Source: Fluviicola sp.
GTDB taxonomy: Bacteria; Bacteroidota; Bacteroidia; Flavobacteriales_D; Crocinitomicaceae
Assembly: GCA_002734085.1 (NCBI GenBank)
Contig: NVXV01000001.1
Span: 439,860-503,859 of the forward strand
Direction of reading: 5' to 3'
DNA length: 64,000 nucleotides
Shown piece after piece: positions 1 to 64,000 of the stretch (within the stretch, counting starts at the first letter, position 1; each line of letters starts with the position of its first letter). A program made the position numbers and the translations under genes. Under the pieces are notes generated by a model. The model worked only from the letters and a program-made list of their open reading frames with translations. It was not told where the DNA came from and did not search any database.

Positions 1-208
1 CTGCCTTTTGAAAGAATGTTTCAAAAGTTGCTTTTTCATCAATCAATTCTTGTATTTTTTCTTCATCAAATCCGGTAAGCCACTCTATAACTTGATGAAA
101 CTCTTCTTTAGTTCTACCATTCTTTTCTAGTCTATCTATGTAATGAGGATAAACAGAGGCAAATGTCATTTTGGAAATTTGTTCGTTTTTTTCAGCTGTA
201 ACTTTCAT
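1..208 (-). CDS. DUF2200 family protein (3' part cut off by window edge)
   Basis: This is the N-terminal 69 residues of a leftward gene that runs off the left edge. The start is the ATG at 206-208. The visible peptide begins MKVTAEKNEQISKMTFASVY and continues with a 'YPHYIDRLEKNGRTKEEFHQ' stretch and 'VIEWLTGFDEE'. From memory this closely matches the N-terminus of the small (about 120 aa) DUF2200 family, whose function is unknown. It lies 18 bases downstream of the SRPBCC gene on the same strand, so the two are probably co-transcribed. The family call rests on pattern recognition alone; the missing C-terminal half cannot be assessed. Confidence 0.75.
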   Translation of the reverse strand, partial: MKVTAEKNEQISKMTFASVYPHYIDRLEKNGRTKEEFHQVIEWLTGFDEEKIQELIDEKATFETFFQKA

Positions 209-226
209 TTAAGTATATTTTATCGT

Positions 227-667
227 TTATATCTTTCTCATAAATTCAAAAGCGCCTTTTCTTAGTTGAATACCGTATTCCAAATAGGCCTTCATACAAG
301 CAAGAAAATTTGCCCAACCGCCTGAATTTTCTAATGACCATTTTAGGTTATCTTCATTAAATTCCTTTCCACTTTCGTTTACGCGAACAATGGTGTCATT
401 GTTCGGTAATTTTTCAAGAGTAATATTAACAACAGTTTCAGGGTCCCAAACAAAAGAAACTGAATGATTTGCTTCAATCTTAACTTCTGTTATTGGAAAT
501 TTATCAGGAAACTCAGGAAATTTCCAAATCAGTTTTTTTCCTGATTCTAGTCGCCCACTGCTTTCTGAAATAAAATAATTAGTCATTTTATCAGGGTTTA
601 CAATCCCCTCAAAAACCTCTTCTATCGGTCTTTGAATTTGTATTACTGCGTTAGATTCTAGTTTCAT
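227..667 (-). CDS. SRPBCC / AHSA1-like domain protein
   Basis: A 146-residue soluble protein with the START/Bet v1-like (SRPBCC, AHSA1) pattern: an N-terminal strand 'AVIQIQRPIEEVFEGIVNP', a central sheet including 'VSFVWDPETVVNITLEKL', and a long C-terminal helix starting around 'WSLENSGGWANFLACMKAYL'. Members form a deep hydrophobic cavity and bind small ligands or act as Hsp90 co-chaperone-like proteins; the ligand cannot be read from sequence. Length is normal for a single-domain member. It shares a transcription direction and short spacing with the DUF2200 gene. SRPBCC and DUF2200 genes often occur in variable regions, which fits the recombinase remnant nearby (inference). Confidence 0.8.
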   Translation of the reverse strand: MKLESNAVIQIQRPIEEVFEGIVNPDKMTNYFISESSGRLESGKKLIWKFPEFPDKFPITEVKIEANHSVSFVWDPETVVNITLEKLPNNDTIVRVNESGKEFNEDNLKWSLENSGGWANFLACMKAYLEYGIQLRKGAFEFMRKI

Positions 668-848
668 TTTGAACTCCTTTAGTTATTGAAATTTTTTTAA
701 TATAGATGTCTCTTAACGTTTCTCAGCTATGCTCTCGCTGCTATCTTTTAAAATTAAGCATTAATTTGAAAAGAGGATTGATAGTTCTTGGATGATCGTT
801 CAAACAAGAGCAGATGGTGCAGTGGAGTATAGGTGGTGTTAGTAGCAT

Positions 849-1439
849 TCAAATACTCCAAGGTAGATTTTCAAGTAATACAAAGCAAATTAAACTAAAA
901 TTCAAAAGACAAATGATTACCGTTTTAGTTTTACGTATGGAGGGAGCTTCATTAAGAAAATGATGAATTGTTACAATCAATAGGGTTACAAGCAGGATAA
1001 TGCCTAACCAGAATATAATAGATCCGATAATTGGCAAAAACATGAAGACTAAAGCTTTTTCTTTTGAATACCATTTCCAATAACCTTCGTGCCACCTAGT
1101 CCAAATTAATGGGGCTAAATCCATTTCATCTATTTTATCTAACCAATTCTTTTTATATTCAAATATTTCAAAATAACAGCTATCAGAATTAGCGATGAAG
1201 TACTTTTTCGAGCTATTACTCATGAATTCTCCAACTGTACAATCATTATAAAGATAATATCGTTTTAAACTATCAATTCTTTGATCTGAACAAGGATGAT
1301 TTGAATAAGAATATGTATGGTATCCGTCATGAGAGAAGTACCCTCCATTAGGTCCTTTTTCACCCCACGAACTAAATGCTAATCCAGCCATACAGTAGTT
1401 TAAGCAGAAAATCGAAATAAAGAGTATAGCTAATTTCAT
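849..1439 (-). CDS. Hypothetical membrane protein, 196 aa
   Basis: I do not recognise the family. The N-terminus is a signal peptide or first membrane helix (residues 1-19, hydrophobic with 'CMAGLAFS' after it). It is followed by a Tyr/Ser/Cys-rich stretch likely outside the cytoplasm, and then two strongly hydrophobic segments at about 128-156 and 172-193. Codon use and A+T content do not look different from neighbours. It stands alone between the SRPBCC gene and the recombinase stump and shares their strand. It could be cargo of a decayed element or a lineage-specific orphan; no function is proposed. Confidence 0.6.
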   Translation of the reverse strand: MKLAILFISIFCLNYCMAGLAFSSWGEKGPNGGYFSHDGYHTYSYSNHPCSDQRIDSLKRYYLYNDCTVGEFMSNSSKKYFIANSDSCYFEIFEYKKNWLDKIDEMDLAPLIWTRWHEGYWKWYSKEKALVFMFLPIIGSIIFWLGIILLVTLLIVTIHHFLNEAPSIRKTKTVIICLLNFSLICFVLLENLPWSI

Positions 1440-1588
1440 TTTAAGAATACTTGAGTCCTGATTTAAGTGTTCCAGTTGCTACTAACTTACTTATAACCGC
1501 CATAAAACTGTTCTTATATAACATACATATGTTGAATATACGCAAGTTTGTGGAGCTTTATTTATTATAAAATAAATATAATGTAATT

Positions 1589-1834
1589 CTATAAATCGTC
1601 GAAAGGAGACCTTATATTTTTTAAATACTGTGTACTTACGTGGGTATAGGTTTCGGTTTTTCTACTGCTCTTATGCCCAAGAATTGCTTGTATATAACGC
1701 AAGTCAGTTCCGCTTTCTAAGTGATGCGTAGCAAAACTATGACGAAGCCAGTGTAGCGTTACAGGTTTATCTATATTGGTTTTTTTAATGACTGTTTCAG
1801 AACATTTTGTAAACAAAGAAGAAATAAGCCACAA
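1589..1834 (-). pseudogene. Tyrosine recombinase/integrase, C-terminal remnant
   Basis: Only the C-terminal catalytic end of a tyrosine-type recombinase is present, about 81 residues. It contains the HxxR motif in '[20 protein letters not shown]', the '[20 protein letters not shown]' segment with the conserved GH and catalytic Tyr, and a C-terminal 'FDDL' tail seen in Bacteroidota integrases. The core-binding domain and the first catalytic Arg are missing. The only upstream start codon is a TTG inside the arm of the tRNA-Cys terminator, so this is not an intact gene. Its place beyond the 3' end of tRNA-Cys is a classic integration position for islands. It is therefore called a remnant of a lost element; a domain-level assignment is safe, the island history is inference. 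Confidence 0.85.
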
Positions 1835-1869
1835 AAAAACCCTGTAATCCTAGCAGATACAGGGTTTTT
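1835..1869 (-). terminator. Rho-independent terminator after tRNA-Cys
   Basis: A 12-bp inverted repeat (1835-1846 paired with 1858-1869, core CCCTGTA/TACAGGG) is flanked by A/T runs. Read leftward it lies just past the tRNA-Cys 3' end and ends in a run of T, so it should terminate the tRNA transcript. Confidence 0.85.
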
Positions 1870-1874
1870 GTTTG

Positions 1875-1945
1875 AGGTCCCGAGCGGATTCGAACCGCTG
1901 TACGAGGTTTTGCAGACCTCTGCCTAGCCGCTCGGCCACAGGACC
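1875..1945 (-). tRNA. tRNA-Cys (anticodon GCA)
   Basis: The reverse complement folds as a 71-nt tRNA. The acceptor stem GGTCCTG pairs with CGGGACC through 7 pairs (one T-G). The anticodon stem GAGGT/ACCTC encloses the loop CTGCAAA with anticodon GCA, and the T arm contains GGTTCGAATCC. The discriminator base is U, as expected for tRNA-Cys. CCA is not encoded. A terminator follows directly, and a recombinase stump lies downstream. Confidence 0.97.
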
Positions 1946-2025
1946 CTTTCAGGGGATTGCAAATTTAACAAAAATATTCTTTGTGAACAGCTGATTTTAT
2001 AAAATGTTCCACGAAAACACTAGTA

Positions 2026-2385
2026 TCAAAAAGTATCTTCAATAATAATGGCAACATTTTCTACATCTCCTTCAATAGGAGGACAATGTTTAATTACTTT
2101 AACGAGAGCTGTTTCTATACCGTCAATTTCTTTTTCAAACCTTTTTATAATGCGGTTACCGACATGTTCAATTAGTTTTGAACGGATAGCCATCTCTTCT
2201 TTCACTATTTTGTTAATGGCCACGTAATTAACCGTGTCATTAATATTATCCGATAAAAAAGTGTCTGTAAAATTGGTTCTTATCCTAACGTCTACCGTAT
2301 AGTGTCCACCAATTTCACCTTCTTCTGGCATGCAACCATGATAGGCATACAGCTTTATTCCGTTGACTTCAATTGTGTTTTTCAT
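2026..2385 (-). CDS. folB: Dihydroneopterin aldolase
   Basis: A 119-residue FolB: it converts 7,8-dihydroneopterin to 6-hydroxymethyl-7,8-dihydropterin and glycolaldehyde in folate synthesis. The sequence starts 'MKNTIEVNGIKLYAYHGCMP', with the conserved 'YHGCMPEE' (catalytic Glu region). It continues with 'TVDVRIRTNF' and 'VNYVAINKIVKEEM' and ends with a conserved 'VKVIKHCPPIEGDVENVAI'. The length is typical. Its ATG overlaps the gltX stop codon by four bases (ATGA arrangement), so the two are translationally coupled. Confidence 0.93.
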   Translation of the reverse strand: MKNTIEVNGIKLYAYHGCMPEEGEIGGHYTVDVRIRTNFTDTFLSDNINDTVNYVAINKIVKEEMAIRSKLIEHVGNRIIKRFEKEIDGIETALVKVIKHCPPIEGDVENVAIIIEDTF

Positions 2386-3911
2386 ATCGCTTTTAGTTCG
2401 TTAACGCGCTCGATGTTTATCTTCATTCGCTCTAAAGTAGTTTCTTTACCCAAAAGAGCAGAAATTTCAAACATACTTGGACCCATTCCTTTTCCAGTTA
2501 TTAATAAACGAAAAGCAGGGAGTACAGCACCAATTCCTTTTTCCTTTTCTTCCAGGAAGCTTTTAAACGATTGTTCAATGGCAGAGGCGTCAAAAGGGTC
2601 GATTTTCTCAAGACGATTGATCCACTCCGTCATAATTTCTGCGGTATCATCTTTCCATTTTTTACGCAATGTTTTGTCATCAAACGAGGTAGGTGCATTG
2701 AAAAAATAGTCTCCTTCATCGATAATGTCTCGAACAAACGTAGCACGCTCTTTCATTAATTCACATACTGAAGCAAGATATTCATCTGGTTGAGAAAGCT
2801 CGGGGTTTTCCTCCTTTAGCATTTGTGCTAATTTCTCATTAGACGCAGCGCGCAAATATTGTTGTTGGTACCATTTAGTTTTGTCAGCGTCGAATTTAGC
2901 ACCCGCCTTACTCACTCTTTCTAGAGAAAAAGCTTCAACCATTTCTTCTAAAGAAAAGATCTCTTGTTCTGTTCCAGGATTCCAACCTAAAAAGGCAAGC
3001 ATATTTAGAAAGGCTCCAGGGAAATATCCATTTTCTCTATATCCTGAATATTTTTCGCCTTCTGCAGTTGTCCAATCAGTTGGGAAAACAGGGAAACCTA
3101 ATCGATCACCATCTCGTTTCGATAATTTACCATTTCCATCTGGTTTAAGAAGTAAAGGACAGTGAGCAAATTTAGGAGCGTTCCAGCCAAAAGCTTCATA
3201 TAGTAAAACGTGTAGAGGGGCAGATGGTAACCATTCTTCACCACGGATTACGTGCGTTATTTCCATTGTATGGTCATCCACAATATTTGCCAGGTGATAG
3301 GTTGGCATTCCGTCACTTTTATATAAAACTTTATCGTCCAGATTATTTGTATTCACAACTACCCATCCACGGATAATATCCTCAAAACGAACGTCTTCGT
3401 TGCGTGGCATTTTAAAACGAATGACGTAAGGATCTCCATTTTGAAGCCTTCTTTCTACCTCGTCTTCTGGAAGTGTTAAAGAGTTTTTCATTGAAGAACG
3501 CGTCACACCGTTGTATTGCCAGTTAGGCATTTTCATTTTCTTAGCTTGATCACGCATTTCGGTCAACTCTTCAGCTGTATCAAAAGCATAATAAGCCTTT
3601 CCTTTTTGAACTAACTCTTCAGCATAAGGCTTGTACATTTCTTTTCTCGAAGACTGCTTATAAGGACCGTATTCCCCTCCAACATTCGGACCTTCGTCTG
3701 GTGTAATTCCACACCACTTCAATGCATCCAAAATATATTCTTCTGCACCCTCAACAAATCGCGTTTGATCTGTGTCCTCAATGCGCAGAATAAAAGTTCC
3801 ATTGTGCTTTTTAGCAAACAAATAATTATAAAGTGCAGTTCTTACTCCACCCATGTGAAGCGGACCAGTTGGCGATGGTGCAAATCTTACGCGTACCTTG
3901 TTTTCAGACAT
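2382..3911 (-). CDS. gltX: Glutamate--tRNA ligase
   Basis: A 509-residue class I aminoacyl-tRNA synthetase charging tRNA-Glu. The start is the ATG at 3909-3911, giving MSENKVRVRFAPSPTGPLHM. The frame stays open another 110 codons upstream, but that stretch is low-complexity and holds the likely promoter, so it is not coding. HIGH is present as HMGG at residues 19-22 and KMSKS as KLSKR near 261. The region between carries the usual 'RIEDTD' and 'TYHLANIVDDH' segments. The C-terminal anticodon-binding domain follows. A TATCTTTG -7 box lies just upstream (3928-3935). The stop overlaps the folB start. Confidence 0.97.
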   Translation of the reverse strand: MSENKVRVRFAPSPTGPLHMGGVRTALYNYLFAKKHNGTFILRIEDTDQTRFVEGAEEYILDALKWCGITPDEGPNVGGEYGPYKQSSRKEMYKPYAEELVQKGKAYYAFDTAEELTEMRDQAKKMKMPNWQYNGVTRSSMKNSLTLPEDEVERRLQNGDPYVIRFKMPRNEDVRFEDIIRGWVVVNTNNLDDKVLYKSDGMPTYHLANIVDDHTMEITHVIRGEEWLPSAPLHVLLYEAFGWNAPKFAHCPLLLKPDGNGKLSKRDGDRLGFPVFPTDWTTAEGEKYSGYRENGYFPGAFLNMLAFLGWNPGTEQEIFSLEEMVEAFSLERVSKAGAKFDADKTKWYQQQYLRAASNEKLAQMLKEENPELSQPDEYLASVCELMKERATFVRDIIDEGDYFFNAPTSFDDKTLRKKWKDDTAEIMTEWINRLEKIDPFDASAIEQSFKSFLEEKEKGIGAVLPAFRLLITGKGMGPSMFEISALLGKETTLERMKINIERVNELKAI

Positions 3912-3927
3912 AAAATAGAAATTTATG

Positions 3928-3935
3928 CAAAGATA
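3928..3935 (-). promoter_or_regulatory. Bacteroidota-type -7 box before gltX
   Basis: TATCTTTG on the minus strand matches the TAnnTTTG consensus 16 bases before the chosen gltX start. No well-spaced -33 TTG was found. It supports the shorter gltX start because the longer frame would run through it. Confidence 0.45.
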
Positions 3936-4074
3936 ATGGATTTCAAGGCAAATGTAAATGAAAGCGCTTTTTATTATCCGAGTTGAACGGATAAGTATAT
4001 AAAAAGATTTTGCGTGCTCGGTTTTTCTTTTGGGATGATTGGCCATTTGAAATTTTTGAAGTTGGAGTGAATTG

Positions 4075-4139
4075 GATAGCGTTAATGGCAGAGCTAGCTC
4101 CGCAGCTTGCTGAAGGAGATCCGCGAAGACATCGCTATC
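4075..4139. repeat. Palindromic intergenic element (REP/MITE-like)
   Basis: The outer arms GATAGCG (4075-4081) and CGCTATC (4133-4139) are exact inverse complements. Inside are a perfect GAGCTAGCTC palindrome (4091-4100), a CTCC/GGAG pairing (4098-4101 with 4115-4118) and a small CAGC-TT-GCTG hairpin (4103-4112). The nested structure with a G+C content above its surroundings suggests a REP-like dispersed element. Only this copy was found in the window. Confidence 0.45.
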
Positions 4140-4185
4140 TAGGAACGAAGGCTTTAAAAATTTAATAAGGCCTAGAGTTTTTTTG

Positions 4186-4217
4186 CTTCTTTCTTTGGGC
4201 AATGCTAAAGAAAGAAG
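4186..4217. repeat. Perfect 11-bp inverted repeat
   Basis: CTTCTTTCTTT (4186-4196) pairs with AAAGAAAGAAG (4207-4217) around the loop GGGCAATGCT. The T-run lies 5' of the stem on the plus strand (A-run 3' on minus), so it is not a standard terminator in either direction. Role unknown. Confidence 0.5.
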
Positions 4218-4424
4218 TTGATCACAAAGGTGTTTCTCCATAGCATAACTAAGGGTGACTGGGGAAAAGCTGATTTTTAGATGGTTGTAATTATTGAAAA
4301 TGAACGTAAAGAGGAAACGAACGTACAGTTCATAAAAGAGATTATACTAATTTAACACCTTAAAGCGTTATCTTAGTAGCCGTTTTGTTTATTTTTAGTA
4401 AATTATAGAAAGTTTAATACTCAC

Positions 4425-7400
4425 ATGGGATCTTTTGACGACTTAATAAAACAAGTAGATGCTTTTATACGCAAGTATTACAAGAATCTTATGCTTCGTG
4501 GAGCATTTTTATTTATTGTCATTTTTTTAGCGACCTTTTTAGTGGTTGCGGGCCTGGAATATATCGGAAGGTTTAACTCTTATGTAAGAGCAGGCTTGTT
4601 GTTCTCTTTCATAGGTGTGAACTTGTATGTTCTGATTAAAAACTTTGTAATTCCGCTCTCAAAGTTATACTCATTTGGAAGAAGAATAGATCGTTATCAG
4701 GCAGCTAAAATCATTGGTCGATTTTTCCCGAATGTGAATGATCGTTTATTAAATACTTTACAACTTCAAAATGTTGCCGAAAGCAACCCTAGAAACATCG
4801 AATTGTTGCGCGCTAGTGTCAATCAAAATGCAAAAAAATTAAGTGTTTTATCTTTTACCAATGCAATTGATTATAAAGAAAATAAGCGATTTTTAAAATA
4901 TTTTCTTCCATTGGTACTGACATTTGTTTTGCTAGGGGTGTTTCTCCCTAATTTATTTTCAGACAGCTCCAAGCGACTATTAAACTACAACACAACATTT
5001 GTTGAGCCTGCGGACTTTACCTTTGAATTACTGACAAAAGACCTTCTAGTGGAGGAGGGAAAACCAGTAACAATTAAGGTGAAGTTAAATCCAAAACCGG
5101 GAAAGTCGGTTCCAAATAGGTTGTACATAAATAGTTCAGAAGGACGTTTCTTAATGGACAAATCTTCAGCATCAGAAGCAAAGTTTACATTTGATAAAGT
5201 CACAGACGATGTAAGTTTTTACTTTGAAGGAAATGGAGTTTCTTCGAAAGAATATAACGTGGATGTAGCGAAAAGAACATCTCTTGGTAAACTCACAGCG
5301 AAGATTAATTATCCAAAGTATTTGGAGCGAAGTCCAGATGAAATTAATAATCCGGGAGACTTTATTATACCAGAAGGAACTCAGATAACGTGGGATGGAT
5401 TCACGAAGAACTCGAAAGAATTATTAGTGGCCCTAAATGACACGAACTATTCGTTTAAACAAAGTGGTTTTAGATTTACAGAAGCTTTTATGGAGTCTAA
5501 CAATATCGTTTTTGTTTTGAGAAATGAAGCCCTTAATAAAAGTGATTCTCTTTTTTATAATGTAGATGTAATTAAGGATAAGCACCCAAAAATTGCTGTT
5601 AATGTTGTTACTGATACTGTGAATACCAAAAAGGTATATTTCAATGGAGATGTTAGTGATGACTATGGAGTTTCTCAGCTAACCTTCAACTATACGATAC
5701 AGAAAAAAGGAGGAGCTGAAATTAAAGAATCGAGAAACGTACCAGGTATTTCAGGTAATAAATCTCCTTTTTCGATGAATTTTGATATGAATAACCTTCC
5801 GCTAGAGCTGGAGGATAAAGTAACTTACTATTTCACTGTTTATGATAATGATGGAGTGAATGGAAGAAAATCAACCCGATCAAACATTTATAAATATGAA
5901 ACGCCTTCCGCGGATGAGTTAAATGAAAAGCGTAAGGAGTCGAAAGAGAAGTCCAAAGAAGAAATGAAGGAGTTGATTCGTGAAGCGCGAGAGTTTAACG
6001 AACAGATGAATCGATTGAAAAAGGATGTGATGAATTCTAAAAAAGCATCTTGGCAACAGATGAAACAAGTGGAGCAACTTAAGAAACAACAACAGTCCTT
6101 GGAACAAAGAATAAAAAATCTCAATAAAGAGATGAAAAACTCATTCGAAGAGAAATCGTCACTAACTCCGATGGACGAGAAGTTAATGGAAAAGCAGCAG
6201 ATGATTGAGGAGATGATGGATGAAATCATGGATGAGGAGATGAAAGATTTGCTAAAACAGTTGGAAGAGATGATGAAAAATCAGAACAATGAAGACCTTT
6301 TAGAGAAGATGGAAGAAACCGAGATGGATTCTGAGGAGATGGAGCGCCAACTTGATCGTACCATGGAAATGCTTAAACAGATGGATGTTGAAGAGCGTGT
6401 TGAAGATTTAGAGAAAGCGTTAGAAGAACTGGCTGAAAAACAAGAGGACTTAAAGTCCGAGCAAGAAGAAGGCTTAGACAATAAAGAAGCGAAGGACAAA
6501 CAAAGTGAATTAAACAAGGAGTTCGATAAATTGAAAGAGGACTTGAATGAAATGCTTGAAAAGAACGAGGAGTTAAAAAGACCTATAGATTTTGAAGGTT
6601 TAGAAAAAGACGGTGAAGATGTGTCTGAAGATATGGAAGGCGCTAAAGAAGAGTTAGAAAAAGAAGATTCGAAAGAGGCAGGAGAAAAACAAGAAGATGC
6701 TTCGAAGAAGATGCAAGAAATGTCCTCTAAAATGGATGCAATGATGCAAAAAGGCAAGAAGAAGCAGAATGAAGAGGACATGGCTGCAATCCGTGCACTA
6801 CTGGAGAACTTGATGCGTTTAAGCTTTGATCAGGAAAAAGTTATGGATGACTTTAACGCTACAAGTATTTATGATCCACGTTTTGTGGACTTAGGTAAAG
6901 AGCAGCGAGGTATTATTGATAATACGAGACCAGTAGAAGATAGTTTAAGAGCGCTTGCGAATCGCCAACCAAAAACAGCGGCATTTATTGAAAACGAATT
7001 GAGGGAGCTTAATAAAAATTTCAATAATATCCCGACTCATATAAGTGAGCGTGAGAAGAGACAACTTGGCGTTAAGCAGCAATTTGTAATGACAAGTTAT
7101 AACAATCTGGCTTTATTTCTTAACGAAGCGCTTCAGGATATGCAAAAAGACATGCAAAGTATGATTCCCGGAACGGGGAGTTGTGACAAACCCGGTGGTA
7201 AAGGCAAAGGAGAAGATGGCGAAATGCAAAGCATGAAGGAAATGCTGAAAAAGCAACTTGAGCAAATGAAGAAAGGGAACCAACCTGGGGGTAAAAAACC
7301 AGGAGATCAACCTGGAAAAGAGGGTCAAGGCAAACCCGGAGGAATGTTTCCAATGAACTCTGAGCAGGCGGCTAAAATGGCGGCTCAACAAAACGCAATG

Positions 7401-7778
7401 CGAAAAAAACTACAAGAAATCAGAGACCAACTAAATAAAGATGGAAAGGGGTCTGGGAATCAGATGAACGATCTTTTAAAGGAGCTGGAGGAGCAAGAAA
7501 AGGATTTGGTAAACAAGAAGTGGGACGAGAGACTTATTGAGCGACAAAAAGAGATTTTAACCCGTCTTTTAGAAAGTGAAAAAGCTATGAAAGAAAGGGG
7601 GCTGGATGAAAAAAGAGAAAGTAATTCAGGAAAAAACAAAGAAATTGGTAACCAAATTGAATTTTTGGAGTATAAAAAACAGAAAGAAAAACAGATTGAG
7701 TTATTACGCACTTTAGATCCGTCATTTAGTAAGTATTATAGGGAAAAGGCAAACCAATATTTCCTAGATATGAACTGA
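4425..7778 (+). CDS. DUF4175 family membrane/coiled-coil protein
   Basis: An 1117-residue protein of the Bacteroidota DUF4175 type; no molecular function is established. Membrane helices lie near residues 22-45, 53-75 and 152-175. They are followed by a beta-rich, probably periplasmic region (about 185-490) with an 'SDDYGVSQLTFNYTI' segment. Next comes a long Glu/Lys/Met-rich coiled coil (about 495-800), a Gly/Pro/Lys-rich linker (about 918-975) and a further charged helical region. The coiled coil explains the Ser-rich open frames on the opposite strand. It is followed after 35 bases by an RsbW-like ATPase gene and then ybeY-mnmG, all rightward and probably one transcript. A structural or scaffolding role at the envelope is plausible, but this is inference. 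Confidence 0.85.
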   Translation: MGSFDDLIKQVDAFIRKYYKNLMLRGAFLFIVIFLATFLVVAGLEYIGRFNSYVRAGLLFSFIGVNLYVLIKNFVIPLSKLYSFGRRIDRYQAAKIIGRFFPNVNDRLLNTLQLQNVAESNPRNIELLRASVNQNAKKLSVLSFTNAIDYKENKRFLKYFLPLVLTFVLLGVFLPNLFSDSSKRLLNYNTTFVEPADFTFELLTKDLLVEEGKPVTIKVKLNPKPGKSVPNRLYINSSEGRFLMDKSSASEAKFTFDKVTDDVSFYFEGNGVSSKEYNVDVAKRTSLGKLTAKINYPKYLERSPDEINNPGDFIIPEGTQITWDGFTKNSKELLVALNDTNYSFKQSGFRFTEAFMESNNIVFVLRNEALNKSDSLFYNVDVIKDKHPKIAVNVVTDTVNTKKVYFNGDVSDDYGVSQLTFNYTIQKKGGAEIKESRNVPGISGNKSPFSMNFDMNNLPLELEDKVTYYFTVYDNDGVNGRKSTRSNIYKYETPSADELNEKRKESKEKSKEEMKELIREAREFNEQMNRLKKDVMNSKKASWQQMKQVEQLKKQQQSLEQRIKNLNKEMKNSFEEKSSLTPMDEKLMEKQQMIEEMMDEIMDEEMKDLLKQLEEMMKNQNNEDLLEKMEETEMDSEEMERQLDRTMEMLKQMDVEERVEDLEKALEELAEKQEDLKSEQEEGLDNKEAKDKQSELNKEFDKLKEDLNEMLEKNEELKRPIDFEGLEKDGEDVSEDMEGAKEELEKEDSKEAGEKQEDASKKMQEMSSKMDAMMQKGKKKQNEEDMAAIRALLENLMRLSFDQEKVMDDFNATSIYDPRFVDLGKEQRGIIDNTRPVEDSLRALANRQPKTAAFIENELRELNKNFNNIPTHISEREKRQLGVKQQFVMTSYNNLALFLNEALQDMQKDMQSMIPGTGSCDKPGGKGKGEDGEMQSMKEMLKKQLEQMKKGNQPGGKKPGDQPGKEGQGKPGGMFPMNSEQAAKMAAQQNAMRKKLQEIRDQLNKDGKGSGNQMNDLLKELEEQEKDLVNKKWDERLIERQKEILTRLLESEKAMKERGLDEKRESNSGKNKEIGNQIEFLEYKKQKEKQIELLRTLDPSFSKYYREKANQYFLDMN

Positions 7779-7813
7779 TGGTAAGAACTTAATCTTTGTA
7801 TAAATAATGTTAG

Positions 7814-8233
7814 ATGGAAACACAATACAAAGAATTTCAGTCGGTGTCATTTGCTTCGAGTATAGATAATTTGAATCTAGCCGAATCTCTAGTTGATGAT
7901 GTTTGCAGTGAGTGCAATATAAACGAAGATCATTATGGTAACATTCTTATTGCTGTAACGGAGGCAGTAAATAATGCTATAAAGCATGGAAACGGGAATA
8001 CACCTTCAAAAAAGGTAACTATTCAAGTTCAGGAATCAGAGAAGGATATTCAGATAAAAGTGAACGATGAAGGCAATGGTTTTGACTATAATAATTTGCC
8101 TGACCCAACAGCACCAGAAAATATTGAAAAAGAAAGTGGACGAGGAATTTTTCTTATGAAGTCTTTAGCTGATGATGTTACATTTGAAAATAGTGGCGCT
8201 CAAGTTATACTTTCTTTTAAACATTCTAGATGA
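7814..8233 (+). CDS. RsbW-like ATP-binding (anti-sigma kinase family) protein
   Basis: A 139-residue single-domain GHKL ATPase of the HATPase_c_2 type, the family of RsbW/SpoIIAB serine kinases. The N box is at residues 50-60 (EAVNNAIKHGN), the G1 box at 85-89 (DEGNG) and the glycine-rich G2 lid at 109-115 (GRGIFLM). No STAS or sigma-B gene is adjacent. Family members phosphorylate STAS anti-anti-sigma proteins and are opposed by SpoIIE/RsbU phosphatases. Three such phosphatases occur 27-36 kb away in this window, so a partner-switching circuit is possible but not shown. The stop overlaps the ybeY start (ATGA). Confidence 0.88.
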   Translation: METQYKEFQSVSFASSIDNLNLAESLVDDVCSECNINEDHYGNILIAVTEAVNNAIKHGNGNTPSKKVTIQVQESEKDIQIKVNDEGNGFDYNNLPDPTAPENIEKESGRGIFLMKSLADDVTFENSGAQVILSFKHSR

Positions 8234-8637
8234 TTAATATTGAGTTTGTTGATCGAGAGTATAATTTTGATATTTCTCGATTAGAATCTTGGTTGACTAA
8301 AGTAGCTACGAATGAAAACAAAACTATTGGTATTCTTTCTTTAGTGCTTGGCTCTGATGAATGGCTTCTAGAAAAGAACGTTCAATTCTTAAATCATGAT
8401 TACTATACCGATATTATAACCTTTGATTATACCGAAGACCAAATTATTAGTGGAGATCTGCTTATAAGTCTTGACCGTGTGACTGAAAACGCAGAATCAA
8501 ATAATGTTTCACGTGAAACAGAGTTGATGCGTGTTGTAGTGCACGGAGCGCTTCATTTATTAGGGTATGATGATAAATCTAAAAAGGATGCAGAACTAAT
8601 CCGAAAAAAAGAAGATTACTATCTTTCACTGTTGTAA
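8230..8637 (+). CDS. ybeY: Endoribonuclease YbeY (rRNA maturation factor)
   Basis: A 135-residue YbeY, the zinc-dependent endoribonuclease for 16S rRNA 3'-end maturation and ribosome quality control. The metal motif is at residues 105-115, HGALHLLGYDD. The first two histidines (105, 109) are present; the usual third histidine is Asp115. As far as I recall, a non-His residue here is common in Bacteroidota. The gene overlaps the upstream ATPase by 4 bases and precedes mnmG. A perfect ParB-binding palindrome lies inside the coding sequence, covering codons for the NVSRET segment (92-97). Confidence 0.93.
   Translation: MINIEFVDREYNFDISRLESWLTKVATNENKTIGILSLVLGSDEWLLEKNVQFLNHDYYTDIITFDYTEDQIISGDLLISLDRVTENAESNNVSRETELMRVVVHGALHLLGYDDKSKKDAELIRKKEDYYLSLL
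8505..8520. promoter_or_regulatory. parS: parS site 1 (ParB binding), inside ybeY
   Basis: TGTTTCACGTGAAACA is a perfect 16-bp palindrome matching the widely conserved chromosomal parS consensus TGTTNCACGTGAAACA. It is embedded in the ybeY reading frame. Confidence 0.9.
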
Positions 8638-8640
8638 TTT

Positions 8641-8656
8641 TGTTCCACGTGAAACA
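8641..8656. promoter_or_regulatory. parS: parS site 2 (ParB binding), ybeY-mnmG gap
   Basis: TGTTCCACGTGAAACA is identical to the classical Bacillus subtilis parS consensus. It occupies most of the 27-base gap between ybeY and mnmG. Confidence 0.92.
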
Positions 8657-8664
8657 AATTATTT

Positions 8665-10527
8665 ATGCTAGAGGAATATGATGTAATTGTGGTGGGTGCC
8701 GGTCATGCTGGTTGTGAGGCGGCTAATGCTTCTGCTAAGCTTGGAATGAAGACCCTTGTGGTTACCATGAATATGAACACAATCGCTCAAATGAGCTGTA
8801 ATCCTGCTATGGGAGGTGTTGCGAAGGGACAAATACTACGAGAGATTGATGCGTTAGGCGGTGGATCAGCGATTGTATCAGATAGAAGCGCTATCCAATT
8901 TCGTATGCTTAACATGAGCAAAGGCCCGGCGATGTGGTCTCCAAGAACACAGAATGATCGTATGAGGTTTGCTGAAGAGTGGAGGTTAATGTTAGAACGC
9001 AACTTGAATGTAGATTTCTGGCAAGACATGGTAACAGGATTGATGTTCGATAATGGAAAGATTGTCGGGGTTCGATCTGGTATGGGTATTGAGATTTTGG
9101 CAAAATCTGTAATTGTAACAAGTGGAACCTTTTTAAATGGTACTATTCATCTTGGAGAAAAGAATTTTGGAGGTGGTAGAGCAGGCGAAAAAGCTTCGAC
9201 TGGAATTACGGAGGATTTAGTGAAAGCAGGTTTTGAATCTGGACGAATGAAGACTGGAACTCCACCTCGAGTGGATGGTAGAAGTCTTGATTATTCTAAA
9301 ATGGAAGAACAGGAGGGTGATAATGTTGTTTCTAAGTTCAGTTTTACGGATACAAAACCTTTGTCTGTACAAAGACCTTGTCATATCACATATACTAATC
9401 TTGAAACTCACAAGATCCTTGAAAGTGGTTTTGATAGAAGCCCGATGTTTAATGGAGCTATTAAATCTGCAGGGCCTAGATATTGTCCAAGCATTGAGGA
9501 TAAGATTTCTCGTTTTGCTGAGCGCGAACGTCACCAGATTTTCGTAGAACCAGAAGGTTGGAACACCATTGAAATATATGTAAATGGATTCAGTACTTCT
9601 TTGCCAGAAGAGATTCAATTACAGGCAATGAAAACTATTCCAGGATTTGAAAATGTAAAAATGTTCCGTCCTGGTTATGCTATAGAATATGATTATTTCC
9701 CTCCTACACAGTTGAAACACTCACTTGAAACAAAACTAGTGGAAGGGCTATATTTTGCTGGACAGATTAATGGTACAACCGGATATGAAGAAGCTGCTTG
9801 TCAAGGATTGATGGCTGGAATAAATGCGGCGAGAAAGTTACAAGGTAAAGATGAGTTTATTTTAAACCGCTCTGATGCATATATAGGAGTGTTAATTGAT
9901 GACCTTATAACGAAAGGCACAAAGGAGCCATATAGAATGTTTACATCTAGAGCAGAGTATAGAATTCTCTTAAGACAAGATAATGCGGACCTTAGGTTAA
10001 CACCAATAGGACATTCTATAGGAATGATTGATGATGAACGTCTGGAAAAGGTGAATGCTAAAATGAATTTAGTATCTGAGTTGAAAAAGAAGTTATCTAA
10101 AGTGGGAGTGAAGCCAGAAGAGGCAAACCCTGTTTTAAAAGCTCTTGATTCTTCACCAATAAAACAACAAATCAGACTAACGAAGCTTATAACACGACCA
10201 AACATTGGAATAACTCAGCTTTTGGAGATGAGTGAAGAGCTAAGGGGATATGTAAAGAATATCACCTCAGATGTGTTAGAACAAGTAGAAATTCAATTGA
10301 AATATGAGGGTTATATCTCCCGTGAACAAGATGTAGCTGATAAACTCAATCGTCTTGATGAAGTAAAGATTACTGATGATGTTGAGTTTAGTAAGTTAGA
10401 AAGCCTGAGTGCAGAAGCTGTAGAAAAATTAAATGAAATTAGACCTGCTACTATAGGACAGGCTTCACGGATAAGCGGTGTAAGCCCGAGTGATGTGAAT
10501 GTATTATTGATTTATTTGGGCAGATAG
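8665..10527 (+). CDS. mnmG: tRNA uridine 5-carboxymethylaminomethyl modification enzyme MnmG
   Basis: A 620-residue FAD enzyme (formerly GidA). With MnmE it installs the cmnm5 group on U34 of tRNAs. The N-terminal dinucleotide-binding motif GAGHAG is at residues 11-16. Further conserved segments are '[20 protein letters not shown]', '[12 protein letters not shown]', 'TGTPPRV', '[10 protein letters not shown]' and '[20 protein letters not shown]'. The C-terminal helical MnmE/tRNA-binding region is complete. parS sites lie directly before and after the gene. In many bacteria mnmG sits close to the origin, which agrees with the parS sites here. The last codon and stop abut parS site 3. Confidence 0.97.
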
Positions 10528-10541
10528 TTTCACGTGAAACG
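10526..10541. promoter_or_regulatory. parS: parS site 3 (ParB binding), after mnmG
   Basis: AGTTTCACGTGAAACG matches the parS consensus at 14 of 16 positions, with a perfect 14-bp inner palindrome at 10527-10540. It begins at the mnmG stop codon and lies before the methyltransferase gene. Confidence 0.85.
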
Positions 10542-10556
10542 TTAATATGTATAAAT

Positions 10557-11429
10557 ATGAATAACATTGAAAAGTGTGCTGTTTGTCATGGACAGGAATT
10601 TGATACTTTTTTAGAGGTCAAAGATTATATGATCACGCAAGAACAGTTCACTATTGTGGAATGCAAAAATTGTGGATTCCATTTTACAAATCCGATCCCA
10701 GAAGAAAACCAAATAGGGGAGTATTATAAATCGGAAGAATATATTTCTCATAGTTCCACTAAAAAAGGAGTTATAAACTTTCTCTACAATGTTGTAAGAA
10801 ATCATACGCTGAAGCAAAAAGTTAAGTGGATTAAAAATACAACAGGCGGACGCAGACTTTTAGATATTGGATCGGGAACTGGTCATTTTTTGAAAACGGC
10901 AAATGAAAACGGCTTTTCAGGTTACGGAATTGAACCCGATGATGACGCTAGGAGTTTTGCGCATAAAGAGCATCATATTCGAAGCTGTGCTCAAGAAGAA
11001 CTGTATAAGATTGACACCAAAAGTGTAGATGTGATTACAATGTGGCATGTACTTGAACATGTATATCATTTAGAAAAAGATATTGAAGAAATTCATCGTA
11101 TTCTAAATAGTAGCGGAAAACTATTTATCGCAGTTCCAAATATGGGAAGTTACGATGCTAAATATTACGGTGAATTCTGGGCCGCCTATGATGTTCCCCG
11201 ACACCTGTATCATTTTCAAAAAACAGACATTTCTAAATTGTTTTTAAAGAAAGGGTTCGCACTGGAAAAGGTTATACCTATGCGTTTTGACTCATACTAT
11301 GTTTCCATGTTATCTGAAAAGTATAAGAAACGATTTAGCCTGTTTGGTTTTGTGATTGGTTTTATTTCAAACATGAAAGCAAAAAAGAATGGCTATTCTA
11401 GTCAGGTATATGTTTTTGAAAAAAAGTAA
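10557..11429 (+). CDS. Class I SAM-dependent methyltransferase with N-terminal zinc ribbon
   Basis: A 290-residue protein. The N-terminus has two CxxC knuckles (Cys7/Cys10 and Cys36/Cys39), a zinc-ribbon pattern typical of sugar or lipid-linked methyltransferases. SAM motif I is 'LLDIGSGTGHFLK' near residue 102, then an acidic motif 'GYGIEPDDDA' and a post-motif 'DVITMWHVLEHV'. The substrate is unknown. It follows mnmG by 29 bases on the same strand, with a parS site in the gap. Related proteins are common in Bacteroidota surface-polysaccharide or lipid modification, which is context rather than proof. Confidence 0.87.
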   Translation: MNNIEKCAVCHGQEFDTFLEVKDYMITQEQFTIVECKNCGFHFTNPIPEENQIGEYYKSEEYISHSSTKKGVINFLYNVVRNHTLKQKVKWIKNTTGGRRLLDIGSGTGHFLKTANENGFSGYGIEPDDDARSFAHKEHHIRSCAQEELYKIDTKSVDVITMWHVLEHVYHLEKDIEEIHRILNSSGKLFIAVPNMGSYDAKYYGEFWAAYDVPRHLYHFQKTDISKLFLKKGFALEKVIPMRFDSYYVSMLSEKYKKRFSLFGFVIGFISNMKAKKNGYSSQVYVFEKK

Positions 11430-11453
11430 TTGAATTTAAATTTCTCAATTATA

Positions 11454-11587
11454 AATGTGCTAAAAACAGTCTTATTAAAGTTAAAACGCCATTTAAAGCT
11501 CCATATTTGAACGATTATACCTTGAGAAAGGGTTTGTGCTGTAAAAATAGAGTTCTTCTCTAATTTGAAGTTAAAATATAGCACATT
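11454..11587. repeat. 9-bp inverted repeat spanning 134 bases
   Basis: AATGTGCTA (11454-11462) and TAGCACATT (11579-11587) are exact inverse complements in the gap between the methyltransferase and ispG genes. The arms are far apart and no known element was recognised. The rest of the gap (11430-11655) is A/T-rich and shows nothing else. Confidence 0.3.
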
Positions 11588-11655
11588 AAACATAATGGAA
11601 GTTATATTTATAACAAATGGTTTAATAATTAGGCTTTGCGAAAATCAGTCTAGTT

Positions 11656-13569
11656 TTATTCAACTCTCTCGACCCAATCACCATTTTCTTTTATCAAATC
11701 AATGAGTGCATCAACAGCTTCGTCTTCTGGCACATTTTTGCGAACTACAGTTTTCTCTTTATACAAATGAATTTTTCCTGGTCGGGTACCCACATATCCA
11801 TAATCTGCATCTGCCATTTCACCAGGACCGTTTACTATACACCCCATAATTCCGATCTTTAACCCTTTGAGATGGGCTGTGCTTTTTCTAATTCTAGCTG
11901 TGGTTTCTTGCAAGTCGAACAATGTTCTGCCACATGATGGGCAAGATATATACTCCGTTTTGGAAATACGGGTCCTTGTAGCTTGCAAAATACCAAAAGA
12001 AGTACTGTTTATCAATTGAGGAGCAATACGTGTGTTATTCGACAACCAAACACCGTCTCCAAAACCATCAATCAATAAAGCTCCCATTTTAGTTGACTGC
12101 CATAGTTGAAATGATTCTGGGTCTTCTGTATTGGTATTAAACTTAAGAATTACAGGTAAATCGATGTTTTTCAAAACAAGTGCACGATAAAAATGACGCA
12201 TTACCTGAACATAGTTACTAGCAGAAGTTTCGACGATAAGAACTACATCGCGCAAAAAATGGATAGACTGAACATCTAAATTTGTAGGATCCCAGCGTAA
12301 AAAATTCAATTTAGCGTGACCAAAACCTTCTTTTGGTATTGTATCATATAACGGGTAAAAATGTTCGCGATCTTTACCGTGTTTGGCCCAGATCTCTTCA
12401 TTCATAATAACACCTAACATTCCCGGGACCTCGAAATCAATGTAATGATTACCAACAAAAACAAAATCGGCAGCTAAATCCTGAGTAGACCATTTATCAA
12501 GCGTTTTCGAATAATTATAGCCAAATCCAAAAAATTGACCCTGAGTAATCGTATCATTTGTACTTAGATCTGCAAAAACAATAGGTGCGTTATCACTGCC
12601 AATGTTTTGAATATCAACGGAGTGACGTCTTTTGTGTTCAAAAGGATCGTATGGTGTATCTAAATTTTCAGGTAACTCAAGAGCGTCTTTTTCATCGATA
12701 TATTGAGCCACTAATTTTTGTGCAACGGGTATTTCTGCTTCTGGAGCTTCTGTCAACGAAACACGAATCGTGTCACCTAAACCATCTTCCAGTAAAGTTC
12801 CGATTCCAACAGCAGATTTGATTCTGCCATCTTCTCCATCACCAGCTTCTGTTACACCCAAGTGTAATGGGTAATTCATACCTTCCTCGAGCATGCGAGC
12901 AACTAAAAAACGATAGGCTTGTATCATTACAAGTGTATTACTTGCTTTCATCGAAATCACAATATTGTGATAATCATGTTTTCGGCAAATGTGCAGGAAT
13001 TCCATAGCAGACTCTACCATGCCTTCTGGAGTATCTCCATAGCGACTAAGAATTCGGTCAGACAAAGAACCGTGATTTGTACCGATGCGCATTGCAGTCC
13101 CTTTTTCCTTGCAGAGTTTTACTAAAGGAGTAAACTTTTCTTCAATTCTTTCTAATTCAGCGCGATAAGATTCATCCGTATACTCTATTTCTTCAAACTT
13201 CTTTTTATCGGCATAGTTTCCTGGATTAACACGGACTTTCTCTACGATTCCAGCTGCAATTTCTGCTGCATTAGGGGTAAAATGAATGTCGGCAACTAAC
13301 GGAGTCGTATAACCATCTTTTACAAGGGCCTCTTTAATTATAGCAAGGTTTTCGGCTTCCTTTTTAGAAGGTGCAGTAAGTCTGACTAGCTCGCATCCAG
13401 CGTCAATCATACGCTTTGACTCATCAACAGATTTTTGAGTATCCATTGTGTCTGCTGTAGTCATAGACTGTACACGAATAGGGTTTTTACCTCCAATTCC
13501 AATATTTCCAACAGGTACTTCGCGAGTTTGTAAGCGTGACCGATTATAGGGATCGTTGCAATACTTCAT
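11656..13569 (-). CDS. ispG: 4-hydroxy-3-methylbut-2-enyl diphosphate synthase, long form
   Basis: A 637-residue IspG/GcpE, the [4Fe-4S] enzyme of the MEP isoprenoid pathway that reduces MEcPP to HMBPP. The N-terminal TIM-barrel is recognisable ('VQSMTTADTMDTQKSVDESK', 'LVRLTAPSKKEAENL', 'PLHLGVTEAGDGEDGRIKSA'). The C-terminal iron-sulfur domain has CPSCG near residue 541 and the third cysteine in 'IGIMGCIVNGPGEMADADYG' near 575. E. coli IspG has about 370 residues; the extra central block (roughly 300-530) matches the three-domain form of Bacteroidota, Chlamydiae and plants. A TACATTTG -7 box lies 75 bases upstream. Confidence 0.96.
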   Translation of the reverse strand: MKYCNDPYNRSRLQTREVPVGNIGIGGKNPIRVQSMTTADTMDTQKSVDESKRMIDAGCELVRLTAPSKKEAENLAIIKEALVKDGYTTPLVADIHFTPNAAEIAAGIVEKVRVNPGNYADKKKFEEIEYTDESYRAELERIEEKFTPLVKLCKEKGTAMRIGTNHGSLSDRILSRYGDTPEGMVESAMEFLHICRKHDYHNIVISMKASNTLVMIQAYRFLVARMLEEGMNYPLHLGVTEAGDGEDGRIKSAVGIGTLLEDGLGDTIRVSLTEAPEAEIPVAQKLVAQYIDEKDALELPENLDTPYDPFEHKRRHSVDIQNIGSDNAPIVFADLSTNDTITQGQFFGFGYNYSKTLDKWSTQDLAADFVFVGNHYIDFEVPGMLGVIMNEEIWAKHGKDREHFYPLYDTIPKEGFGHAKLNFLRWDPTNLDVQSIHFLRDVVLIVETSASNYVQVMRHFYRALVLKNIDLPVILKFNTNTEDPESFQLWQSTKMGALLIDGFGDGVWLSNNTRIAPQLINSTSFGILQATRTRISKTEYISCPSCGRTLFDLQETTARIRKSTAHLKGLKIGIMGCIVNGPGEMADADYGYVGTRPGKIHLYKEKTVVRKNVPEDEAVDALIDLIKENGDWVERVE

Positions 13570-13643
13570 GTTTTCAACTTATACTAAATTACTTTTGTAT
13601 TGACGTATGTCGTTACTATATTGAATAATGCCATATAGTTGAA

Positions 13644-13651
13644 CAAATGTA
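13644..13651 (-). promoter_or_regulatory. -7 box candidate for ispG
   Basis: TACATTTG on the minus strand fits TAnnTTTG. It would give an ispG leader of roughly 70 bases. No clear -33 element. Confidence 0.35.
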
Positions 13652-13757
13652 CAATAACTATAAACATTTTTCTTTGGTTTTAGTTCAAATTATTAATGAT
13701 ATGATACAGAATACTTAATGGTATCTAATCAAATTTATAAAATATAAATATTGGAAC

Positions 13758-13765
13758 TATATTTG
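13758..13765 (+). promoter_or_regulatory. -7 box candidate for the lipoprotein gene
   Basis: TATATTTG matches TAnnTTTG, 22 bases before the ATG of the following lipoprotein gene. Confidence 0.45.
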
Positions 13766-13787
13766 TTCTAGTCTAAAAAAAGCGCTT

Positions 13788-14762
13788 ATGAAACTACTAA
13801 TGATTACTGTACTTGTGCTAGGGTTGTTTTCAACCAGTTGTAAAACCTCATTTAGAATTTCGGTTAAGGAACCTGCAATTGTGAGAATCGATGAGTCCGT
13901 TACGACTTATGGGGTTATCAACAATGTAGATCAGGAAAACAGTCCAGAGAAAAAGATAGCGGGAATAATTCTGGGAACAGAAAGTATTAATGGAAATGTG
14001 GAGGCTGCCAAAAGAGCGGTAGATGGAACGTTACGAGCATTAGAAAATTCGAGAAGTTTAAAAGGGCAAACGATTTCAGATGATATCAGTCTTCATATAG
14101 AAAATGGCGATGTTGATTGGGAGACTCTAGAGAAGGTAGCAAATGAAAAAAATATTGAAGCTTTTATTGAATTAACACAAATGGAAACGATAAGTCCTGT
14201 TGGAGGAAATGTGTTAGCCAATGCTTCTGGTCAACGTTCAGCACGTCTGGAGGGAACGATGTATGTGAACTATTATGTTCCCTCAACAAAGCAAAAGTAT
14301 GAAAGATATAAGGTGTATTACGTGTATAATATACCCTTGAGTGGATCTACAAACGCAATCGACTTATTAGGAGACGCCCAACGTAAAAAAGAATATTATA
14401 AAGCACTGGGTTTTCAGCTGGGATATAAAGCAGGATCATTAATATATCCAAACTGGATCTGGGTAGGACGTGACTACTACACGAAAGGGAGTAAAGTCCT
14501 CAAGCGAGCTAAACCAATGATAAAAGAAGGAAACTGGGATATTGCGGAAGAACAATTATTAATGGGCTTATCTTCTGGAAGTGATAAAGTTTTAGGAAGA
14601 ACAACGTTTAATTTAGCACTTGTAAATGAAGGTCAGGGAGATATTGATGAAGCGATCAAATATGCAAAAGAATCCGCGCTGAATTATGGAAATAAACTAG
14701 CTAATGAGTATTTGATTACGCTTAAGAAGAGAAAGCGGAAACTTGAAGAGATGGGGTATTGA
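13788..14762 (+). CDS. Lipoprotein, DUF6340-like, with TPR-like C-terminus
   Basis: A 324-residue lipoprotein. The lipobox is around Cys18 ('LGLFSTSC'), so it should be lipidated and anchored in the envelope. The middle part holds a conserved 'WETLEKVANEKNIEAFIELT' stretch and a barrel-like region 'GTMYVNYYVPSTKQKYERYK'. The C-terminal 90 residues form TPR-like helices ('EGNWDIAEEQLLMGLSSG', 'NEGQGDIDEAIKYAKESALN'). From memory this arrangement fits DUF6340 proteins of Bacteroidota, function unknown. Monocistronic, with a -7 box just upstream. Confidence 0.75.
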   Translation: MKLLMITVLVLGLFSTSCKTSFRISVKEPAIVRIDESVTTYGVINNVDQENSPEKKIAGIILGTESINGNVEAAKRAVDGTLRALENSRSLKGQTISDDISLHIENGDVDWETLEKVANEKNIEAFIELTQMETISPVGGNVLANASGQRSARLEGTMYVNYYVPSTKQKYERYKVYYVYNIPLSGSTNAIDLLGDAQRKKEYYKALGFQLGYKAGSLIYPNWIWVGRDYYTKGSKVLKRAKPMIKEGNWDIAEEQLLMGLSSGSDKVLGRTTFNLALVNEGQGDIDEAIKYAKESALNYGNKLANEYLITLKKRKRKLEEMGY

Positions 14763-14824
14763 TGAAAAAAAATCGTATAGATTTTATCATTTTTAAATAT
14801 TTATAACGATTGACAACTACTTAT

Positions 14825-15940
14825 CTATAGATATATGTCACGAAGAACTTTGAGCTCGTTTTCCCAGTTTTCTTTTTCCGCAGCTATTGAGCAGTTTAGT
14901 TTGTACTGTTTTAATTGCTCTTGATCTTTGATAAGAGAGTTTAAAGCTTTAGAAATAGTCTCAGCAGTCACACCTTTTAGAATTAAGCCTACATTATGCT
15001 GTTTAACTATATTTGATACTTCAAGAATATTCGAAGCAACTACAGCTGTATTTGTGTGAATATAATCAAACACTTTATTGGGAAGTGAGTATTTGTAATT
15101 TGGATTAGTGTTTTTGTCTAGTGTTAAGCCAATATCTGCATGAAAAGTGTATTGCATTAACTCCTTATAAGGCTTTTTCCCGTAAAACTTTACTTTTTCA
15201 TCCAACCCCTCATGGACTACTTTTGTTTTAAGCTGAGGTATAACATCTCCGTCACCCACAAAAATCAGTACAGCGTTCTCTACATCTTTCATGGCTTCAA
15301 CCGCCTCTTCAGCACCGCGATCTATATTTATTCCAGCGCCTTGCAGGATAATGATGTGTTTGTCTAACGGAAGCTTTAATTCCTCCTTTGTTTTAATAAC
15401 AGGCACAATCCATTTGGGAGAGATGTTTCGAACTACTTTAACGGGAACATTGTACCTTTTTGTGTAAATGCTTGCAATTGATTGGTTTACTGTATAGATA
15501 GTTTTTAACTTTGGAAAAATCCATTTTTCAATTCCCAACCATATCTTTCTAACTTTCGGACGATTAGTTAACTCAGGAACTTCGGTAAACAACTCATGCG
15601 TATCATAAATGAGGCGCTTTCTTTTAATTTTAGAGACTAAATAATTAGCCAAAAGGGTGTCTAGGTCATTGCTCAACAAAGCATCTGATTTCCGAAATAG
15701 CAGGAAAAAGAAAAGGCGAAAATTAAAAAAGGCATAAAACAAAGCCCCTTTTTCGAATAGCAACCGCATTCTTTTCGTCTTGTAATCACGTGGGTTTAAT
15801 TTAAGGGAGGAACGTCTTTTGCGCCCGACAAGCAATACGTTATAGTTGTTTTCATGCAAAAACTGACAAACCTTATGTACCCTCTGGTCGGTATAGAGAT
15901 CATTTGTAACAGAAACGATGATACGTTTTTTGCGGCTCAT
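14825..15940 (-). CDS. Glycosyltransferase, GT4-like
   Basis: A 371-residue GT-B fold glycosyltransferase. The N-terminal half holds 'RIIVSVTNDLYTDQRVHKVC' (acceptor side) and the C-terminal half the nucleotide-sugar side: 'IILQGAGINIDRGAEEAVEA', 'VENAVLIFVGDGDVIPQLK', 'VKFYGKKPYKELMQYTFHAD' and 'LPNKVFDYIHTNTAVVASN'. These are GT4-type features (retaining, sugar-nucleotide dependent). No signal peptide; probably at the cytoplasmic face. Neighbours do not form a polysaccharide cluster, so donor and acceptor are unknown. Confidence 0.88.
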   Translation of the reverse strand: MSRKKRIIVSVTNDLYTDQRVHKVCQFLHENNYNVLLVGRKRRSSLKLNPRDYKTKRMRLLFEKGALFYAFFNFRLFFFLLFRKSDALLSNDLDTLLANYLVSKIKRKRLIYDTHELFTEVPELTNRPKVRKIWLGIEKWIFPKLKTIYTVNQSIASIYTKRYNVPVKVVRNISPKWIVPVIKTKEELKLPLDKHIIILQGAGINIDRGAEEAVEAMKDVENAVLIFVGDGDVIPQLKTKVVHEGLDEKVKFYGKKPYKELMQYTFHADIGLTLDKNTNPNYKYSLPNKVFDYIHTNTAVVASNILEVSNIVKQHNVGLILKGVTAETISKALNSLIKDQEQLKQYKLNCSIAAEKENWENELKVLRDIYL

Positions 15941-16011
15941 AAAGCAAAACTACCTAAATTTTTCATTTTTTTCACTTCCCTCTTACTATCTTCGTACAAA
16001 ACAAAGTAAAC

Positions 16012-16344
16012 ATGGGAAAATGGGCAAACTATTTAATTATTGGAGCAGTTATCAGTATGATTGTTCCATTTATTTTAGATTATTTTGAGCTCCTAAACAA
16101 TCATTTCTTTTGGCCAGTGCTTTCAGTAATCTTAATTACTATAGGCGTACTGTTTCATATTATAAATGGGATAAAAAATCGTTCTATAAATGCTCAAACC
16201 CTTATACTTCTGTCAAGTGTATTGATTATTGTATTGGGTTTTTCAATGGTTCAACTAAACATTGATTTTGCCGAATATATATTGCTTGCTGGAATGATAT
16301 TGGTGCTTATCTGGTTGTTTACGCCAAACAAAAAAAAGCAATAA
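16012..16344 (+). CDS. Small four-helix membrane protein, 110 aa
   Basis: I do not recognise a characterised family. Four hydrophobic helices are apparent at about residues 7-25, 33-50, 60-78 and 85-103. The protein ends in a basic 'TPNKKKQ' tail, which suggests a cytoplasmic C-terminus. The arrangement resembles DUF5668/LiaF-like transmembrane modules, but this is only a shape similarity. It is divergent from the glycosyltransferase gene (71 bases apart) and its stop is followed at once by a terminator shared with accC. Confidence 0.65.
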   Translation: MGKWANYLIIGAVISMIVPFILDYFELLNNHFFWPVLSVILITIGVLFHIINGIKNRSINAQTLILLSSVLIIVLGFSMVQLNIDFAEYILLAGMILVLIWLFTPNKKKQ

Positions 16345-16345
16345 A

Positions 16346-16375
16346 AAAGGGCGAATTCTAATGAAACCGCCCTTT
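16346..16375 (-). terminator. Terminator of the accC-ending operon
   Basis: The 8-bp stem AAAGGGCG (16346-16353) / CGCCCTTT (16368-16375) is followed on the minus strand by a T-rich run. It lies between two converging genes and may act on both strands. Confidence 0.75.
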
Positions 16376-16394
16376 GAATGATATTGTTTTCTTT

Positions 16395-17729
16395 CTAAAA
16401 ATCAAAATCTTCCATAAACTTCGTTGTAAAGTTTCCTTTGTTGAAGTTTTCATCTACCATTAACTTTCTATGGAATGGAATTGTACTTTTCACTCCTTCG
16501 ATAATGTATTCATCCAATGCACGACGCATTTTTAGAATAGCTTCTTCTCTAGATTGAGCGACAGTAATTAATTTTGCAATCATCGAATCATAATACGGAG
16601 GAATTGTATACCCAGCATAAACATGCGTATCTATTCTTATTCCGTGACCACCAGGCTCGTGATATTCCGTGATTTTACCTGGCGAAGGGCGGAAATCATT
16701 GTATGGGTCCTCAGCATTAATTCTACACTGAATCGCGTGCATTATTGGCTCATAGTTTTTACCACTAATTTTTTCTCCTGCAGCTAATTTGATTTGCTCT
16801 TTGATTAAATCGAAGTTAATTACCTCTTCGGTAATCGTGTGCTCCACTTGGATACGAGTATTCATCTCCATAAAGTAGAAATCACGGTTTTTATCCACTA
16901 AGAACTCAACAGTACCCACACCTTCGTATTTTACTGCTTTAGCTGCTTTAATTGCGGCAGCACCCATCTTTTTACGCAACGCCTTAGTCATAAATGGAGA
17001 AGGAGTTTCCTCTACCAGTTTTTGGTGGCGACGTTGAATAGAACAATCTCTTTCTGAAAGGTGACAAGCATTTCCGAACTGATCTCCTGCGATCTGAATC
17101 TCAATATGGCGTGGTTCAAGGATGTACTTTTCCATATACAAACCATCATTAGAAAAAGAAGCTTTAGATTCCTGACGTGCAGAATCCCAATGTTTTTCCA
17201 TTTCTTCTTTTTTCCAAACGATACGCATTCCTTTACCACCACCTCCTGCAGTTGCTTTAAGAATTACAGGGTATTTTATTTTTTCTGCGTTTTGATAAGC
17301 ATCATCAAGGTTTTTTAATAAACCTTTTGATCCCGGAATACAAGGAACGCCAGCTTTTATCATTGTCGCTTTGGCATTAGCCTTGTCCCCCATTCCATCA
17401 ATTTGTTCTGGGGTTGCTCCAATAAATTTTATATCGTGTTCTTGACAAACTTTCGAAAATTTCGAATTTTCAGACAAGAATCCGTATCCAGGGTGAATTG
17501 CATCAGCATTTGTAATTTCTGCTGCAGCAATAATGTTTGGAATCTGTAAATAAGAAAGCGCACTTGATGCGGGTCCTATACAAACAGCTTCATCGGCGAA
17601 TCGGACATGGAGACTGTCTTTATCCGCTGTACTATAAACAGCAACAGTTTTAATACCCATTTCCTTACATGTACGTATAACACGCAATGCAATTTCGCCC
17701 CTATTGGCAATCAATATTTTTTTGAACAT
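16395..17729 (-). CDS. accC: Acetyl-CoA carboxylase, biotin carboxylase subunit
   Basis: A 444-residue ATP-grasp enzyme that carboxylates the biotin of AccB, the first step of fatty-acid synthesis. It begins '[20 protein letters not shown]' and contains the glycine-rich ATP loop '[12 protein letters not shown]', the '[10 protein letters not shown]' segment, '[16 protein letters not shown]' and the catalytic '[20 protein letters not shown]'. Full length. It is the last gene of the DUF177-rpmF-plsX-fabH-accB-accC run, 32 bases after accB. The carboxyltransferase subunits are not in this window. Confidence 0.97.
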
Positions 17730-17761
17730 GCCTCTTGGGTGTTTTAATTTAACTTAAATTT

Positions 17762-18280
17762 TTACGATGGATCTACCAAGAATAATGGTTGATCGTACTC
17801 TACTGGTGTAGCATCATCCACAAGAACCTTAACGATTTTACCAGAAACCTCTGATTCAATCTCGTTAAACAATTTCATTGCTTCGATGATACATACAGTA
17901 TCTCCTTTTTTCACGTTGTCACCAACTTCAACAAATACGGGTTTGTCTGGTGATGAAGAACGATAAAAAGTACCAATCATTGGAGACTTTACTGTTATGT
18001 AGCTGTCATCAGAGCCTCCGTCTGCCGCCTGCTCACTACCTCCCGTATTTGCAGCCGGAGCGACTGGTGCCTGCTGCTGTGGCTGTGGTGCAGGCGCTTG
18101 TTGTTGTGGCATCTGCTGAACCATTGGTTGCTGTTGTACATAAACAGTTTTCTCTTCCTTCGATTGTTTCGTCTCCGATTTAATCGTGATTTTAAAATCC
18201 TTCTCTTCTATCTCAACCTCAGTTACTCCTGATTTTGAAACGAACTTAATAAGGTCTTGAATTTCTTTTTGATTCATCAT
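17762..18280 (-). CDS. accB: Biotin carboxyl carrier protein of acetyl-CoA carboxylase
   Basis: A 172-residue AccB. The N-terminal helix (about 2-36) is followed by a long Gln/Pro/Ala-rich flexible linker (about 48-88) and the C-terminal biotinyl domain. The biotin-accepting lysine is Lys136 in EAMKLFNE. Two consecutive Met codons open the frame; the second would begin MNQKEIQDL, which is the usual AccB start, so either is possible. It sits between fabH and accC. Confidence 0.96.
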
Positions 18281-18316
18281 TTATGAATTTTTGTGGGATA
18301 AATGTAATTATTTATA

Positions 18317-19309
18317 TTAAGAATTGTATGCCCATTTGAGGTAAATTGCTCCCCAAGTAAATCCACCACCAAAAGCGGACAAGACTAAATTATCTCCTTT
18401 TTTTAGTTGTTTTTCCCAGTCCCACAAGCAAAGTGGAATTGTTCCAGCTGTTGTGTTGCCGTATTTTTGAATGTTAATCATTACTTTATCATCAGGTAAG
18501 CCCATTCGAGATGCTGTTGCGTCAATGATTCTCAGGTTCGCTTGGTGTGGAACTAACCAATCAACATCTTCTGATTCTAAATTGTTTCTGTCCATAATTT
18601 CAGCAGAAACTTCAGCCATATTGGTGACAGCATATTTAAAAACGGCTTTCCCTTCTTGATAGACGTAATGCATTCTTTTATCTACAGTTTCATGTGTTGG
18701 AGGATTCATAGACCCACCAGCAGGCTGTATTAAATGTTTTCTCCCCTCCCCGTCACTTTTAAGTACACTATCAAGGACGCCTAAGCCCTCTTCGTTAGGT
18801 TCAAGTAAAACAGCGCCAGAACCATCACCAAAAATAACACAGGTTGTACGATCCTCATAGTCTATAATGGAAGACATCTTATCAGCACCTACGATCAAGA
18901 CTTTTTTATACTTACCTGTTTCAATAAACTGAGCTCCTGTTGAAAGTGCATAGATAAATCCAGAGCAAGCGGCATTAATATCAAAGCTCCATGCATTTTT
19001 AATACCTGCCTTATCACTTATAACATTTGCTGTTGCGGGGAAAGGGTAGTCTGGAGTTACAGTAGCGCAAATCAGTAAGTCGATTTCTGAAGGATCAATG
19101 TTTTTTTTCTTGAGTAATTTATTTACAGCCTCAACACCCATATCGGAGGTGCCTTTACCATCACCTAATATACGACGCTCTTTAATTCCCGTCCTCGTGG
19201 TTATCCACTCATCTGTGGTGTCAATGATTTTTTCCAAATCTTTGTTGGTCATCACTCGTTCAGGAACGTACCCCTGAACACCTGTTATTGCAGCTGTAAT
19301 TTTACCCAT
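18317..19309 (-). CDS. fabH: Beta-ketoacyl-ACP synthase III
   Basis: A 330-residue FabH that condenses acyl-CoA with malonyl-ACP to start fatty-acid elongation. The Cys-His-Asn triad is visible: Cys115 in '[10 protein letters not shown]', His in '[12 protein letters not shown]' (near 255) and Asn in '[10 protein letters not shown]' (near 285). The 'FGGGFTWG' C-terminal loop is conserved. It starts one base after the plsX stop codon, so the two are tightly coupled. Confidence 0.96.
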
Positions 19310-19310
19310 A

Positions 19311-20252
19311 TTATTTGAATGCTTCTTTTATCTTATTTGTTAAACCAGATTTTGCCACGTCATAGGAGTGTATCAGCATGTTTTTTATTGCCACGTCATT
19401 CGAAATGCCATGTCCAATGATAACGTCCGAATTAACGCCCAATATAGGAGTTCCTCCATAATTTTCATAGTTAAAGCGATCAAAATATGAATCTTGAATA
19501 CCACGTTCGAGCATCAAGGTGTATAAGCCCTCTGCTTGTTTTAAAACTATGTTTCCTGTAAAACCATCACATACAATTACGTCCGCTTTACCGTGAAATA
19601 AATCTCGTCCCTCAATATTACCAATAAAATTGAAATCTTTGGAGTCATTCATGATTTTATATGCAGATTGAGTCAATAAGTTTCCTTTAGACTCTTCTTC
19701 GCCAATATTAAGTAAAGCAACTTTCGGGTTCTCAATCTGCAAAACATTTTTAGCATAAAGAGAACCGAGAATGGCAAACTGATATAAAACGTCTGGTTTG
19801 CAGTCAGCATTTGAACCAACATCAAGAATAATAGAGTCTCCTCCATTAACCTTTGGTAGAATAGAAGTTATACAAGGACGTATTATCCCTGGTATTGAAT
19901 TTACTTTATAAATAGCACCAACAAGCATTGCACCTGTATTACCAGTACTTGCGAAAGAATTAATTTCTCCTTTTCGAAGTAAATCAAACCCTACAGAAAT
20001 TGAACTGTTAGGTTTTTGAGGGATAGCTCTCGTTGGGTGATCCTCCATTGTGATCGTGTCAGGAGCATCTACTACCTTGATTCTATTAGACTCTTGAGAG
20101 TCTTTTTCTTTTAATACAGTGTTGATTTCCTCTTCTTTCCCAATCAAATGTAATGAGACTGATTCTGGTAAAAGTTCAAGCGCAAGTAATGCCCCTAAAA
20201 CATTCGCTCTAGGGGCAAAATCACCACCACTAATATCTAATCCAATCTTCAT
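19311..20252 (-). CDS. plsX: Phosphate acyltransferase PlsX
   Basis: A 313-residue PlsX that converts acyl-ACP to acyl-phosphate for the PlsY step of phosphatidic acid synthesis. It begins with '[20 protein letters not shown]' and carries '[17 protein letters not shown]', '[15 protein letters not shown]', '[13 protein letters not shown]' and '[16 protein letters not shown]', all family hallmarks. Length is slightly shorter than E. coli PlsX but all core motifs are present. Located between rpmF and fabH. Confidence 0.95.
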
Positions 20253-20289
20253 AAGGAGTGAAACAAATTCAATTCACTGCTTAGATTAA

Positions 20290-20481
20290 TTATACCGCTA
20301 CTTCTTTTTCAGCGATTACTTGACCTTTGTAATAAAGTTTACCCTCGTGCCAATGAGCTCTGTGGAACAAGTGTGGTTGTCCAGTAGTTGGACATGTCGC
20401 AATGTTTCCAGCTGTCGCCTTCTTATGCGTTCTTCTCTTGTCTCTTCTTTTGGTCGAGGTTCTTCTCTTAGGATGTGCCAT
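20290..20481 (-). CDS. rpmF: 50S ribosomal protein L32
   Basis: A 63-residue L32 with the characteristic opening '[20 protein letters not shown]' and C-terminal '[19 protein letters not shown]'. The zinc-binding cysteines of other L32 forms are not conserved (only one Cys near residue 30). Its position between the DUF177 gene and plsX is the widely conserved link between ribosome and lipid genes. Confidence 0.96.
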
Positions 20482-20504
20482 TTTTGTTTATTTTATATAA
20501 CGTT

Positions 20505-21032
20505 TTAATTCAAATTTTTAAGTGCGTCCCAACGAGGGTCATTGTCTTGCCCTTCGTCTTCTGCAGTATCATCTTCTTCTGTAAAGCCAGTATATTCTTC
20601 AAGTAAGTTTAACATCTCTTCATTGCACTCGTCTTCTGCGTGTACTGTCCGCGATGGTAATTCAACAGTTAGTATTTCATAAAAAATAGGAGCTGTGTAT
20701 ATTTTAAATTCGTTTGAAGGCAAAGTAATTAAATCTTCATCCTCGCTCGGCTCTTCACTAAACTTAAACACCACACTGTGTTCAATATCAACAGGCACTG
20801 ATATAGGCTCTGTGCATCGATCACATTCTTTTTCAACTTGTCCCAACATTTTTATGTTGCCAACCATCATTGTTTCTTTTTTATCCAAAACAAAGTCCAC
20901 TTTTACCTGGCCTTTCTGGATAATAGAATATTCTAACTCTTCAAAGAACGCATCAGTTATCTCAAACTCAAACACGTGTTTTCCAACATTTAAGCCTTCA
21001 AACGGAACTTCAAACTCTCTAGTCGAACCCAT
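20505..21032 (-). CDS. DUF177 (YceD) family protein
   Basis: A 175-residue YceD-like protein. The start is the ATG at 21030-21032 (MGSTREFEVPFEGL...); the frame is open 17 codons further upstream but passes through a TACATTTG promoter box. A CDRCTEP metal-binding-like knuckle lies near residue 78, and the acidic C-terminus ends 'DPRWDALKNL', a conserved DUF177 tail. In other bacteria the family is linked to 23S rRNA/L32 and always sits before rpmF, as here. It opens the fatty-acid operon. Confidence 0.9.
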   Translation of the reverse strand: MGSTREFEVPFEGLNVGKHVFEFEITDAFFEELEYSIIQKGQVKVDFVLDKKETMMVGNIKMLGQVEKECDRCTEPISVPVDIEHSVVFKFSEEPSEDEDLITLPSNEFKIYTAPIFYEILTVELPSRTVHAEDECNEEMLNLLEEYTGFTEEDDTAEDEGQDNDPRWDALKNLN

Positions 21033-21053
21033 AGTGTTCAAAAATTTGGAGTG

Positions 21054-21061
21054 CAAATGTA
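21054..21061 (-). promoter_or_regulatory. -7 box for the DUF177-rpmF-plsX-fabH-accBC operon
   Basis: TACATTTG on the minus strand fits TAnnTTTG and lies 21 bases before the chosen DUF177 start. It supports the shorter start. Confidence 0.5.
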
Positions 21062-21199
21062 TAAAAATTAAATACAAAAGCACTTTTTTCTTATATAAGA
21101 ATCAACAAAGATACAGATTTTTATAGGATAAATAAATATAAGTAGAACTCTCATAATATTATTCGCCATTTTTTCTTTGTGAATGTTATTTTTACATGA

Positions 21200-21832
21200 A
21201 TGTTTCATACAGAGACAATAAAATATGGCCCAGTAGAAGTTCATTTGCTTTATTTCGAACGATTTGAAATGGAGCAACATTTACACAACTTGCTTCCCAA
21301 TGAACAGCAAAGAATTGAACAGTTTGGCAACGAGTTAAGGAAAAGAGAATATGTTGCCACACGAGTGCTGCGCACAATGATTTTTGGAAATGAACCTATA
21401 TTGTATTCGCCAATTGGTGCACCGTACATAAAAGAAGAAGGGTTTATTTCCATATCTCATGCTCACCAGGTAGTTGGGCTGGCTTTTAGTAAAGACTTCC
21501 CGGTAGGGCTAGATTTGGAACCGATACGAGATAAAGTATTAAGGGTCTCAAGTAAATTTCTTAGCGATCAAGAAAAAGCAGAATTAGACACCAAAAGTGT
21601 GACTGAAATGATTAAAGTTTGGTCGGGTAAGGAAGCTTTATATAAATTAGCAGGAAGAAAAGGGATTATATTTGCAAAAGAATTGTTGTTGAAAAAGAAA
21701 AACGATTTATTGTGGAATGGAGAGATTAATTTTCCAGATGTTAAAAAGCACGTTGAATTAACGATTGATGAGAAAAACGACTTTGTAATATCAATAAATG
21801 CAAGCCCAGTCTATGATCACGAAAAAAAATAA
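21200..21832 (+). CDS. 4'-phosphopantetheinyl transferase superfamily protein
   Basis: A 210-residue PPTase that should transfer phosphopantetheine from CoA to a carrier protein such as ACP. The two signature motifs are 'VGLDLEPIRD' (Asp105, Glu107 bind magnesium) and 'WSGKEALYKLAGRKG' (Trp141, Lys144, Glu145). A 'PIGAPYIKEEGFISISHAH' segment precedes them. The size matches the Sfp/EntD-like type. It is divergent from the fatty-acid operon, 167 bases apart, which fits activation of ACP. It overlaps the next gene by 20 bases. Confidence 0.92.
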   Translation: MFHTETIKYGPVEVHLLYFERFEMEQHLHNLLPNEQQRIEQFGNELRKREYVATRVLRTMIFGNEPILYSPIGAPYIKEEGFISISHAHQVVGLAFSKDFPVGLDLEPIRDKVLRVSSKFLSDQEKAELDTKSVTEMIKVWSGKEALYKLAGRKGIIFAKELLLKKKNDLLWNGEINFPDVKKHVELTIDEKNDFVISINASPVYDHEKK

Positions 21833-22562
21833 AATACTTAAGTCTTTTCAAAAAAGAAAAGGACAAATCGCGATTTTAATCGATCCCGAAAAGATAGAGT
21901 CGAATAATAAATTGATTGACTTGGTAGATAAGGCAAATTTTGCAAAGATCGATTATTTCTTTGTCGGTGGAAGCACTGTCAATAGAAAAGACTTTGAGGA
22001 AACAATGAATGTGTTAAGTAAAAACACTAAAATTCCAATTGTTATTTTTCCTGGAGACAACCAGCAATTGTCTTCAAAAGCGGATGGATTGTTATACTTA
22101 AGCCTTCTTTCTGGGAGAAATCCAGATTATTTAATTGGGCAACATGTTTCTAGTGCTCAAGAAGTACTTAATTTAGGATTGGAGGTTATTCCAACGGCAT
22201 ATTTGCTTGTAGACGGAGGTACAAAGTCTTCTGTGGCGTATGTAAGTCAAACCACGCCAATACCAAGAAATCAGGAAAAAATAGCCCAAAACACGGCTAT
22301 TGCTGGAGTTCTTCAAGGAAAAAAAGTAGTTTATTTTGATGCGGGCAGTGGCGCTAAACACACCGTACCAGCTGTGTTTTTGGAAAACATTAATCAGTCA
22401 ACAGAGGTAGTAACCATTGTTGGTGGCGGAATTCGTTCGGCAGAGCAAATATTAAAAATGAAATCGGCGGGAGCAAATGTTATTGTAATAGGGAATAAAA
22501 TTGAAGAAGAGATAGACTTTCTTTTAGATATTAAAAACTTAAATGAAAATATAGAGTTGTGA
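21813..22562 (+). CDS. Geranylgeranylglyceryl/heptaprenylglyceryl phosphate synthase family protein
   Basis: A 249-residue TIM-barrel enzyme of the GGGP-synthase/PcrB family, which joins a polyprenyl diphosphate to sn-glycerol-1-phosphate. The start chosen is the ATG at 21813 (MITKKNKILK); an ATG at 21798 is also in frame. Motifs: 'GQIAILIDPEKIE' at the first strand, 'FFVGGSTVN', 'PIVIFPGDNQQLSSKADGLL', 'EVIPTAYLLVDGG', 'VVYFDAGSGAKHTVP' and the C-terminal phosphate loop 'IVGGGIRSAEQI'. Archaea use it for ether lipids; Bacteroidota homologues are known, with the product's role unclear. It is coupled to the PPTase upstream and to the 551-residue protein downstream. Confidence 0.92.
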   Translation: MITKKNKILKSFQKRKGQIAILIDPEKIESNNKLIDLVDKANFAKIDYFFVGGSTVNRKDFEETMNVLSKNTKIPIVIFPGDNQQLSSKADGLLYLSLLSGRNPDYLIGQHVSSAQEVLNLGLEVIPTAYLLVDGGTKSSVAYVSQTTPIPRNQEKIAQNTAIAGVLQGKKVVYFDAGSGAKHTVPAVFLENINQSTEVVTIVGGGIRSAEQILKMKSAGANVIVIGNKIEEEIDFLLDIKNLNENIEL

Positions 22563-24214
22563 AATTTGCCCATTATCAGATACTCGCCAGTTGTTTTGGT
22601 TTGTCAATCGAAAAGCTAGATGATGAAAGCCTAGATCAACTCAAAATAAAGACGGAAGACTATTTTAAATCATATGAGTCTCTGAAGTGTGACAATCAAA
22701 CTCTTTCAATGACGGATGTTTTTGCTTTGGTCGATAGTTTAAAAAATGCAACAACTGTTGTTTTTCACGATTGGATTAAAAGTGATAAAGTAATTTCAAA
22801 AATTCTTCAAGGAAACGGTGAAAACTTGAATTTTCAAGAAAGGATTAGCAATAAAAAATATAGAGGACATACGCTTGAAAATCAATTTTATTCATTTCTA
22901 ACACCCTATTTATACACCTTTTTAGAGAGTGAAATTACGGAGTCAATGGCTAATAAAGACTTCGAAAAACTTAGGTTTTACTTGCAGTACTCATGCTTTT
23001 TAGAAGAATCAAAAAAAACAGTATTACAACAAGAGGTTGACCAACAGTTACGCATCATATTCACAGCTATTAGCAAACTCGATTTTGTAGATAAAGACTC
23101 TTCTTCAAAAATAGCACTAGATAAGCGGAAAAAGAACAGTAAAGAAATTAAACTATTAGCCTCTCTGGACCTAGTGGATATTCTTAATCTACTCGACAAG
23201 CAGTTTTATGCATTGCGTGTAAGTTATATTGATACCATAAAAAAGTTGATGACCCATCCAAACATTGATCCGATGATGTTTAAGATGTTGTCTAAAGCAA
23301 TAAGTAGTGTAGAATTAAATAATTCTCACAAATCTCAGGTAGAATCATTTTTACAACAAAGCAAAACAAGTTTTTACCAAAAACAACGAACCACAATTTT
23401 TAATAAAGCACTATTGAGTAACCCATTGATTTACTTAGCTTTTTTAGGGGTTATTATTGTAGTGTTTTTGGTCTTTCCTTTCGACTTTAAAAATACGAAC
23501 CCTGCTAAAAATGAAAAAATCTCTGGTTTAGACAGTTTATCTCAAGATGAGGTAAAAAAAACAGATTCACTATTGGCATTTAAGGAAGACTCCACGTTGT
23601 TTGAGACAGACGATATGAACGTCCCCGTTGCTCTTCCAGACTTTATTCTCGCAGATAATACCAGCGAAATTAAAAATCCAATTGCCTTAAAACTGTATGA
23701 AAGCATGTTAAATGATTATGAGATTCAGCAGAACAATTTTACTACGAATTGTGATCCGCTTGAAGAAACAAAGTTAAAAGAGTTCAATTTTAAAGGAGTA
23801 GATGATATCGAGAAGGATTTTGTAAACCACAAGATTATTAATAAAAGTGATGAGGACTGTTATCTATTATATTTTCAAAACAAGGACGCTGGAGCAGTAT
23901 ATGGTGAGTTTATTTCTGCTGGTAGCTCTATCGAATTAAAATTAGTGAAAAATTGGCGTGTGGTTTTTTATACAGGACAGGATTTTACATCTTTTAATCC
24001 TCTAAAGACCTCAAATAATGGGTATGGAAATCTTGAAGACGCCAAGAAAATTGACAAGTCGTTTGCAGCACATTTTTGTGAAATGGACTATTCGAACTTT
24101 AGAGTTTTATCAAAAATATATCACGTAGTATCAGTTGGAAAAACGACGCGTTTATATACTAATTCAAATGGTTCTCTTCAGATTGATTCAAATAGTATCA
24201 AGGCAACCAATTAA
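22559..24214 (+). CDS. Unknown protein with one membrane helix, 551 aa
   Basis: No family recognised. It starts with GTG at 22559, overlapping the TGA of the GGGP synthase gene (GTGA), so it is translationally coupled. Residues 1-275 are predominantly helical, Lys/Glu/Asn/Ser-rich and probably cytoplasmic. A single hydrophobic segment at about 284-303 (LLSNPLIYLAFLGVIIVVFL) crosses the membrane. The C-terminal 245 residues, probably periplasmic, contain four cysteines in pairs ('NCDPLEE', 'DEDCYLLYF', 'AHFCEMDY') and a beta-rich stretch 'AGAVYGEFISAGSSIELKLV'. Overall it looks like an envelope-spanning sensor or assembly factor, but this is inference. Confidence 0.8.
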   Translation: MKFAHYQILASCFGLSIEKLDDESLDQLKIKTEDYFKSYESLKCDNQTLSMTDVFALVDSLKNATTVVFHDWIKSDKVISKILQGNGENLNFQERISNKKYRGHTLENQFYSFLTPYLYTFLESEITESMANKDFEKLRFYLQYSCFLEESKKTVLQQEVDQQLRIIFTAISKLDFVDKDSSSKIALDKRKKNSKEIKLLASLDLVDILNLLDKQFYALRVSYIDTIKKLMTHPNIDPMMFKMLSKAISSVELNNSHKSQVESFLQQSKTSFYQKQRTTIFNKALLSNPLIYLAFLGVIIVVFLVFPFDFKNTNPAKNEKISGLDSLSQDEVKKTDSLLAFKEDSTLFETDDMNVPVALPDFILADNTSEIKNPIALKLYESMLNDYEIQQNNFTTNCDPLEETKLKEFNFKGVDDIEKDFVNHKIINKSDEDCYLLYFQNKDAGAVYGEFISAGSSIELKLVKNWRVVFYTGQDFTSFNPLKTSNNGYGNLEDAKKIDKSFAAHFCEMDYSNFRVLSKIYHVVSVGKTTRLYTNSNGSLQIDSNSIKATN

Positions 24215-24305
24215 TTTTTTAATTATCATCATAGAAAGAACTCACATTATTAGAATTTGATTTTTCTTGTTGAATCGCATAGTTTTTTTTAATGTTTAAT
24301 ATAAA

Positions 24306-24339
24306 TTGTTTTAATACAATTGCGATTTTTATATATTTG
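24306..24339 (+). promoter_or_regulatory. Bacteroidota-type promoter before the SulP module
   Basis: A TTG at 24306-24308 and TATATTTG at 24332-24339 are separated by 23 bases, close to the usual -33/-7 spacing. The next start codon is the GTG at 24345. Confidence 0.5.
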
Positions 24340-24344
24340 TTGTT

Positions 24345-24665
24345 GTGAAAAAGCAGAAAACATATGCCTTCGTTTGTCTAGTAAGCTTACTACTATTTTT
24401 CACTAGTCCTGTCATTTTTATTTCTGGAGTTGTATTTGACTCCTTAACTGAAATGAATGTTGAAACAGTAGACTTAATGGATGGTGAAACAGAATCAGAA
24501 AACGAAACTCCTGCTCCACTTGAAGAAGAACAACACGCCACTGCTTTTGAAATCGAGCGTGAATTGGGCGGAGAGTCTAAAAATGCAGCAAATGATTTGT
24601 ATTTGCATTCCAACTGGAAGTCTGTGCCTTGCACTACGATAACACCTCCCCCCGACTTCATATAA
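24345..24665 (+). CDS. Small secreted or membrane-anchored protein, 106 aa
   Basis: No family recognised. A GTG start at 24345 follows closely after a promoter. An N-terminal hydrophobic segment (about 10-32) acts as signal peptide or anchor. An acidic stretch (about 40-60, rich in Glu/Thr) and a C-terminal 'SVPCTTITPPPDFI' follow. It ends about 90 bases before the SulP gene and reads the same way, so it may be part of that transcript. An open frame of similar length exists on the opposite strand; the plus frame is preferred because of the promoter and the signal-like N-terminus. Confidence 0.55.
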   Translation: MKKQKTYAFVCLVSLLLFFTSPVIFISGVVFDSLTEMNVETVDLMDGETESENETPAPLEEEQHATAFEIERELGGESKNAANDLYLHSNWKSVPCTTITPPPDFI

Positions 24666-24757
24666 GTGTTCTGACCACCACCTACTTAAATTATTAATTA
24701 TACATTTTAGGTTGTTTGTATTTTATTGAATACAACAACGAAATATTAATTCACTTT

Positions 24758-26449
24758 ATGAAGAACTCGAATATGTTCAAAAATTTAGGTAGTGATCTAC
24801 CTTCGGGATTAGTGGTTTTTTTAGTTGCCCTCCCCTTATGTTTAGGTATAGCACTCGCCTCTGGAGCACCAATGTTTTCAGGAATTATTGCTGGAATAGT
24901 AGGTGGTGTTGTAGTTGGAATCATTAGTGGCTCACCTCTTGGTGTTGCTGGACCAGCTGCTGGACTTGCAGTAATAGTAGCAAATGGAATCCAGGACTTA
25001 GGAACCAACGCGGCTGGAGAATTTGATATGATGGCGGGATTCCAGGCCTTTTTGGTTGCAGGAGTTATTGCTGGTATACTCCAAGTTATTCTTGGTGCTG
25101 TTCGTGCAGGAATAATTGGCTATTACTTTCCCATATCAGTTATACAAGGAATGTTAGCAGGTATTGGTATCACACTTATTTTAAAGCAAATACCTCATGC
25201 TTTAGGTTGGGATAAAAATCCAGAAGGCGAATGGGAGTTTTTTCAATCAGATGGGCACAACACCTTTTCAGAAATAGGTTATGCTTTTGAAAACTTCACC
25301 ACTGGAGCAGTTGTTATTACGCTTGTTTCGATCGGAATATTGATTCTTTTTCAGCAAGGCTTTATGAAAAAGAACAAGGTGCTAAGTTTGATTCCTGGTC
25401 CTTTGATTGCCGTAGTTTCTGCTATACTTTTAAACGAAATGTTTAAGGCTTATTTCCCTGAATTTGCTCTTATGAATGAGCGCGAAATGGTGAATGGTGA
25501 AGTAATGGAAAACAATCACTTGGTGAACATAAAAGCCGCTGACGGGACAAAGCCTTATTATGGTTTGTTGACTTTTCCTGACTGGAGTATTCTAAAAAAC
25601 CCAAACGTCTATCTGATTGGTTTTACAATGGCTATTGTAGCTAGTTTAGAAACGCTTTTATGTGTTGAGGCTACAGACAAATTGGATCCTCAAAAACGAA
25701 CAACTCCAACAAACCGAGAGTTGTTTGCGCAAGGAACGGGTAATATTGTTTCTTCTCTTATCGGGGGGCTTCCTGTTACACAGGTTATTGTACGTAGTTC
25801 TGCGAACATTGATTCAGGGGCTAAAACTAAAATGGCAGCAATTTCCCACGGTTTTTTCCTTGCAACGTTTGTATTACTTTTACCTTGGTTATTGAACATG
25901 ATACCACTTGCTTGCTTAGCGGCAATTTTGTTAATTGTAGGTTATAAATTAGCGAATATAGGACTGTTTAAGAAAATGTATAAAAACGGTCTTAGTCAGT
26001 TCATTCCGTTTATAGTAACCATATTGGTCATTGTATTTATCAATCTATTATGGGGTATTATTGCTGGGTTAGCAGTAGCAATTTTTTACATCTTGAAACG
26101 AAGCTACGAGAACGCTTTATACTCTAAGTTTCTTGAAAAAGAAGAAGGTGAACGAAACGAAACTATTATTGAGCTGGGTGATGTTGTTTCCTTTTTTAAC
26201 AAAGGGCATCTGCATAAAAAATTAAGTGAATTAAAAGAAAATAGTTTTGTAGTTATTGATGGAACGAACAATAAACACATGGATTATGATATTTTTGACT
26301 TATTGGAAGACTTTATGATTAATGCACAGTCAAAAAACATTCAGGTTGCCTTCAAGGGCTTTGATACTCAGAGGTCAGAAAAATTAAATGATTTTATAAA
26401 CGAAATGAAAGAAAAATATGAAAACACTTACGAAAAAGACGCAAAATGA
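24758..26449 (+). CDS. SulP family inorganic anion transporter (bicarbonate-type context)
   Basis: A 563-residue SulP/SLC26 transporter. The chosen start is the ATG at 24758 (MKNSNMFKNLGSDLPSG); the frame is open 14 codons upstream. The N-terminal membrane domain carries the family pattern 'GLVVFLVALPLCLGIALASG', 'GPAAGLAVIVANGI' and 'SLETLLCVEATDKLDP'. The cytoplasmic C-terminus (about 465-555) is a STAS domain. The next gene is a carbonic anhydrase overlapping it by 32 bases. SulP-carbonic anhydrase pairs are generally read as bicarbonate uptake systems (BicA-like), so bicarbonate is the likeliest substrate; sulfate cannot be excluded. Confidence 0.93.
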   Translation: MKNSNMFKNLGSDLPSGLVVFLVALPLCLGIALASGAPMFSGIIAGIVGGVVVGIISGSPLGVAGPAAGLAVIVANGIQDLGTNAAGEFDMMAGFQAFLVAGVIAGILQVILGAVRAGIIGYYFPISVIQGMLAGIGITLILKQIPHALGWDKNPEGEWEFFQSDGHNTFSEIGYAFENFTTGAVVITLVSIGILILFQQGFMKKNKVLSLIPGPLIAVVSAILLNEMFKAYFPEFALMNEREMVNGEVMENNHLVNIKAADGTKPYYGLLTFPDWSILKNPNVYLIGFTMAIVASLETLLCVEATDKLDPQKRTTPTNRELFAQGTGNIVSSLIGGLPVTQVIVRSSANIDSGAKTKMAAISHGFFLATFVLLLPWLLNMIPLACLAAILLIVGYKLANIGLFKKMYKNGLSQFIPFIVTILVIVFINLLWGIIAGLAVAIFYILKRSYENALYSKFLEKEEGERNETIIELGDVVSFFNKGHLHKKLSELKENSFVVIDGTNNKHMDYDIFDLLEDFMINAQSKNIQVAFKGFDTQRSEKLNDFINEMKEKYENTYEKDAK

Positions 26450-27035
26450 AATTACTCCTCAAATCGCTTTAGATTTGTTAAAGGAGGGAAATGAAAGATT
26501 TGTAAAAAATAACCGTGCTGATAGAAACCTTTTAGAGCAGGTCAGTGAAACGGCTAGTGGCCAATTTCCTTTTGCTGTTTTGTTGAGCTGTATAGACTCG
26601 CGAACCTCTTCGGAATTAATATTCGACCAGGGTATCGGTGACATTTTTAGTGCTCGTGTGGCTGGAAATGTAGTTAATGAAGATATACTTGGGTCTATGG
26701 AATACTCGTGTAAAGTAGCAGGTTCAAAAATTGTGGCTGTTATTGGTCACTCAAAATGTGGAGCCGTCACTGCGGCTTGCCAAGATGTAGAACTAGGAAA
26801 TATAACTGCGCTTTTAAGCAAAGTAAAGCCAGCAATTCAAAATGTTAAACCAAGCGTCGATGATATAACCTCTGAAGCTTCGGTTCAAAAAGTAGCTGAT
26901 GAAAATGTTAAAGTAGCTATGGATGAGATTCGTAAGAAAAGCGAAATCTTAGCGCAAATGGAAAGAGACGGTGAAATTAAAATCGTTGGTGGAATGTACG
27001 ATGTTAAGTCAGGGGAAGTTAACTTCTTTGACTAG
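26418..27035 (+). CDS. Beta-class carbonic anhydrase
   Basis: A 205-residue beta carbonic anhydrase, interconverting CO2 and bicarbonate with zinc. Ligands and catalytic dyad are visible: Cys58, Asp60 and Arg62 in CIDSR, then His111 and Cys114 in 'GHSKCGAV'. No signal peptide, so it is cytoplasmic. It starts inside the SulP gene (32-base overlap, different frame), which points to co-translation. Together they could trap inorganic carbon for the anaplerotic and fatty-acid carboxylases. Confidence 0.95.
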   Translation: MKTLTKKTQNEITPQIALDLLKEGNERFVKNNRADRNLLEQVSETASGQFPFAVLLSCIDSRTSSELIFDQGIGDIFSARVAGNVVNEDILGSMEYSCKVAGSKIVAVIGHSKCGAVTAACQDVELGNITALLSKVKPAIQNVKPSVDDITSEASVQKVADENVKVAMDEIRKKSEILAQMERDGEIKIVGGMYDVKSGEVNFFD

Positions 27036-27060
27036 ATAACAGGATAGAATTATAGATCGC

Positions 27061-27094
27061 AAAAGACCATTGAGACAATCAATGGTCTTTTTTT
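27061..27094 (+). terminator. Terminator after the SulP-carbonic anhydrase module
   Basis: A 13-bp stem (27061-27073 with 27079-27091, core GACCATTGA/TCAATGGTC) with a 5-base loop runs into a T tract. The end of the convergent small gene on the other strand abuts it. Confidence 0.9.
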
Positions 27095-27365
27095 ATGAGA
27101 TTATGGATATTGAGATAATCGTTAACCCTAAGAATAGTGACACCAGCAAAAGAATAATGAATATAAAGTACGCGTTATTTCTTGTGCTATATTTTGTGCG
27201 AACCGCTTGAATTTTCTTTTCTGACGCTTTTGGGAATTTTAAAAATGTTTTTCTTGCTCTTTTAGAGAAGTTTTGAGATTTTTTAGAACGTCTGGATGTT
27301 TTTAAAGCATTATTCTGCTTGATCCTTCTTATCATATCAAAAATATGTCCCGCTCCAATGCCCAT
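27093..27365 (-). CDS. Small basic protein with C-terminal membrane helix, 90 aa
   Basis: No family recognised. The first 62 residues are very basic (many Lys/Arg: 'RRIKQNNALKTSRRSKKSQN'), and the last 28 form a hydrophobic helix (YFIFIILLLVSLFLGLTIIS), so it is a possible tail-anchored protein. It converges with the carbonic anhydrase gene and abuts its terminator. An intact start and reasonable codon use support it, but it could be spurious. Confidence 0.5.
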   Translation of the reverse strand: MGIGAGHIFDMIRRIKQNNALKTSRRSKKSQNFSKRARKTFLKFPKASEKKIQAVRTKYSTRNNAYFIFIILLLVSLFLGLTIISISIIS

Positions 27366-27479
27366 AGTTAAAGGTACAAATTTCTTAGTTCTCTTTGTTT
27401 TTTGAAGCGGTAATTACTATATTTCCAATAATTACCTGCTTATTTTCAACCGTTTAGATAATAAATACGTTATTAAATC

Positions 27480-29000
27480 ATGAAAACACTAACACTTATT
27501 TGCCTCACTTTTTGTTCAGTTGCCATTTTTGCTCAGGACACTACGTTTACAAAACGGTATTACGCTGATGATTCAAATTATGAAAATATACGTTCACGAG
27601 GGCTAACATCAAACCTTGAAAGTGGGGTTGTGATTTGTGGAGAACTAACTTATAATGATGGCCTTGTTATGAATATTGATTCTCTGGGTAATCACATTTG
27701 GAATAGAAGTCTCTCTGACCCCAACTTTTATATAAAAATAATGAATGGATTAACAACGCTTGACAGTTCATTACTTCTGTCTGGTTATACTTATGGTAAT
27801 GATGATATGGAAAGCTTTTTTTGTATAAAAATGAATTTTCAAGGAGATACTTTATGGTCAAGAACTTTTGAAATGAATATGGATATTGGAGGAGAAAGCG
27901 AGTTTGTTGGTGTTGAACAACTCTCTGACTCTTCTTATGTTTTGATGACATCCAACCCATCAGATAGCTTAATAAAAGTCATTAAACTAAATGCTAATGG
28001 TGACAACGAGTGGGAAAAAAGTATAGAAGGGAGATCTTTTGAAGTGAGTAGTATTTATTCCGACATGGAAGACACCACTTTTTTAATTGCAGGTTTTGTC
28101 AATGATTTGCATGGTGGGATAATTAAAATGACAAACGAAGGAGAAATCATTTGGTCTAGGCTATATACTGATAAGAGAATATACGATGTTACTATGCTGG
28201 GAAGTGAAATATACGCTTTGAATAATAGTAACATTTGGTTAATGAAATTAAGTGAAAACGGAAACTTTTTATGGTTAAAGGAGAAAGAAGGAATCTATGA
28301 TCCTTTCATAGAGCCTAGGTCTGGCTATCCTACGCTTACAAAATTTAATGACACCTTATTAGCAGTTAATACAAATGAATATCTGAGCTCTAGAGTGTTG
28401 ACTGTAGATACAAGCGGTAGCACAGTTAATCAACTGCACATAGATGGACCAGTTAGTCATGTTGAAATAAACAAAAATAAACGTGTATTTGTATCAGTGA
28501 ACGGGCCAACCTATGGAATTAAAGATTTGCTAGGTCGAGACCATGTTGTGTTAATCACTACTAATACTGATTTGGAGCCTTCTTTTTGTAGCAGCAGTAT
28601 CTCTCAAACCTTTACTGGTAATACCGATACAGTGTTTATCGACTCTATGAACCTTACAGTTTCAAACTCTTCACATGGAATAAATACTGATTATTTTTTG
28701 GACAGCTTGATTTTAACGGATGACAATAGTTGTATATCCTTTTTCGGAAATCTTGATACTCAAGAAAAAATTGACGTAAAAGTTTATCCTAATATTACAA
28801 ATGGTTTAACCTATTTCGACTTTTCAAAAACTGACACTTACAAGATTATACTCTATAGTTTAGAAGGAAATAGACTTCAGGAGGTGGAGGTTAATGGAAA
28901 CTCTGCTTTAGTTGATTTGTCAAGTTACTCTTCGGGACTTTATATTTATAAAGTCTTTGGAAACGGAGCGACATTAAGCGGGAAAATTGTTAAACGTTAA
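27480..29000 (+). CDS. T9SS type A sorting-domain protein
   Basis: A 506-residue secreted protein. Signal peptide 1-18 ('LTLICLTFCSVAIFAQD'). The body consists of repeating beta-propeller-like blocks with a 'GDTLWSRTFE', 'GDNEWEKSIEG', 'GEIIWSRLYT' and 'GNFLWLKEKEG' pattern (G-x-x-x-W). The last 75 residues form a type A T9SS sorting domain ('VKVYPNITNG' ... 'SSGLYIYKVFGNGATLSGKI'), so it should be exported through the outer membrane and attached to the surface. No catalytic motif was recognised. It converges with the GH113-like gene with only two bases between stops. Confidence 0.88.
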   Translation: MKTLTLICLTFCSVAIFAQDTTFTKRYYADDSNYENIRSRGLTSNLESGVVICGELTYNDGLVMNIDSLGNHIWNRSLSDPNFYIKIMNGLTTLDSSLLLSGYTYGNDDMESFFCIKMNFQGDTLWSRTFEMNMDIGGESEFVGVEQLSDSSYVLMTSNPSDSLIKVIKLNANGDNEWEKSIEGRSFEVSSIYSDMEDTTFLIAGFVNDLHGGIIKMTNEGEIIWSRLYTDKRIYDVTMLGSEIYALNNSNIWLMKLSENGNFLWLKEKEGIYDPFIEPRSGYPTLTKFNDTLLAVNTNEYLSSRVLTVDTSGSTVNQLHIDGPVSHVEINKNKRVFVSVNGPTYGIKDLLGRDHVVLITTNTDLEPSFCSSSISQTFTGNTDTVFIDSMNLTVSNSSHGINTDYFLDSLILTDDNSCISFFGNLDTQEKIDVKVYPNITNGLTYFDFSKTDTYKIILYSLEGNRLQEVEVNGNSALVDLSSYSSGLYIYKVFGNGATLSGKIVKR

Positions 29001-29002
29001 CT

Positions 29003-30046
29003 TTAGTCGTCAACCCTGTAGTTTTCTGTTATTATGCGTTCTGCAGGTTTAAATTGAGGCGTATACTTATTGTTTTCTAACCCTCCCAACTCTTTTTCAG
29101 AACGAAACTGATACTTCCAAAAGAATCCTCCAAGCATCCATGGCTCTTTCCAAAGGGTATTAAAAAAAGTGGTATACGCATTGGCCTGTAGCTGAGGGTT
29201 GGTTGATAATTCATTGATTTGATATTTATAATAGCCCGATGTCGCATAATCCAAACTCCGAAACCCATATTCAGTAAAGACAATTTGCTGATCGCAAGAA
29301 TCACTAAAAGTCTCAAGCCTCATTGATAACTTTTCAAATCCTTTTTCTAGTTCATCTACACTGGGATGTTTGGATGAAGTAATCGGAAAGTATGCGTCAA
29401 TCCCAATGAAATCAAGTTGCTTCCAAAAAGAAACCCTTTCGTAATTGTCCCAGTTTGCTGCATAAGTAACTTTGTTTTTATAGACACTTCGCACGGAATC
29501 GATTAACGCTGACCAAAACTTTGGTCGTTCCCGAACTGCAATTCTATATTCCGTACCAATACAAAAAACAGGAACATCCATAGAGTCTGCAATCGTTGCG
29601 AAACGCAAAATATATGCTGAATAGCTATCTTCCCACTGTTTCCATTCCGCTTCAGAGGAACAATTAAATTTTCCCGGCCAGCCCTCTCCTGAAATCCAGA
29701 CATGTGGTTTTAGCATAACTTTAATCCCTTGATTCTTGGCAAGTTGTATAGTTTCAATAACCCCTTCTTCTCGCTCACCCCACCATTGATGTTGGTAATT
29801 ATATACCACCTCAGAAGCGTTTTTTCTGGTATATGCATAAGGGATAACAGAAACCCAATCAACATTCATAGCTTTTAAACCTTGAAAAGATTCCTCTTTT
29901 ATCACCTTATTTGGCATTTCTAGGCTAGCTCCATTTAGTTTTTGTTCTTTTTTAATCGGAACTATAGTTGCCTTTTGCGACGTTTCTTTGTCGCTGCACC
30001 CGAAAACAATTAGAATAAATAGGAATGGGACTAATATGCTTTTCAT
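29003..30046 (-). CDS. GH113-like glycoside hydrolase lipoprotein
   Basis: A 347-residue lipoprotein (lipobox 'LIVFGCSD', Cys17) with a TIM-barrel of the GH113/GTA type, a family including beta-mannanases. Candidate catalytic glutamates are in 'FCIGTEYRIAV' (acid/base position) and 'QIVFTEYGFRS' (nucleophile position). 'VMLKPHVWISGEGWPG' and 'MLGGFFWKYQF' match the barrel ends. The substrate is unknown. Its start overlaps the stop of the polytopic membrane protein gene by four bases, so the two are coupled. Confidence 0.85.
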   Translation of the reverse strand: MKSILVPFLFILIVFGCSDKETSQKATIVPIKKEQKLNGASLEMPNKVIKEESFQGLKAMNVDWVSVIPYAYTRKNASEVVYNYQHQWWGEREEGVIETIQLAKNQGIKVMLKPHVWISGEGWPGKFNCSSEAEWKQWEDSYSAYILRFATIADSMDVPVFCIGTEYRIAVRERPKFWSALIDSVRSVYKNKVTYAANWDNYERVSFWKQLDFIGIDAYFPITSSKHPSVDELEKGFEKLSMRLETFSDSCDQQIVFTEYGFRSLDYATSGYYKYQINELSTNPQLQANAYTTFFNTLWKEPWMLGGFFWKYQFRSEKELGGLENNKYTPQFKPAERIITENYRVDD

Positions 30047-31452
30047 TGAATAGGTGTTAAAGATTGAATGTCTATAGAGCTGTATTTAGAAAGGCTTAGC
30101 TTAAAATACCTTGGATTCAAACGAGATATATCGTAGACCTCCCAGCGTCTAAACAAGTATTCTGAAGGTTTGATCTTTTCATTGTTTTTTAGAAAATAGA
30201 AATCATCTTCAGTTACAATAGAAGCACATTTTTCTTGATGAATAGAACTAAATATAAGAGACTCAATTGGATATGACCAGTTAGCATCGAAAACCAAGCC
30301 CTTTTGATCAATGATAAACTTTGTGCCCTCTTTTTTCTGCGTTGTAGCAATAATCTCTTTCATTTCTCCTAAGCGAGAACTATATTGCTTACCATATTTC
30401 CATATTGTACAAAATCGAAATATAAATATTGTCGAGACGAGTACTATTAGAATGTATTTATAAATACTACGGGAAAGAAGTGAAACAAAATAAATTAGGG
30501 TAAATCCAGCTAAAAACATGAGTGAAAAATTTACCTGCTCTTTGTATCTTGATAAATCAAATCCATAAGACGAAACGTTAACCATGATAATTAGCCCAAT
30601 CAGAAATACTGAATAACCCAATAAAACCAAATACTTCTTTTTAAGAATCATTAATACAACTGTTATTAAAATTAGGGTTGCCCAATCCCAATAATAACTA
30701 AGAATAAAACTTAGCCAGCTTTTTAAGTATGCGAAGTCATATACATTGTGCCTCAAACTGTAAAGGAAATCGGTAGTTTTGCTTTTTTCATAATCACTGA
30801 TGATAGAGAACTTAAACACGACAAACAATACAATTAACAAAGTATATGGGATGTACTTCTTAATTTTGAAATCTTTCTTTTCAAATGCATACAGCAATAG
30901 GGCATAAATAAATAGGACGATGGCGTAGAAGTGAGCTGTAATAATAAAGAAAGCCAAAATCAGTAAGACAAAATGCTTAAATTTATTTTTTGAATTATTG
31001 AATATAACGTAAAACAAAACCAAGAACCCCATGGCATAGTAGAATTCAAAAATGGGAACAAAATAACCTGATGTAATACCTAAAAGCTGAATAGAAAGTA
31101 AAATCAACCCAGCATATATGTCTTTGTATACATAACGGGTTACTAGGTAGATTGTATAGAAAAAACATACGTGTCCTACAGAGGAGAGTAATACAATAGT
31201 GCTTAAGTCAAGTCCCAAGTTGCTTCCAACCCATGGAGCGATTTGGGAGAAGATTAATATATACCTATCGTGTTCAACCCAGAATGACTCGTTGTTTACC
31301 ACTCGAAAGAAATAATAAGAAGCATCTGATAGTAAGCGTTCTTCTCTATAAAGTACAGCCAAAATAATGAGCAGCGCAAAAAATAAGTGAGATATGATAT
31401 CTATTACTCTACCTTCCTTGAGATCATTTTTAAAGCCTAATGAATTCTGCAC
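30043..31452 (-). CDS. Polytopic membrane protein, 469 aa
   Basis: No characterised family recognised with confidence. There are about ten to eleven hydrophobic helices between residues 20 and 370, with an N-terminal loop 'LLSDASYYFFRVVNNESFWV' containing an acidic residue. This is the general layout of GT-C/ArnT-PMT-like glycosyltransferases. The C-terminal 90 residues are soluble. The coupling with a glycoside-hydrolase-like lipoprotein favours a role in cell-surface glycans (inference). It begins 28 bases downstream of ileS. Confidence 0.7.
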   Translation of the reverse strand: MQNSLGFKNDLKEGRVIDIISHLFFALLIILAVLYREERLLSDASYYFFRVVNNESFWVEHDRYILIFSQIAPWVGSNLGLDLSTIVLLSSVGHVCFFYTIYLVTRYVYKDIYAGLILLSIQLLGITSGYFVPIFEFYYAMGFLVLFYVIFNNSKNKFKHFVLLILAFFIITAHFYAIVLFIYALLLYAFEKKDFKIKKYIPYTLLIVLFVVFKFSIISDYEKSKTTDFLYSLRHNVYDFAYLKSWLSFILSYYWDWATLILITVVLMILKKKYLVLLGYSVFLIGLIIMVNVSSYGFDLSRYKEQVNFSLMFLAGFTLIYFVSLLSRSIYKYILIVLVSTIFIFRFCTIWKYGKQYSSRLGEMKEIIATTQKKEGTKFIIDQKGLVFDANWSYPIESLIFSSIHQEKCASIVTEDDFYFLKNNEKIKPSEYLFRRWEVYDISRLNPRYFKLSLSKYSSIDIQSLTPIQ

Positions 31453-31480
31453 AAAGCGAATATAACAAGATTTAGTTCAA

Positions 31481-34400
31481 CTATACCTTTCTCAGCCCTA
31501 CCTTGGTATCCCCCTCTTCTTCAATATCAGCTAAAAACTCAGTACCTTCTATACTTCCAACATTTATTGCATCGGCTAAGACCTCATCGGCGATGTAACT
31601 CTTGTTTGCTTCAATTGCCGCTTGAATGTCGGCACTTGTCTCTACAGTGATGTTAATCTTATCAGTTACTTCAAATCCCGCTTCCTTGCGGAAATTTTGG
31701 ATTCGATTTACTAATTCTCGCGCGATTCCCTCCTGTTTTAATGCGGGCGTGATGGTAATATCCATTGCAACTGTAATTCCGTTTTCAGAAGTTACTAACC
31801 ACCCAGGAATATCGTCTGTTTCAATTTCAAAATCGTTGAAGTCGAGTTCAATTGTTTCCCCATTGATTTCACCAGACCATCCACGATTGTTTTCAACAGA
31901 AGCTATTTCTTTGTCTCCCCAACTATTTACCATTCCAGCAATTGATTTCATGTGCTTGCCATATTTCGGACCAATGGTTTTAAAGTTCGGCTTGATTTTT
32001 TTCGTTAAAACGCCAGTTGTGTCTTCTAATAACTCTAGCTCTTTGACATTGATTTCAGAAAGAATCAAATCTTGTACATGTTTAATTCTAGACTTAAAAC
32101 TAGGATCCAAAATAGGAGCCATTATCTTTTGCAAAGGCTGACGTACTCGTATTTTTTCCTTTTTACGAAGACTCAAAGCCATTGAAGAAACCTGCTGTGC
32201 GATTTCCATTTGAGCTTCTAGTTCTGTATCAATATCAGCTTCAACTGCCGTTGGAAAGTGAGCTAAGTGAACAGAAGTAGCATTATGACGCTTCGCTACC
32301 TTGTTTAGGTCGCTGAACAATTCATCTGAGTAGAATGGTGCTATAGGCGAACTGAGTATAGCTATCGTTTCCAAGCATTCAAACAAAGTCTGATAAGCAG
32401 AAATTTTATCTTGCGTATAATCACCCTTCCAGAAGCGTCTTCTGCATAAACGAACGTACCAATTCGATAACTGATCATTCACAAAACTCTGGATTAAACG
32501 ACCCGCTTTTGTGGGTTCAAAAGTTTCGAACGCATTGTCCACTTCTTTCACCAATGAATTGAGTTTAGAAATAATCCAGCGATCAATTTCAGGTCTTTCT
32601 GAAGTTTCAATTCGGTCTTCTTGATAAGCGAAGCCATCAATGTTCGCATATAAACTAAAGAATGAATACGTATTGTAAAGCGTTCCAAAGAACTTTCGTT
32701 GCGTTTCTTTGATGCCTTCCGTGTCAAACTTTAAGTTATCCCATGGAGCCGCATTGGTAATCATATACCAACGAGTTGCGTCAGGACCATATTGATCTAA
32801 TGTCTCAAAAGGATCTACTGCATTCCCCAAACGTTTCGACATTTTCTGTCCATTCTTATCAAGGACAAGACCGTTAGAAATTACGTTTTTATAGGCTACT
32901 GAATCAAAAACGGTTGTTCCGATTGCATGCAGCGTATAGAACCAACCTCTTGTTTGGTCAACTCCTTCAGCGATAAAATCTCCAGGATATGCTTTATGAT
33001 CATCGATCATTTCCTTGTTCTCAAAAGGATAGTGCCACTGAGCGTAAGGCATAGACCCCGAATCAAACCAAACATCGATGAGGTCTGCTTCACGTTTCAT
33101 TGGTTTACCACCCTCTGAAACAAGCGTTATTTTATCAACATAATTTTTATGTAAATCAACCTTATCGTAATTCGCTTTCGACATATCTGAAGGATCAAAA
33201 TCCGATAGGGGATTATTATCCATGACGCCAGCAGTAACTGCTTTCTCACACTCTTCTTTCAACTGCTTGATTGAAGAGATACAGATTTGCTCATCACCTT
33301 CTTCAGTTCTCCAGATTGGAATCGGAATACCCCAATAACGTGAACGTGATAAATTCCAATCATTCAGGTTTTCCAGCCATTTACCAAAACGACCTGTACC
33401 CGTTGATTCTGGTTGCCAATTGATGGTTTTATTCAACTCCATCATGCGGTCTTTTTTATCTGTCACCTTAACGAACCATGAGTCTAACGGATAGTATAAA
33501 ACGGGCTTATCTGTTCTCCAGCAATGCGGATAACTGTGTTCGTATTTTTCTACCTTGAAAGCTTTGTTTTCCTCTTTAAGTTTGATTGATATCAGTACAT
33601 CAACGGACTTTTCAGGAGCTTCTCCATCGTCATAGTACTCATTCTTTACATACATTCCAGCAAACTCACCCATCTCAGGACGGAACCTTCCTTGAAGATC
33701 CACCAAAGGAACAGGATTTCCGCGCTCGTCTTCCACCAATAAACCAGGAACACCTGCTTGTTTACTAACCATGGCATCATCAGCACCGAAGGTGGGCGCA
33801 GTATGAACGATTCCTGTACCATCTTCTGTTGTCACAAAATCTCCAGGAATAACTTGAAAGGCATTTTCTGGGTTTTCCATGGGTTGAGCGTAAGGTAGTA
33901 ACTGCTCATAGCGTATTCCTACAAGATCAGCTCCAGTGAATTCAGCTCCAATGAAAAATGGAATTTTCTTTCCACCTTTTTCATAGTTTGATAATTCATC
34001 TTGATTCTCAATTTGAAAATAGTTCTTAGAAAACTGTTTGTTTACTAAAGGCTTAGCACACAAAACATGTATGGGTTTAAATGTATATTGATTGTAAGAA
34101 TGAACTATTACGTATTCTATCTTCTTACCAACCGTCAATGCAGTATTCGAAGGAAGCGTCCAAGGAGTTGTTGTCCAGGCAAGAAGGTGCAGGTTTTCTC
34201 CTGCTGGAACTTTTTCAAATAATGATTGGCTCTCAGCGTTCTTGATCGCTTTGAACTGAGCAACACAAGAAGTGTCTTTTACATCGCGATAACACCCAGG
34301 TTGATTCAATTCGTGCGTCGAAAGACCTGTTCCTGCTTTTGGTGAATAAGGCTGTATGGTATATCCTTTGTAAATTAATCCTTTATCATTCAGTTGACCC

Positions 34401-34894
34401 AAAAGCCACCAAACGCTTTCCATATATTTGGATTCATAGGTAATATATGGGTTTTCCATATCTACCCAATACCCCATTTTTTTGGTAAGGTTGTTCCAGA
34501 CATCAGTATAACGCATTACCGCTTCCTTGCAGGCTTTGTTGTAGTCCTCAACTGAAATCTTTGTGCCGATGTCCTCCTTTGTGATACCGAGTTCTTTTTC
34601 AACACCAAGTTCAACAGGAAGTCCGTGCGTATCCCATCCCGCTTTTCGTTTTACTTGAAAACCTTTTAAGGTTTTATATCGACAAAAAATATCTTTTATC
34701 GAGCGCGCCATAACGTGATGAATTCCTGGAAGTCCATTTGCCGATGGAGGTCCTTCGAAAAATACGAAAGGCTTGTTTTCATCACGAGAATCAATGGAAG
34801 CCTGAAAAACTTTTTCGTTTTCCCATTTCTTCATCACTCTTTCTGCTACATTTGGCAAGTTGAGACCCTCGTATTCAGGATATGTTGCGCTCAT
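31481..34894 (-). CDS. ileS: Isoleucine--tRNA ligase
   Basis: A 1137-residue class I synthetase. The ATG at 34892-34894 (MSATYPEYEGLNLPNVAERV) is chosen; an upstream in-frame start at 34930 would lie above the TAAATTTG -7 box. The HIGH-type motif is in 'PPSANGLPGIHHVMARSI', and KMSKR is in 'LDKNGQKMSKRLGNAVDP'. The CP1 editing domain ('TTTPWTLPSNTALTVG', 'GTGIVHTAPTFGADD') and the anticodon-binding domain follow. The long C-terminal extension ('LVNRIQNFRKEAGFEVTDKI') is typical of the eukaryote-like IleS form common in Bacteroidota. Confidence 0.97.
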   Translation of the reverse strand: MSATYPEYEGLNLPNVAERVMKKWENEKVFQASIDSRDENKPFVFFEGPPSANGLPGIHHVMARSIKDIFCRYKTLKGFQVKRKAGWDTHGLPVELGVEKELGITKEDIGTKISVEDYNKACKEAVMRYTDVWNNLTKKMGYWVDMENPYITYESKYMESVWWLLGQLNDKGLIYKGYTIQPYSPKAGTGLSTHELNQPGCYRDVKDTSCVAQFKAIKNAESQSLFEKVPAGENLHLLAWTTTPWTLPSNTALTVGKKIEYVIVHSYNQYTFKPIHVLCAKPLVNKQFSKNYFQIENQDELSNYEKGGKKIPFFIGAEFTGADLVGIRYEQLLPYAQPMENPENAFQVIPGDFVTTEDGTGIVHTAPTFGADDAMVSKQAGVPGLLVEDERGNPVPLVDLQGRFRPEMGEFAGMYVKNEYYDDGEAPEKSVDVLISIKLKEENKAFKVEKYEHSYPHCWRTDKPVLYYPLDSWFVKVTDKKDRMMELNKTINWQPESTGTGRFGKWLENLNDWNLSRSRYWGIPIPIWRTEEGDEQICISSIKQLKEECEKAVTAGVMDNNPLSDFDPSDMSKANYDKVDLHKNYVDKITLVSEGGKPMKREADLIDVWFDSGSMPYAQWHYPFENKEMIDDHKAYPGDFIAEGVDQTRGWFYTLHAIGTTVFDSVAYKNVISNGLVLDKNGQKMSKRLGNAVDPFETLDQYGPDATRWYMITNAAPWDNLKFDTEGIKETQRKFFGTLYNTYSFFSLYANIDGFAYQEDRIETSERPEIDRWIISKLNSLVKEVDNAFETFEPTKAGRLIQSFVNDQLSNWYVRLCRRRFWKGDYTQDKISAYQTLFECLETIAILSSPIAPFYSDELFSDLNKVAKRHNATSVHLAHFPTAVEADIDTELEAQMEIAQQVSSMALSLRKKEKIRVRQPLQKIMAPILDPSFKSRIKHVQDLILSEINVKELELLEDTTGVLTKKIKPNFKTIGPKYGKHMKSIAGMVNSWGDKEIASVENNRGWSGEINGETIELDFNDFEIETDDIPGWLVTSENGITVAMDITITPALKQEGIARELVNRIQNFRKEAGFEVTDKINITVETSADIQAAIEANKSYIADEVLADAINVGSIEGTEFLADIEEEGDTKVGLRKV

Positions 34895-34918
34895 AATTAT
34901 TGCTTTTTTAACGAGCCG

Positions 34919-34926
34919 CAAATTTA
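34919..34926 (-). promoter_or_regulatory. -7 box for ileS
   Basis: TAAATTTG on the minus strand fits TAnnTTTG, 24 bases before the chosen ileS start. It argues against the longer start at 34930. Confidence 0.45.
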
Positions 34927-35059
34927 GCAAATTTTATGGGTATGCTAAAATGAGTCTGATATAAGTATTTTGAAAAACGGTTATTGAGTAAGTATTTTGT
35001 TTGAATACGGATAATCAGATTAATAATACGGAAAACATCAAGGGTAACCTGTTATTTTC

Positions 35060-35067
35060 TATCTTTG
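35060..35067 (+). promoter_or_regulatory. -7 box for the first TPR-SpoIIE gene
   Basis: TATCTTTG matches TAnnTTTG, 17 bases before the ATG at 35085. It places the transcription start below the alternative TTG start at 35001. Confidence 0.5.
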
Positions 35068-35084
35068 ATATTAAATACTACTAT

Positions 35085-37166
35085 ATGGTTCGTGGAATAA
35101 TCAGTATTATACTTCTTTTCTCTCTTCAACTCTGTTTTGCTCAAAACGAAGACCCTGATTCTAAAACAGCCAGGTTGAATAAAAAGTTTATGAAAGCGCT
35201 TTATGAAGAAGGAAATGAAGATCTCGCAAATAGAATAAGCGATAGTTTAAAATTAATTTATAAAAACACAGGTCACCTTTATAGCCTATACCGCTATTAT
35301 AATTCAAAAGGGAATCTCGCTTATTATAGAGGTGAATATCCAGTTGCGTTAAGGCATTTTAACGACGCATTATTAATGGGCAAAAAACATAAAGACACAT
35401 CAATTATAGTGGGAGCACAAATGAATGTGGGTGCAATGTTTTATCTGTTAAATAATTATGACGAGGCACTTAAGCACTATTTAGAAGACGCCAAAATTAT
35501 GGAAATCTATGATACTAGTGGTTTGTCAGGACTTTATGGTAATATCGGGATGCTCTATAATGATATTGATCAATTAGAGAAAGCTGAGTTTTATTTGAAT
35601 CGGTCTATGAATTTAGTGAATTCCGAAAAAGAAATTGAAGAAATAATTAAACCTCTCAATGTTCTGGGAATTGTGCAGCGTAAAAAAGGGGAGTATGGTG
35701 AAAGTGAAAAGTCTCTAATAAGGGCGATTGAAATTGCTGAAGACAATCCTCGCTTTTATCGTGATATAGCAGACATACATTCGAGTTTAGCAAATTTATT
35801 TAAAGAGACGAACAATTATAAAAAGCAAGAACATCACATTCAAAAGAGTATTGAATATTATGAAAAAATCAACAACCCCACTAATATAGCTTATGGCCGC
35901 CAGCTTTTGGCGAACTATTATTTAGACGTAGGGGAGAGTGTTAGGGCTGAAAGAGAAATAATAACGGCCTTACAGTTTTTCAACTCGACTGACTTTCCAG
36001 TAAGCTCGAAACGAGAATTTTATGCCACCTATGCTCAGATTTTGTATGCTCAAAACAAATATAAAGAAGCGTATGACCAATTAAATCTGGGTTTTGAACT
36101 TTATGACACTTTGTTTTCTCTTCAAAAAATTGAACAAGCATCTAAACTTGAAACAAAGTATTTCTATCAACAAAAAATTAAATTAGACTCAATTAAAAGA
36201 GCTGAAGAACAAAAAAAACAGGCACTGAGAATTAAAAAAGAAAAGGCGGAAAATGAAGCCGCTTTAGCTCAACAAAAAATATATTCAACAGTGGGTATAG
36301 GTGGGACCTTATCTTTGCTCATTATTGCATTTGTGCTTTTTAAGGCATACCGAAACAAGAACAAATCGAACATTTTAATTTCAGAACAAAAAAATCAAAT
36401 TGAGGCGAAACAGACTGAAATTTTAGACTCAATTCAATATGCCAAACGGATTCAAACCGCTATTCTTCCACCACAAAGTTTAGTGAAATCTTATTTGACT
36501 AATTCTTTTGTTTTGTATAAACCAAAAGATGTGGTAGCAGGAGACTTCTATTGGATGGAACACGTGGGAGACAACATTCTATTTGCCGCAGCTGATTGCA
36601 CTGGTCATGGCGTTCCAGGAGCAATGGTGAGTGTTGTTTGTAATAACGGATTAAATAGAAGCGTACGTGAATATGGGTTAACAGATCCAGATAAAATCCT
36701 TAATAAAACAAGAGAAATTGTTGTTCAAGAATTTGAAAAATCAGAAGAAGATGTAAAAGACGGTATGGATATTTCACTTTGTTCACTTTCGCTTTCAACG
36801 CATTCATTAACTTGGGCAGGAGCAAACAACCCGTTATGGATTATCCGAAAAGACTTAGATCAAGTGGAAGAGATCAAAGCGGATAAACAACCTATTGGAA
36901 AGTATCAAGACCCAAAACCTTATACGAATCATGAGGTGAAATTAGAAAAGGGAGATTCGATATTCATCTTCACAGATGGTTATCCAGATCAATTTGGAGG
37001 GGAGCACAATAAAAAATTTAAAACAACGAATTTCAAAAAACTACTTCTAAGTGTAAAAGGTGAAAAAATGGAAGACCAAAAGCGTATAATTGATAAGAAA
37101 TTCGAAGAGTGGAAAGGGAGTGAAGAGCAAGTAGATGACGTCTGTGTTATAGGGGTTCTAATTTAA
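35085..37166 (+). CDS. TPR-transmembrane-SpoIIE (PP2C) phosphatase, paralogue 1
   Basis: A 693-residue envelope protein. The start is the ATG at 35085, which gives a signal peptide (MVRGIISIILLFSLQLCFAQ). Residues about 25-360 are TPR repeats outside the cytoplasm. A membrane helix lies at about 399-420. A short coiled linker ('EAKQTEILDSIQYAKRIQTA') leads into the SpoIIE/RsbU PP2C domain (about 465-693). Metal-binding aspartates are visible in 'VVAGDFYWME', 'AAADCTGHGVPGAMVS', 'FTDGYPDQFGG' and 'VDDVCVIGV', so it should be an active serine phosphatase controlled by extracytoplasmic sensing. The partner protein is unknown. Confidence 0.93.
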   Translation: MVRGIISIILLFSLQLCFAQNEDPDSKTARLNKKFMKALYEEGNEDLANRISDSLKLIYKNTGHLYSLYRYYNSKGNLAYYRGEYPVALRHFNDALLMGKKHKDTSIIVGAQMNVGAMFYLLNNYDEALKHYLEDAKIMEIYDTSGLSGLYGNIGMLYNDIDQLEKAEFYLNRSMNLVNSEKEIEEIIKPLNVLGIVQRKKGEYGESEKSLIRAIEIAEDNPRFYRDIADIHSSLANLFKETNNYKKQEHHIQKSIEYYEKINNPTNIAYGRQLLANYYLDVGESVRAEREIITALQFFNSTDFPVSSKREFYATYAQILYAQNKYKEAYDQLNLGFELYDTLFSLQKIEQASKLETKYFYQQKIKLDSIKRAEEQKKQALRIKKEKAENEAALAQQKIYSTVGIGGTLSLLIIAFVLFKAYRNKNKSNILISEQKNQIEAKQTEILDSIQYAKRIQTAILPPQSLVKSYLTNSFVLYKPKDVVAGDFYWMEHVGDNILFAAADCTGHGVPGAMVSVVCNNGLNRSVREYGLTDPDKILNKTREIVVQEFEKSEEDVKDGMDISLCSLSLSTHSLTWAGANNPLWIIRKDLDQVEEIKADKQPIGKYQDPKPYTNHEVKLEKGDSIFIFTDGYPDQFGGEHNKKFKTTNFKKLLLSVKGEKMEDQKRIIDKKFEEWKGSEEQVDDVCVIGVLI

Positions 37167-37223
37167 TTTTAGAATTAGCAACTAAAGCTTAAACTGTGAC
37201 ATTTCCGTTATACAATCCACATC

Positions 37224-37257
37224 TTGATAAAACCAAACTGATTTTTAACTACATTTG
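37224..37257 (+). promoter_or_regulatory. Promoter of TPR-SpoIIE paralogue 2
   Basis: TTG at 37224-37226 and TACATTTG at 37250-37257, 23 bases apart, fit the Bacteroidota -33/-7 pattern. The TTG start codon of the gene follows 22 bases later. Confidence 0.5.
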
Positions 37258-37279
37258 ACTGTCATTAATTGATTTACAG

Positions 37280-39517
37280 TTGAAACCGATAATAAAGTTA
37301 CTATTCCTTCTACTATTCACTAACAACTTAGTGTATTCAAATATTGATAGTTTGCGCAATGTTTTCAACTCTAGTAATGTTGACACTGTAAAGCTAATCT
37401 CAGCCAAAGCACTTTCAGCTAATTATGAGCAAAAAAATCCAGACTCTTCAGTTTATTTTGGAAAACAGGCGTTAGAAATTGCCAACAAATTGGATCGACC
37501 AGCGGACAAAGTTTCTGCTTTATTAAAAATTGGAACGGGTCATTATTTTGCGAGAGATTATAATCAAACTATTGAGGAATGCAATAAAGCCCTAGTACTT
37601 TCCAAAAAGATAAAGGATACGATTTATCAAGGCACCATTCTTTACTATTTAAGTCGAGCGTATAGTCGAATTGCGCGATACGACTTAACAATACAAATTC
37701 AGCTCGACGCTATTCGTTTTTACGAAGAAAGAAATCATGCTGCTGCAATAGGAGTTATGTATAATAATATGTCTATTGCTTACAAATATTTAGGAGACTT
37801 TAGGGAGGCGATAGAAGCACTGAAAATAGCTTCTAAAAATTATAAGAAAGCGAAAAGTAAGGAAAACTACTTTTCACCATATACAAATATAGCGGCATGT
37901 TATTTTGAGATGGAGGAGTACGACTCATGCCTGATTTATGTGGATTCGGCAAAAATAATGGTGAAGAAATATAATAAACCCAATGCTGAGACTATGCTGA
38001 ATCATATGCAGATATGGGAAGGCGAAATTGCTTATGAACGAGGGTCTTATGAGAAAGCGTTAGGACATTATAAAATAAGTCATGAGGCTAATATGGAGTC
38101 CTACGAAATTGACGATCAAATTTATTCACAACTTGGTATTGGTCGTTCTCTTTTAAAACTGGGCCGACCTAAAGAAGCAAAGCCATATTTGGTTGAAGTT
38201 TTAGAAAAAGCAAAAGAATCAAATGCGTTGAAAAGAGTTATGATGGGACACGAAGCTCTTGCGGAATTGTATAATGAATTGGGCGATTTTAAAAAATCTA
38301 CGTATCATCTAAAACATCAAATAGAGTTAAGCGATAGTATTTTCAACCAAGAGAAGACAATGGCCATTATGAGTGCCAGAACGGCTTTTGACGTCGAAAA
38401 TAAAGAAAAGGAGATTCGCATGTTAAGCATGAAAAATGAGTTGGGCGAAAAAAATGCACGTCTTCAAGAAGCGGAGTTAGAGCAAACCAAATCGCGTCAA
38501 ATTCTTTTATACTCAATTCTTGCTTTTACACTTGTTTTCATCATAGGGCTTTTTGTTCTTATTAAAAAGCGGAACAAAACAAATCGTCTTTTAAAAAGAC
38601 AAAAGAACGAAATCTCGGAACAAAAAGAAGTTTTGCAGATTAAAAACAAGGAAATACTAGATTCAATCCAGTATGCAAAACGTATTCAAACCGCAATTTT
38701 ACCACCTGGGAAGTTGGTGAGGTCTTATCTTGAAGACTCTTTTATTTTATATAAGCCAAAAGACGTTGTTGCAGGCGATTTTTATTGGATGGAATCATTT
38801 AACAATGCTCCTTTAAACCAGAAGAAGACAGAAAAAAGTGCTGAAGATACTATACTCTTTGCCGCTGCGGACTGTACAGGTCATGGTGTTCCTGGCGCTA
38901 TGGTTTCAGTGATATGTAATAACGGACTTAATCGCGCTGTACGAGAATATGGAATAACAGATCCGGGTAAAATTTTAGATAAAACACGTGAAATTGTTAT
39001 TCAAGAATTTGAAAAAAGTGATGAAGAAATGAAAGACGGAATGGACATTTCTTTAGTTTCTCTTCGATCTGATAAAAATCGTAGCTTCATTGAATGGGCA
39101 GGAGCAAATAACCCACTTTGGATTATTCGAAAAAGTGAGATTAAACCAGAAGATCTTCAAATGAATGGTGGTAGTAGCGAGAAAATAATTGTCCAAAATC
39201 ATGAGGGTTATTCCCTAGTTGAAATAAAGCCAGACAAACAACCAATAGGACAATATGACAATCCAAAGCCTTATACAACGCATCGTTTAGAGCTGAAAAA
39301 GGAAGATACAATCTATGTTTTCACAGATGGTTATCCAGATCAATTTGGAGGTGAACACAATAAAAAGCTTAAAACAACCAACTTCAAAAAACTTCTATTG
39401 AGCATTAATGACAAAACAATGGATGAGCAAAAATCCATCATCGATAAGTCTTTCGAAGACTGGAAAGGTGGATTTGAGCAGGTAGATGACGTCTGCGTTA
39501 TAGGAGTGCGACTGTAA
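37280..39517 (+). CDS. TPR-transmembrane-SpoIIE (PP2C) phosphatase, paralogue 2
   Basis: A 745-residue paralogue of the preceding gene. It uses a TTG start; this gives a good signal peptide (MKPIIKLLFLLLFTNNLVYS) directly after a promoter. TPR repeats at about 25-370, membrane helix at about 407-430, coiled linker and SpoIIE PP2C domain at about 490-745. All four metal-binding aspartate motifs are intact. Relative to paralogue 1 it has two insertions inside the phosphatase domain (after 'DFYWMES' and after 'IIRKSEI'). The last 21 coding bases belong to a repeat that continues into the intergenic region and occurs again downstream. Confidence 0.93.
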   Translation: MKPIIKLLFLLLFTNNLVYSNIDSLRNVFNSSNVDTVKLISAKALSANYEQKNPDSSVYFGKQALEIANKLDRPADKVSALLKIGTGHYFARDYNQTIEECNKALVLSKKIKDTIYQGTILYYLSRAYSRIARYDLTIQIQLDAIRFYEERNHAAAIGVMYNNMSIAYKYLGDFREAIEALKIASKNYKKAKSKENYFSPYTNIAACYFEMEEYDSCLIYVDSAKIMVKKYNKPNAETMLNHMQIWEGEIAYERGSYEKALGHYKISHEANMESYEIDDQIYSQLGIGRSLLKLGRPKEAKPYLVEVLEKAKESNALKRVMMGHEALAELYNELGDFKKSTYHLKHQIELSDSIFNQEKTMAIMSARTAFDVENKEKEIRMLSMKNELGEKNARLQEAELEQTKSRQILLYSILAFTLVFIIGLFVLIKKRNKTNRLLKRQKNEISEQKEVLQIKNKEILDSIQYAKRIQTAILPPGKLVRSYLEDSFILYKPKDVVAGDFYWMESFNNAPLNQKKTEKSAEDTILFAAADCTGHGVPGAMVSVICNNGLNRAVREYGITDPGKILDKTREIVIQEFEKSDEEMKDGMDISLVSLRSDKNRSFIEWAGANNPLWIIRKSEIKPEDLQMNGGSSEKIIVQNHEGYSLVEIKPDKQPIGQYDNPKPYTTHRLELKKEDTIYVFTDGYPDQFGGEHNKKLKTTNFKKLLLSINDKTMDEQKSIIDKSFEDWKGGFEQVDDVCVIGVRL

Positions 39518-39613
39518 GGAGCACGAACTAGAACGCATGACGGAATTATCCCAGTCTAGTCGCGGTTAATGAGCGCTAGCGAATTTACCAAGACTCCATC
39601 GGGATAGATGACC
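39497..39613 (+). repeat. Phosphatase-linked intergenic repeat, copy 1
   Basis: A 117-base unit that starts in the last 21 bases of paralogue 2 and continues 96 bases past its stop. It is about 96% identical (5 mismatches, no gaps) to copy 2. Internal structure: CTAG-T-CGC pairs with GCG-CTAG around a GGTTAATGA loop, enclosed by AGTCT/AGACT and TATCCC/GGGATA. No coding potential seen. Type of element unknown. Confidence 0.85.
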
Positions 39614-39682
39614 CGTAGAAACGAAAGCACCACTTCGGACTGAAAACAGCTTTATTACAAGATCAACCATCATTTTTATATG

Positions 39683-39799
39683 GTTATAGGAGTGCGACTG
39701 TAAGGGGCACGAACTAGAACGCATGACGGAATTATCCCGGTCTAGTCGCGGTTAATGAGCGCTAGCGAATTTACTAAGTCTCCATCGGAATAGATGACC
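39683..39799 (+). repeat. Phosphatase-linked intergenic repeat, copy 2
   Basis: Second 117-base copy, in the gap before arsR and 69 bases after copy 1. It begins with the same 21 bases that end the phosphatase coding sequence (GTTATAGGAGTGCGACTGTA), although no gene precedes it here. The rest of this 396-base gap (39518-39913) holds only the spacer, an A/T-rich stretch and the arsR operator. Confidence 0.85.
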
Positions 39800-39890
39800 T
39801 AATGAAGTCTACGAGTAAATTCAATCAATTTAAACTTCACTTTATATATTTATCTAAAGAAAAACTTTTTTTACTTAAAAGTTTATCGTA

Positions 39891-39902
39891 ATATTGCAAT
39901 AT
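39891..39902 (+). promoter_or_regulatory. Probable ArsR operator
   Basis: ATATTGCAATAT is a perfect 12-bp palindrome ending 11 bases before the arsR start codon, the usual place for autorepression by ArsR-family proteins. Derepression by arsenite would induce the whole ars operon. Confidence 0.55.
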
Positions 39903-39913
39903 ACAAATTTGAT

Positions 39914-40249
39914 ATGGGAATTACACGAACAGATTTATTTACAAAAGAACAAAATGAAATAGCACTTTTTGCAAAGTGTCTTGCTCACCCAGCGCGCGTG
40001 GCAATTTTAGAGCATTTACTTCAAAAAAATGAATGTGTAAACTCCACGCTTGTATTGGAATTGGGTTTAGCGCAAGCTACAATTAGTCAGCATTTAAAAG
40101 AATTAAAAAACGCTAAAATTATTCAAGGTACGATTGAAGGAAATAGCATGAATTACTGTATTAATCCAGTAATCTGGAAAAAGATAAAAGAAAAGTTTAA
40201 TAACATATTTGATCAACACATTTGCTGCGGAGGAAATGATTGTTGTTAA
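39914..40249 (+). CDS. arsR: ArsR/SmtB family arsenite-responsive repressor
   Basis: A 111-residue winged-helix repressor. The HTH segment is 'LAQATISQHLKELKNAKI' and the wing 'GTIEGNSMNYCINP'. Metalloid-binding cysteines are probably in the C-terminal tail 'HICCGGNDCC' (four Cys), since the usual alpha-3 CxC motif is absent. C-terminal cysteine sensors are known among ArsR subfamilies. First gene of the operon arsR-DUF6428-acr3, with a palindromic operator just upstream. Confidence 0.92.
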   Translation: MGITRTDLFTKEQNEIALFAKCLAHPARVAILEHLLQKNECVNSTLVLELGLAQATISQHLKELKNAKIIQGTIEGNSMNYCINPVIWKKIKEKFNNIFDQHICCGGNDCC

Positions 40250-40263
40250 AATTAAAAACAGAA

Positions 40264-40740
40264 ATGATGAAACTATCAGAAGTTAAAAAAGCATTGGAGT
40301 CGGTAAGCGAAATTAAGTTTGAATTGCCAAACGGAACATTTGTTCCAATTCATTTTCATGTGACAGAAGTAGGCGCAATTACACGCCACTTTATTGATTG
40401 TGGAGGAACAGAAAGAATTGAAAAAGTAGTGAACTTCCAATTATGGGAGGCAGGAGATTTTGACCACAGATTAGCCCCAGAAAAGTTGAAAAATATCATT
40501 TCACTCTCTGAAGAAAAACTAGGATTGGGTAATATGAAAGTTGAGGTGGAGTATCAAATGGATACAATTGGTAAGTTCAATTTAGATTTCAATGGTTCCC
40601 ACTTTGTTTTAGTTCCACAACAAACAGCTTGTTTAGCGCAAGATAAGTGCGGAATACCAGAGGAGAAACAAAAAGTAGCGCTAACTTCAATTGGAAAAGA
40701 GGATAGTAACGCATGTACACCAGGAGGAGGTTGCTGCTAA
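40264..40740 (+). CDS. DUF6428 family protein in the arsenic operon
   Basis: A 158-residue soluble protein matching, from memory, the DUF6428 family that occurs beside ars genes in Bacteroidota. The start is the ATG at 40264; another ATG follows directly, and an upstream TTG at 40240 overlaps arsR but is less likely. It contains 'IHFHVTEVGAITRHFIDCGG', then 'CLAQDKCG', and ends in 'NACTPGGGCC'. Six cysteines are thus available, four of them in the C-terminal third. The CC-tail echoes that of the neighbouring ArsR, which suggests metalloid binding (inference); an ArsD-like chaperone role is possible. Function not established. Confidence 0.8.
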   Translation: MMKLSEVKKALESVSEIKFELPNGTFVPIHFHVTEVGAITRHFIDCGGTERIEKVVNFQLWEAGDFDHRLAPEKLKNIISLSEEKLGLGNMKVEVEYQMDTIGKFNLDFNGSHFVLVPQQTACLAQDKCGIPEEKQKVALTSIGKEDSNACTPGGGCC

Positions 40741-40750
40741 TAAATAGTGT

Positions 40751-41791
40751 ATGGGTACATTTGAGAAATACCTTACGCTATGGGTGGTATTGTGTATAAT
40801 TGTAGGAATAGGGCTAGGTAATCTATTAGGTGATTCAATTAACCTTCTAAGTGATTGGAATATCTCAACAGTAAATATCCCTGTTGCCATTTTGGTCTGG
40901 TTAATGATTTTTCCAATCATGGTACAAATTGACTTTAGTTCAATCAAGAATTTTTCCAAAAACTTAAAAGGCTTGGGATTAACCATTTTTATAAATTGGT
41001 TTATTAAACCCTTTACAATGGCCTTTTTTGCATGGATTTTTTTCTATAACTTCTATGCATCATTTATTTCTCCAGAAAACGCTGAACAATATCTTGCAGG
41101 GGCAATCCTGCTAGGAGCAGCGCCATGTACGGCTATGGTTTTTGTTTGGTCCTATTTAACAAAAGGGGATGCTAATTATACACTAGTTCAAGTTTCGGTG
41201 AATGACTTAATTTTACTCGTTGCTTTTATTCCTATTGTTGGCGGATTATTTAGCCTCTTTGGAATTGAAGTAGTGAATGCTGGTCAAGAACTGGGTATTC
41301 CATATAAGGCTTTAGCAACTTCTGTAATTGTTTTTGTAGTTATTCCTTTGATAGCAGGATACATCACCAATAGACTAATTATTAAAAGTAAAGGGATTAA
41401 TTGGTTTGAAAAAAAGTTTCTTAGAAACCTTAAGCCAATATCTATAATTGCTCTTTTAACCACACTGATTTTATTGTTTGCTTTTCAAGGAGCGAAAATT
41501 ATCGAACAACCATTTGATATATTATTAATTACAATACCACTGACAATTCAAACCTATTTTATATTTTTTGTTACCTGGTTTATTGGGAGATACATAAAGT
41601 TAAAACACAATATTTGTGCTCCCGCAGCAATGATTGGCGCCAGCAATTTTTTTGAATTAGCTGTTGCCGTTGCAATTATGTTGTTTGGCCTTAATTCAGG
41701 AGCAGCTTTAGCAACAGTTGTAGGCGTGTTAATTGAAGTACCAGTGATGCTATCATTAGTTGCATTGGCGAATAAGTGGAAATACTCATAA
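40751..41791 (+). CDS. acr3: ACR3 family arsenite efflux transporter
   Basis: A 346-residue, ten-helix transporter of the ACR3 (BART superfamily) type that exports As(III) using the proton gradient. The family motif with the essential cysteine is present: 'GAILLGAAPCTAMVFVWSYL'. So is the second conserved region 'CAPAAMIGASNFFELAVAVA'. Starts 10 bases after the DUF6428 gene, so one transcript. No arsenate reductase (arsC) or arsA is seen beside it. Confidence 0.95.
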   Translation: MGTFEKYLTLWVVLCIIVGIGLGNLLGDSINLLSDWNISTVNIPVAILVWLMIFPIMVQIDFSSIKNFSKNLKGLGLTIFINWFIKPFTMAFFAWIFFYNFYASFISPENAEQYLAGAILLGAAPCTAMVFVWSYLTKGDANYTLVQVSVNDLILLVAFIPIVGGLFSLFGIEVVNAGQELGIPYKALATSVIVFVVIPLIAGYITNRLIIKSKGINWFEKKFLRNLKPISIIALLTTLILLFAFQGAKIIEQPFDILLITIPLTIQTYFIFFVTWFIGRYIKLKHNICAPAAMIGASNFFELAVAVAIMLFGLNSGAALATVVGVLIEVPVMLSLVALANKWKYS

Positions 41792-41846
41792 TATGGTGAT
41801 TAAAAATTCATTTTTGTTACTTTAGCGTATTGTAAAAGCGACCGAT

Positions 41847-44201
41847 TTGAGTTTAGAAAAAGCAGTTCTCTCTTTTTTGATTGTATTTTCAATCTATCCA
41901 TGTCTAGGTCAAGATCAATGGCTTAAAGGTCAAAGCGATTCTTTATCCAAAATTTGGAATGATCAAAGCTATTCCAAAAAGGAAAGAGCTCAGTCACTTT
42001 GTTTAGTTTTAGAAGGAGTAGAAAATCCAGATGATTTTAAAGGGTTAAGGCATTTTTCAAATATTCTTATTGATTTCTCAAAAGAACATAACCTTAAAAA
42101 TGAGTTGGCTTGTGGGTATAAGTCAAAGGCTTCAGTATTTGAAATTGATAAAAATCCAGATTCAGCTATTGTCTATTTAAACAAGGCTTTAGAAATAAAG
42201 AAGAATTCAGATGATGTGCACGAAGCCGCCCGATTATTTTTAAAACTTGGAGAGAATTATAAAGATCTATTTCTGTTTGATGAGGCTATTGAAAAGTATA
42301 ATCTGGCTATTGAAATCCTTAAGAATACGAAGGACCAATTAAGCCTTGCAATGGCGTATAATAATATTGCAAACATTCATGTTCATAGAGGTAAGATTAA
42401 AGAGGCGATTAAATATTTGACTAAAACACTTAAGATTTACGAAAACCAAGAGTATACTTTTGGGGTGCAAAAAGCACTGTCAAATATTGGAAACATTTAC
42501 TATGATCAGCAAGATTATTCTGAAGCGTTTAATTATTACAACAAATCGTACCAGATTAATAAAGAGGAAAACTTTGAAAAAGAAAGCATTGGTTCGCTTA
42601 TAGGACTGGGAAACACCTATCATATGTTGGAGGAAATAGACTCCGCAGAAACAGCCTATTTAAATGCTATTGACCTGCTTCAAACCTATCCTAACAAATA
42701 TGACGAAGCCCTATTATTCAATAATTTAGGGAATTTATATTACGAAACAGGCGCAAATGAATTAAAAGAACAGAATGGGAAAAAGAATTTTGAAGTTCTT
42801 GATAAATCTGTGAATTATCATCAAAAAGCATATTCAATTCAAAAGGAAATTAATGACATTGTTGGGATGAGTTATTCTCTTTCTAGTATTGCGGAAGTTT
42901 ATTATTTGGAAGGAAATCAAGAAAAAGCGATTGAATTTGGCGAAAAGGCGCTTAATTTAGCAAAAGAGGGGGAGTCAATTACTGATATAAAATATGTATC
43001 ATTTTTCTTGTATGAAGTCTATAAGATTTACAACAAACCAACCAAGGCACTTGAGATGTATGAGTTGTATGTTGAAACTCGCGACAAGCTGATTAATCAA
43101 AGCAACCAAGAAGAAATCGTTCGCCAAAAACTCAAGTATGAATATGAGAAAAAGTCTTTCCAGGATAGTTTAAAAGCAGCACAAGAAAAAGAATTCATTG
43201 AAAAAGAATTACAGTTAAGTGATTTAAAATTGGAAAAAGAAAAATCAATTCGTTATTCTTTGTTGGTTGGATTAGGGTTAGTGTTATTATTTGGTATACT
43301 GATGTATAATAGATTTAAAGTTACACGAAGAAAAAATAAAATTATCGAAGCTCAAAAGCGTGTGGTTGATGTTAAAAACAAAGAAATTATTGACTCAATC
43401 AATTACGCAAAACGCCTTCAGGATGCAATACTTCCCCCCAACAAACTAATTACATCTTATTTATTAGATAGCTTTATTTTATATCGTCCAAAAGATATTG
43501 TTGCAGGAGATTTCTATTTTATGGATGTAGTTGAGGAAGACAATAAAAAATTAGTATACTATGCAACTGCAGATTGTACTGGACACGGTGTTCCAGGAGC
43601 AATTGTTAGTATTGTAGGAGCCAACGGACTTAAAAGATGTATTCAAGAATTGAATTTAAGAAAGCCCGGTGAAATTTTAGAAGTTTTATCAAAAATTGTT
43701 GCTGAAAACTTTTCCCAAAGTGAAAAAAAGATTCGTGATGGAATGGACATAGCGCTTTGCTGCCTTGAGTTCGTTAATAACAAACCCATAAACCTGCATT
43801 ATGCTGGAGCAAACATTCCTCTTTTATTAGTAAATCCAAATAGATCCAACTGGCCATCGGACTTTATTCAGCTCAAAGATGCAAAATCGGGAGAAATTAA
43901 ACCCGACAAACAAGCAATAGGATACTCTGAAGAATCTACTCCGTTTGTAACGCACACAATTGAAACAGAAAAAGGTGATACGCTCTATACTTTTTCAGAC
44001 GGATATGCAGATCAATTTGGAGGCCCTCAAAAAGAAATAGGCGGGAAAAAGTTTAAAACCGTAAAACTTAAAAACCTCTTTGTCGACATCTATAACCAAA
44101 GTATGGATCAACAAAAAGAAACCTTAACAACCACATTCGACGAGTGGAAAGGAGACCTGGAGCAAGTAGATGACGTCTGCGTTATAGGAGTGCGACTGTA
44201 G
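41847..44201 (+). CDS. TPR-transmembrane-SpoIIE (PP2C) phosphatase, paralogue 3
   Basis: A 784-residue third paralogue, separated from the other two by the ars operon. TTG start at 41847 with a signal peptide ('AVLSFLIVFSIYPCLGQ'). TPR repeats at about 60-420 (clear units such as 'AMAYNNIANIHVHRGKIKEA'), membrane helix at about 468-488, SpoIIE PP2C domain at about 545-784. Metal motifs intact: 'IVAGDFYFMD', 'TADCTGHGVPGAIVS', 'FSDGYADQFGG', 'VDDVCVIGV'. Its last 20 coding bases before the stop triplet are identical to those of paralogue 2, and a third copy of the intergenic repeat follows. Confidence 0.93.
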   Translation: MSLEKAVLSFLIVFSIYPCLGQDQWLKGQSDSLSKIWNDQSYSKKERAQSLCLVLEGVENPDDFKGLRHFSNILIDFSKEHNLKNELACGYKSKASVFEIDKNPDSAIVYLNKALEIKKNSDDVHEAARLFLKLGENYKDLFLFDEAIEKYNLAIEILKNTKDQLSLAMAYNNIANIHVHRGKIKEAIKYLTKTLKIYENQEYTFGVQKALSNIGNIYYDQQDYSEAFNYYNKSYQINKEENFEKESIGSLIGLGNTYHMLEEIDSAETAYLNAIDLLQTYPNKYDEALLFNNLGNLYYETGANELKEQNGKKNFEVLDKSVNYHQKAYSIQKEINDIVGMSYSLSSIAEVYYLEGNQEKAIEFGEKALNLAKEGESITDIKYVSFFLYEVYKIYNKPTKALEMYELYVETRDKLINQSNQEEIVRQKLKYEYEKKSFQDSLKAAQEKEFIEKELQLSDLKLEKEKSIRYSLLVGLGLVLLFGILMYNRFKVTRRKNKIIEAQKRVVDVKNKEIIDSINYAKRLQDAILPPNKLITSYLLDSFILYRPKDIVAGDFYFMDVVEEDNKKLVYYATADCTGHGVPGAIVSIVGANGLKRCIQELNLRKPGEILEVLSKIVAENFSQSEKKIRDGMDIALCCLEFVNNKPINLHYAGANIPLLLVNPNRSNWPSDFIQLKDAKSGEIKPDKQAIGYSEESTPFVTHTIETEKGDTLYTFSDGYADQFGGPQKEIGGKKFKTVKLKNLFVDIYNQSMDQQKETLTTTFDEWKGDLEQVDDVCVIGVRL

Positions 44202-44202
44202 C

Positions 44203-44258
44203 CCCGACGATTTAAATAACATAGAAATTTTGATAAACTTACTGGATTAAATGTCGGG
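44203..44258. repeat. Inverted-repeat-bounded insertion after paralogue 3
   Basis: CCCGAC (44203-44208) and GTCGGG (44253-44258) bound a 56-base A/T-rich segment; the pairing extends inward over ATTTAA/TTAAAT with one bulged base. Compared with copies 1 and 2 it sits between the gene end and the repeat, so it looks like a small palindromic insertion or a terminator-like element. Confidence 0.5.
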
Positions 44259-44263
44259 ACAGG

Positions 44264-44357
44264 AAGGACGAACAATAACGCATGACGGAATTACCCCGAT
44301 CTAGTCGTAGTTAATGAGTGCTAGCGAATTTACCAAGACTCCATCGGGATAGATGAC
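44264..44357 (+). repeat. Phosphatase-linked intergenic repeat, copy 3
   Basis: The third copy keeps the core from ACGCATGACGG to GATAGATGAC (6 mismatches to copy 1 over about 79 bases). In the central hairpin the CGC/GCG arm is changed to CGT/GTG, which can still pair as RNA through G-U pairs. The remainder of the gap to aspS (44358-44543) is A/T-rich with nothing recognised. Confidence 0.8.
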
Positions 44358-44543
44358 TTTACCAAATCGAAAACACCCTATTATTTCAAAGTAGATTTAA
44401 TCCTATAAGAAAAGAGGACAATTTTTTTGGTCTTGAGCCAGAAATAAGCATAGGAATAACTTATTTAATCGGAGATTGCTAATACTTCTCATATTTTTAC
44501 ATCAATTAAAAGTTCTTACACCTAAAAAATAGATTCTTCTTTC

Positions 44544-44551
44544 TATTTTTG
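44544..44551 (+). promoter_or_regulatory. -7 box for aspS
   Basis: TATTTTTG fits TAnnTTTG, 18 bases before the aspS ATG. No clear -33 TTG. Confidence 0.4.
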
Positions 44552-44569
44552 TCCAAAATTGAATAAATC

Positions 44570-46321
44570 ATGTACAGAACGCATAATTGTGGTGAACTAA
44601 GAATAAATCAAGTTGGTGAAAATGTAACACTTGCAGGGTGGGTACAAAGAACCAGAGAAATGGGAGGAATGACTTTCGTTGATTTACGTGATCGTTATGG
44701 AATTACACAATTGGCTTTTAGTACGGATGACAATGAACAGTTAAACCAATCTGCGCGTAAATTAGGACGTGAATTTGTAATTCAAATAAAAGGAGAGGTC
44801 ATTGAGCGTTCAAGTAAAAACAAGAATATTCTAACAGGAGAAGTTGAAATTAAAGTTGTTGAGTTAACGATTTTAAATGCAGCTAAAACTCCTCCATTTA
44901 CAATTGAAGAAGAGACAGATGGTGGCGATGAACTTCGAATGAAGTATCGTTATTTAGACATTCGAAGAACGACTATTCAAGAAAAATTAAGACTAAGAAA
45001 TAAGGTAGCGCTTGAGACACGTAAGTACTTAGATGGTGAAAACTTCATGGATGTTGAGACACCTTATTTGATAAAATCAACTCCTGAAGGGGCGCGTGAT
45101 TTCGTTGTTCCAAGCAGAATGAATCAAGGTGAGTTTTATGCGCTTCCACAATCCCCTCAAACGTTCAAACAGTTATTGATGGTTTCCGGTATTGATCGTT
45201 ACTATCAAATTGTAAAGTGTTTCCGTGATGAAGACTTAAGAGCGGACCGTCAACCAGAGTTTACACAAATTGACTGTGAGATGTCTTTTGTGGAGCAGGA
45301 AGATGTTCTAAATACATTCGAAGGATTAGTGAAACACTTATTTAAAGCTTGTAGAAACGTTGATTTTGAAGGAGACTTTCCACGTATGACTTTTGCAGAA
45401 GCAATGGAAAAGTACGGATCAGACAAACCCGACATTCGTTTTGGAATGGAGTTCAAAAACTTGAATGAAGTTGCAAAAAACAAAGGATTCAAAATATTTG
45501 ATGAAGCAGAATTAGTGGTAGGTATTGTTGCTGAGCAATGTGCTGTGTACTCAAGAAAACAATTAGATGGACTAACAAAATGGGTACAACGACCACAAAT
45601 TGGTGCTAAGGGACTGGTTTACGTAAAATACAATGAAGATGGATCGTTTAAAAGCTCAGTAGACAAGTTCTATTCTCAAGAAGACCTCAAAACTTGGGCT
45701 GAAATGACTGGTGCAAAACCAGGAGACTTAATCCTTGTGTTAAGTGGCGAAGCTGAAAAAGCACGCAAGCAAATGAATGAGCTTCGACTGCACATGGGAG
45801 ACGAGTTAGGGTTGAGAAATCCAAACGAATTTAAACCATTGTGGGTACTTGATTTCCCACTTTTGGAATGGGATGAAGAAACAGAGCGATACCATGCAAT
45901 GCATCACCCGTTCACCTCACCAAAACAAGAAGATTTAGAATTACTTGATTCTGATCCAGGAAAGGTGAGAGCAAATGCTTATGATTTAGCAATGAATGGC
46001 GTAGAGCTTGGTGGTGGATCTATTCGTATTCACGATAGAGAGTTACAGGCATTGATGTTTAAGCACCTCGGATTTTCAGATGAAGAAGCTCAAAAACAGT
46101 TTGGCTTCTTAATGAACGCTTTCGAATTTGGTGCTCCACCGCATGGAGGGATAGCATTTGGTTTAGATCGCTTAGTAGCAACAATGGGCGGATCTGATTC
46201 TATTCGAGATTATATCGCGTTTCCAAAGAACAACGCTGGTAGAGATATTATGATTGATGCTCCTGCGACAATTGACGAAGAACAATTAAATGAATTAGCG
46301 CTTCGTTTGAAAGAAGATTAA
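44570..46321 (+). CDS. aspS: Aspartate--tRNA ligase
   Basis: A 583-residue class II synthetase of the long bacterial type. The N-terminal OB-fold anticodon domain ('[20 protein letters not shown]') is followed by class II motif 1, motif 2 ('[20 protein letters not shown]') and motif 3 ('[16 protein letters not shown]'). The bacterial GAD insertion lies between motifs 2 and 3 ('[16 protein letters not shown]' region). Full length. The thioesterase gene follows with a single base between the stop and the next ATG. Confidence 0.97.
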
Positions 46322-46322
46322 T

Positions 46323-46796
46323 ATGGATCAAAATAAGATTTCATTTCAATTTATTAGTGAACCAACCGATGTAAACTTTGGGGGAAAGGTCCATGGTGGC
46401 GTCGTAATGAAATGGATTGATCAAGCCGCATTTACCTGCGCAAGAACATGGTCTGGAACGTATTGCGTTACCGTTTATGTCGGAGGAATTCGTTTTTTGA
46501 AACCAGTGAGTATTGGTGATGTCGTAAAAGTAGACGCAACAGTTATTTATACGGGAAATTCAAGTATTCATATTGCGGTAGATGTTTATTCTCGTGATTT
46601 TGAACACGAAGAATTTCAAAAAACAACGCATTGTGTCATTGTCTTTGTTTCTGTTGATGAAAATGGGAAGCCACAAACAGTAAAACCTTGGGTTCCTCAA
46701 ACTGAAAGAGAAAAAAAGCTTGGAGAATATGCTAAAAAGTTGAAGTCTTTACGTCAGCAAATCTCTGAAGAAATGCAACCTTTTTTTGAAGAATAA
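46323..46796 (+). CDS. Acyl-CoA thioesterase, hotdog fold
   Basis: A 157-residue YciA/BFIT-like hotdog thioesterase that hydrolyses acyl-CoA. Recognisable by 'NFGGKVHGGVVMKWIDQAAF' (the catalytic Asn/His-Gly-Gly and Asp region) and 'VGGIRFLKPVSIGDVVKVDA'. One hotdog domain followed by a charged C-terminal helix. It is adjacent to aspS and probably shares its mRNA; the functional link is not obvious. The convergent alkaline phosphatase ends one base away. Confidence 0.9.
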   Translation: MDQNKISFQFISEPTDVNFGGKVHGGVVMKWIDQAAFTCARTWSGTYCVTVYVGGIRFLKPVSIGDVVKVDATVIYTGNSSIHIAVDVYSRDFEHEEFQKTTHCVIVFVSVDENGKPQTVKPWVPQTEREKKLGEYAKKLKSLRQQISEEMQPFFEE

Positions 46797-46797
46797 T

Positions 46798-48210
46798 TTA
46801 TTCAGAAGCTACACCACAGGCCTGCAACATCATATTGTGCAGAAATACATTTTCTACAAAAGGAGGTAATAGTTCACTACCTGGTCCAAAAGCAGCCAAC
46901 TCTACAAAATCTGCGGAGTGATGCATGTCACCAAAACCAACAGAAGTATATTCTTTTTGAATACGAGCCAATTTTTCAAAAGGAAGCTTGTAGTCATTTG
47001 TCAAATCATCTTCAGCCAATTTACCATAATGTTCAATGATCGTTTTCGCATCTTCTTGACTAAGATTATAACCTTGCGCAAATTCAACAATCTCTATTAA
47101 TTGATTTATCGTTGTGTCTTTTGTTACGCCCTTTAAGATCCAGTCATTGGAGTGTTTGAAAGTTTGAATGCGGTCAAATTGTTCATCGGCGTTTTTTCCG
47201 TAAAATAAACCAGGATTCCCATTTCCATGATCTGTGGTGACAATAATTAGAGTATCATCTCTACCTTCAGCAAAGTCAAGCGCTACTTGAATAGCCTCGT
47301 CAAATGCAGCCTGATCATAGATTAATCCACCTGTATCGTTTGCATGTGCTGCCCAATCTACTTTTCCCCCTTCCACTTGTAAAACAAACCCATCTTCATT
47401 TGATTTCATTTTATCGATCGCAATTCTCGTCATTTCAGCGATTGTTGGAACTAGTTGTTGAAGTTTCTTATCTGAAGATTGATCCACTGTGTAAGGTAGA
47501 GCTGATTCGTGAAAAACGCCAAGCAAAGGATTTTCACTAGATAGAAACTCCTTAAGCTCAGACTTATTTCTTGCCACGTCGAATCCATTTTCAGAAAACG
47601 CTGCAAATAAATCTCTTTTGTCTTCTCTTTTTAAAGGGTGAAAATATTCTTCACCGCCACCCATCATTACATCAAATTTTAACTTTAAATATTCCTCAGC
47701 AATTTCAGGTTGTAGGCTACGGCTTTTTTTAGTTACACAAAAACTAGCTGGAGTAGCATGAGTAATTGGAACTGTTGTAACGCATCCCACCTTTTTGCCT
47801 GCTTTTTTAAATTTTTGAAGAATGGGCTCGAATGCTTCACCACTGGCGCTCATATTTAAGCTCCCGTTAGGTACTCTAACACCTCCTCCCCAAGCAGAAC
47901 CTCCGGCAGCTGAATCAGTCACTAGCGAACTTGCCGAAGCTGTATCCATCATAGCTCTTTTAAAACGACCATTTTTGTAGTTTTCCATCCACACTGACCC
48001 TTTATTATACTTTCTTTGAAGAAATAAATCTGCCATTGTCAACGTGCCTATGCTCATTCCATCGGAAACCAAGAAAATAATGTTTTTAGCTTGTTTTTTT
48101 AGATCATCTATTTGTTTTTGTGAAGGAGTATTAGCTGAAATCAGCATTGGGGAAATCGCTACGCCGGCAGTCGCCAAAGAAGTATTTCTAAAAAAGTCTC
48201 TTCTTTTCAT
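46798..48210 (-). CDS. Alkaline phosphatase (twin-arginine-type signal)
   Basis: A 470-residue alkaline phosphatase superfamily enzyme releasing phosphate from monoesters. The ATG at 48208-48210 is chosen because it places 'MKRRDFFRNTSLATAGVAIS' at the N-terminus, a Tat-like signal (RRDFF) suggesting export in folded form. The nucleophile serine is in 'SLVTDSAAGGSAWGGG'. Metal ligands are in 'IIFLVSDGMSIGTL', 'LIIVTTDHGNGNPG' and 'FGDMHHSADFV'. The 12 extra upstream codons look non-coding. It lies near a second predicted phosphatase, the large purple-acid-type protein. Confidence 0.92.
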   Translation of the reverse strand: MKRRDFFRNTSLATAGVAISPMLISANTPSQKQIDDLKKQAKNIIFLVSDGMSIGTLTMADLFLQRKYNKGSVWMENYKNGRFKRAMMDTASASSLVTDSAAGGSAWGGGVRVPNGSLNMSASGEAFEPILQKFKKAGKKVGCVTTVPITHATPASFCVTKKSRSLQPEIAEEYLKLKFDVMMGGGEEYFHPLKREDKRDLFAAFSENGFDVARNKSELKEFLSSENPLLGVFHESALPYTVDQSSDKKLQQLVPTIAEMTRIAIDKMKSNEDGFVLQVEGGKVDWAAHANDTGGLIYDQAAFDEAIQVALDFAEGRDDTLIIVTTDHGNGNPGLFYGKNADEQFDRIQTFKHSNDWILKGVTKDTTINQLIEIVEFAQGYNLSQEDAKTIIEHYGKLAEDDLTNDYKLPFEKLARIQKEYTSVGFGDMHHSADFVELAAFGPGSELLPPFVENVFLHNMMLQACGVASE

Positions 48211-48448
48211 AAATATATAATTTATTTCTTTCGTTATTTTTTTCAATATTGTTAGTTAAAGCTACTCACAATAAATGAACACTAACTCCAACAAATATAG
48301 ACAACAAATTTTCGTGCCATGTTTTCTAAAGTTTAAATCTTGTAAATTATTGTGTCTTTTTGGGTAATCAAATGAATATGGTGTCGTTTAAAATTCATTA
48401 TTACGGTTTTGCTTGTTACATTTGTAGAAGAATTTAAAAACAGAAAAT

Positions 48449-48862
48449 ATGTATCCTCCAGAATTAGTAGCACCCATGAAAGAAGATTTGACTTCTGCTG
48501 GGTTTAAGCAGTTAACATCAGCTGAGGAAGTTGATCAAACAATAAAAAATACCGAAGGCAGCCTTTTAGTTGTGGTTAATAGTGTATGTGGTTGTGCAGC
48601 AGGTAACATGAGACCTGGTGTGAAGCAATCACTGGAATCAGATGTAAAACCATCTACCTTAACAACAGTTTTTGCTGGTGTTGATGGGGAGGCCGTTGCA
48701 CAGGCTAGAAAGTATTTTCTACCATTTCCTCCTTCATCTCCTTCAATTGCACTTTTTAAAGATGGAAAATTGGTGCATTTTTTAGAAAGACATCACATAG
48801 AGGGTGGAACAGCTGAAATGATTGCTGATAACTTGAAAGAAGCATACAAGCAATTTTGTTAG
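48449..48862 (+). CDS. Bacilliredoxin, BrxA/BrxB (YphP/YqiW) family
   Basis: A 137-residue thioredoxin-like protein starting 'MYPPELVAPMKEDLTSAGFK', the standard opening of the DUF1094/BrxA family. The active-site motif is CGC in 'NSVCGCAAGNMRPG' (around residues 48-50). In Firmicutes these proteins remove bacillithiol from proteins; some Bacteroidota make bacillithiol too, so the same role is plausible. No bacillithiol synthesis gene is nearby. A strong terminator follows. Confidence 0.93.
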   Translation: MYPPELVAPMKEDLTSAGFKQLTSAEEVDQTIKNTEGSLLVVVNSVCGCAAGNMRPGVKQSLESDVKPSTLTTVFAGVDGEAVAQARKYFLPFPPSSPSIALFKDGKLVHFLERHHIEGGTAEMIADNLKEAYKQFC

Positions 48863-48886
48863 TCGTTTTATACCATTTGTAAATTG

Positions 48887-48930
48887 AAGGATTGATGAGT
48901 AAAACTTTTCTTATCAATCCTTTTCTATTT
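48887..48930 (+). terminator. Terminator after the bacilliredoxin gene
   Basis: The 10-bp stem AAGGATTGAT (48887-48896) / ATCAATCCTT (48913-48922) is followed by TTCTATTTTC. Its right arm overlaps the last codons of the convergent TPR/PD40 gene. Confidence 0.75.
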
Positions 48931-50194
48931 TCTTCAGTTTGATTTCATAGTCAAAATCTGTGTGAGCCACCTTCGGTTTAAAAACAACTATTTTATTTTG
49001 GTTATTCCAGTTCGTGCTAGAGACGAATTGAAAATCATCATAAATCATAAACTGTATTTCATCATCCCCAGTGTTGTAGGGCTTTCCCAAATTATACCAT
49101 TTGCTAGGTGTTATCAAACCGTTTTCAATTGAATAATCGGGTGTGAAATAGATATCGAAACCTCCAAATCCAGGTAGTCCATTTGACGAAAAATAAAAAA
49201 CATTATTAATGAAAGTAGGATATATTTCATCTCCTTTAGTATTTACTCTACTTAAAGGGGAGAGTTGTGAAAAACTACTATTTACGGAGTTAAATTTTAT
49301 TACGAATAAATCTTTATTTCCAGTACGGTCTGAAGAAAAATAAATTAAGCTGTATTTCGGTGCATAAAAGAAATGTCCGTTCCAACTCCCATTATTTACT
49401 TCTTTTGGCAGAAGAACCCAATTATCGTCTTTTTCGAATTTCCAGTAACTTTTATATATCCCATTTTCATTTACTGTTCTAAAAGATAACTCGTTACTAA
49501 TCCACTCACTTTGGAAAAAAGTGAATTCTTTCATTTTAATCCTATTCTTTTTTAATCCTTTCCTTTTTATTAGTTTTTGATCCTCTGTGCTTGATATAAC
49601 TAGTCCTTTGGTTGTAGGGATAACTTCCGACTTATTACTTAATTGCAAATCAGTGACTTTCACCGCACGTGTTTTCCAGTAATTATAGTCCGTTGCTAAG
49701 CTTACAGAATTCATATAGAACTCATAATCATTAACTGTATAGGGGTATAGAGAGTCATATTCACCATAATCAATATTTCCATAGTATTTTTTAAAATGTT
49801 TGAGGTTATGTTTTAGAACGTCATATAATTCCAATTTCATTCCAACTTCAAACAACTTAAAATAGTAGTGGGCAGGTTGATTAATTTCAAAATCTATTCC
49901 GCTATTCAAGTAGATCATTGCAGAATCTATTCTTCCTTGCTCATAATATATTTCACCTAAGAACAGTTGCGCCTCTACTAATGCAAAACTGGTATTAATA
50001 GCTTCCAACAAGGATGTTTTTGCTCTCTCTATTTCTCCTTTTTTGTACAATTCAACTGCTTCATTGTAATGAGGAACTGCTTCATATTGATCATTACTAT
50101 TAATCCCTTTCGGAAATTTTGGGTGTTCGATATATTCTTGAGCCTGACATATCAAAACAGAAAATAGGAGTGTAAATAAGAAAGATAATCGCAT
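48914..50194 (-). CDS. TPR and PD40 (WD40-like) repeat protein
   Basis: A 426-residue exported protein. Signal peptide 1-18 ('LSFLFTLLFSVLICQAQE'). The N-terminal third has TPR-like helices ('YNEAVELYKKGEIERAKTSL', 'EIYYEQGRIDSAMIYLNSG'). The C-terminal half holds PD40/beta-propeller blocks: 'YSLIYFSSDRTGNKDLFVI', 'KGDEIYPTFINNVFYFSSNG' and 'GFGGFDIYFTPD'. Similar proteins in Bacteroidota often carry a C-terminal OmpA domain; this one lacks it. Probable envelope protein, exact role unknown. Confidence 0.8.
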   Translation of the reverse strand: MRLSFLFTLLFSVLICQAQEYIEHPKFPKGINSNDQYEAVPHYNEAVELYKKGEIERAKTSLLEAINTSFALVEAQLFLGEIYYEQGRIDSAMIYLNSGIDFEINQPAHYYFKLFEVGMKLELYDVLKHNLKHFKKYYGNIDYGEYDSLYPYTVNDYEFYMNSVSLATDYNYWKTRAVKVTDLQLSNKSEVIPTTKGLVISSTEDQKLIKRKGLKKNRIKMKEFTFFQSEWISNELSFRTVNENGIYKSYWKFEKDDNWVLLPKEVNNGSWNGHFFYAPKYSLIYFSSDRTGNKDLFVIKFNSVNSSFSQLSPLSRVNTKGDEIYPTFINNVFYFSSNGLPGFGGFDIYFTPDYSIENGLITPSKWYNLGKPYNTGDDEIQFMIYDDFQFVSSTNWNNQNKIVVFKPKVAHTDFDYEIKLKKIEKD

Positions 50195-50328
50195 TTTTTA
50201 AGACAAATTTAGTTTTGGTTCTCTAAAAGTTTACCTACTCAAACCATAATTAATCAAAAATTAATCTTGCTTATATATTTATAATAAAGCCTTACTAGTG
50301 ATTTAATGTACACTGATTAAATCGACTC

Positions 50329-50336
50329 TATTTTTG
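50329..50336 (+). promoter_or_regulatory. -7 box for the large phosphatase-like gene
   Basis: TATTTTTG fits TAnnTTTG, 31 bases before the ATG at 50368. Confidence 0.4.
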
Positions 50337-50367
50337 TCATTATTAGATAATTAAACTACTAAAAAAA

Positions 50368-53300
50368 ATGAAACCCTCTTTACTAAGCTTGATAGCAATC
50401 TTTTTAACATCTGCTTTTAGTTGGTCTGCAACTGATAAGTATAGATTAATGTTCAATGATGATCCTTCTTCGATTATTACAGTTGGGTGGGAACAAGTCT
50501 CTGGATCTAACCCAGTTGTATACTACGGCACTTTAGATGAAGGAACAAATTGGGCAAATTACCCATTAAATGAAGCGGCTTATAGAACAACTAGCTATAT
50601 GGGAATGACAAATAAATTTGCCAAGTTGACAAATCTACAGCCAAACACAGCTTATTACTTTGTGATTAAAGATGATGAAGGGGTGAGTAATCGGTATTGG
50701 TTTAGAACATGCCCAGATGTAAATACTGAAACCCTTTCTTTTATCTCTGGGGGAGATTCAAGATCAGGACAAACACAGCGACAGAATTCAAATCGAATGG
50801 TGGCTAAAATTCGTCCTCATGCAGTGTTGTTTGGAGGAGATTTGGTAAACACCCCTGGAAACAGCTCAGTTCAAACTTGGTTTGAGGACTGGGAACTTTC
50901 ATATACGAGTGATGGACAAATTATTCCTTTTGTACATTCTTTCGGTAATCATGAAGAATATGGCACAGGGGGTCCAGAATTTATAAATGAACTTTTCGAT
51001 ACTGAATATGATGTATACTATCGTGTTACATTTGGAGGAGATTTATTTTCTGTTTACACTTTAAATGGTGAACTTCTTCCAGGTCATACAATTAGTAACG
51101 CTTCAAAGCGCGCCAATCAAGCCGCTTGGTTAGCGAACGAATTACCTAATGATAATGCAATTTGGAAGTCTGCACAATACCACAGACCGATTGTCCCACA
51201 TTATTCAGGAAAAGGAGAGGGGGCCGATGAGTTTGATGATTGGGCAAATCTATTTTATGATTATGATGTGAGATTAGTAATGGAGTCTGATGCTCATGTG
51301 ACTAAACTAACAGAAGAAGTTAGACCAGCTATGACAATAGCATCTGGTAATTCAAGTAGTTGGTTTACTTCAACAGGTCTTGATCCAGACAAAGGGATAA
51401 CATTTATTGGTGAAGGAGCTTGGGGAACAATTCGCACCCCTGATGATTCCCACCCAATGACTACTGCAATGGCTTCAATGTACCAGTTTTCGTGGATTTT
51501 ACTGGACGCTTGTAAAATTGAAATAAGAACTGTAGATACGCAGAGTCCTGGTACGGTGCCAGAACATGCGCCAGGTGATTATACGTCAATTTCGTCTAGT
51601 TTGGAAGATCAATTATGGAAGCCAACAAATTTGCCTAGCGGTGTTCGAAGAATTCAGAAGTGCTATCCGCCCGATGCTGATTTCACAGCCAATCAAACTT
51701 CAATATTTGAGGGTCAGACTGTGAGTTTTACAGATTTATCCACGGAGAATCCTACCTCATGGTTTTGGGACTTTGGGGATGGAAACACATCAACCTTACA
51801 AAGCCCAAATAACACATATGCAACGGCTGGACTATATGAAGTGACATTAACAGCAACAAATTCAGACGGAAATGATATAGAGGTTAAGACAGACTATATT
51901 GAAGTCTCTGAACCAGTTGCGCCAATAGCAGACTTTACTGTTTCTAACACAAATCCCTCGGCTGGAGCAACAGTTCAATTCACAGATTTGACATTGAATA
52001 ATCCATCATCTTGGTCTTGGAACTTTGGAGATGGAAACACTTCTTCGCTTCAGAATCCAACTTACGCCTATGCTTCACCGGGAACGTTTACAGTTTCTTT
52101 AACTGCATCTAACGCTTATGGTTCAGACGAAGAAATAAAAATAGATTATATCAATGTTTTGAATGGAGGAACTACATCAGTAGTTATTGCAACAGGAGAT
52201 GATGATGTTGAAGAGTTTAGAAGTGGTAACGCTGGAGAAATGTATTTGACTAGCTCTGATCTTGAAATCGGTAATGATGGAGGAACAGAACAATACACAG
52301 GAGTACGCTTTATAGATGTTGATGTACCTCAAGGCGCAACAATATCAAATGCAAAATTGGTGTTTAGAGCAGACGAAACGGATTTTGCTTCTTCTCAGCT
52401 TAACATTTACATCCAAGCAGAAGATGCGGATAATTCAGCTCCTTATCAAACTACTAACTTTGACTTATCTTCTCGTAACTTTTCTGCTACATTGTATACC
52501 TGGGCAGAAGGAAGTATACCTGGTTGGAATGCTGGGACAGTATATGAAACACCTGATATTTCAGCGTTAGTTCAAGAGGTTGTTAATCGAGGTGGCTGGA
52601 ATTCGGGCAATGCCATGTCATTTGTTCTTTATAGTGATATGGGACAATCTAGCGAACGGGTTGCGGATTCATATGAGGGAGGATATCCTGCGGAGCTTGT
52701 TTTCGACTGGACAGTTCCAGCAGTTGCTCCACCAGTAGCTGATTTTACTCCTAGCGGAACTCAAGCGTGCGCAGGAACTACTGTCGATTTTACAGATAAT
52801 TCAACCAATAATCCAACATCTTGGTCATGGGATTTCGGTGATGGAGCAACATCAACAGATCAAAACCCCTCTCATACTTATTCTACTGCAGGAACCTATA
52901 CGGTTACTTTAACCACCTATAACAATGGAGGAAGCGACCAAGTTGTAGAAACAAACTTAATTACAATTGACGATGAAGTGAATTTAACTTTGTCCAATGA
53001 TGTTTCAATATGTGATGGTGAAAGCACGATGGTTTCGGCAACGGGAGCAACTAGCTATACTTGGGATAACGGACTGGGTCTTGGTAGTTCTCACACTGTT
53101 TCTCCCAATTCAGAGACAACATATTCTGTTGTTGCGGCAAATGGAACTTGTGAAGAAATAGGGTCAATAACAATTTCTGTTGATCAACCACTTTCAGCAG
53201 GAACGACGGCTAATGTCACAATTTGTGAAAATGATAATTCTTTTGATCTTCAAGATGCTTTATCAAATGAAGACAATGGAGGTACATGGACAGATAATGA

Positions 53301-54393
53301 TGGGACCAATGCTTTGAGTGGAAATTTACTCGATGCAACTCAACTAACAGCGGGAAGTACGTATGATTTTTCCTATGAAGTTCCAGCTAACGGCTCTTGT
53401 CCTGACGATCAGTCAACGATGACAGTCTCAGTAGTTGGTCAGGTAAGTGCAGGTAGTTTGACGGCTAATAATTCTGCTTGTATAGAAGATGCAACATTCG
53501 ACCTGTTTAATTCAATTGAAAATTATTCGGGTGGCGGTGACTGGCTCGATGACGACAACACAAATGCTTTAACTAATAATACGGTAGACTTATCAATGCT
53601 ATCTTCAGGTTCTTATAATTTTACATACAGTATAGATGGAGGAACTTGTGGCACGGACGAAATAACAGTTTCAATCGAAATTAATCAATCTTCTGAATTA
53701 ACAGTTAGTGGCGATAGTCAAATTTGTATAGGAGAAAGTATTTTAATTGAGGCCTCTGGAGCTAATGATTACGTTTGGGACAATGGATTGGGTAGCGGAA
53801 GTCAACACACAGTGAACCCAACACAATCAACACAATATTCTGTGACAGGTACTTCGAACGGTTGCTCTGCAGTTGAAACTATAGAAATAACTGTATTAGA
53901 ACTTCCTGAAGTTGTACTTATGCCTTTTGAAGTCGATACAATTTGTACACTTGATAACCCAGTAACTTTACCAAACGGAACTCCACAAGGAGGTGTATAT
54001 TCGGGCAATGGAGTGGATGGAAATACATTTAACCCACAATCTTCTGGAGAAGGAGAGCATACTGTATTCTACACATATACATCGATGGATGGGTGTATAA
54101 ATGACAGTTCACAAAGCATCTTTGTTTCATCTTGCTTAAGTGTGGTTGAAGAAAATATGGATATTTTCAACATCTATCCAAACCCTGCTACTGATAAAAT
54201 AACGATAGAAAGAGAAAACCCTTCAGATTATAAAGAAATAAAAATTTACGACGTAAACGGAAAGATTATTTATACGACCAAATCGCTTAAAAACCCTGTT
54301 CAGTTGGATGTTTCTAATTGGGCGAAAGGAGCTTATTCGATTGTATTTACAAGCAAATCAAAAGAGATTTCAAAAAAGATAATTATTCAGTAG
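50368..54393 (+). CDS. T9SS-secreted purple acid phosphatase-like protein with PKD domains
   Basis: A 1341-residue surface protein. Signal peptide 1-21; a fibronectin-like N-domain (about 24-115) as in purple acid phosphatases; a metallophosphoesterase domain (about 120-385) with metal ligands Asp130 (GGDSR), Asp158 (GGDLV), Asn194/His195 (GNHE), His272 (YHRP) and His310 (ESDAH, where GHxH is usual). Then PKD domains at about 435-513 and 518-598, a DNRLRE-like beta domain (about 604-778) and a third PKD (about 788-870). Two similar Ig-like blocks start near 880 and 1118 ('YTWDNGLGLGSSHTV' and 'YVWDNGLGSGSQHTV'). A T9SS type A sorting domain fills the last ~75 residues ('FNIYPNPATDKITIE'). Confidence 0.9.
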   Translation: MKPSLLSLIAIFLTSAFSWSATDKYRLMFNDDPSSIITVGWEQVSGSNPVVYYGTLDEGTNWANYPLNEAAYRTTSYMGMTNKFAKLTNLQPNTAYYFVIKDDEGVSNRYWFRTCPDVNTETLSFISGGDSRSGQTQRQNSNRMVAKIRPHAVLFGGDLVNTPGNSSVQTWFEDWELSYTSDGQIIPFVHSFGNHEEYGTGGPEFINELFDTEYDVYYRVTFGGDLFSVYTLNGELLPGHTISNASKRANQAAWLANELPNDNAIWKSAQYHRPIVPHYSGKGEGADEFDDWANLFYDYDVRLVMESDAHVTKLTEEVRPAMTIASGNSSSWFTSTGLDPDKGITFIGEGAWGTIRTPDDSHPMTTAMASMYQFSWILLDACKIEIRTVDTQSPGTVPEHAPGDYTSISSSLEDQLWKPTNLPSGVRRIQKCYPPDADFTANQTSIFEGQTVSFTDLSTENPTSWFWDFGDGNTSTLQSPNNTYATAGLYEVTLTATNSDGNDIEVKTDYIEVSEPVAPIADFTVSNTNPSAGATVQFTDLTLNNPSSWSWNFGDGNTSSLQNPTYAYASPGTFTVSLTASNAYGSDEEIKIDYINVLNGGTTSVVIATGDDDVEEFRSGNAGEMYLTSSDLEIGNDGGTEQYTGVRFIDVDVPQGATISNAKLVFRADETDFASSQLNIYIQAEDADNSAPYQTTNFDLSSRNFSATLYTWAEGSIPGWNAGTVYETPDISALVQEVVNRGGWNSGNAMSFVLYSDMGQSSERVADSYEGGYPAELVFDWTVPAVAPPVADFTPSGTQACAGTTVDFTDNSTNNPTSWSWDFGDGATSTDQNPSHTYSTAGTYTVTLTTYNNGGSDQVVETNLITIDDEVNLTLSNDVSICDGESTMVSATGATSYTWDNGLGLGSSHTVSPNSETTYSVVAANGTCEEIGSITISVDQPLSAGTTANVTICENDNSFDLQDALSNEDNGGTWTDNDGTNALSGNLLDATQLTAGSTYDFSYEVPANGSCPDDQSTMTVSVVGQVSAGSLTANNSACIEDATFDLFNSIENYSGGGDWLDDDNTNALTNNTVDLSMLSSGSYNFTYSIDGGTCGTDEITVSIEINQSSELTVSGDSQICIGESILIEASGANDYVWDNGLGSGSQHTVNPTQSTQYSVTGTSNGCSAVETIEITVLELPEVVLMPFEVDTICTLDNPVTLPNGTPQGGVYSGNGVDGNTFNPQSSGEGEHTVFYTYTSMDGCINDSSQSIFVSSCLSVVEENMDIFNIYPNPATDKITIERENPSDYKEIKIYDVNGKIIYTTKSLKNPVQLDVSNWAKGAYSIVFTSKSKEISKKIIIQ

Positions 54394-54403
54394 TAAAGTA
54401 TAG

Positions 54404-54449
54404 CCCCTTGTGCTTTAGGATTTCTAAAGCGTGAGGGGTTTATTTTTAA
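54404..54449 (+). terminator. Terminator after the large phosphatase-like gene
   Basis: A 15-bp stem (54404-54418 with 54424-54438, arms CCCCTTGTGCTTTAG and CTAAAGCGTGAGGGG, three G-T pairs) is followed by TTTATTTTT. It just overlaps the end of convergent dprA. Confidence 0.9.
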
Positions 54450-55555
54450 AGTTTACTTAAAGTATAACTCTTACCAGGCAAAGGAATAACCGCCCCTTTA
54501 ATCTCCAAACCTAAAAGCAACCCACTGAGTCTTGAAACGGGTGTTTTTAACTTCACTGAAAGCACATCCAAAGATATTTTTTCAAACTCTTTTAAGAGCT
54601 TTACAATTTTCTTTTCATCCCCATTCAGTTGATGAAAAAGGTTCGTTTGTACGGGATTTTCTTTAATCTTTAATTCCCAATCAAGCAACTTTGTGATGTC
54701 TTTTGAAGAAGTAACCAGATGTGCTTTGTCATTAGCTATAAGTGAATTACAACCTTTGGAATAAGGGCTATCTACATTTCCTGGATAAGCAAAAACGTCT
54801 CTACTGTAATCATTTGCCAAATGAGCGGTTATTAGAGAGCCTCCTTTTTCACCGCTTTCAATGATTATTGTGGCGTCAGTTATTCCAGCTACTACACGGT
54901 TTCTTTTCGGAAAATTTTCACGATCTGGGTTTGTACCATTGGGAAACTCAGTTAAAAGCCCCCCTTCATTTTCTACCATTTTTTGAGCAGTAGATTTATG
55001 TTGATAGGGATAAACACGATCCAATCCATGACCTAAAACCCCGACCGTTGGAACCCCAAATTCTAAGCAACATCGATGTGTGTATACATCAACCCCATAG
55101 GCTAAGCCTGACACAACCTGAACATTATAAGGTTGCAAAGAAGAAATTAATTCTCGAATTAGCTTCTTCCCATAAGAAGTCATATTACGAGTGCCAACAA
55201 CAGCAACTGTGCGTTTGGGATTAAATTCAAATTCTCCTTTGGAATAGAGCAATACTGGTGAGTCTGCGCATTCTTTAAGGCGGTATGGAAAATCCTTTTC
55301 TAAAAAAAAGGTGGTTTGAATGTTGTTTTTATCAATAAAATCAAGCACTTTTTCCGCTTCCAGTAGAGCTTTTGTGGTGTTTAGTTTTCTAAAACGCTCT
55401 TTTGAAAATCCGGGAATGATTGTTCTCAAATTCTTTTTTTCTTTAAAAATAGCGTCTACATGACCCAAATAAGCTATCAATGATTTCGCCGATTTAGGAC
55501 CAATACCTTCTAATAAAGTTAACGCTACTTGGTAGTGTAGTTCAGTTGTGTTCAA
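54446..55555 (-). CDS. dprA: DNA processing protein DprA
   Basis: A 369-residue DprA, which binds incoming single-stranded DNA and loads RecA during natural transformation. N-terminal helix-hairpin-helix-like region ('ALTLLEGIGPKSAKSLIAYL'), then the Rossmann-like core with 'VAVVGTRNMTSYGKKLI', 'QVVSGLAYGVDVYTHRCCLE', 'TVGVLGHGLDRVYPYQHKST', 'FPKRNRVVAGITDATIIIES' and 'GSLITAHLANDYSRDVFAYP'. The C-terminal winged-helix (DML1-like) is present in 'EKISLDVLSVKLKTPVSRLS'. Complete. Confidence 0.96.
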   Translation of the reverse strand: MNTTELHYQVALTLLEGIGPKSAKSLIAYLGHVDAIFKEKKNLRTIIPGFSKERFRKLNTTKALLEAEKVLDFIDKNNIQTTFFLEKDFPYRLKECADSPVLLYSKGEFEFNPKRTVAVVGTRNMTSYGKKLIRELISSLQPYNVQVVSGLAYGVDVYTHRCCLEFGVPTVGVLGHGLDRVYPYQHKSTAQKMVENEGGLLTEFPNGTNPDRENFPKRNRVVAGITDATIIIESGEKGGSLITAHLANDYSRDVFAYPGNVDSPYSKGCNSLIANDKAHLVTSSKDITKLLDWELKIKENPVQTNLFHQLNGDEKKIVKLLKEFEKISLDVLSVKLKTPVSRLSGLLLGLEIKGAVIPLPGKSYTLSKL

Positions 55556-55608
55556 AATATTTAGGTTATATTAGGACCATCTAAAATAACATTTATTTTT
55601 CGAATAAC

Positions 55609-57984
55609 ATGAAAAAGTTGCTACTTATTTTTGTTTTGTTTTCGTCCTTTATTTATGGCCAAGAAATCCAAGGCTCAGTATATGAGGAAGGTGGAGAATC
55701 GCTGATCGGAGTTTTAATAGAGTCTAGTGAAGGACAAAAGACAAGAACTGATATAGAGGGTGGTTTTGCGATTGTAGTGAAAAATTTTCCAGTAACTCTA
55801 GAGTTTACTTATGTGGATTACGAAACTAAGAAGTTAACGGTAGAGGAAGAGAGCTCTGAACCTTTAACAGTTAGAATGAAACCTTTAACCCAAAGCATTG
55901 AGGGAGTAGTTGTTTCGGCTTCTAGAAGAGAGCAGAAAATTGAAAACATACCTGTTTCGTTGGAAATAATAAAGCCTGAACTCATAGAAAACAAGGGGCT
56001 TTTGAATGTGGAGGAGGCCGTTAATCAAGCTCCTGGGGCGTATGCTATGGATGGACAAATTAGTATTCGTGGTGGAAGTGGTTTTTCTTATGGAGCTGGA
56101 AGTAGAGTAATGGTTGTATGGAATGACGCACCTTTGCTTTCTGCTGATGCCGCCGATGCAAAATGGCAGTCCATTCCACTGGAAAACATCTCTCAAATTG
56201 AAGTGCTAAAAGGAGCCTCTTCTGTTTTATATGGAAGTGGAGCTTTAAATGGAATCATTTCTCTTAGGGATAAGGAGCCTACAACTAAGGGTGAGACAAA
56301 AATCAACTATCAAGTTGGTGTATATGACCAGCCTGAACGCAAAAGTTTGAGATGGTCAAGTCAATCACTTTTCACAAGACAATTCAGTGCGTATCACGGT
56401 AAAATGTATGAAAATTTCGGGTTTACAGTTTCTGCGTATGATTTAAGAAATGATGGTTATAGATCTGGAGAGGAACAAGAAAGATTTAGATTTAACGGCA
56501 GCTTTATTTTTAAGCCAAAACGGTTTGATAGATTAAAAGCAGGTATCAACTATTCTGTCAATATGGAAAGAAAGGGGCTTTTTATTGTTTGGGAAAGCGA
56601 TAGTTTGGCTTACCAACCTCAAGGCGGAACGGCTGATCCTTATAGTGATTCCTCTTCACTTTCTCGAACTAACGGTTTACGCGCTATGGTGGATCCGTAT
56701 GTTAAGTGGTACGATAAATTTGGCAATAAGCATAATGTTCAAACAAGATTATATTATACACTTAATAAATCAGTTCAAGGTGAAGGACAAGGCGCTGCAG
56801 CATCGATGTATTATGCAGATTATAAATTTGAAAGAAAATTTAAACGCGACTACCTTTTGACTGCTGGATTAACGGGAGTGTCAAATGTTGTTCGTTCAGA
56901 TTTATATGGAGATCATGACGCTAAAAACTATTCAATTTATGCGCAGTTAGAAAAAAAGTTCGGAAAACTTAACTTAACTGGAGGAGTTAGGGGAGAATAT
57001 TTCCAACAGAATGATTTAGAGCCTGACTCCTACACATATTTACGGGAAGATTCATCAGCGAGAATCCCCATTCGCCCGATTTTTCGTATTGGAGCGAACT
57101 ACGAGTTGTTTGAGTACACTCATTTAAGAGGTTCTTTTGGACAAGCGTTTAGGTATCCATCCGTTGCCGAAAGATTTGCTTCAACATCAATAGGCGCATT
57201 AAATATTTTCCCAAATAATGATCTACAACCCGAAAAAGGCTGGTCAGCAGAGCTAGGTGTAAAACAAGGGTTTAAAATTAAAAACTTCAAAGGGTTTATT
57301 GATGTATCTGGTTTCATTAATGAATATGAAAACATGATGGAGTTTACGTTTGGTTATTTTAAACCAGACTCTATCCCTGTTAATATTTTTGACCCTAACG
57401 ATCCAGGTTATCCAGCAAAATGGTTTGGTTTTAGAGCTGAAAATGCAGAAAAAGCTAGAATTGCTGGGGTTGAACTATCTATTAATGGAACTGGAAATAT
57501 TGGTCCTGTTGAGATTACGACGATCATGGGGTATACATATATGAATCCAATATCACTAAATACAGACTCTACTTATATTTATGGTGAAGATGGGAATGGT
57601 GGCTTTTCTGATACTTCTTCCAATATGTTAAAATATAGGTTTAGGCATTTAGCAAAAGGGGATATTCAGTTTAAATATAAAAGAGTAATGCTAGGTTTCA
57701 GTGGAAGGTATAATAGCTTTATGGAAAACATAGATGGTACTTTTGAAAACGGGATTAATATTCCTTTCGCAGGGAACACGCCGGTTCTGCCAGGTATAAA
57801 AGAATATCGGGAAGAACATGACGATGGTGATATTGTGTTTGATGCAAGAGTTGGATATCAAATAAACAACATATTTATGATTAACTTTATCGTCAATAAT
57901 GTCTTTAATCGCGAGTATATGACAAGGCCAGGCGACATTCAAGCGCCACGACAATTTATATTGCGAATTCAAGCAAAATTTTAA
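55609..57984 (+). CDS. TonB-dependent outer membrane receptor
   Basis: A 791-residue receptor. Signal peptide 1-17 ('LLLIFVLFSSFIYGQE'); a carboxypeptidase-D regulatory-like domain (about 19-93); a plug domain (about 110-220) with 'NKGLLNVEEAVNQAPGAYAM', 'QISIRGGSGFSYGAGSRVMV' and 'QIEVLKGASSVLYGSGALNG'; and a 22-strand-type barrel ending 'PRQFILRIQAKF' with terminal Phe. No SusD partner is nearby, so it is more likely a metal- or small-molecule receptor than a SusC glycan importer. No riboswitch or Fur-like site was recognised in the 53-base gap from dprA. kdsB follows after 2 bases. Confidence 0.93.
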   Translation: MKKLLLIFVLFSSFIYGQEIQGSVYEEGGESLIGVLIESSEGQKTRTDIEGGFAIVVKNFPVTLEFTYVDYETKKLTVEEESSEPLTVRMKPLTQSIEGVVVSASRREQKIENIPVSLEIIKPELIENKGLLNVEEAVNQAPGAYAMDGQISIRGGSGFSYGAGSRVMVVWNDAPLLSADAADAKWQSIPLENISQIEVLKGASSVLYGSGALNGIISLRDKEPTTKGETKINYQVGVYDQPERKSLRWSSQSLFTRQFSAYHGKMYENFGFTVSAYDLRNDGYRSGEEQERFRFNGSFIFKPKRFDRLKAGINYSVNMERKGLFIVWESDSLAYQPQGGTADPYSDSSSLSRTNGLRAMVDPYVKWYDKFGNKHNVQTRLYYTLNKSVQGEGQGAAASMYYADYKFERKFKRDYLLTAGLTGVSNVVRSDLYGDHDAKNYSIYAQLEKKFGKLNLTGGVRGEYFQQNDLEPDSYTYLREDSSARIPIRPIFRIGANYELFEYTHLRGSFGQAFRYPSVAERFASTSIGALNIFPNNDLQPEKGWSAELGVKQGFKIKNFKGFIDVSGFINEYENMMEFTFGYFKPDSIPVNIFDPNDPGYPAKWFGFRAENAEKARIAGVELSINGTGNIGPVEITTIMGYTYMNPISLNTDSTYIYGEDGNGGFSDTSSNMLKYRFRHLAKGDIQFKYKRVMLGFSGRYNSFMENIDGTFENGINIPFAGNTPVLPGIKEYREEHDDGDIVFDARVGYQINNIFMINFIVNNVFNREYMTRPGDIQAPRQFILRIQAKF

Positions 57985-57986
57985 AC

Positions 57987-58709
57987 ATGAAGAAATTAGC
58001 AATCATTCCATCGCGCTATGAATCCTCTAGATTTCCTGGAAAACCACTTATTGACTTAAATGGTAAGTCAATGATAAAAAGAGTTTACGATGGCGTTGAA
58101 GGTGCAGCCTTATTTGATAAAACAGTTGTAGCAACGGATGATCAAAGGATTTTTGATCACGTTGAATCATTTGGTGGAGAAGCGATAATGACTTCTAAAA
58201 ATCATGAAAGCGGTACAGATAGGTGTGGAGAAGTAATTAATGTGTTTTCTGATTATGATGTTGTTGTGAACATTCAAGGAGACGAACCTCTAGTAGACAA
58301 AAAACAACTGGATCAGTTAATCAGTGCTTTTGATGATGAAAGTGTAGAAATTGCTACACTCGGAACACCTAAAATTACTGAAGCTGAATATAAAGATAAC
58401 AACCGAATTAAAATTGTTGTAAATCATAAAAAAAATGCGCTTTATTTTTCGAGAAGTGCTATTCCTTTTGAAAGAAACGAAAATGAATATCCTTTTTTGA
58501 GACATATTGGTTTATATGGCTTTAAAACTTCGACATTATCAAAACTAGTTGACCTTCGACCGACAAAACTTGAAAAAACAGAGTCCCTAGAACAGTTACG
58601 GTGGTTATATTATGGTTTTAATATTCGAGTTATAGAAACATTAATCGAAACGCCAAACATTGATGTACCAGAAGATGTTGAGGCAGTAGTACGCATGTTA
58701 AAAGATTAA
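57987..58709 (+). CDS. kdsB: 3-deoxy-manno-octulosonate cytidylyltransferase
   Basis: A 240-residue KdsB activating Kdo with CTP for lipopolysaccharide core synthesis. It begins with 'KLAIIPSRYESSRFPGKPLI' (nucleotide-binding signature) and has 'VVNIQGDEPLVDKKQLDQLI', 'ALYFSRSAIPFER' and 'HIGLYGFKTSTLSKLV'. The length is normal. Its ATG follows the TonB receptor stop by two bases, suggesting co-transcription, although the two are not functionally linked in any known way. Confidence 0.96.
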   Translation: MKKLAIIPSRYESSRFPGKPLIDLNGKSMIKRVYDGVEGAALFDKTVVATDDQRIFDHVESFGGEAIMTSKNHESGTDRCGEVINVFSDYDVVVNIQGDEPLVDKKQLDQLISAFDDESVEIATLGTPKITEAEYKDNNRIKIVVNHKKNALYFSRSAIPFERNENEYPFLRHIGLYGFKTSTLSKLVDLRPTKLEKTESLEQLRWLYYGFNIRVIETLIETPNIDVPEDVEAVVRMLKD

Positions 58710-58732
58710 AAGTATGAACCATCATCGATAGA

Positions 58733-58764
58733 TTGAATATTAAACGGATTATTTTATATCTTTG
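58733..58764 (+). promoter_or_regulatory. Bacteroidota-type promoter with leaderless arrangement
   Basis: TTG at 58733-58735 and TATCTTTG at 58757-58764, 21 bases apart, match the -33/-7 pattern well. The ATG of the next gene begins at 58770, about where transcription should start. Confidence 0.6.
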
Positions 58765-58769
58765 TTTTC

Positions 58770-59885
58770 ATGAGTGAGTTGAGCGATATTATTGGAATTT
58801 TATTATTGAGAAACAATTGTGTTGTAATTCCCGAATTTGGTGGGTTTGTCGCAAAGGTTGTTTCGGCTCAAATAGATGTTGCAAAAGGAGTAATTACTCC
58901 GCCAAAAAAAGCGCTGAGTTTTAATAAAAACTTGAATAATAATGACGGCCTACTCATTTCAACCTTAGCTCAAGAAAGAAATATTTCTTTCGATGAGGCC
59001 TCTTTAGTGGTTTCAGATAAAGTTCGAGAAATTAAATCAACGCTTAATAAAGGAGAACGCGTACATTTTCAGAATGTTGGGTTCTTGTTTACAAATAAAG
59101 CGGGAGCTATTTCCTTTGAACAAGATCGTTTTTTCAACTTATTACTTTCATCGTATGGACTTTCGAGTGTTCATTTTGTAGCCGAGGAGAAAGAAAAAGA
59201 GGTCTCTAAAACTGAAGATAAAAAAACTAAAGTAATATCGCTTGATCCAGTTCAAAAGTCAGACCCAGCTTTAGAAAGTGTAACTGAAGTTTCTGAGCCA
59301 GTAAAACCTAAAAACAAGGTTTTAAAAACCGTTATTAAGTATGCGGCTGCGGCTGTACTTCTTCCAATCGGTTTTTACAGTTTCTGGATTCCATTGAAAA
59401 CAGATGTTTTGCAATCGGGTGTTGTTTATTCACAAGATTTTAATCCTTTTAATAAGAACATTAAACCGCTTTACAATTCAAATGAAAAGCGAGAATCTTT
59501 AGAGATAGATACAGTTAGAAATGGCGAGTCAATGAAAGAAATCACTAGCCAACTTTCTGAGAGTACAACGATATTTTCGTACCCAATTGATGATGACTTA
59601 TTTGTTCCAGTGCGTTTAAAACAGGAATCAAATGAAGTTGCGACTTCCAATACAAAAGAACTTGAAAATGCATATCATTTAATTGTAGGGTGTTTTGAAA
59701 ACAAAGAGAATGCCTCGTCATTAGTTAAGGAATTAAACAACCAAGGCTTTAATTCATTGATCGTTGACTTTCATAGAGGTCTTCACAGGGTGTCTGCGGG
59801 TCATTCTCTATCAAAGGAGAGGGTTCTAAAGATTAAAGATAAAGCAAACTCAAGTGGTCTCTCGTCTTGGGTATTGAAAAAATAA
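58770..59885 (+). CDS. HU-CCDC81-like and SPOR domain membrane protein
   Basis: A 371-residue protein. Residues about 1-130 form the tandem HU-CCDC81-type domains found in Bacteroidota SPOR proteins ('IIGILLLRNNCVVIPEFGGF', 'VHFQNVGFLFTNKAGAISFE'). A membrane helix lies at about 186-206 ('VIKYAAAAVLLPIGFYSFWI'). The C-terminal 75 residues are a SPOR domain ('AYHLIVGCFENKENASSLVK', 'RVSAGHSLSKERVLKIKDKA'), which binds denuded septal peptidoglycan. It thus links a cytoplasmic HU-like fold to the division-site cell wall. Whether the HU-like part binds DNA is unknown. The start is almost at the predicted transcription start. Confidence 0.88.
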   Translation: MSELSDIIGILLLRNNCVVIPEFGGFVAKVVSAQIDVAKGVITPPKKALSFNKNLNNNDGLLISTLAQERNISFDEASLVVSDKVREIKSTLNKGERVHFQNVGFLFTNKAGAISFEQDRFFNLLLSSYGLSSVHFVAEEKEKEVSKTEDKKTKVISLDPVQKSDPALESVTEVSEPVKPKNKVLKTVIKYAAAAVLLPIGFYSFWIPLKTDVLQSGVVYSQDFNPFNKNIKPLYNSNEKRESLEIDTVRNGESMKEITSQLSESTTIFSYPIDDDLFVPVRLKQESNEVATSNTKELENAYHLIVGCFENKENASSLVKELNNQGFNSLIVDFHRGLHRVSAGHSLSKERVLKIKDKANSSGLSSWVLKK

Positions 59886-59916
59886 TATAATCTAGACTTT
59901 TAATAAATTATAAACT

Positions 59917-61119
59917 ATGAAAAAATTATTCATTCTTACTTTTATTGGTATTACTCTAGTGACCTCTAGCTACGCTCAAACAACAAATGCAGAAGATTCA
60001 AAGTATCAATTTAAGAAGGTTGCCCATTTAGATGCAACACCAGTTCTTTCTCAAGGAATAACAGGTACCTGCTGGAGTTTTTCAGCACTTTCATTTTTCG
60101 AGTCTGAAATGATTAGAATGGGGAATGAAAATCCGCCTGTTCTTTCCCAAATGTACGTTGTTCGTAAATCGTATGAAGGAAAAGCTGAAAAGTACATCAG
60201 AATGGATGGAAAAATAAACTTTGCTCAAGGGGGAGCTTTTCACGATATTCCCTGGGTGTTTAGAAATTATGGAATCGTTCCAAATGAAGTTTACGATGGA
60301 TTGGGTTACGGTCTAGAAAAGCACAACCATCAAGAATTGTATAAAGGACTTTCCGGATATATGAAGGGAATACTTAAATATGTGGACAATAAAGGAAATC
60401 GACCATTATCATCCTCTTGGAAAGCTGGGTTTGATGGAATATTAGATGCTTATTTAGGAGAGGACCCAACGACCTTTACTTTTAACGGAAAAGAATATAC
60501 ACCAAAAAGTTATGCAAAAGAAACGGGTCTTAACATGGATGATTACGTTTCATTGACGTCATTTAATCATTTTAATGAATATGACGAATGCATGCTTGCG
60601 ATTCAGGATAACTGGGCATGGGGAACCAGTTATAATGTGTCGCTTGAAGACCTACAAAAAGCCGCAGAATATGCTTTGGAAAATGGATATACTGTGGCGT
60701 GGGGAGCAGATGTTTCTGAAAAAGGATTTAACTTTAGAAAAAGCTTAGCGATTGTTCCAGAGGACGAGTCAACAATTGACGTTAGAGGTGAGGATAATGA
60801 AAACTATTCTGATGCTGGAGCTGATAAAAAATCAAATGCCTTTTTGAATCCGGTAAAAGAAAAAAAGATTACCTCTGAAATGCGCCAGGAACAATATGAC
60901 AATAAAACAACTACTGATGACCATGGAATGCATATCACTGGTTTATACAAAGAAAAGAACGGAACAAAGTTTTTCCTCGTGAAGAATTCTTGGGGGACTG
61001 GAAATATGTGTGAAGGATATTTATATGTTTCAGAAAACTATTTTAAGCTAAAGACAATTAATATCTATTTACACAAAGATGCACTTCCAAAAGAGCTGAA
61101 GGAGAAACTTAATTTGTAG
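59917..61119 (+). CDS. C1 family cysteine peptidase (bleomycin hydrolase-like)
   Basis: A 400-residue papain-fold peptidase of the C1B/aminopeptidase C type. Signal peptide 1-20 ('LFILTFIGITLVTSSYAQ'), so it works outside the cytoplasm, unlike classical PepC. Catalytic residues: Gln46 and Cys52 in 'SQGITGTCWSFSALS', His near 339 in 'DDHGMHITGLY' and Asn near 356 in 'FLVKNSWGTGN'. Full length. The endonuclease/exonuclease/phosphatase gene starts one base after its stop. Confidence 0.92.
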   Translation: MKKLFILTFIGITLVTSSYAQTTNAEDSKYQFKKVAHLDATPVLSQGITGTCWSFSALSFFESEMIRMGNENPPVLSQMYVVRKSYEGKAEKYIRMDGKINFAQGGAFHDIPWVFRNYGIVPNEVYDGLGYGLEKHNHQELYKGLSGYMKGILKYVDNKGNRPLSSSWKAGFDGILDAYLGEDPTTFTFNGKEYTPKSYAKETGLNMDDYVSLTSFNHFNEYDECMLAIQDNWAWGTSYNVSLEDLQKAAEYALENGYTVAWGADVSEKGFNFRKSLAIVPEDESTIDVRGEDNENYSDAGADKKSNAFLNPVKEKKITSEMRQEQYDNKTTTDDHGMHITGLYKEKNGTKFFLVKNSWGTGNMCEGYLYVSENYFKLKTINIYLHKDALPKELKEKLNL

Positions 61120-61120
61120 T

Positions 61121-62395
61121 ATGACATTTATTTATTTGGTTCTTTCTTTTTTGGTTGTCTTTTCCAACCAAGCCATTTCTGCTGCATTATTAAACTGGGG
61201 ATTCGATAGAACTATTTCTTTACTTACACCATGGATATTGGTGTTTGTTCTCTCTTTTACGATTATGTATGTTTTGCTTAAAAAACTTAGACTGCAAAAA
61301 GGAAAGTGGTTTTTGACTCTGATTCCAATTTTGTTTTTAGGCTTTAACTATCTAATTAATCCTTCCTTTGAGCTTGTCAGCGCTGATAAGTCTGAGAAAA
61401 CATTAACCGAAGAAAGACTTAAAAAGACACCCCTCAAAAACTTTGGAGGCCATCCTGTCCTTTTCTATAACGTAGAAAACCTATTCGACACCATTAATGA
61501 CCCAAGAACGAATGATGATGAGTTTACTCCAGATGGTTCAAAAAAATGGAATAGTAAGCGGTATTCTGATAAACTTACAAAGCTTTCAGAAGTAATTACA
61601 ACACCAGGTAATCATAACCCATTATTAATTGGTTTAGCAGAAATTGAAAATAGATTTGTTATACTTGATTTAATTCAAACAGGAAAATTATCAAATACTA
61701 AGTATAGAATTGCTCATTTTGACTCCCCAGATATGAGGGGCATTGATGTCGCTTTGGCTTTTGATTTAGAAAGATTCTTTTTGTTGCACAGTGAAGCTGT
61801 TCCAGTTAGAATAAAAGGAAACGAGAAGTTTAAAACACGTGATATTTTATATGTGAAAGGGTTTCTCAAAGACAGCGTTGAACTCCATGTTTTTGTGAAT
61901 CACTGGTCTTCACGAAGAGGAGGACAAAGTGAAAGCGAACACAAACGAATTTTGGCAGCGAGCACATTAAAAAACAAATCGGATAGTATTTTATCTATTA
62001 GTCCAAATGCCAATATTATTTTTATGGGAGACTTTAATGATTATCCCACAAACAAATCTATAGTTGATATACTTGACGCAAAATCATTTGAAACATCAAA
62101 AAATGACGAATTTGTTAATCTACTTGCTCCGTATCACTCGCAAGGAAAGGGAACACATAATTATAGAGGAGAATGGGGAGCACTAGATCAAATTATTATT
62201 TCACCTGCCTTAGTGCGAGGAAAAACTTTAGGTGTTAAAGATAAGAAGGCACACGTTTTATATGAAGACTTCTTACTTTATGAGCACCCAAGTGGAGACA
62301 AAACTCCGAGTAAAACCTATGGTGGGCCTAATTATTATGGTGGCTATTCTGATCATTTAGCGGTATATACCTTTTTAGAGGCCGTTAGTGAATAA
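61121..62395 (+). CDS. Endonuclease/exonuclease/phosphatase family protein with N-terminal membrane helices
   Basis: A 424-residue protein. Three N-terminal hydrophobic helices (about 1-22, 29-52, 62-80) anchor a C-terminal EEP domain (about 105-420). EEP motifs: 'LIGLAEIENRFV' (metal Glu), 'HVFVNHWSSRRGGQSESEHK' (catalytic His), 'NIIFMGDFNDYPTNK' (Asp/Asn) and 'GGYSDHLAVYTFL' (final Asp-His). Substrate could be nucleic acid, phosphoinositide-like or other phosphodiester; the membrane anchor suggests activity at the envelope. Its stop overlaps the convergent UbiA-like gene by 21 bases. Confidence 0.87.
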   Translation: MTFIYLVLSFLVVFSNQAISAALLNWGFDRTISLLTPWILVFVLSFTIMYVLLKKLRLQKGKWFLTLIPILFLGFNYLINPSFELVSADKSEKTLTEERLKKTPLKNFGGHPVLFYNVENLFDTINDPRTNDDEFTPDGSKKWNSKRYSDKLTKLSEVITTPGNHNPLLIGLAEIENRFVILDLIQTGKLSNTKYRIAHFDSPDMRGIDVALAFDLERFFLLHSEAVPVRIKGNEKFKTRDILYVKGFLKDSVELHVFVNHWSSRRGGQSESEHKRILAASTLKNKSDSILSISPNANIIFMGDFNDYPTNKSIVDILDAKSFETSKNDEFVNLLAPYHSQGKGTHNYRGEWGALDQIIISPALVRGKTLGVKDKKAHVLYEDFLLYEHPSGDKTPSKTYGGPNYYGGYSDHLAVYTFLEAVSE

Positions 62396-63199
62396 GAACA
62401 TTATTCCTAAAAAGAGAACCCACCCATCAATTAAACCAGAGAAATACATTTCCTTTCGTTTTGTGTTTGAGTTTATTATCAAAATGAAAAACCCTATAAA
62501 AGAAATATAGAAAAAGGGGTTTTTGAGAAGCGAGAAAGCGTGAATAACGAATAGAGCGTAGCCAGTCGACAATAGTACAACCGCAACAATTTTACTCCAT
62601 TTAATACCAATTACTTGAGGCATAGTTTTTTTCTTCAAATCATCATAGCTCAAGTCTCTAACATCAAAAGGAATCGTAATAGCAACCATTATTAAATATA
62701 GTCCAACAATTAAAGCTAGTTGATTGAGAATTATTATTTCCTCCCTAATTAGTGGCCAAACGATAACTACTAGTATCCAGGTCAAGGCAATTAAATGTAT
62801 TTTAAGATAAGGAAAATCTCTCAGAGCCTTACCCTTTATGGTTTTTATTGCATACAATATGCCAACGACACCAATTAAAACTAAAAACAATAAGTCGTTT
62901 TGAACAGTTAAAAACTGAAAGTAGGTAATAACAGACCCAACAAGTCCAACGATTATGAGTAAGTATAAAATGGTTTTGTTTTTCTTTAACCAAATATGTC
63001 TGTCTGAAAATTCATCATTGACTTCATCAAGTCTGGGAATTCTTTGAAAATTATAAATAAATAATGTAGCAAAAAACACACTAAAAAAATAGAGTGTTGC
63101 CTTATTAAGACCAAGAAAAGAAACTAAACCTAAAGAGAGCATACCAGCTGATAAACTGATTAATACGTTGCCATAAATTATAAATCGAATTAGTCCCAT
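62375..63199 (-). CDS. UbiA superfamily prenyltransferase-like membrane protein
   Basis: A 274-residue protein with about eight or nine membrane helices. The second Asp-rich signature is clear in 'ITIPFDVRDLSYDDLKKKTM' followed by 'PQVIGIKWSK', as in UbiA enzymes (D-x-R-D then a 'T-P/L-G' motif). The first Asp-rich loop is seen as 'YNFQRIPRLDEVNDEFSDR', where the usual NDxxD spacing is altered. UbiA enzymes attach polyprenyl chains to aromatic or lipid acceptors. The altered first motif means activity is uncertain. It converges with, and overlaps, the EEP gene by 21 bases. Confidence 0.75.
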   Translation of the reverse strand: MGLIRFIIYGNVLISLSAGMLSLGLVSFLGLNKATLYFFSVFFATLFIYNFQRIPRLDEVNDEFSDRHIWLKKNKTILYLLIIVGLVGSVITYFQFLTVQNDLLFLVLIGVVGILYAIKTIKGKALRDFPYLKIHLIALTWILVVIVWPLIREEIIILNQLALIVGLYLIMVAITIPFDVRDLSYDDLKKKTMPQVIGIKWSKIVAVVLLSTGYALFVIHAFSLLKNPFFYISFIGFFILIINSNTKRKEMYFSGLIDGWVLFLGIMFLFTNGL

Positions 63200-63387
63200 T
63201 TGAATAGAACAAAGCTAACTGAAAATATCGATGAAGCCTATAGCTATGAAATGTAAATATTTAGACAAATCATTCTTTTAACTACGTTATGAATAACTAA
63301 AGCATATAGTCATTTGTTGAGGGATTAATAATTTTCAGTAAGCTTGTTTATATTTATTAAAAAGTTTTACAGGCATATCAGAAAACG

Positions 63388-63395
63388 TATATTTG
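63388..63395 (+). promoter_or_regulatory. -7 box for gcvP
   Basis: TATATTTG matches TAnnTTTG, 22 bases before the gcvP ATG. The -33 region has no clear TTG. The 218-base gap upstream shows no glycine riboswitch-like structure. Confidence 0.45.
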
Positions 63396-63417
63396 TAGTC
63401 TCTAAAAATTAATACGA

Positions 63418-64000
63418 ATGGGTGCATTTTCGAAACGGCATATAGGTCCTTCTTCAAGTGAAAAGAAGGAAATGTTAAAGGCAATAGGTGTTGATTCTGT
63501 TGATCAGTTAATTAACAAGACGATTCCCGAAGGGATTAGGCTTCAGAAACCTCTAAATATTAGCGCTGCATTGACAGAAAAGCAATACTTAGATCATATA
63601 GCTGAAGTAGCCTCAAAAAACAAAGTATTTAAATCATACATTGGCTTAGGCTATAGTGAAACTAATGTTCCACCCGTAATTCAGAGAAATGTGCTCGAAA
63701 ACCCGGGGTGGTACACAGCTTACACACCATATCAAGCGGAAATTGCTCAAGGTAGACTTGAAGCGCTTTTAAATTTCCAAACCATGACATTGGATTTGAC
63801 TGGGATGGAAATCGCAAATGCATCCTTATTAGACGAGGCAACCGCAGCGTCTGAAGCGATGATTATGTTTTACAATGCTCGAAGTCGAGGTGATGTTAAA
63901 GCAGGAAAAAATAAATTCTTCGTTTCTGAATTTTGTTACCCACAAACGATCGATGTAGTAATTGGAAGAGCGAAAAACCTTGGAATTGAACTTGTGTTTG
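63418..64000 (+). CDS. gcvP: Glycine dehydrogenase (decarboxylating), P-protein, 5' part
   Basis: The first 194 residues of GcvP, the PLP-dependent P-protein of the glycine cleavage system, running off the right edge. The start ATG is at 63418-63420 ([20 protein letters not shown]). Family features: '[20 protein letters not shown]', '[20 protein letters not shown]', '[20 protein letters not shown]' and '[20 protein letters not shown]', all in the N-terminal half of the long homodimeric form. The PLP lysine lies beyond the window. Confidence 0.97.

Follow-up and report, generated by a model that had tools for sequence, protein, structure and literature searches.

Short palindromic repeats usually lie outside coding sequence or are scattered over unrelated genes. 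Integrative elements that insert into a tRNA or protein gene and restore its 3' end are kilobases long and carry an integrase. Integron attC sites, characterised by R/L boxes and an IntI integrase, are imperfect hairpins in which structure is kept over sequence and the loop is variable. MITEs are marked by a target-site duplication of fixed size. Among REP elements, the GTAG family carries a GTAG/GTGG tetranucleotide at the hairpin foot, according to PMC6006769, while the CGTC REP/RPE is described in PMC3733652 by an unpaired CGTC tag, an 8-9 bp stem, a 4-5 nt loop and a CCA-like tail. Rickettsia palindromic elements (RPEs) enter many unrelated genes (PMC10969869). In the open-access literature we found no description of units at phosphatase gene tails such as those reported here.

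The repeat at the 3' ends of phosphatase genes

The window, i.e. the whole analysed stretch of 64,000 nt from Fluviicola sp., harbours on its plus strand the TPR-SpoIIE phosphatase paralogues 1 (35001..37166), 2 (37280..39517; Pfam matches SpoIIE 9.3e-16 and TPR_12 2.7e-22) and 3 (41847..44201), which were recognised by ORF analysis and Pfam. In a comparison of the gene tails, no unit was seen after the tail of paralogue 1 (37134-37166). A sequence-only reading of this DNA had described a repeat of about 117 bases in three copies, two of them nearly identical and separated by 69 bases, and we found the same coordinates: the 117-nt unit is present at 39497-39613 (copy 1), 39683-39799 (copy 2) and 44242-44358 (copy 3). 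Copies 1 and 2 are adjacent and 96% identical, with a spacing of 186 nt that leaves 69 nt between them, and copy 3 stands at 77%. The first copy had been placed right after paralogue 2. Its position at the 3' end of this gene stands, but the repeat really begins inside the coding end: the left boundary falls within the phosphatase ORF, in the last approximately nine codons (DDVCVIGVRL*), and copy 1 starts with the 3' end of paralogue 2. Because the repeat starts within this coding end, copy 2 opens with a non-genic duplicate of the last seven codons, GTTATAGGAGTGCGACTGTAA (39683-39703, 21 identical nt). Among 42 window ORFs tested, paralogue 2 alone has its own last 21 nt recurring within 500 nt downstream, and this recurrence exceeds chance. 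The search of the genome for the core, also proposed in that reading, yielded at the DNA level three copies only, all in the window; a diverged copy on the genome's own contig C13 was reached via the tail pattern and a hairpin model (E 6.1e-4).

The unit consists, in this order, of a coding tail, its complement past the stop codon (both forming the long imperfect hairpin 1), hairpin 2 and what appears to be the remnant of an older tail. In copy 1, the coding tail DDVCVIGVRL* (39485-39517) was assigned by fold and by a match to model R1, which covers 39485-39545 with 83.5 bits, the copy 1 sequence being itself among those from which R1 was built. The left arm of hairpin 1 lies at about 39490-39509, the stop codon (39515-39517) is within the loop, and the right arm, complementary to the coding tail according to fold and covariation, spans 39521-39542. 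Hairpin 2 (ATCCC ... GGGAT, 39548-39605, fold z -2.97) is followed by GATGAC (39607-39612), which we interpret as the first bases of an older, displaced tail; a full tail stands at this place in units of the genomes G014 and G042 and of contig C13. The stretch between copies 1 and 2 (39613-39682) occupies the place of the expected GTCTGC. After the non-genic gene tail, copy 2 continues, as judged from repeat and model matches, at 39707-39798 with the right arm of hairpin 1, the hairpin 2 region and GATGAC (39793-39798). In copy 3, the coding tail DDVCVIGVRL* with the left arm of hairpin 1 (44169-44201) is separated from the right arm (44266-44286, placed by its register with copy 1) by extra sequence with an own inverted repeat (CCCCGAC...GTCGGG, 44202-44263). 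Within the window, this insertion in the hairpin 1 loop is found in copy 3 only. Hairpin 2 (44295-44348, by fold) and GATGAC (44352-44357) follow. All these features are on the plus strand.

Distribution of the units

The layout recurs in other Bacteroidia, and each whole unit which we read has a TPR-SpoIIE tail and the same orientation. The model of the type 2 unit was matched in 10 of 240 genomes of the family and in 6 of 395 of the class, a patchy distribution; all 40 family-level matches and five class-level loci outside the family are located at or just after TPR-SpoIIE tails. Spacer matches gave a similar picture: 10 of 11 for type I in G004 and, with E up to 1.4e-4, 16 of 16 for type A/B in G042 are at tails, four of the latter spanning the coding tail only. 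Off-tail, an internal segment of the long spacer of type I (query 34-67 or 36-60) was found at three places in G023 and at one in G004. The hairpin 1 pattern was present in 15 genomes at phosphatase tails and in arrays just after them, with three non-coding versions in G014; tandem or nested arrays of units exist in G023, G042, G014, G055 and G790. Several contigs of G014 and G042 start or finish inside such units. In the own genus (40 gene ends in four genomes, including the genome studied here) there was one weak second tail (L273, score 10.1).

Two further matches to the hairpin 1 pattern, on contigs C6 of G072 and C1 of G026, differ in sequence and have no tail signature within approximately 3 kb, and we take them as chance. 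Five matching stretches outside Flavobacteriia have no tail beside the match. Phages and plasmids yielded nothing matching the window stretch, while viral contigs gave one pattern match (L337) without the surrounding features; with a loose pattern there were at least 120 loci in viral contigs, and none of the 120 listed had the phosphatase tail pattern. A candidate for a gene-carrying version, on contig C15 of G026, is a type 2 unit of which the left half is present, followed by another gene; since no second tail is present in 19.4 kb, it provides no evidence of cargo.

For copies 1 and 2, adjacent and 96% identical as they are, recent passive tandem duplication at this locus only might come to mind. 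The sequence-only reading had foreseen such an outcome for copies confined to the locus, lacking covariation and without a stable transcript. However, other genera have the same units, as do unlinked paralogues, and the arms covary (see below), so that we regard this explanation as highly improbable.

Displaced tails and comparison of type I units

A displaced tail was found within 400 nt downstream of 37 out of 98 gene ends, against two tails in reverse complement and none reversed; 61 ends are without one. The six genomes behind these 98 ends were selected because they carry type 2 cores; of the ends, some were included for having two neighbouring tails. The tail pattern has 9 to 38 matches per genome in these genomes (a control pattern: one in all). 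In G004, whose genome is a single contig, 13 of 36 pattern-matching TPR-SpoIIE gene ends are followed by a displaced second tail. At four loci (L117, L098, L032 and L061) the second tail is an exact or nearly exact copy of the first, and such copies can also be yielded by tandem duplication.

The type I units of G004 allowed a comparison of new, displaced and unit-free tails. Likeness was 0.963 among the new tails (nine genes), 0.735 among the displaced ones and 0.633 among unit-free tails (22 genes), and all nine displaced tails still read VI(G/S)(V/I)(R/K)(V/I). Just before GATGAY, type I genes are 0.56 alike, against 0.55 between type I and unit-free genes, with scattered codons up to 0.19 higher; from 6-12 nt past the first base of GATGAY on, the values are 0.81-1.00 versus 0.50-0.79. 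By these values, the similarity among type I units starts within the tail. The displaced type I tails begin with GTAAT in 9/9 cases and diverge from the eighth or ninth base on. In type 2 the short shared end is GATGA, and the size of the shared end differs by type. The apparent entry points differ slightly by unit type (before RTN-GATGAY, before GTNTG or before GTNAT); with one strict site-specific enzyme, a common entry point would be expected.

These data bear on gene conversion, in which a tail-spacer-tail block would have been duplicated once and then copied among paralogues by homologous recombination in the conserved tail. The tail is indeed common to many paralogues, whole units are confined to the phosphatase family, and there is no gene in the unit. 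However, upstream of the junction the type I genes have hardly any likeness beyond that to unit-free genes, if any; with the early divergence of the displaced tails, what is shared on the two sides is confined to short stretches. Moreover, units of one design are present in several genera. Thus, we consider gene conversion a rather unlikely source of the units, although it is the strongest of the alternatives discussed here.

Folding and covariation of the arms

In the strongest fold, the coding end pairs with the beginning of the spacer (39485-39545, z -5.59; 39482-39612, z -4.36). Without the coding end, folding of the three copies is unremarkable (z -1.31, 0.34 and -0.04), and copy 2, which is without the full left arm, gave z 0.68. 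The hairpin CTAG-T-CGC/GCG-CTAG, on which selection had been suspected from the sequence, can be written but is absent from the minimum-energy fold of all three copies, and G014 units have a different sequence at its place. This suspicion was not borne out; the larger hairpin across the coding end and stop codon is supported instead. Poorly folding arms exist (L309, z -1.29; the displaced L158 copy, z -0.82), and the stop codon of one unit (L152/L321) is outside the loop.

A covariation test, which the earlier reading had proposed, came out positive for two unit types. Pairs were counted in an alignment (A3) from which copy 3 and the C13 copy were left out, and one set of units had been chosen with a regular expression fixing several positions. 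In type 2 arms, 87.2% of the cells of 17 pairs are paired, against at most 47.3% in slid controls, and six pairs are changed on both sides; pairing and both-side change were each reached in 0/500 shuffles, while the number of further pair types was not above shuffles (102/500). Type I arms have nine pairs, 100% paired, with a covariation score reached in 0/500 shuffles. Across all genes, complementarity was modest: among all tails the own tail had rank 0.78 for genes with a displaced tail and 0.57 for genes without. At 22 unit loci this rank was 0.94, and the own arm was best or tied in 11 of them.

Covariation needs no selection if the arms are kept complementary by arm-to-arm correction during template switching in replication. 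A single accident, in which the tail, its opposite-strand complement and the tail again are copied, would generate a tail, its inverse and a second tail in a row. The layout fits such a double switch, at L113 there is a near-perfect inverse of the own tail, and RNA hairpins are reported to arise and to be maintained through template switching (PMC8794818). Alone, however, it leaves unexplained why one unit, spacer included, is present in 10 G004 paralogues and why units of different types are nested, and we judge it improbable.

We give the same low probability to a selected 3'-end RNA structure of the phosphatase mRNAs, acting as stabiliser, terminator or translation-coupled regulator and spread through its usefulness. 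The strong covarying hairpin across the stop codon and its single orientation in every case read would be in line with this. On the other hand, the region 39400-44700 contains one intrinsic terminator site (40333-40346) and none at a unit, and the CGGG motif is followed by a run of four or more T in 2 of 13 places, so that the terminator reading is unsupported. No Rfam family matched the units (two matches below the gathering score lie elsewhere in 39400-44600), most gene ends have no displaced tail, and the type 2 model, which represents that unit type only, is unmatched in 230 of 240 family genomes. Of the three readings offered at the outset (regulatory RNA, new REP family, recombination hot spot), the REP-like and recombination ones came nearest, although the defining features of REPs are not found, while for a regulatory RNA the units are without a terminator-like site and most paralogues without a displaced tail.

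A candidate mobile unit specialised on gene tails

We propose that the repeat is probably a small mobile unit, palindromic and non-autonomous, that has specialised on the 3' tails of TPR-SpoIIE phosphatase genes. Our sequence comparisons demonstrate the layout, the restriction of whole units to these tails within the genomes that were searched, near-identical units across paralogues, displaced coding tails and covariation of the arms; from these we infer that the unit moves. It would bring along a replacement gene tail with a stop codon, a stretch complementary to this tail (hairpin 1) and often hairpin 2, but no gene. Insertion would occur in the last approximately 10 codons of a phosphatase gene and push the native tail downstream, where it would be open to entry by a further unit. 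The protein would remain nearly unchanged, because the gene then ends on the unit's own tail, and the success of the unit may rest on sparing the protein in this way. The unit may move in the form of a folded single strand, with recombination by an enzyme acting in trans, for which a Y1/HUH transposase is one candidate; Y1_Tnp (PF01797) is present in 6/6 genomes of a sample composed of unit-bearing genomes only. No orthologous pair of empty and filled sites was found in the genomes compared. It is tempting to go further and to speculate, albeit with somewhat more doubt than belief, on a new kind of mobile element, a gene-tail cassette of approximately 60-180 nt, which, folded as a single strand, homes into the final codons of the genes of one multi-copy family, is recognised by complementarity to the tail and survives by supplying nearly the same protein ending.

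If true, this would be an unusually specialised life style for short mobile DNA: units at the end of one gene family, mending their own damage, would be an example of target specialisation among the smallest mobile DNAs. Part of their interest is that a coding strand is kept complementary to non-coding sequence. With 36 marked paralogues, 13 of them occupied, G004 allows direct study of how such repeats move. Second gene tails within intergenic DNA concern annotators and assemblers as well.

Comparison with known systems

Like integrative elements which rebuild a gene end, the units bring a 3' end along and leave the old end on the other side, but they comprise about 60-180 nt and are without a gene. 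With integron attC sites and the ends of IS200-IS605 elements, they have in common imperfect hairpins with conserved structure and a variable loop; the units differ in that no integrase or transposase is as yet linked to them. REP elements with their RAYT/TnpAREP are similarly short, gene-less palindromes, often 3' of genes and thought to be mobile. However, general REP/RPE elements are dispersed among many unrelated genes, whereas the whole units described here are located in the tail of one gene family, at TPR-SpoIIE genes, and include the coding tail and stop codon. There is no conserved GTAG foot, since the bases before GATGAY vary (GTA, CTA, ATT, GTC, GTT and others) and GTAG is present only where the preceding codon is GTA. 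The CGTC, if present, is inside a paired arm, and the arms form 17 pairs with internal loops. Rickettsia palindromic elements and in-gene MITEs, palindromes of approximately 150 nt in protein genes with the reading frame kept, are also similar. The units differ from RPEs in that a single family is concerned, whose C-terminal codons they replace.

Repeat copies in the window

The sequence-only reading described a structured intergenic repeat of about 117 bases with three copies at phosphatase gene 3' ends, and all three copies are present where it placed them. Copy 1 starts within the coding end of gene 37280-39517, which encodes a TPR-SpoIIE phosphatase (Pfam matches SpoIIE and TPR), copy 2 lies 69 nt beyond copy 1, and copy 3 follows the paralogue 41847-44201. 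Folded without the coding end, the spacers of the window copies were unremarkable (z -1.31, 0.34 and -0.04). With the coding end included, z was -5.59 for 39485-39545 and -4.36 for 39482-39612. Since copy 1 starts in the coding end and the strong fold needs this end, the unit straddles the stop codon: it consists of the gene tail with its stop codon and a complementary stretch (hairpin 1), often followed by hairpin 2, and contains no gene.

Among the 42 ORFs of the window, the phosphatase gene 37280-39517 is the only one whose final 21 nt recur in the 500 nt behind it. Of the displaced gene tail that usually follows the core in related genomes, window copies 2 and 3 retain only GATGAC. The approximately 70 nt between copies 1 and 2 (39613-39682) take the position at which that second tail would be expected to have GTCTGC. 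The region 39914-41791, flanked by phosphatase paralogues 2 and 3, has genes for an ArsR-type regulator, a DUF6428 protein and an SBF-family transporter, which together look like an arsenic resistance cluster. A weak match to the hairpin model at 3389-3429 (E 0.015), within a region coding on the opposite strand, is probably a chance inverted repeat.

Pairing between coding tail and spacer

In the unit type of the window (type 2), 17 pairs link the coding tail with the spacer; 87.2% of their cells across 14 sequences are paired, and 6 of the pairs show both-side changes. Pairing, both-side changes and covariation score were each matched by 0 of 500 shuffles, and slid controls reached at most 47.3% pairing; the number of further pair types was equalled in 102 of 500 shuffles. 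In a separate script that used 13 distinct units, none of 20,000 shuffles reached the observed value. The weak pairs are columns 16-47, formed in just 5 of the 14 sequences, 11-52 (unformed in 5) and 24-38 (unformed in 4). In type I, found in the single-contig genome G004, all 9 pairs are formed in 10 of 10 sequences. Two of them show both-side changes, a count that 39 of 500 shuffles also reached; no shuffle out of 500 equalled the covariation score. Several of the changes on the coding side fall at third codon positions and are synonymous (ATA/ATT, TGC/TGT, GTN). Either selection or template switching between the arms may have produced the covariation.

Folds of single units are uneven, with z of -5.03 (L113), -3.14 (L170), -1.29 (L309) and -0.82 (the displaced copy in L158). 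At L152/L321 the stop codon lies outside the loop and the reading frame continues into the right arm.

Displaced gene tails

The unit types have a common layout and differ in sequence. Judged by their spacing, types A and B of genome G042 are 61 nt and 77 nt long, and a nested arrangement with A ahead of B occurs. Type I is present in 10 genes, nine of which were compared (L132, with extra sequence ahead of the old tail, was excluded). Likeness was 0.963 for their own tails, 0.633 for the tails of 22 unit-free genes and 0.735 for the displaced tails, to which GTAAT, the first five bases of all nine, contributes a part. Each of the nine displaced tails still encodes the usual ending, one with the stop one codon later. 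Template switching, a less likely origin of the units, accounts for the order tail, inverse, tail at a single locus, but leaves unexplained why ten paralogues share one spacer.

Likeness among type I genes increases clearly 6-12 nt past the first base of GATGAY. Upstream of the junction, scattered codons excepted, it is about that between type I and unit-free genes. Gene conversion, a less likely source of the spread, would have only short shared stretches to act on.

The second tail is commonly unlike the first but still readable, such as DDVLIIGIKIV* in G014, which suggests an imported first tail and a displaced native one. With a tail profile built from 101 gene ends, a further tail within 400 nt downstream was found at 37 of the 98 ends with sufficient downstream sequence (reverse complement, 2; reversed sequence, 0), in a non-random sample from six genomes chosen for type 2 cores, with some loci selected for close tail pairs and just 4 of 24 pattern hits included from G026. 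Within G004 the gene ends were taken without such choice and comprise all 36 with the tail pattern (38 hits, two being second tails); 13 of them have a displaced tail.

Distribution of the units

A covariance model built from hairpin 1 of type 2, and blind to types I, A and B, gave 40 matches at E <=0.01 in 10 of 240 family genomes. All 40, each stretch inspected, are located at TPR-SpoIIE tails or immediately behind them. Extracted loci exist for 30 (three placed by coordinates in known arrays); the other ten fall in L100, L141-L143, L149, L151, L330 and L458. Some weak matches, e.g. L151 and L311, represent tails that carry little of a unit or none. At L306 (G014, contig C22), the phosphatase gene ahead of the unit is apparently broken further upstream.

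At E <=0.001, 6 of 395 class genomes had matches, and the five loci beyond the family are phosphatase tails likewise. Clear units outside the family occur in two genomes, G769 (two units) and G790, where an 83-nt tandem unit array, very different in sequence from the window's unit, has both hairpins; matches in G536 and G493 are marginal. The G790 array L335, from another family of the class, has a phosphatase tail and a CCCGA/TCGGG hairpin; the unit design extends beyond the family to which the window belongs. In the window's own genus, 40 more ends (12 from its own genome, 28 from three relatives) gave one weak second tail. On visual inspection, L245 and L252 of the own genome may contain diverged remnants, and L280 (G086) may contain a type 2 arm in decay. 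The scattered model matches and the near absence in the own genus show that the units are patchy.

Arrays L100, L142 and L143 of G014 carry hairpins with the core ATAGGAGYCC...GGACGAACTA, whose outer arm is non-coding, and an additional repeat, GGATTTTTAAATCCAGATTACAAAT. Contigs end or start within units at L085, L086 and L160 (G042) and at L101, L102 and L143 (G014), so real arrays may be longer than assembled.

When up to 2 mismatches were allowed, the core of the 117-nt repeat was found in 6 of the 399 genomes examined from the order, and each of the six belongs to the window's own family (control patterns, zero). In family genomes it lies directly 3' of a phosphatase tail, in G014 sometimes deeper in an array behind one, and a second gene tail usually follows; contig C15 of G026 is an exception, with a core and no second tail. 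Scanning named genome contigs yielded 17 stretches: 12 are in MAGs named Flavobacteriia, Flavobacteriales or Crocinitomicaceae, and five, from other phyla and lacking an adjoining phosphatase tail, are taken as chance.

The type I spacer has 11 matches in G004. Ten are at phosphatase tails, and the remaining one (E 0.04) is a 25-nt inner piece whose surrounding 2 kb contain no tail. G023 and G026 together have two weaker matches outside the tail list, also at phosphatase tails, and G023 has three places with the inner piece alone, off tails. Matches with E >0.1 in G026 and G042 are mostly chance-like. Type A/B matches in G042 with E <=1.4e-4 are at tails in 16 of 16 cases, four spanning the coding tail only. 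Thus, in the genomes searched, whole units occur at tails only. Off tails, L230, L460 and L461 (G023) and L462 (G004) carry the inner hairpin of long type I, around CCGCGTG...GCGGTGGCGC. This hairpin is therefore probably a dispersed repeat in its own right that the unit has caught.

Possible mobility and comparison with known repeats

At the sequence level, the layout, the restriction of whole units to phosphatase tails across the searched genomes, the displaced coding tails and the complementarity of the arms are established; we infer that units move between paralogues and genomes. Upon entry, the unit's own tail would keep the host gene whole. A candidate carrier is a folded single strand processed by a Y1/HUH enzyme, a route which would fit the hairpins, the orientation and the absence of genes. 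Y1_Tnp genes are present in 6 of 6 unit genomes, a count covering unit-bearing genomes only.

We found no description of such units in the open-access papers searched. They probably belong with the short palindromic mobile repeats, and there is a fair chance that they deserve their own name. As characterized in the cited passages, RPEs lie inside many unrelated genes (PMC10969869), and REPs carry GTAG or CGTC at the foot and are dispersed over many genes (PMC3733652, PMC6006769). Unlike REPs, whole units have neither such a foot nor a spread over many genes.
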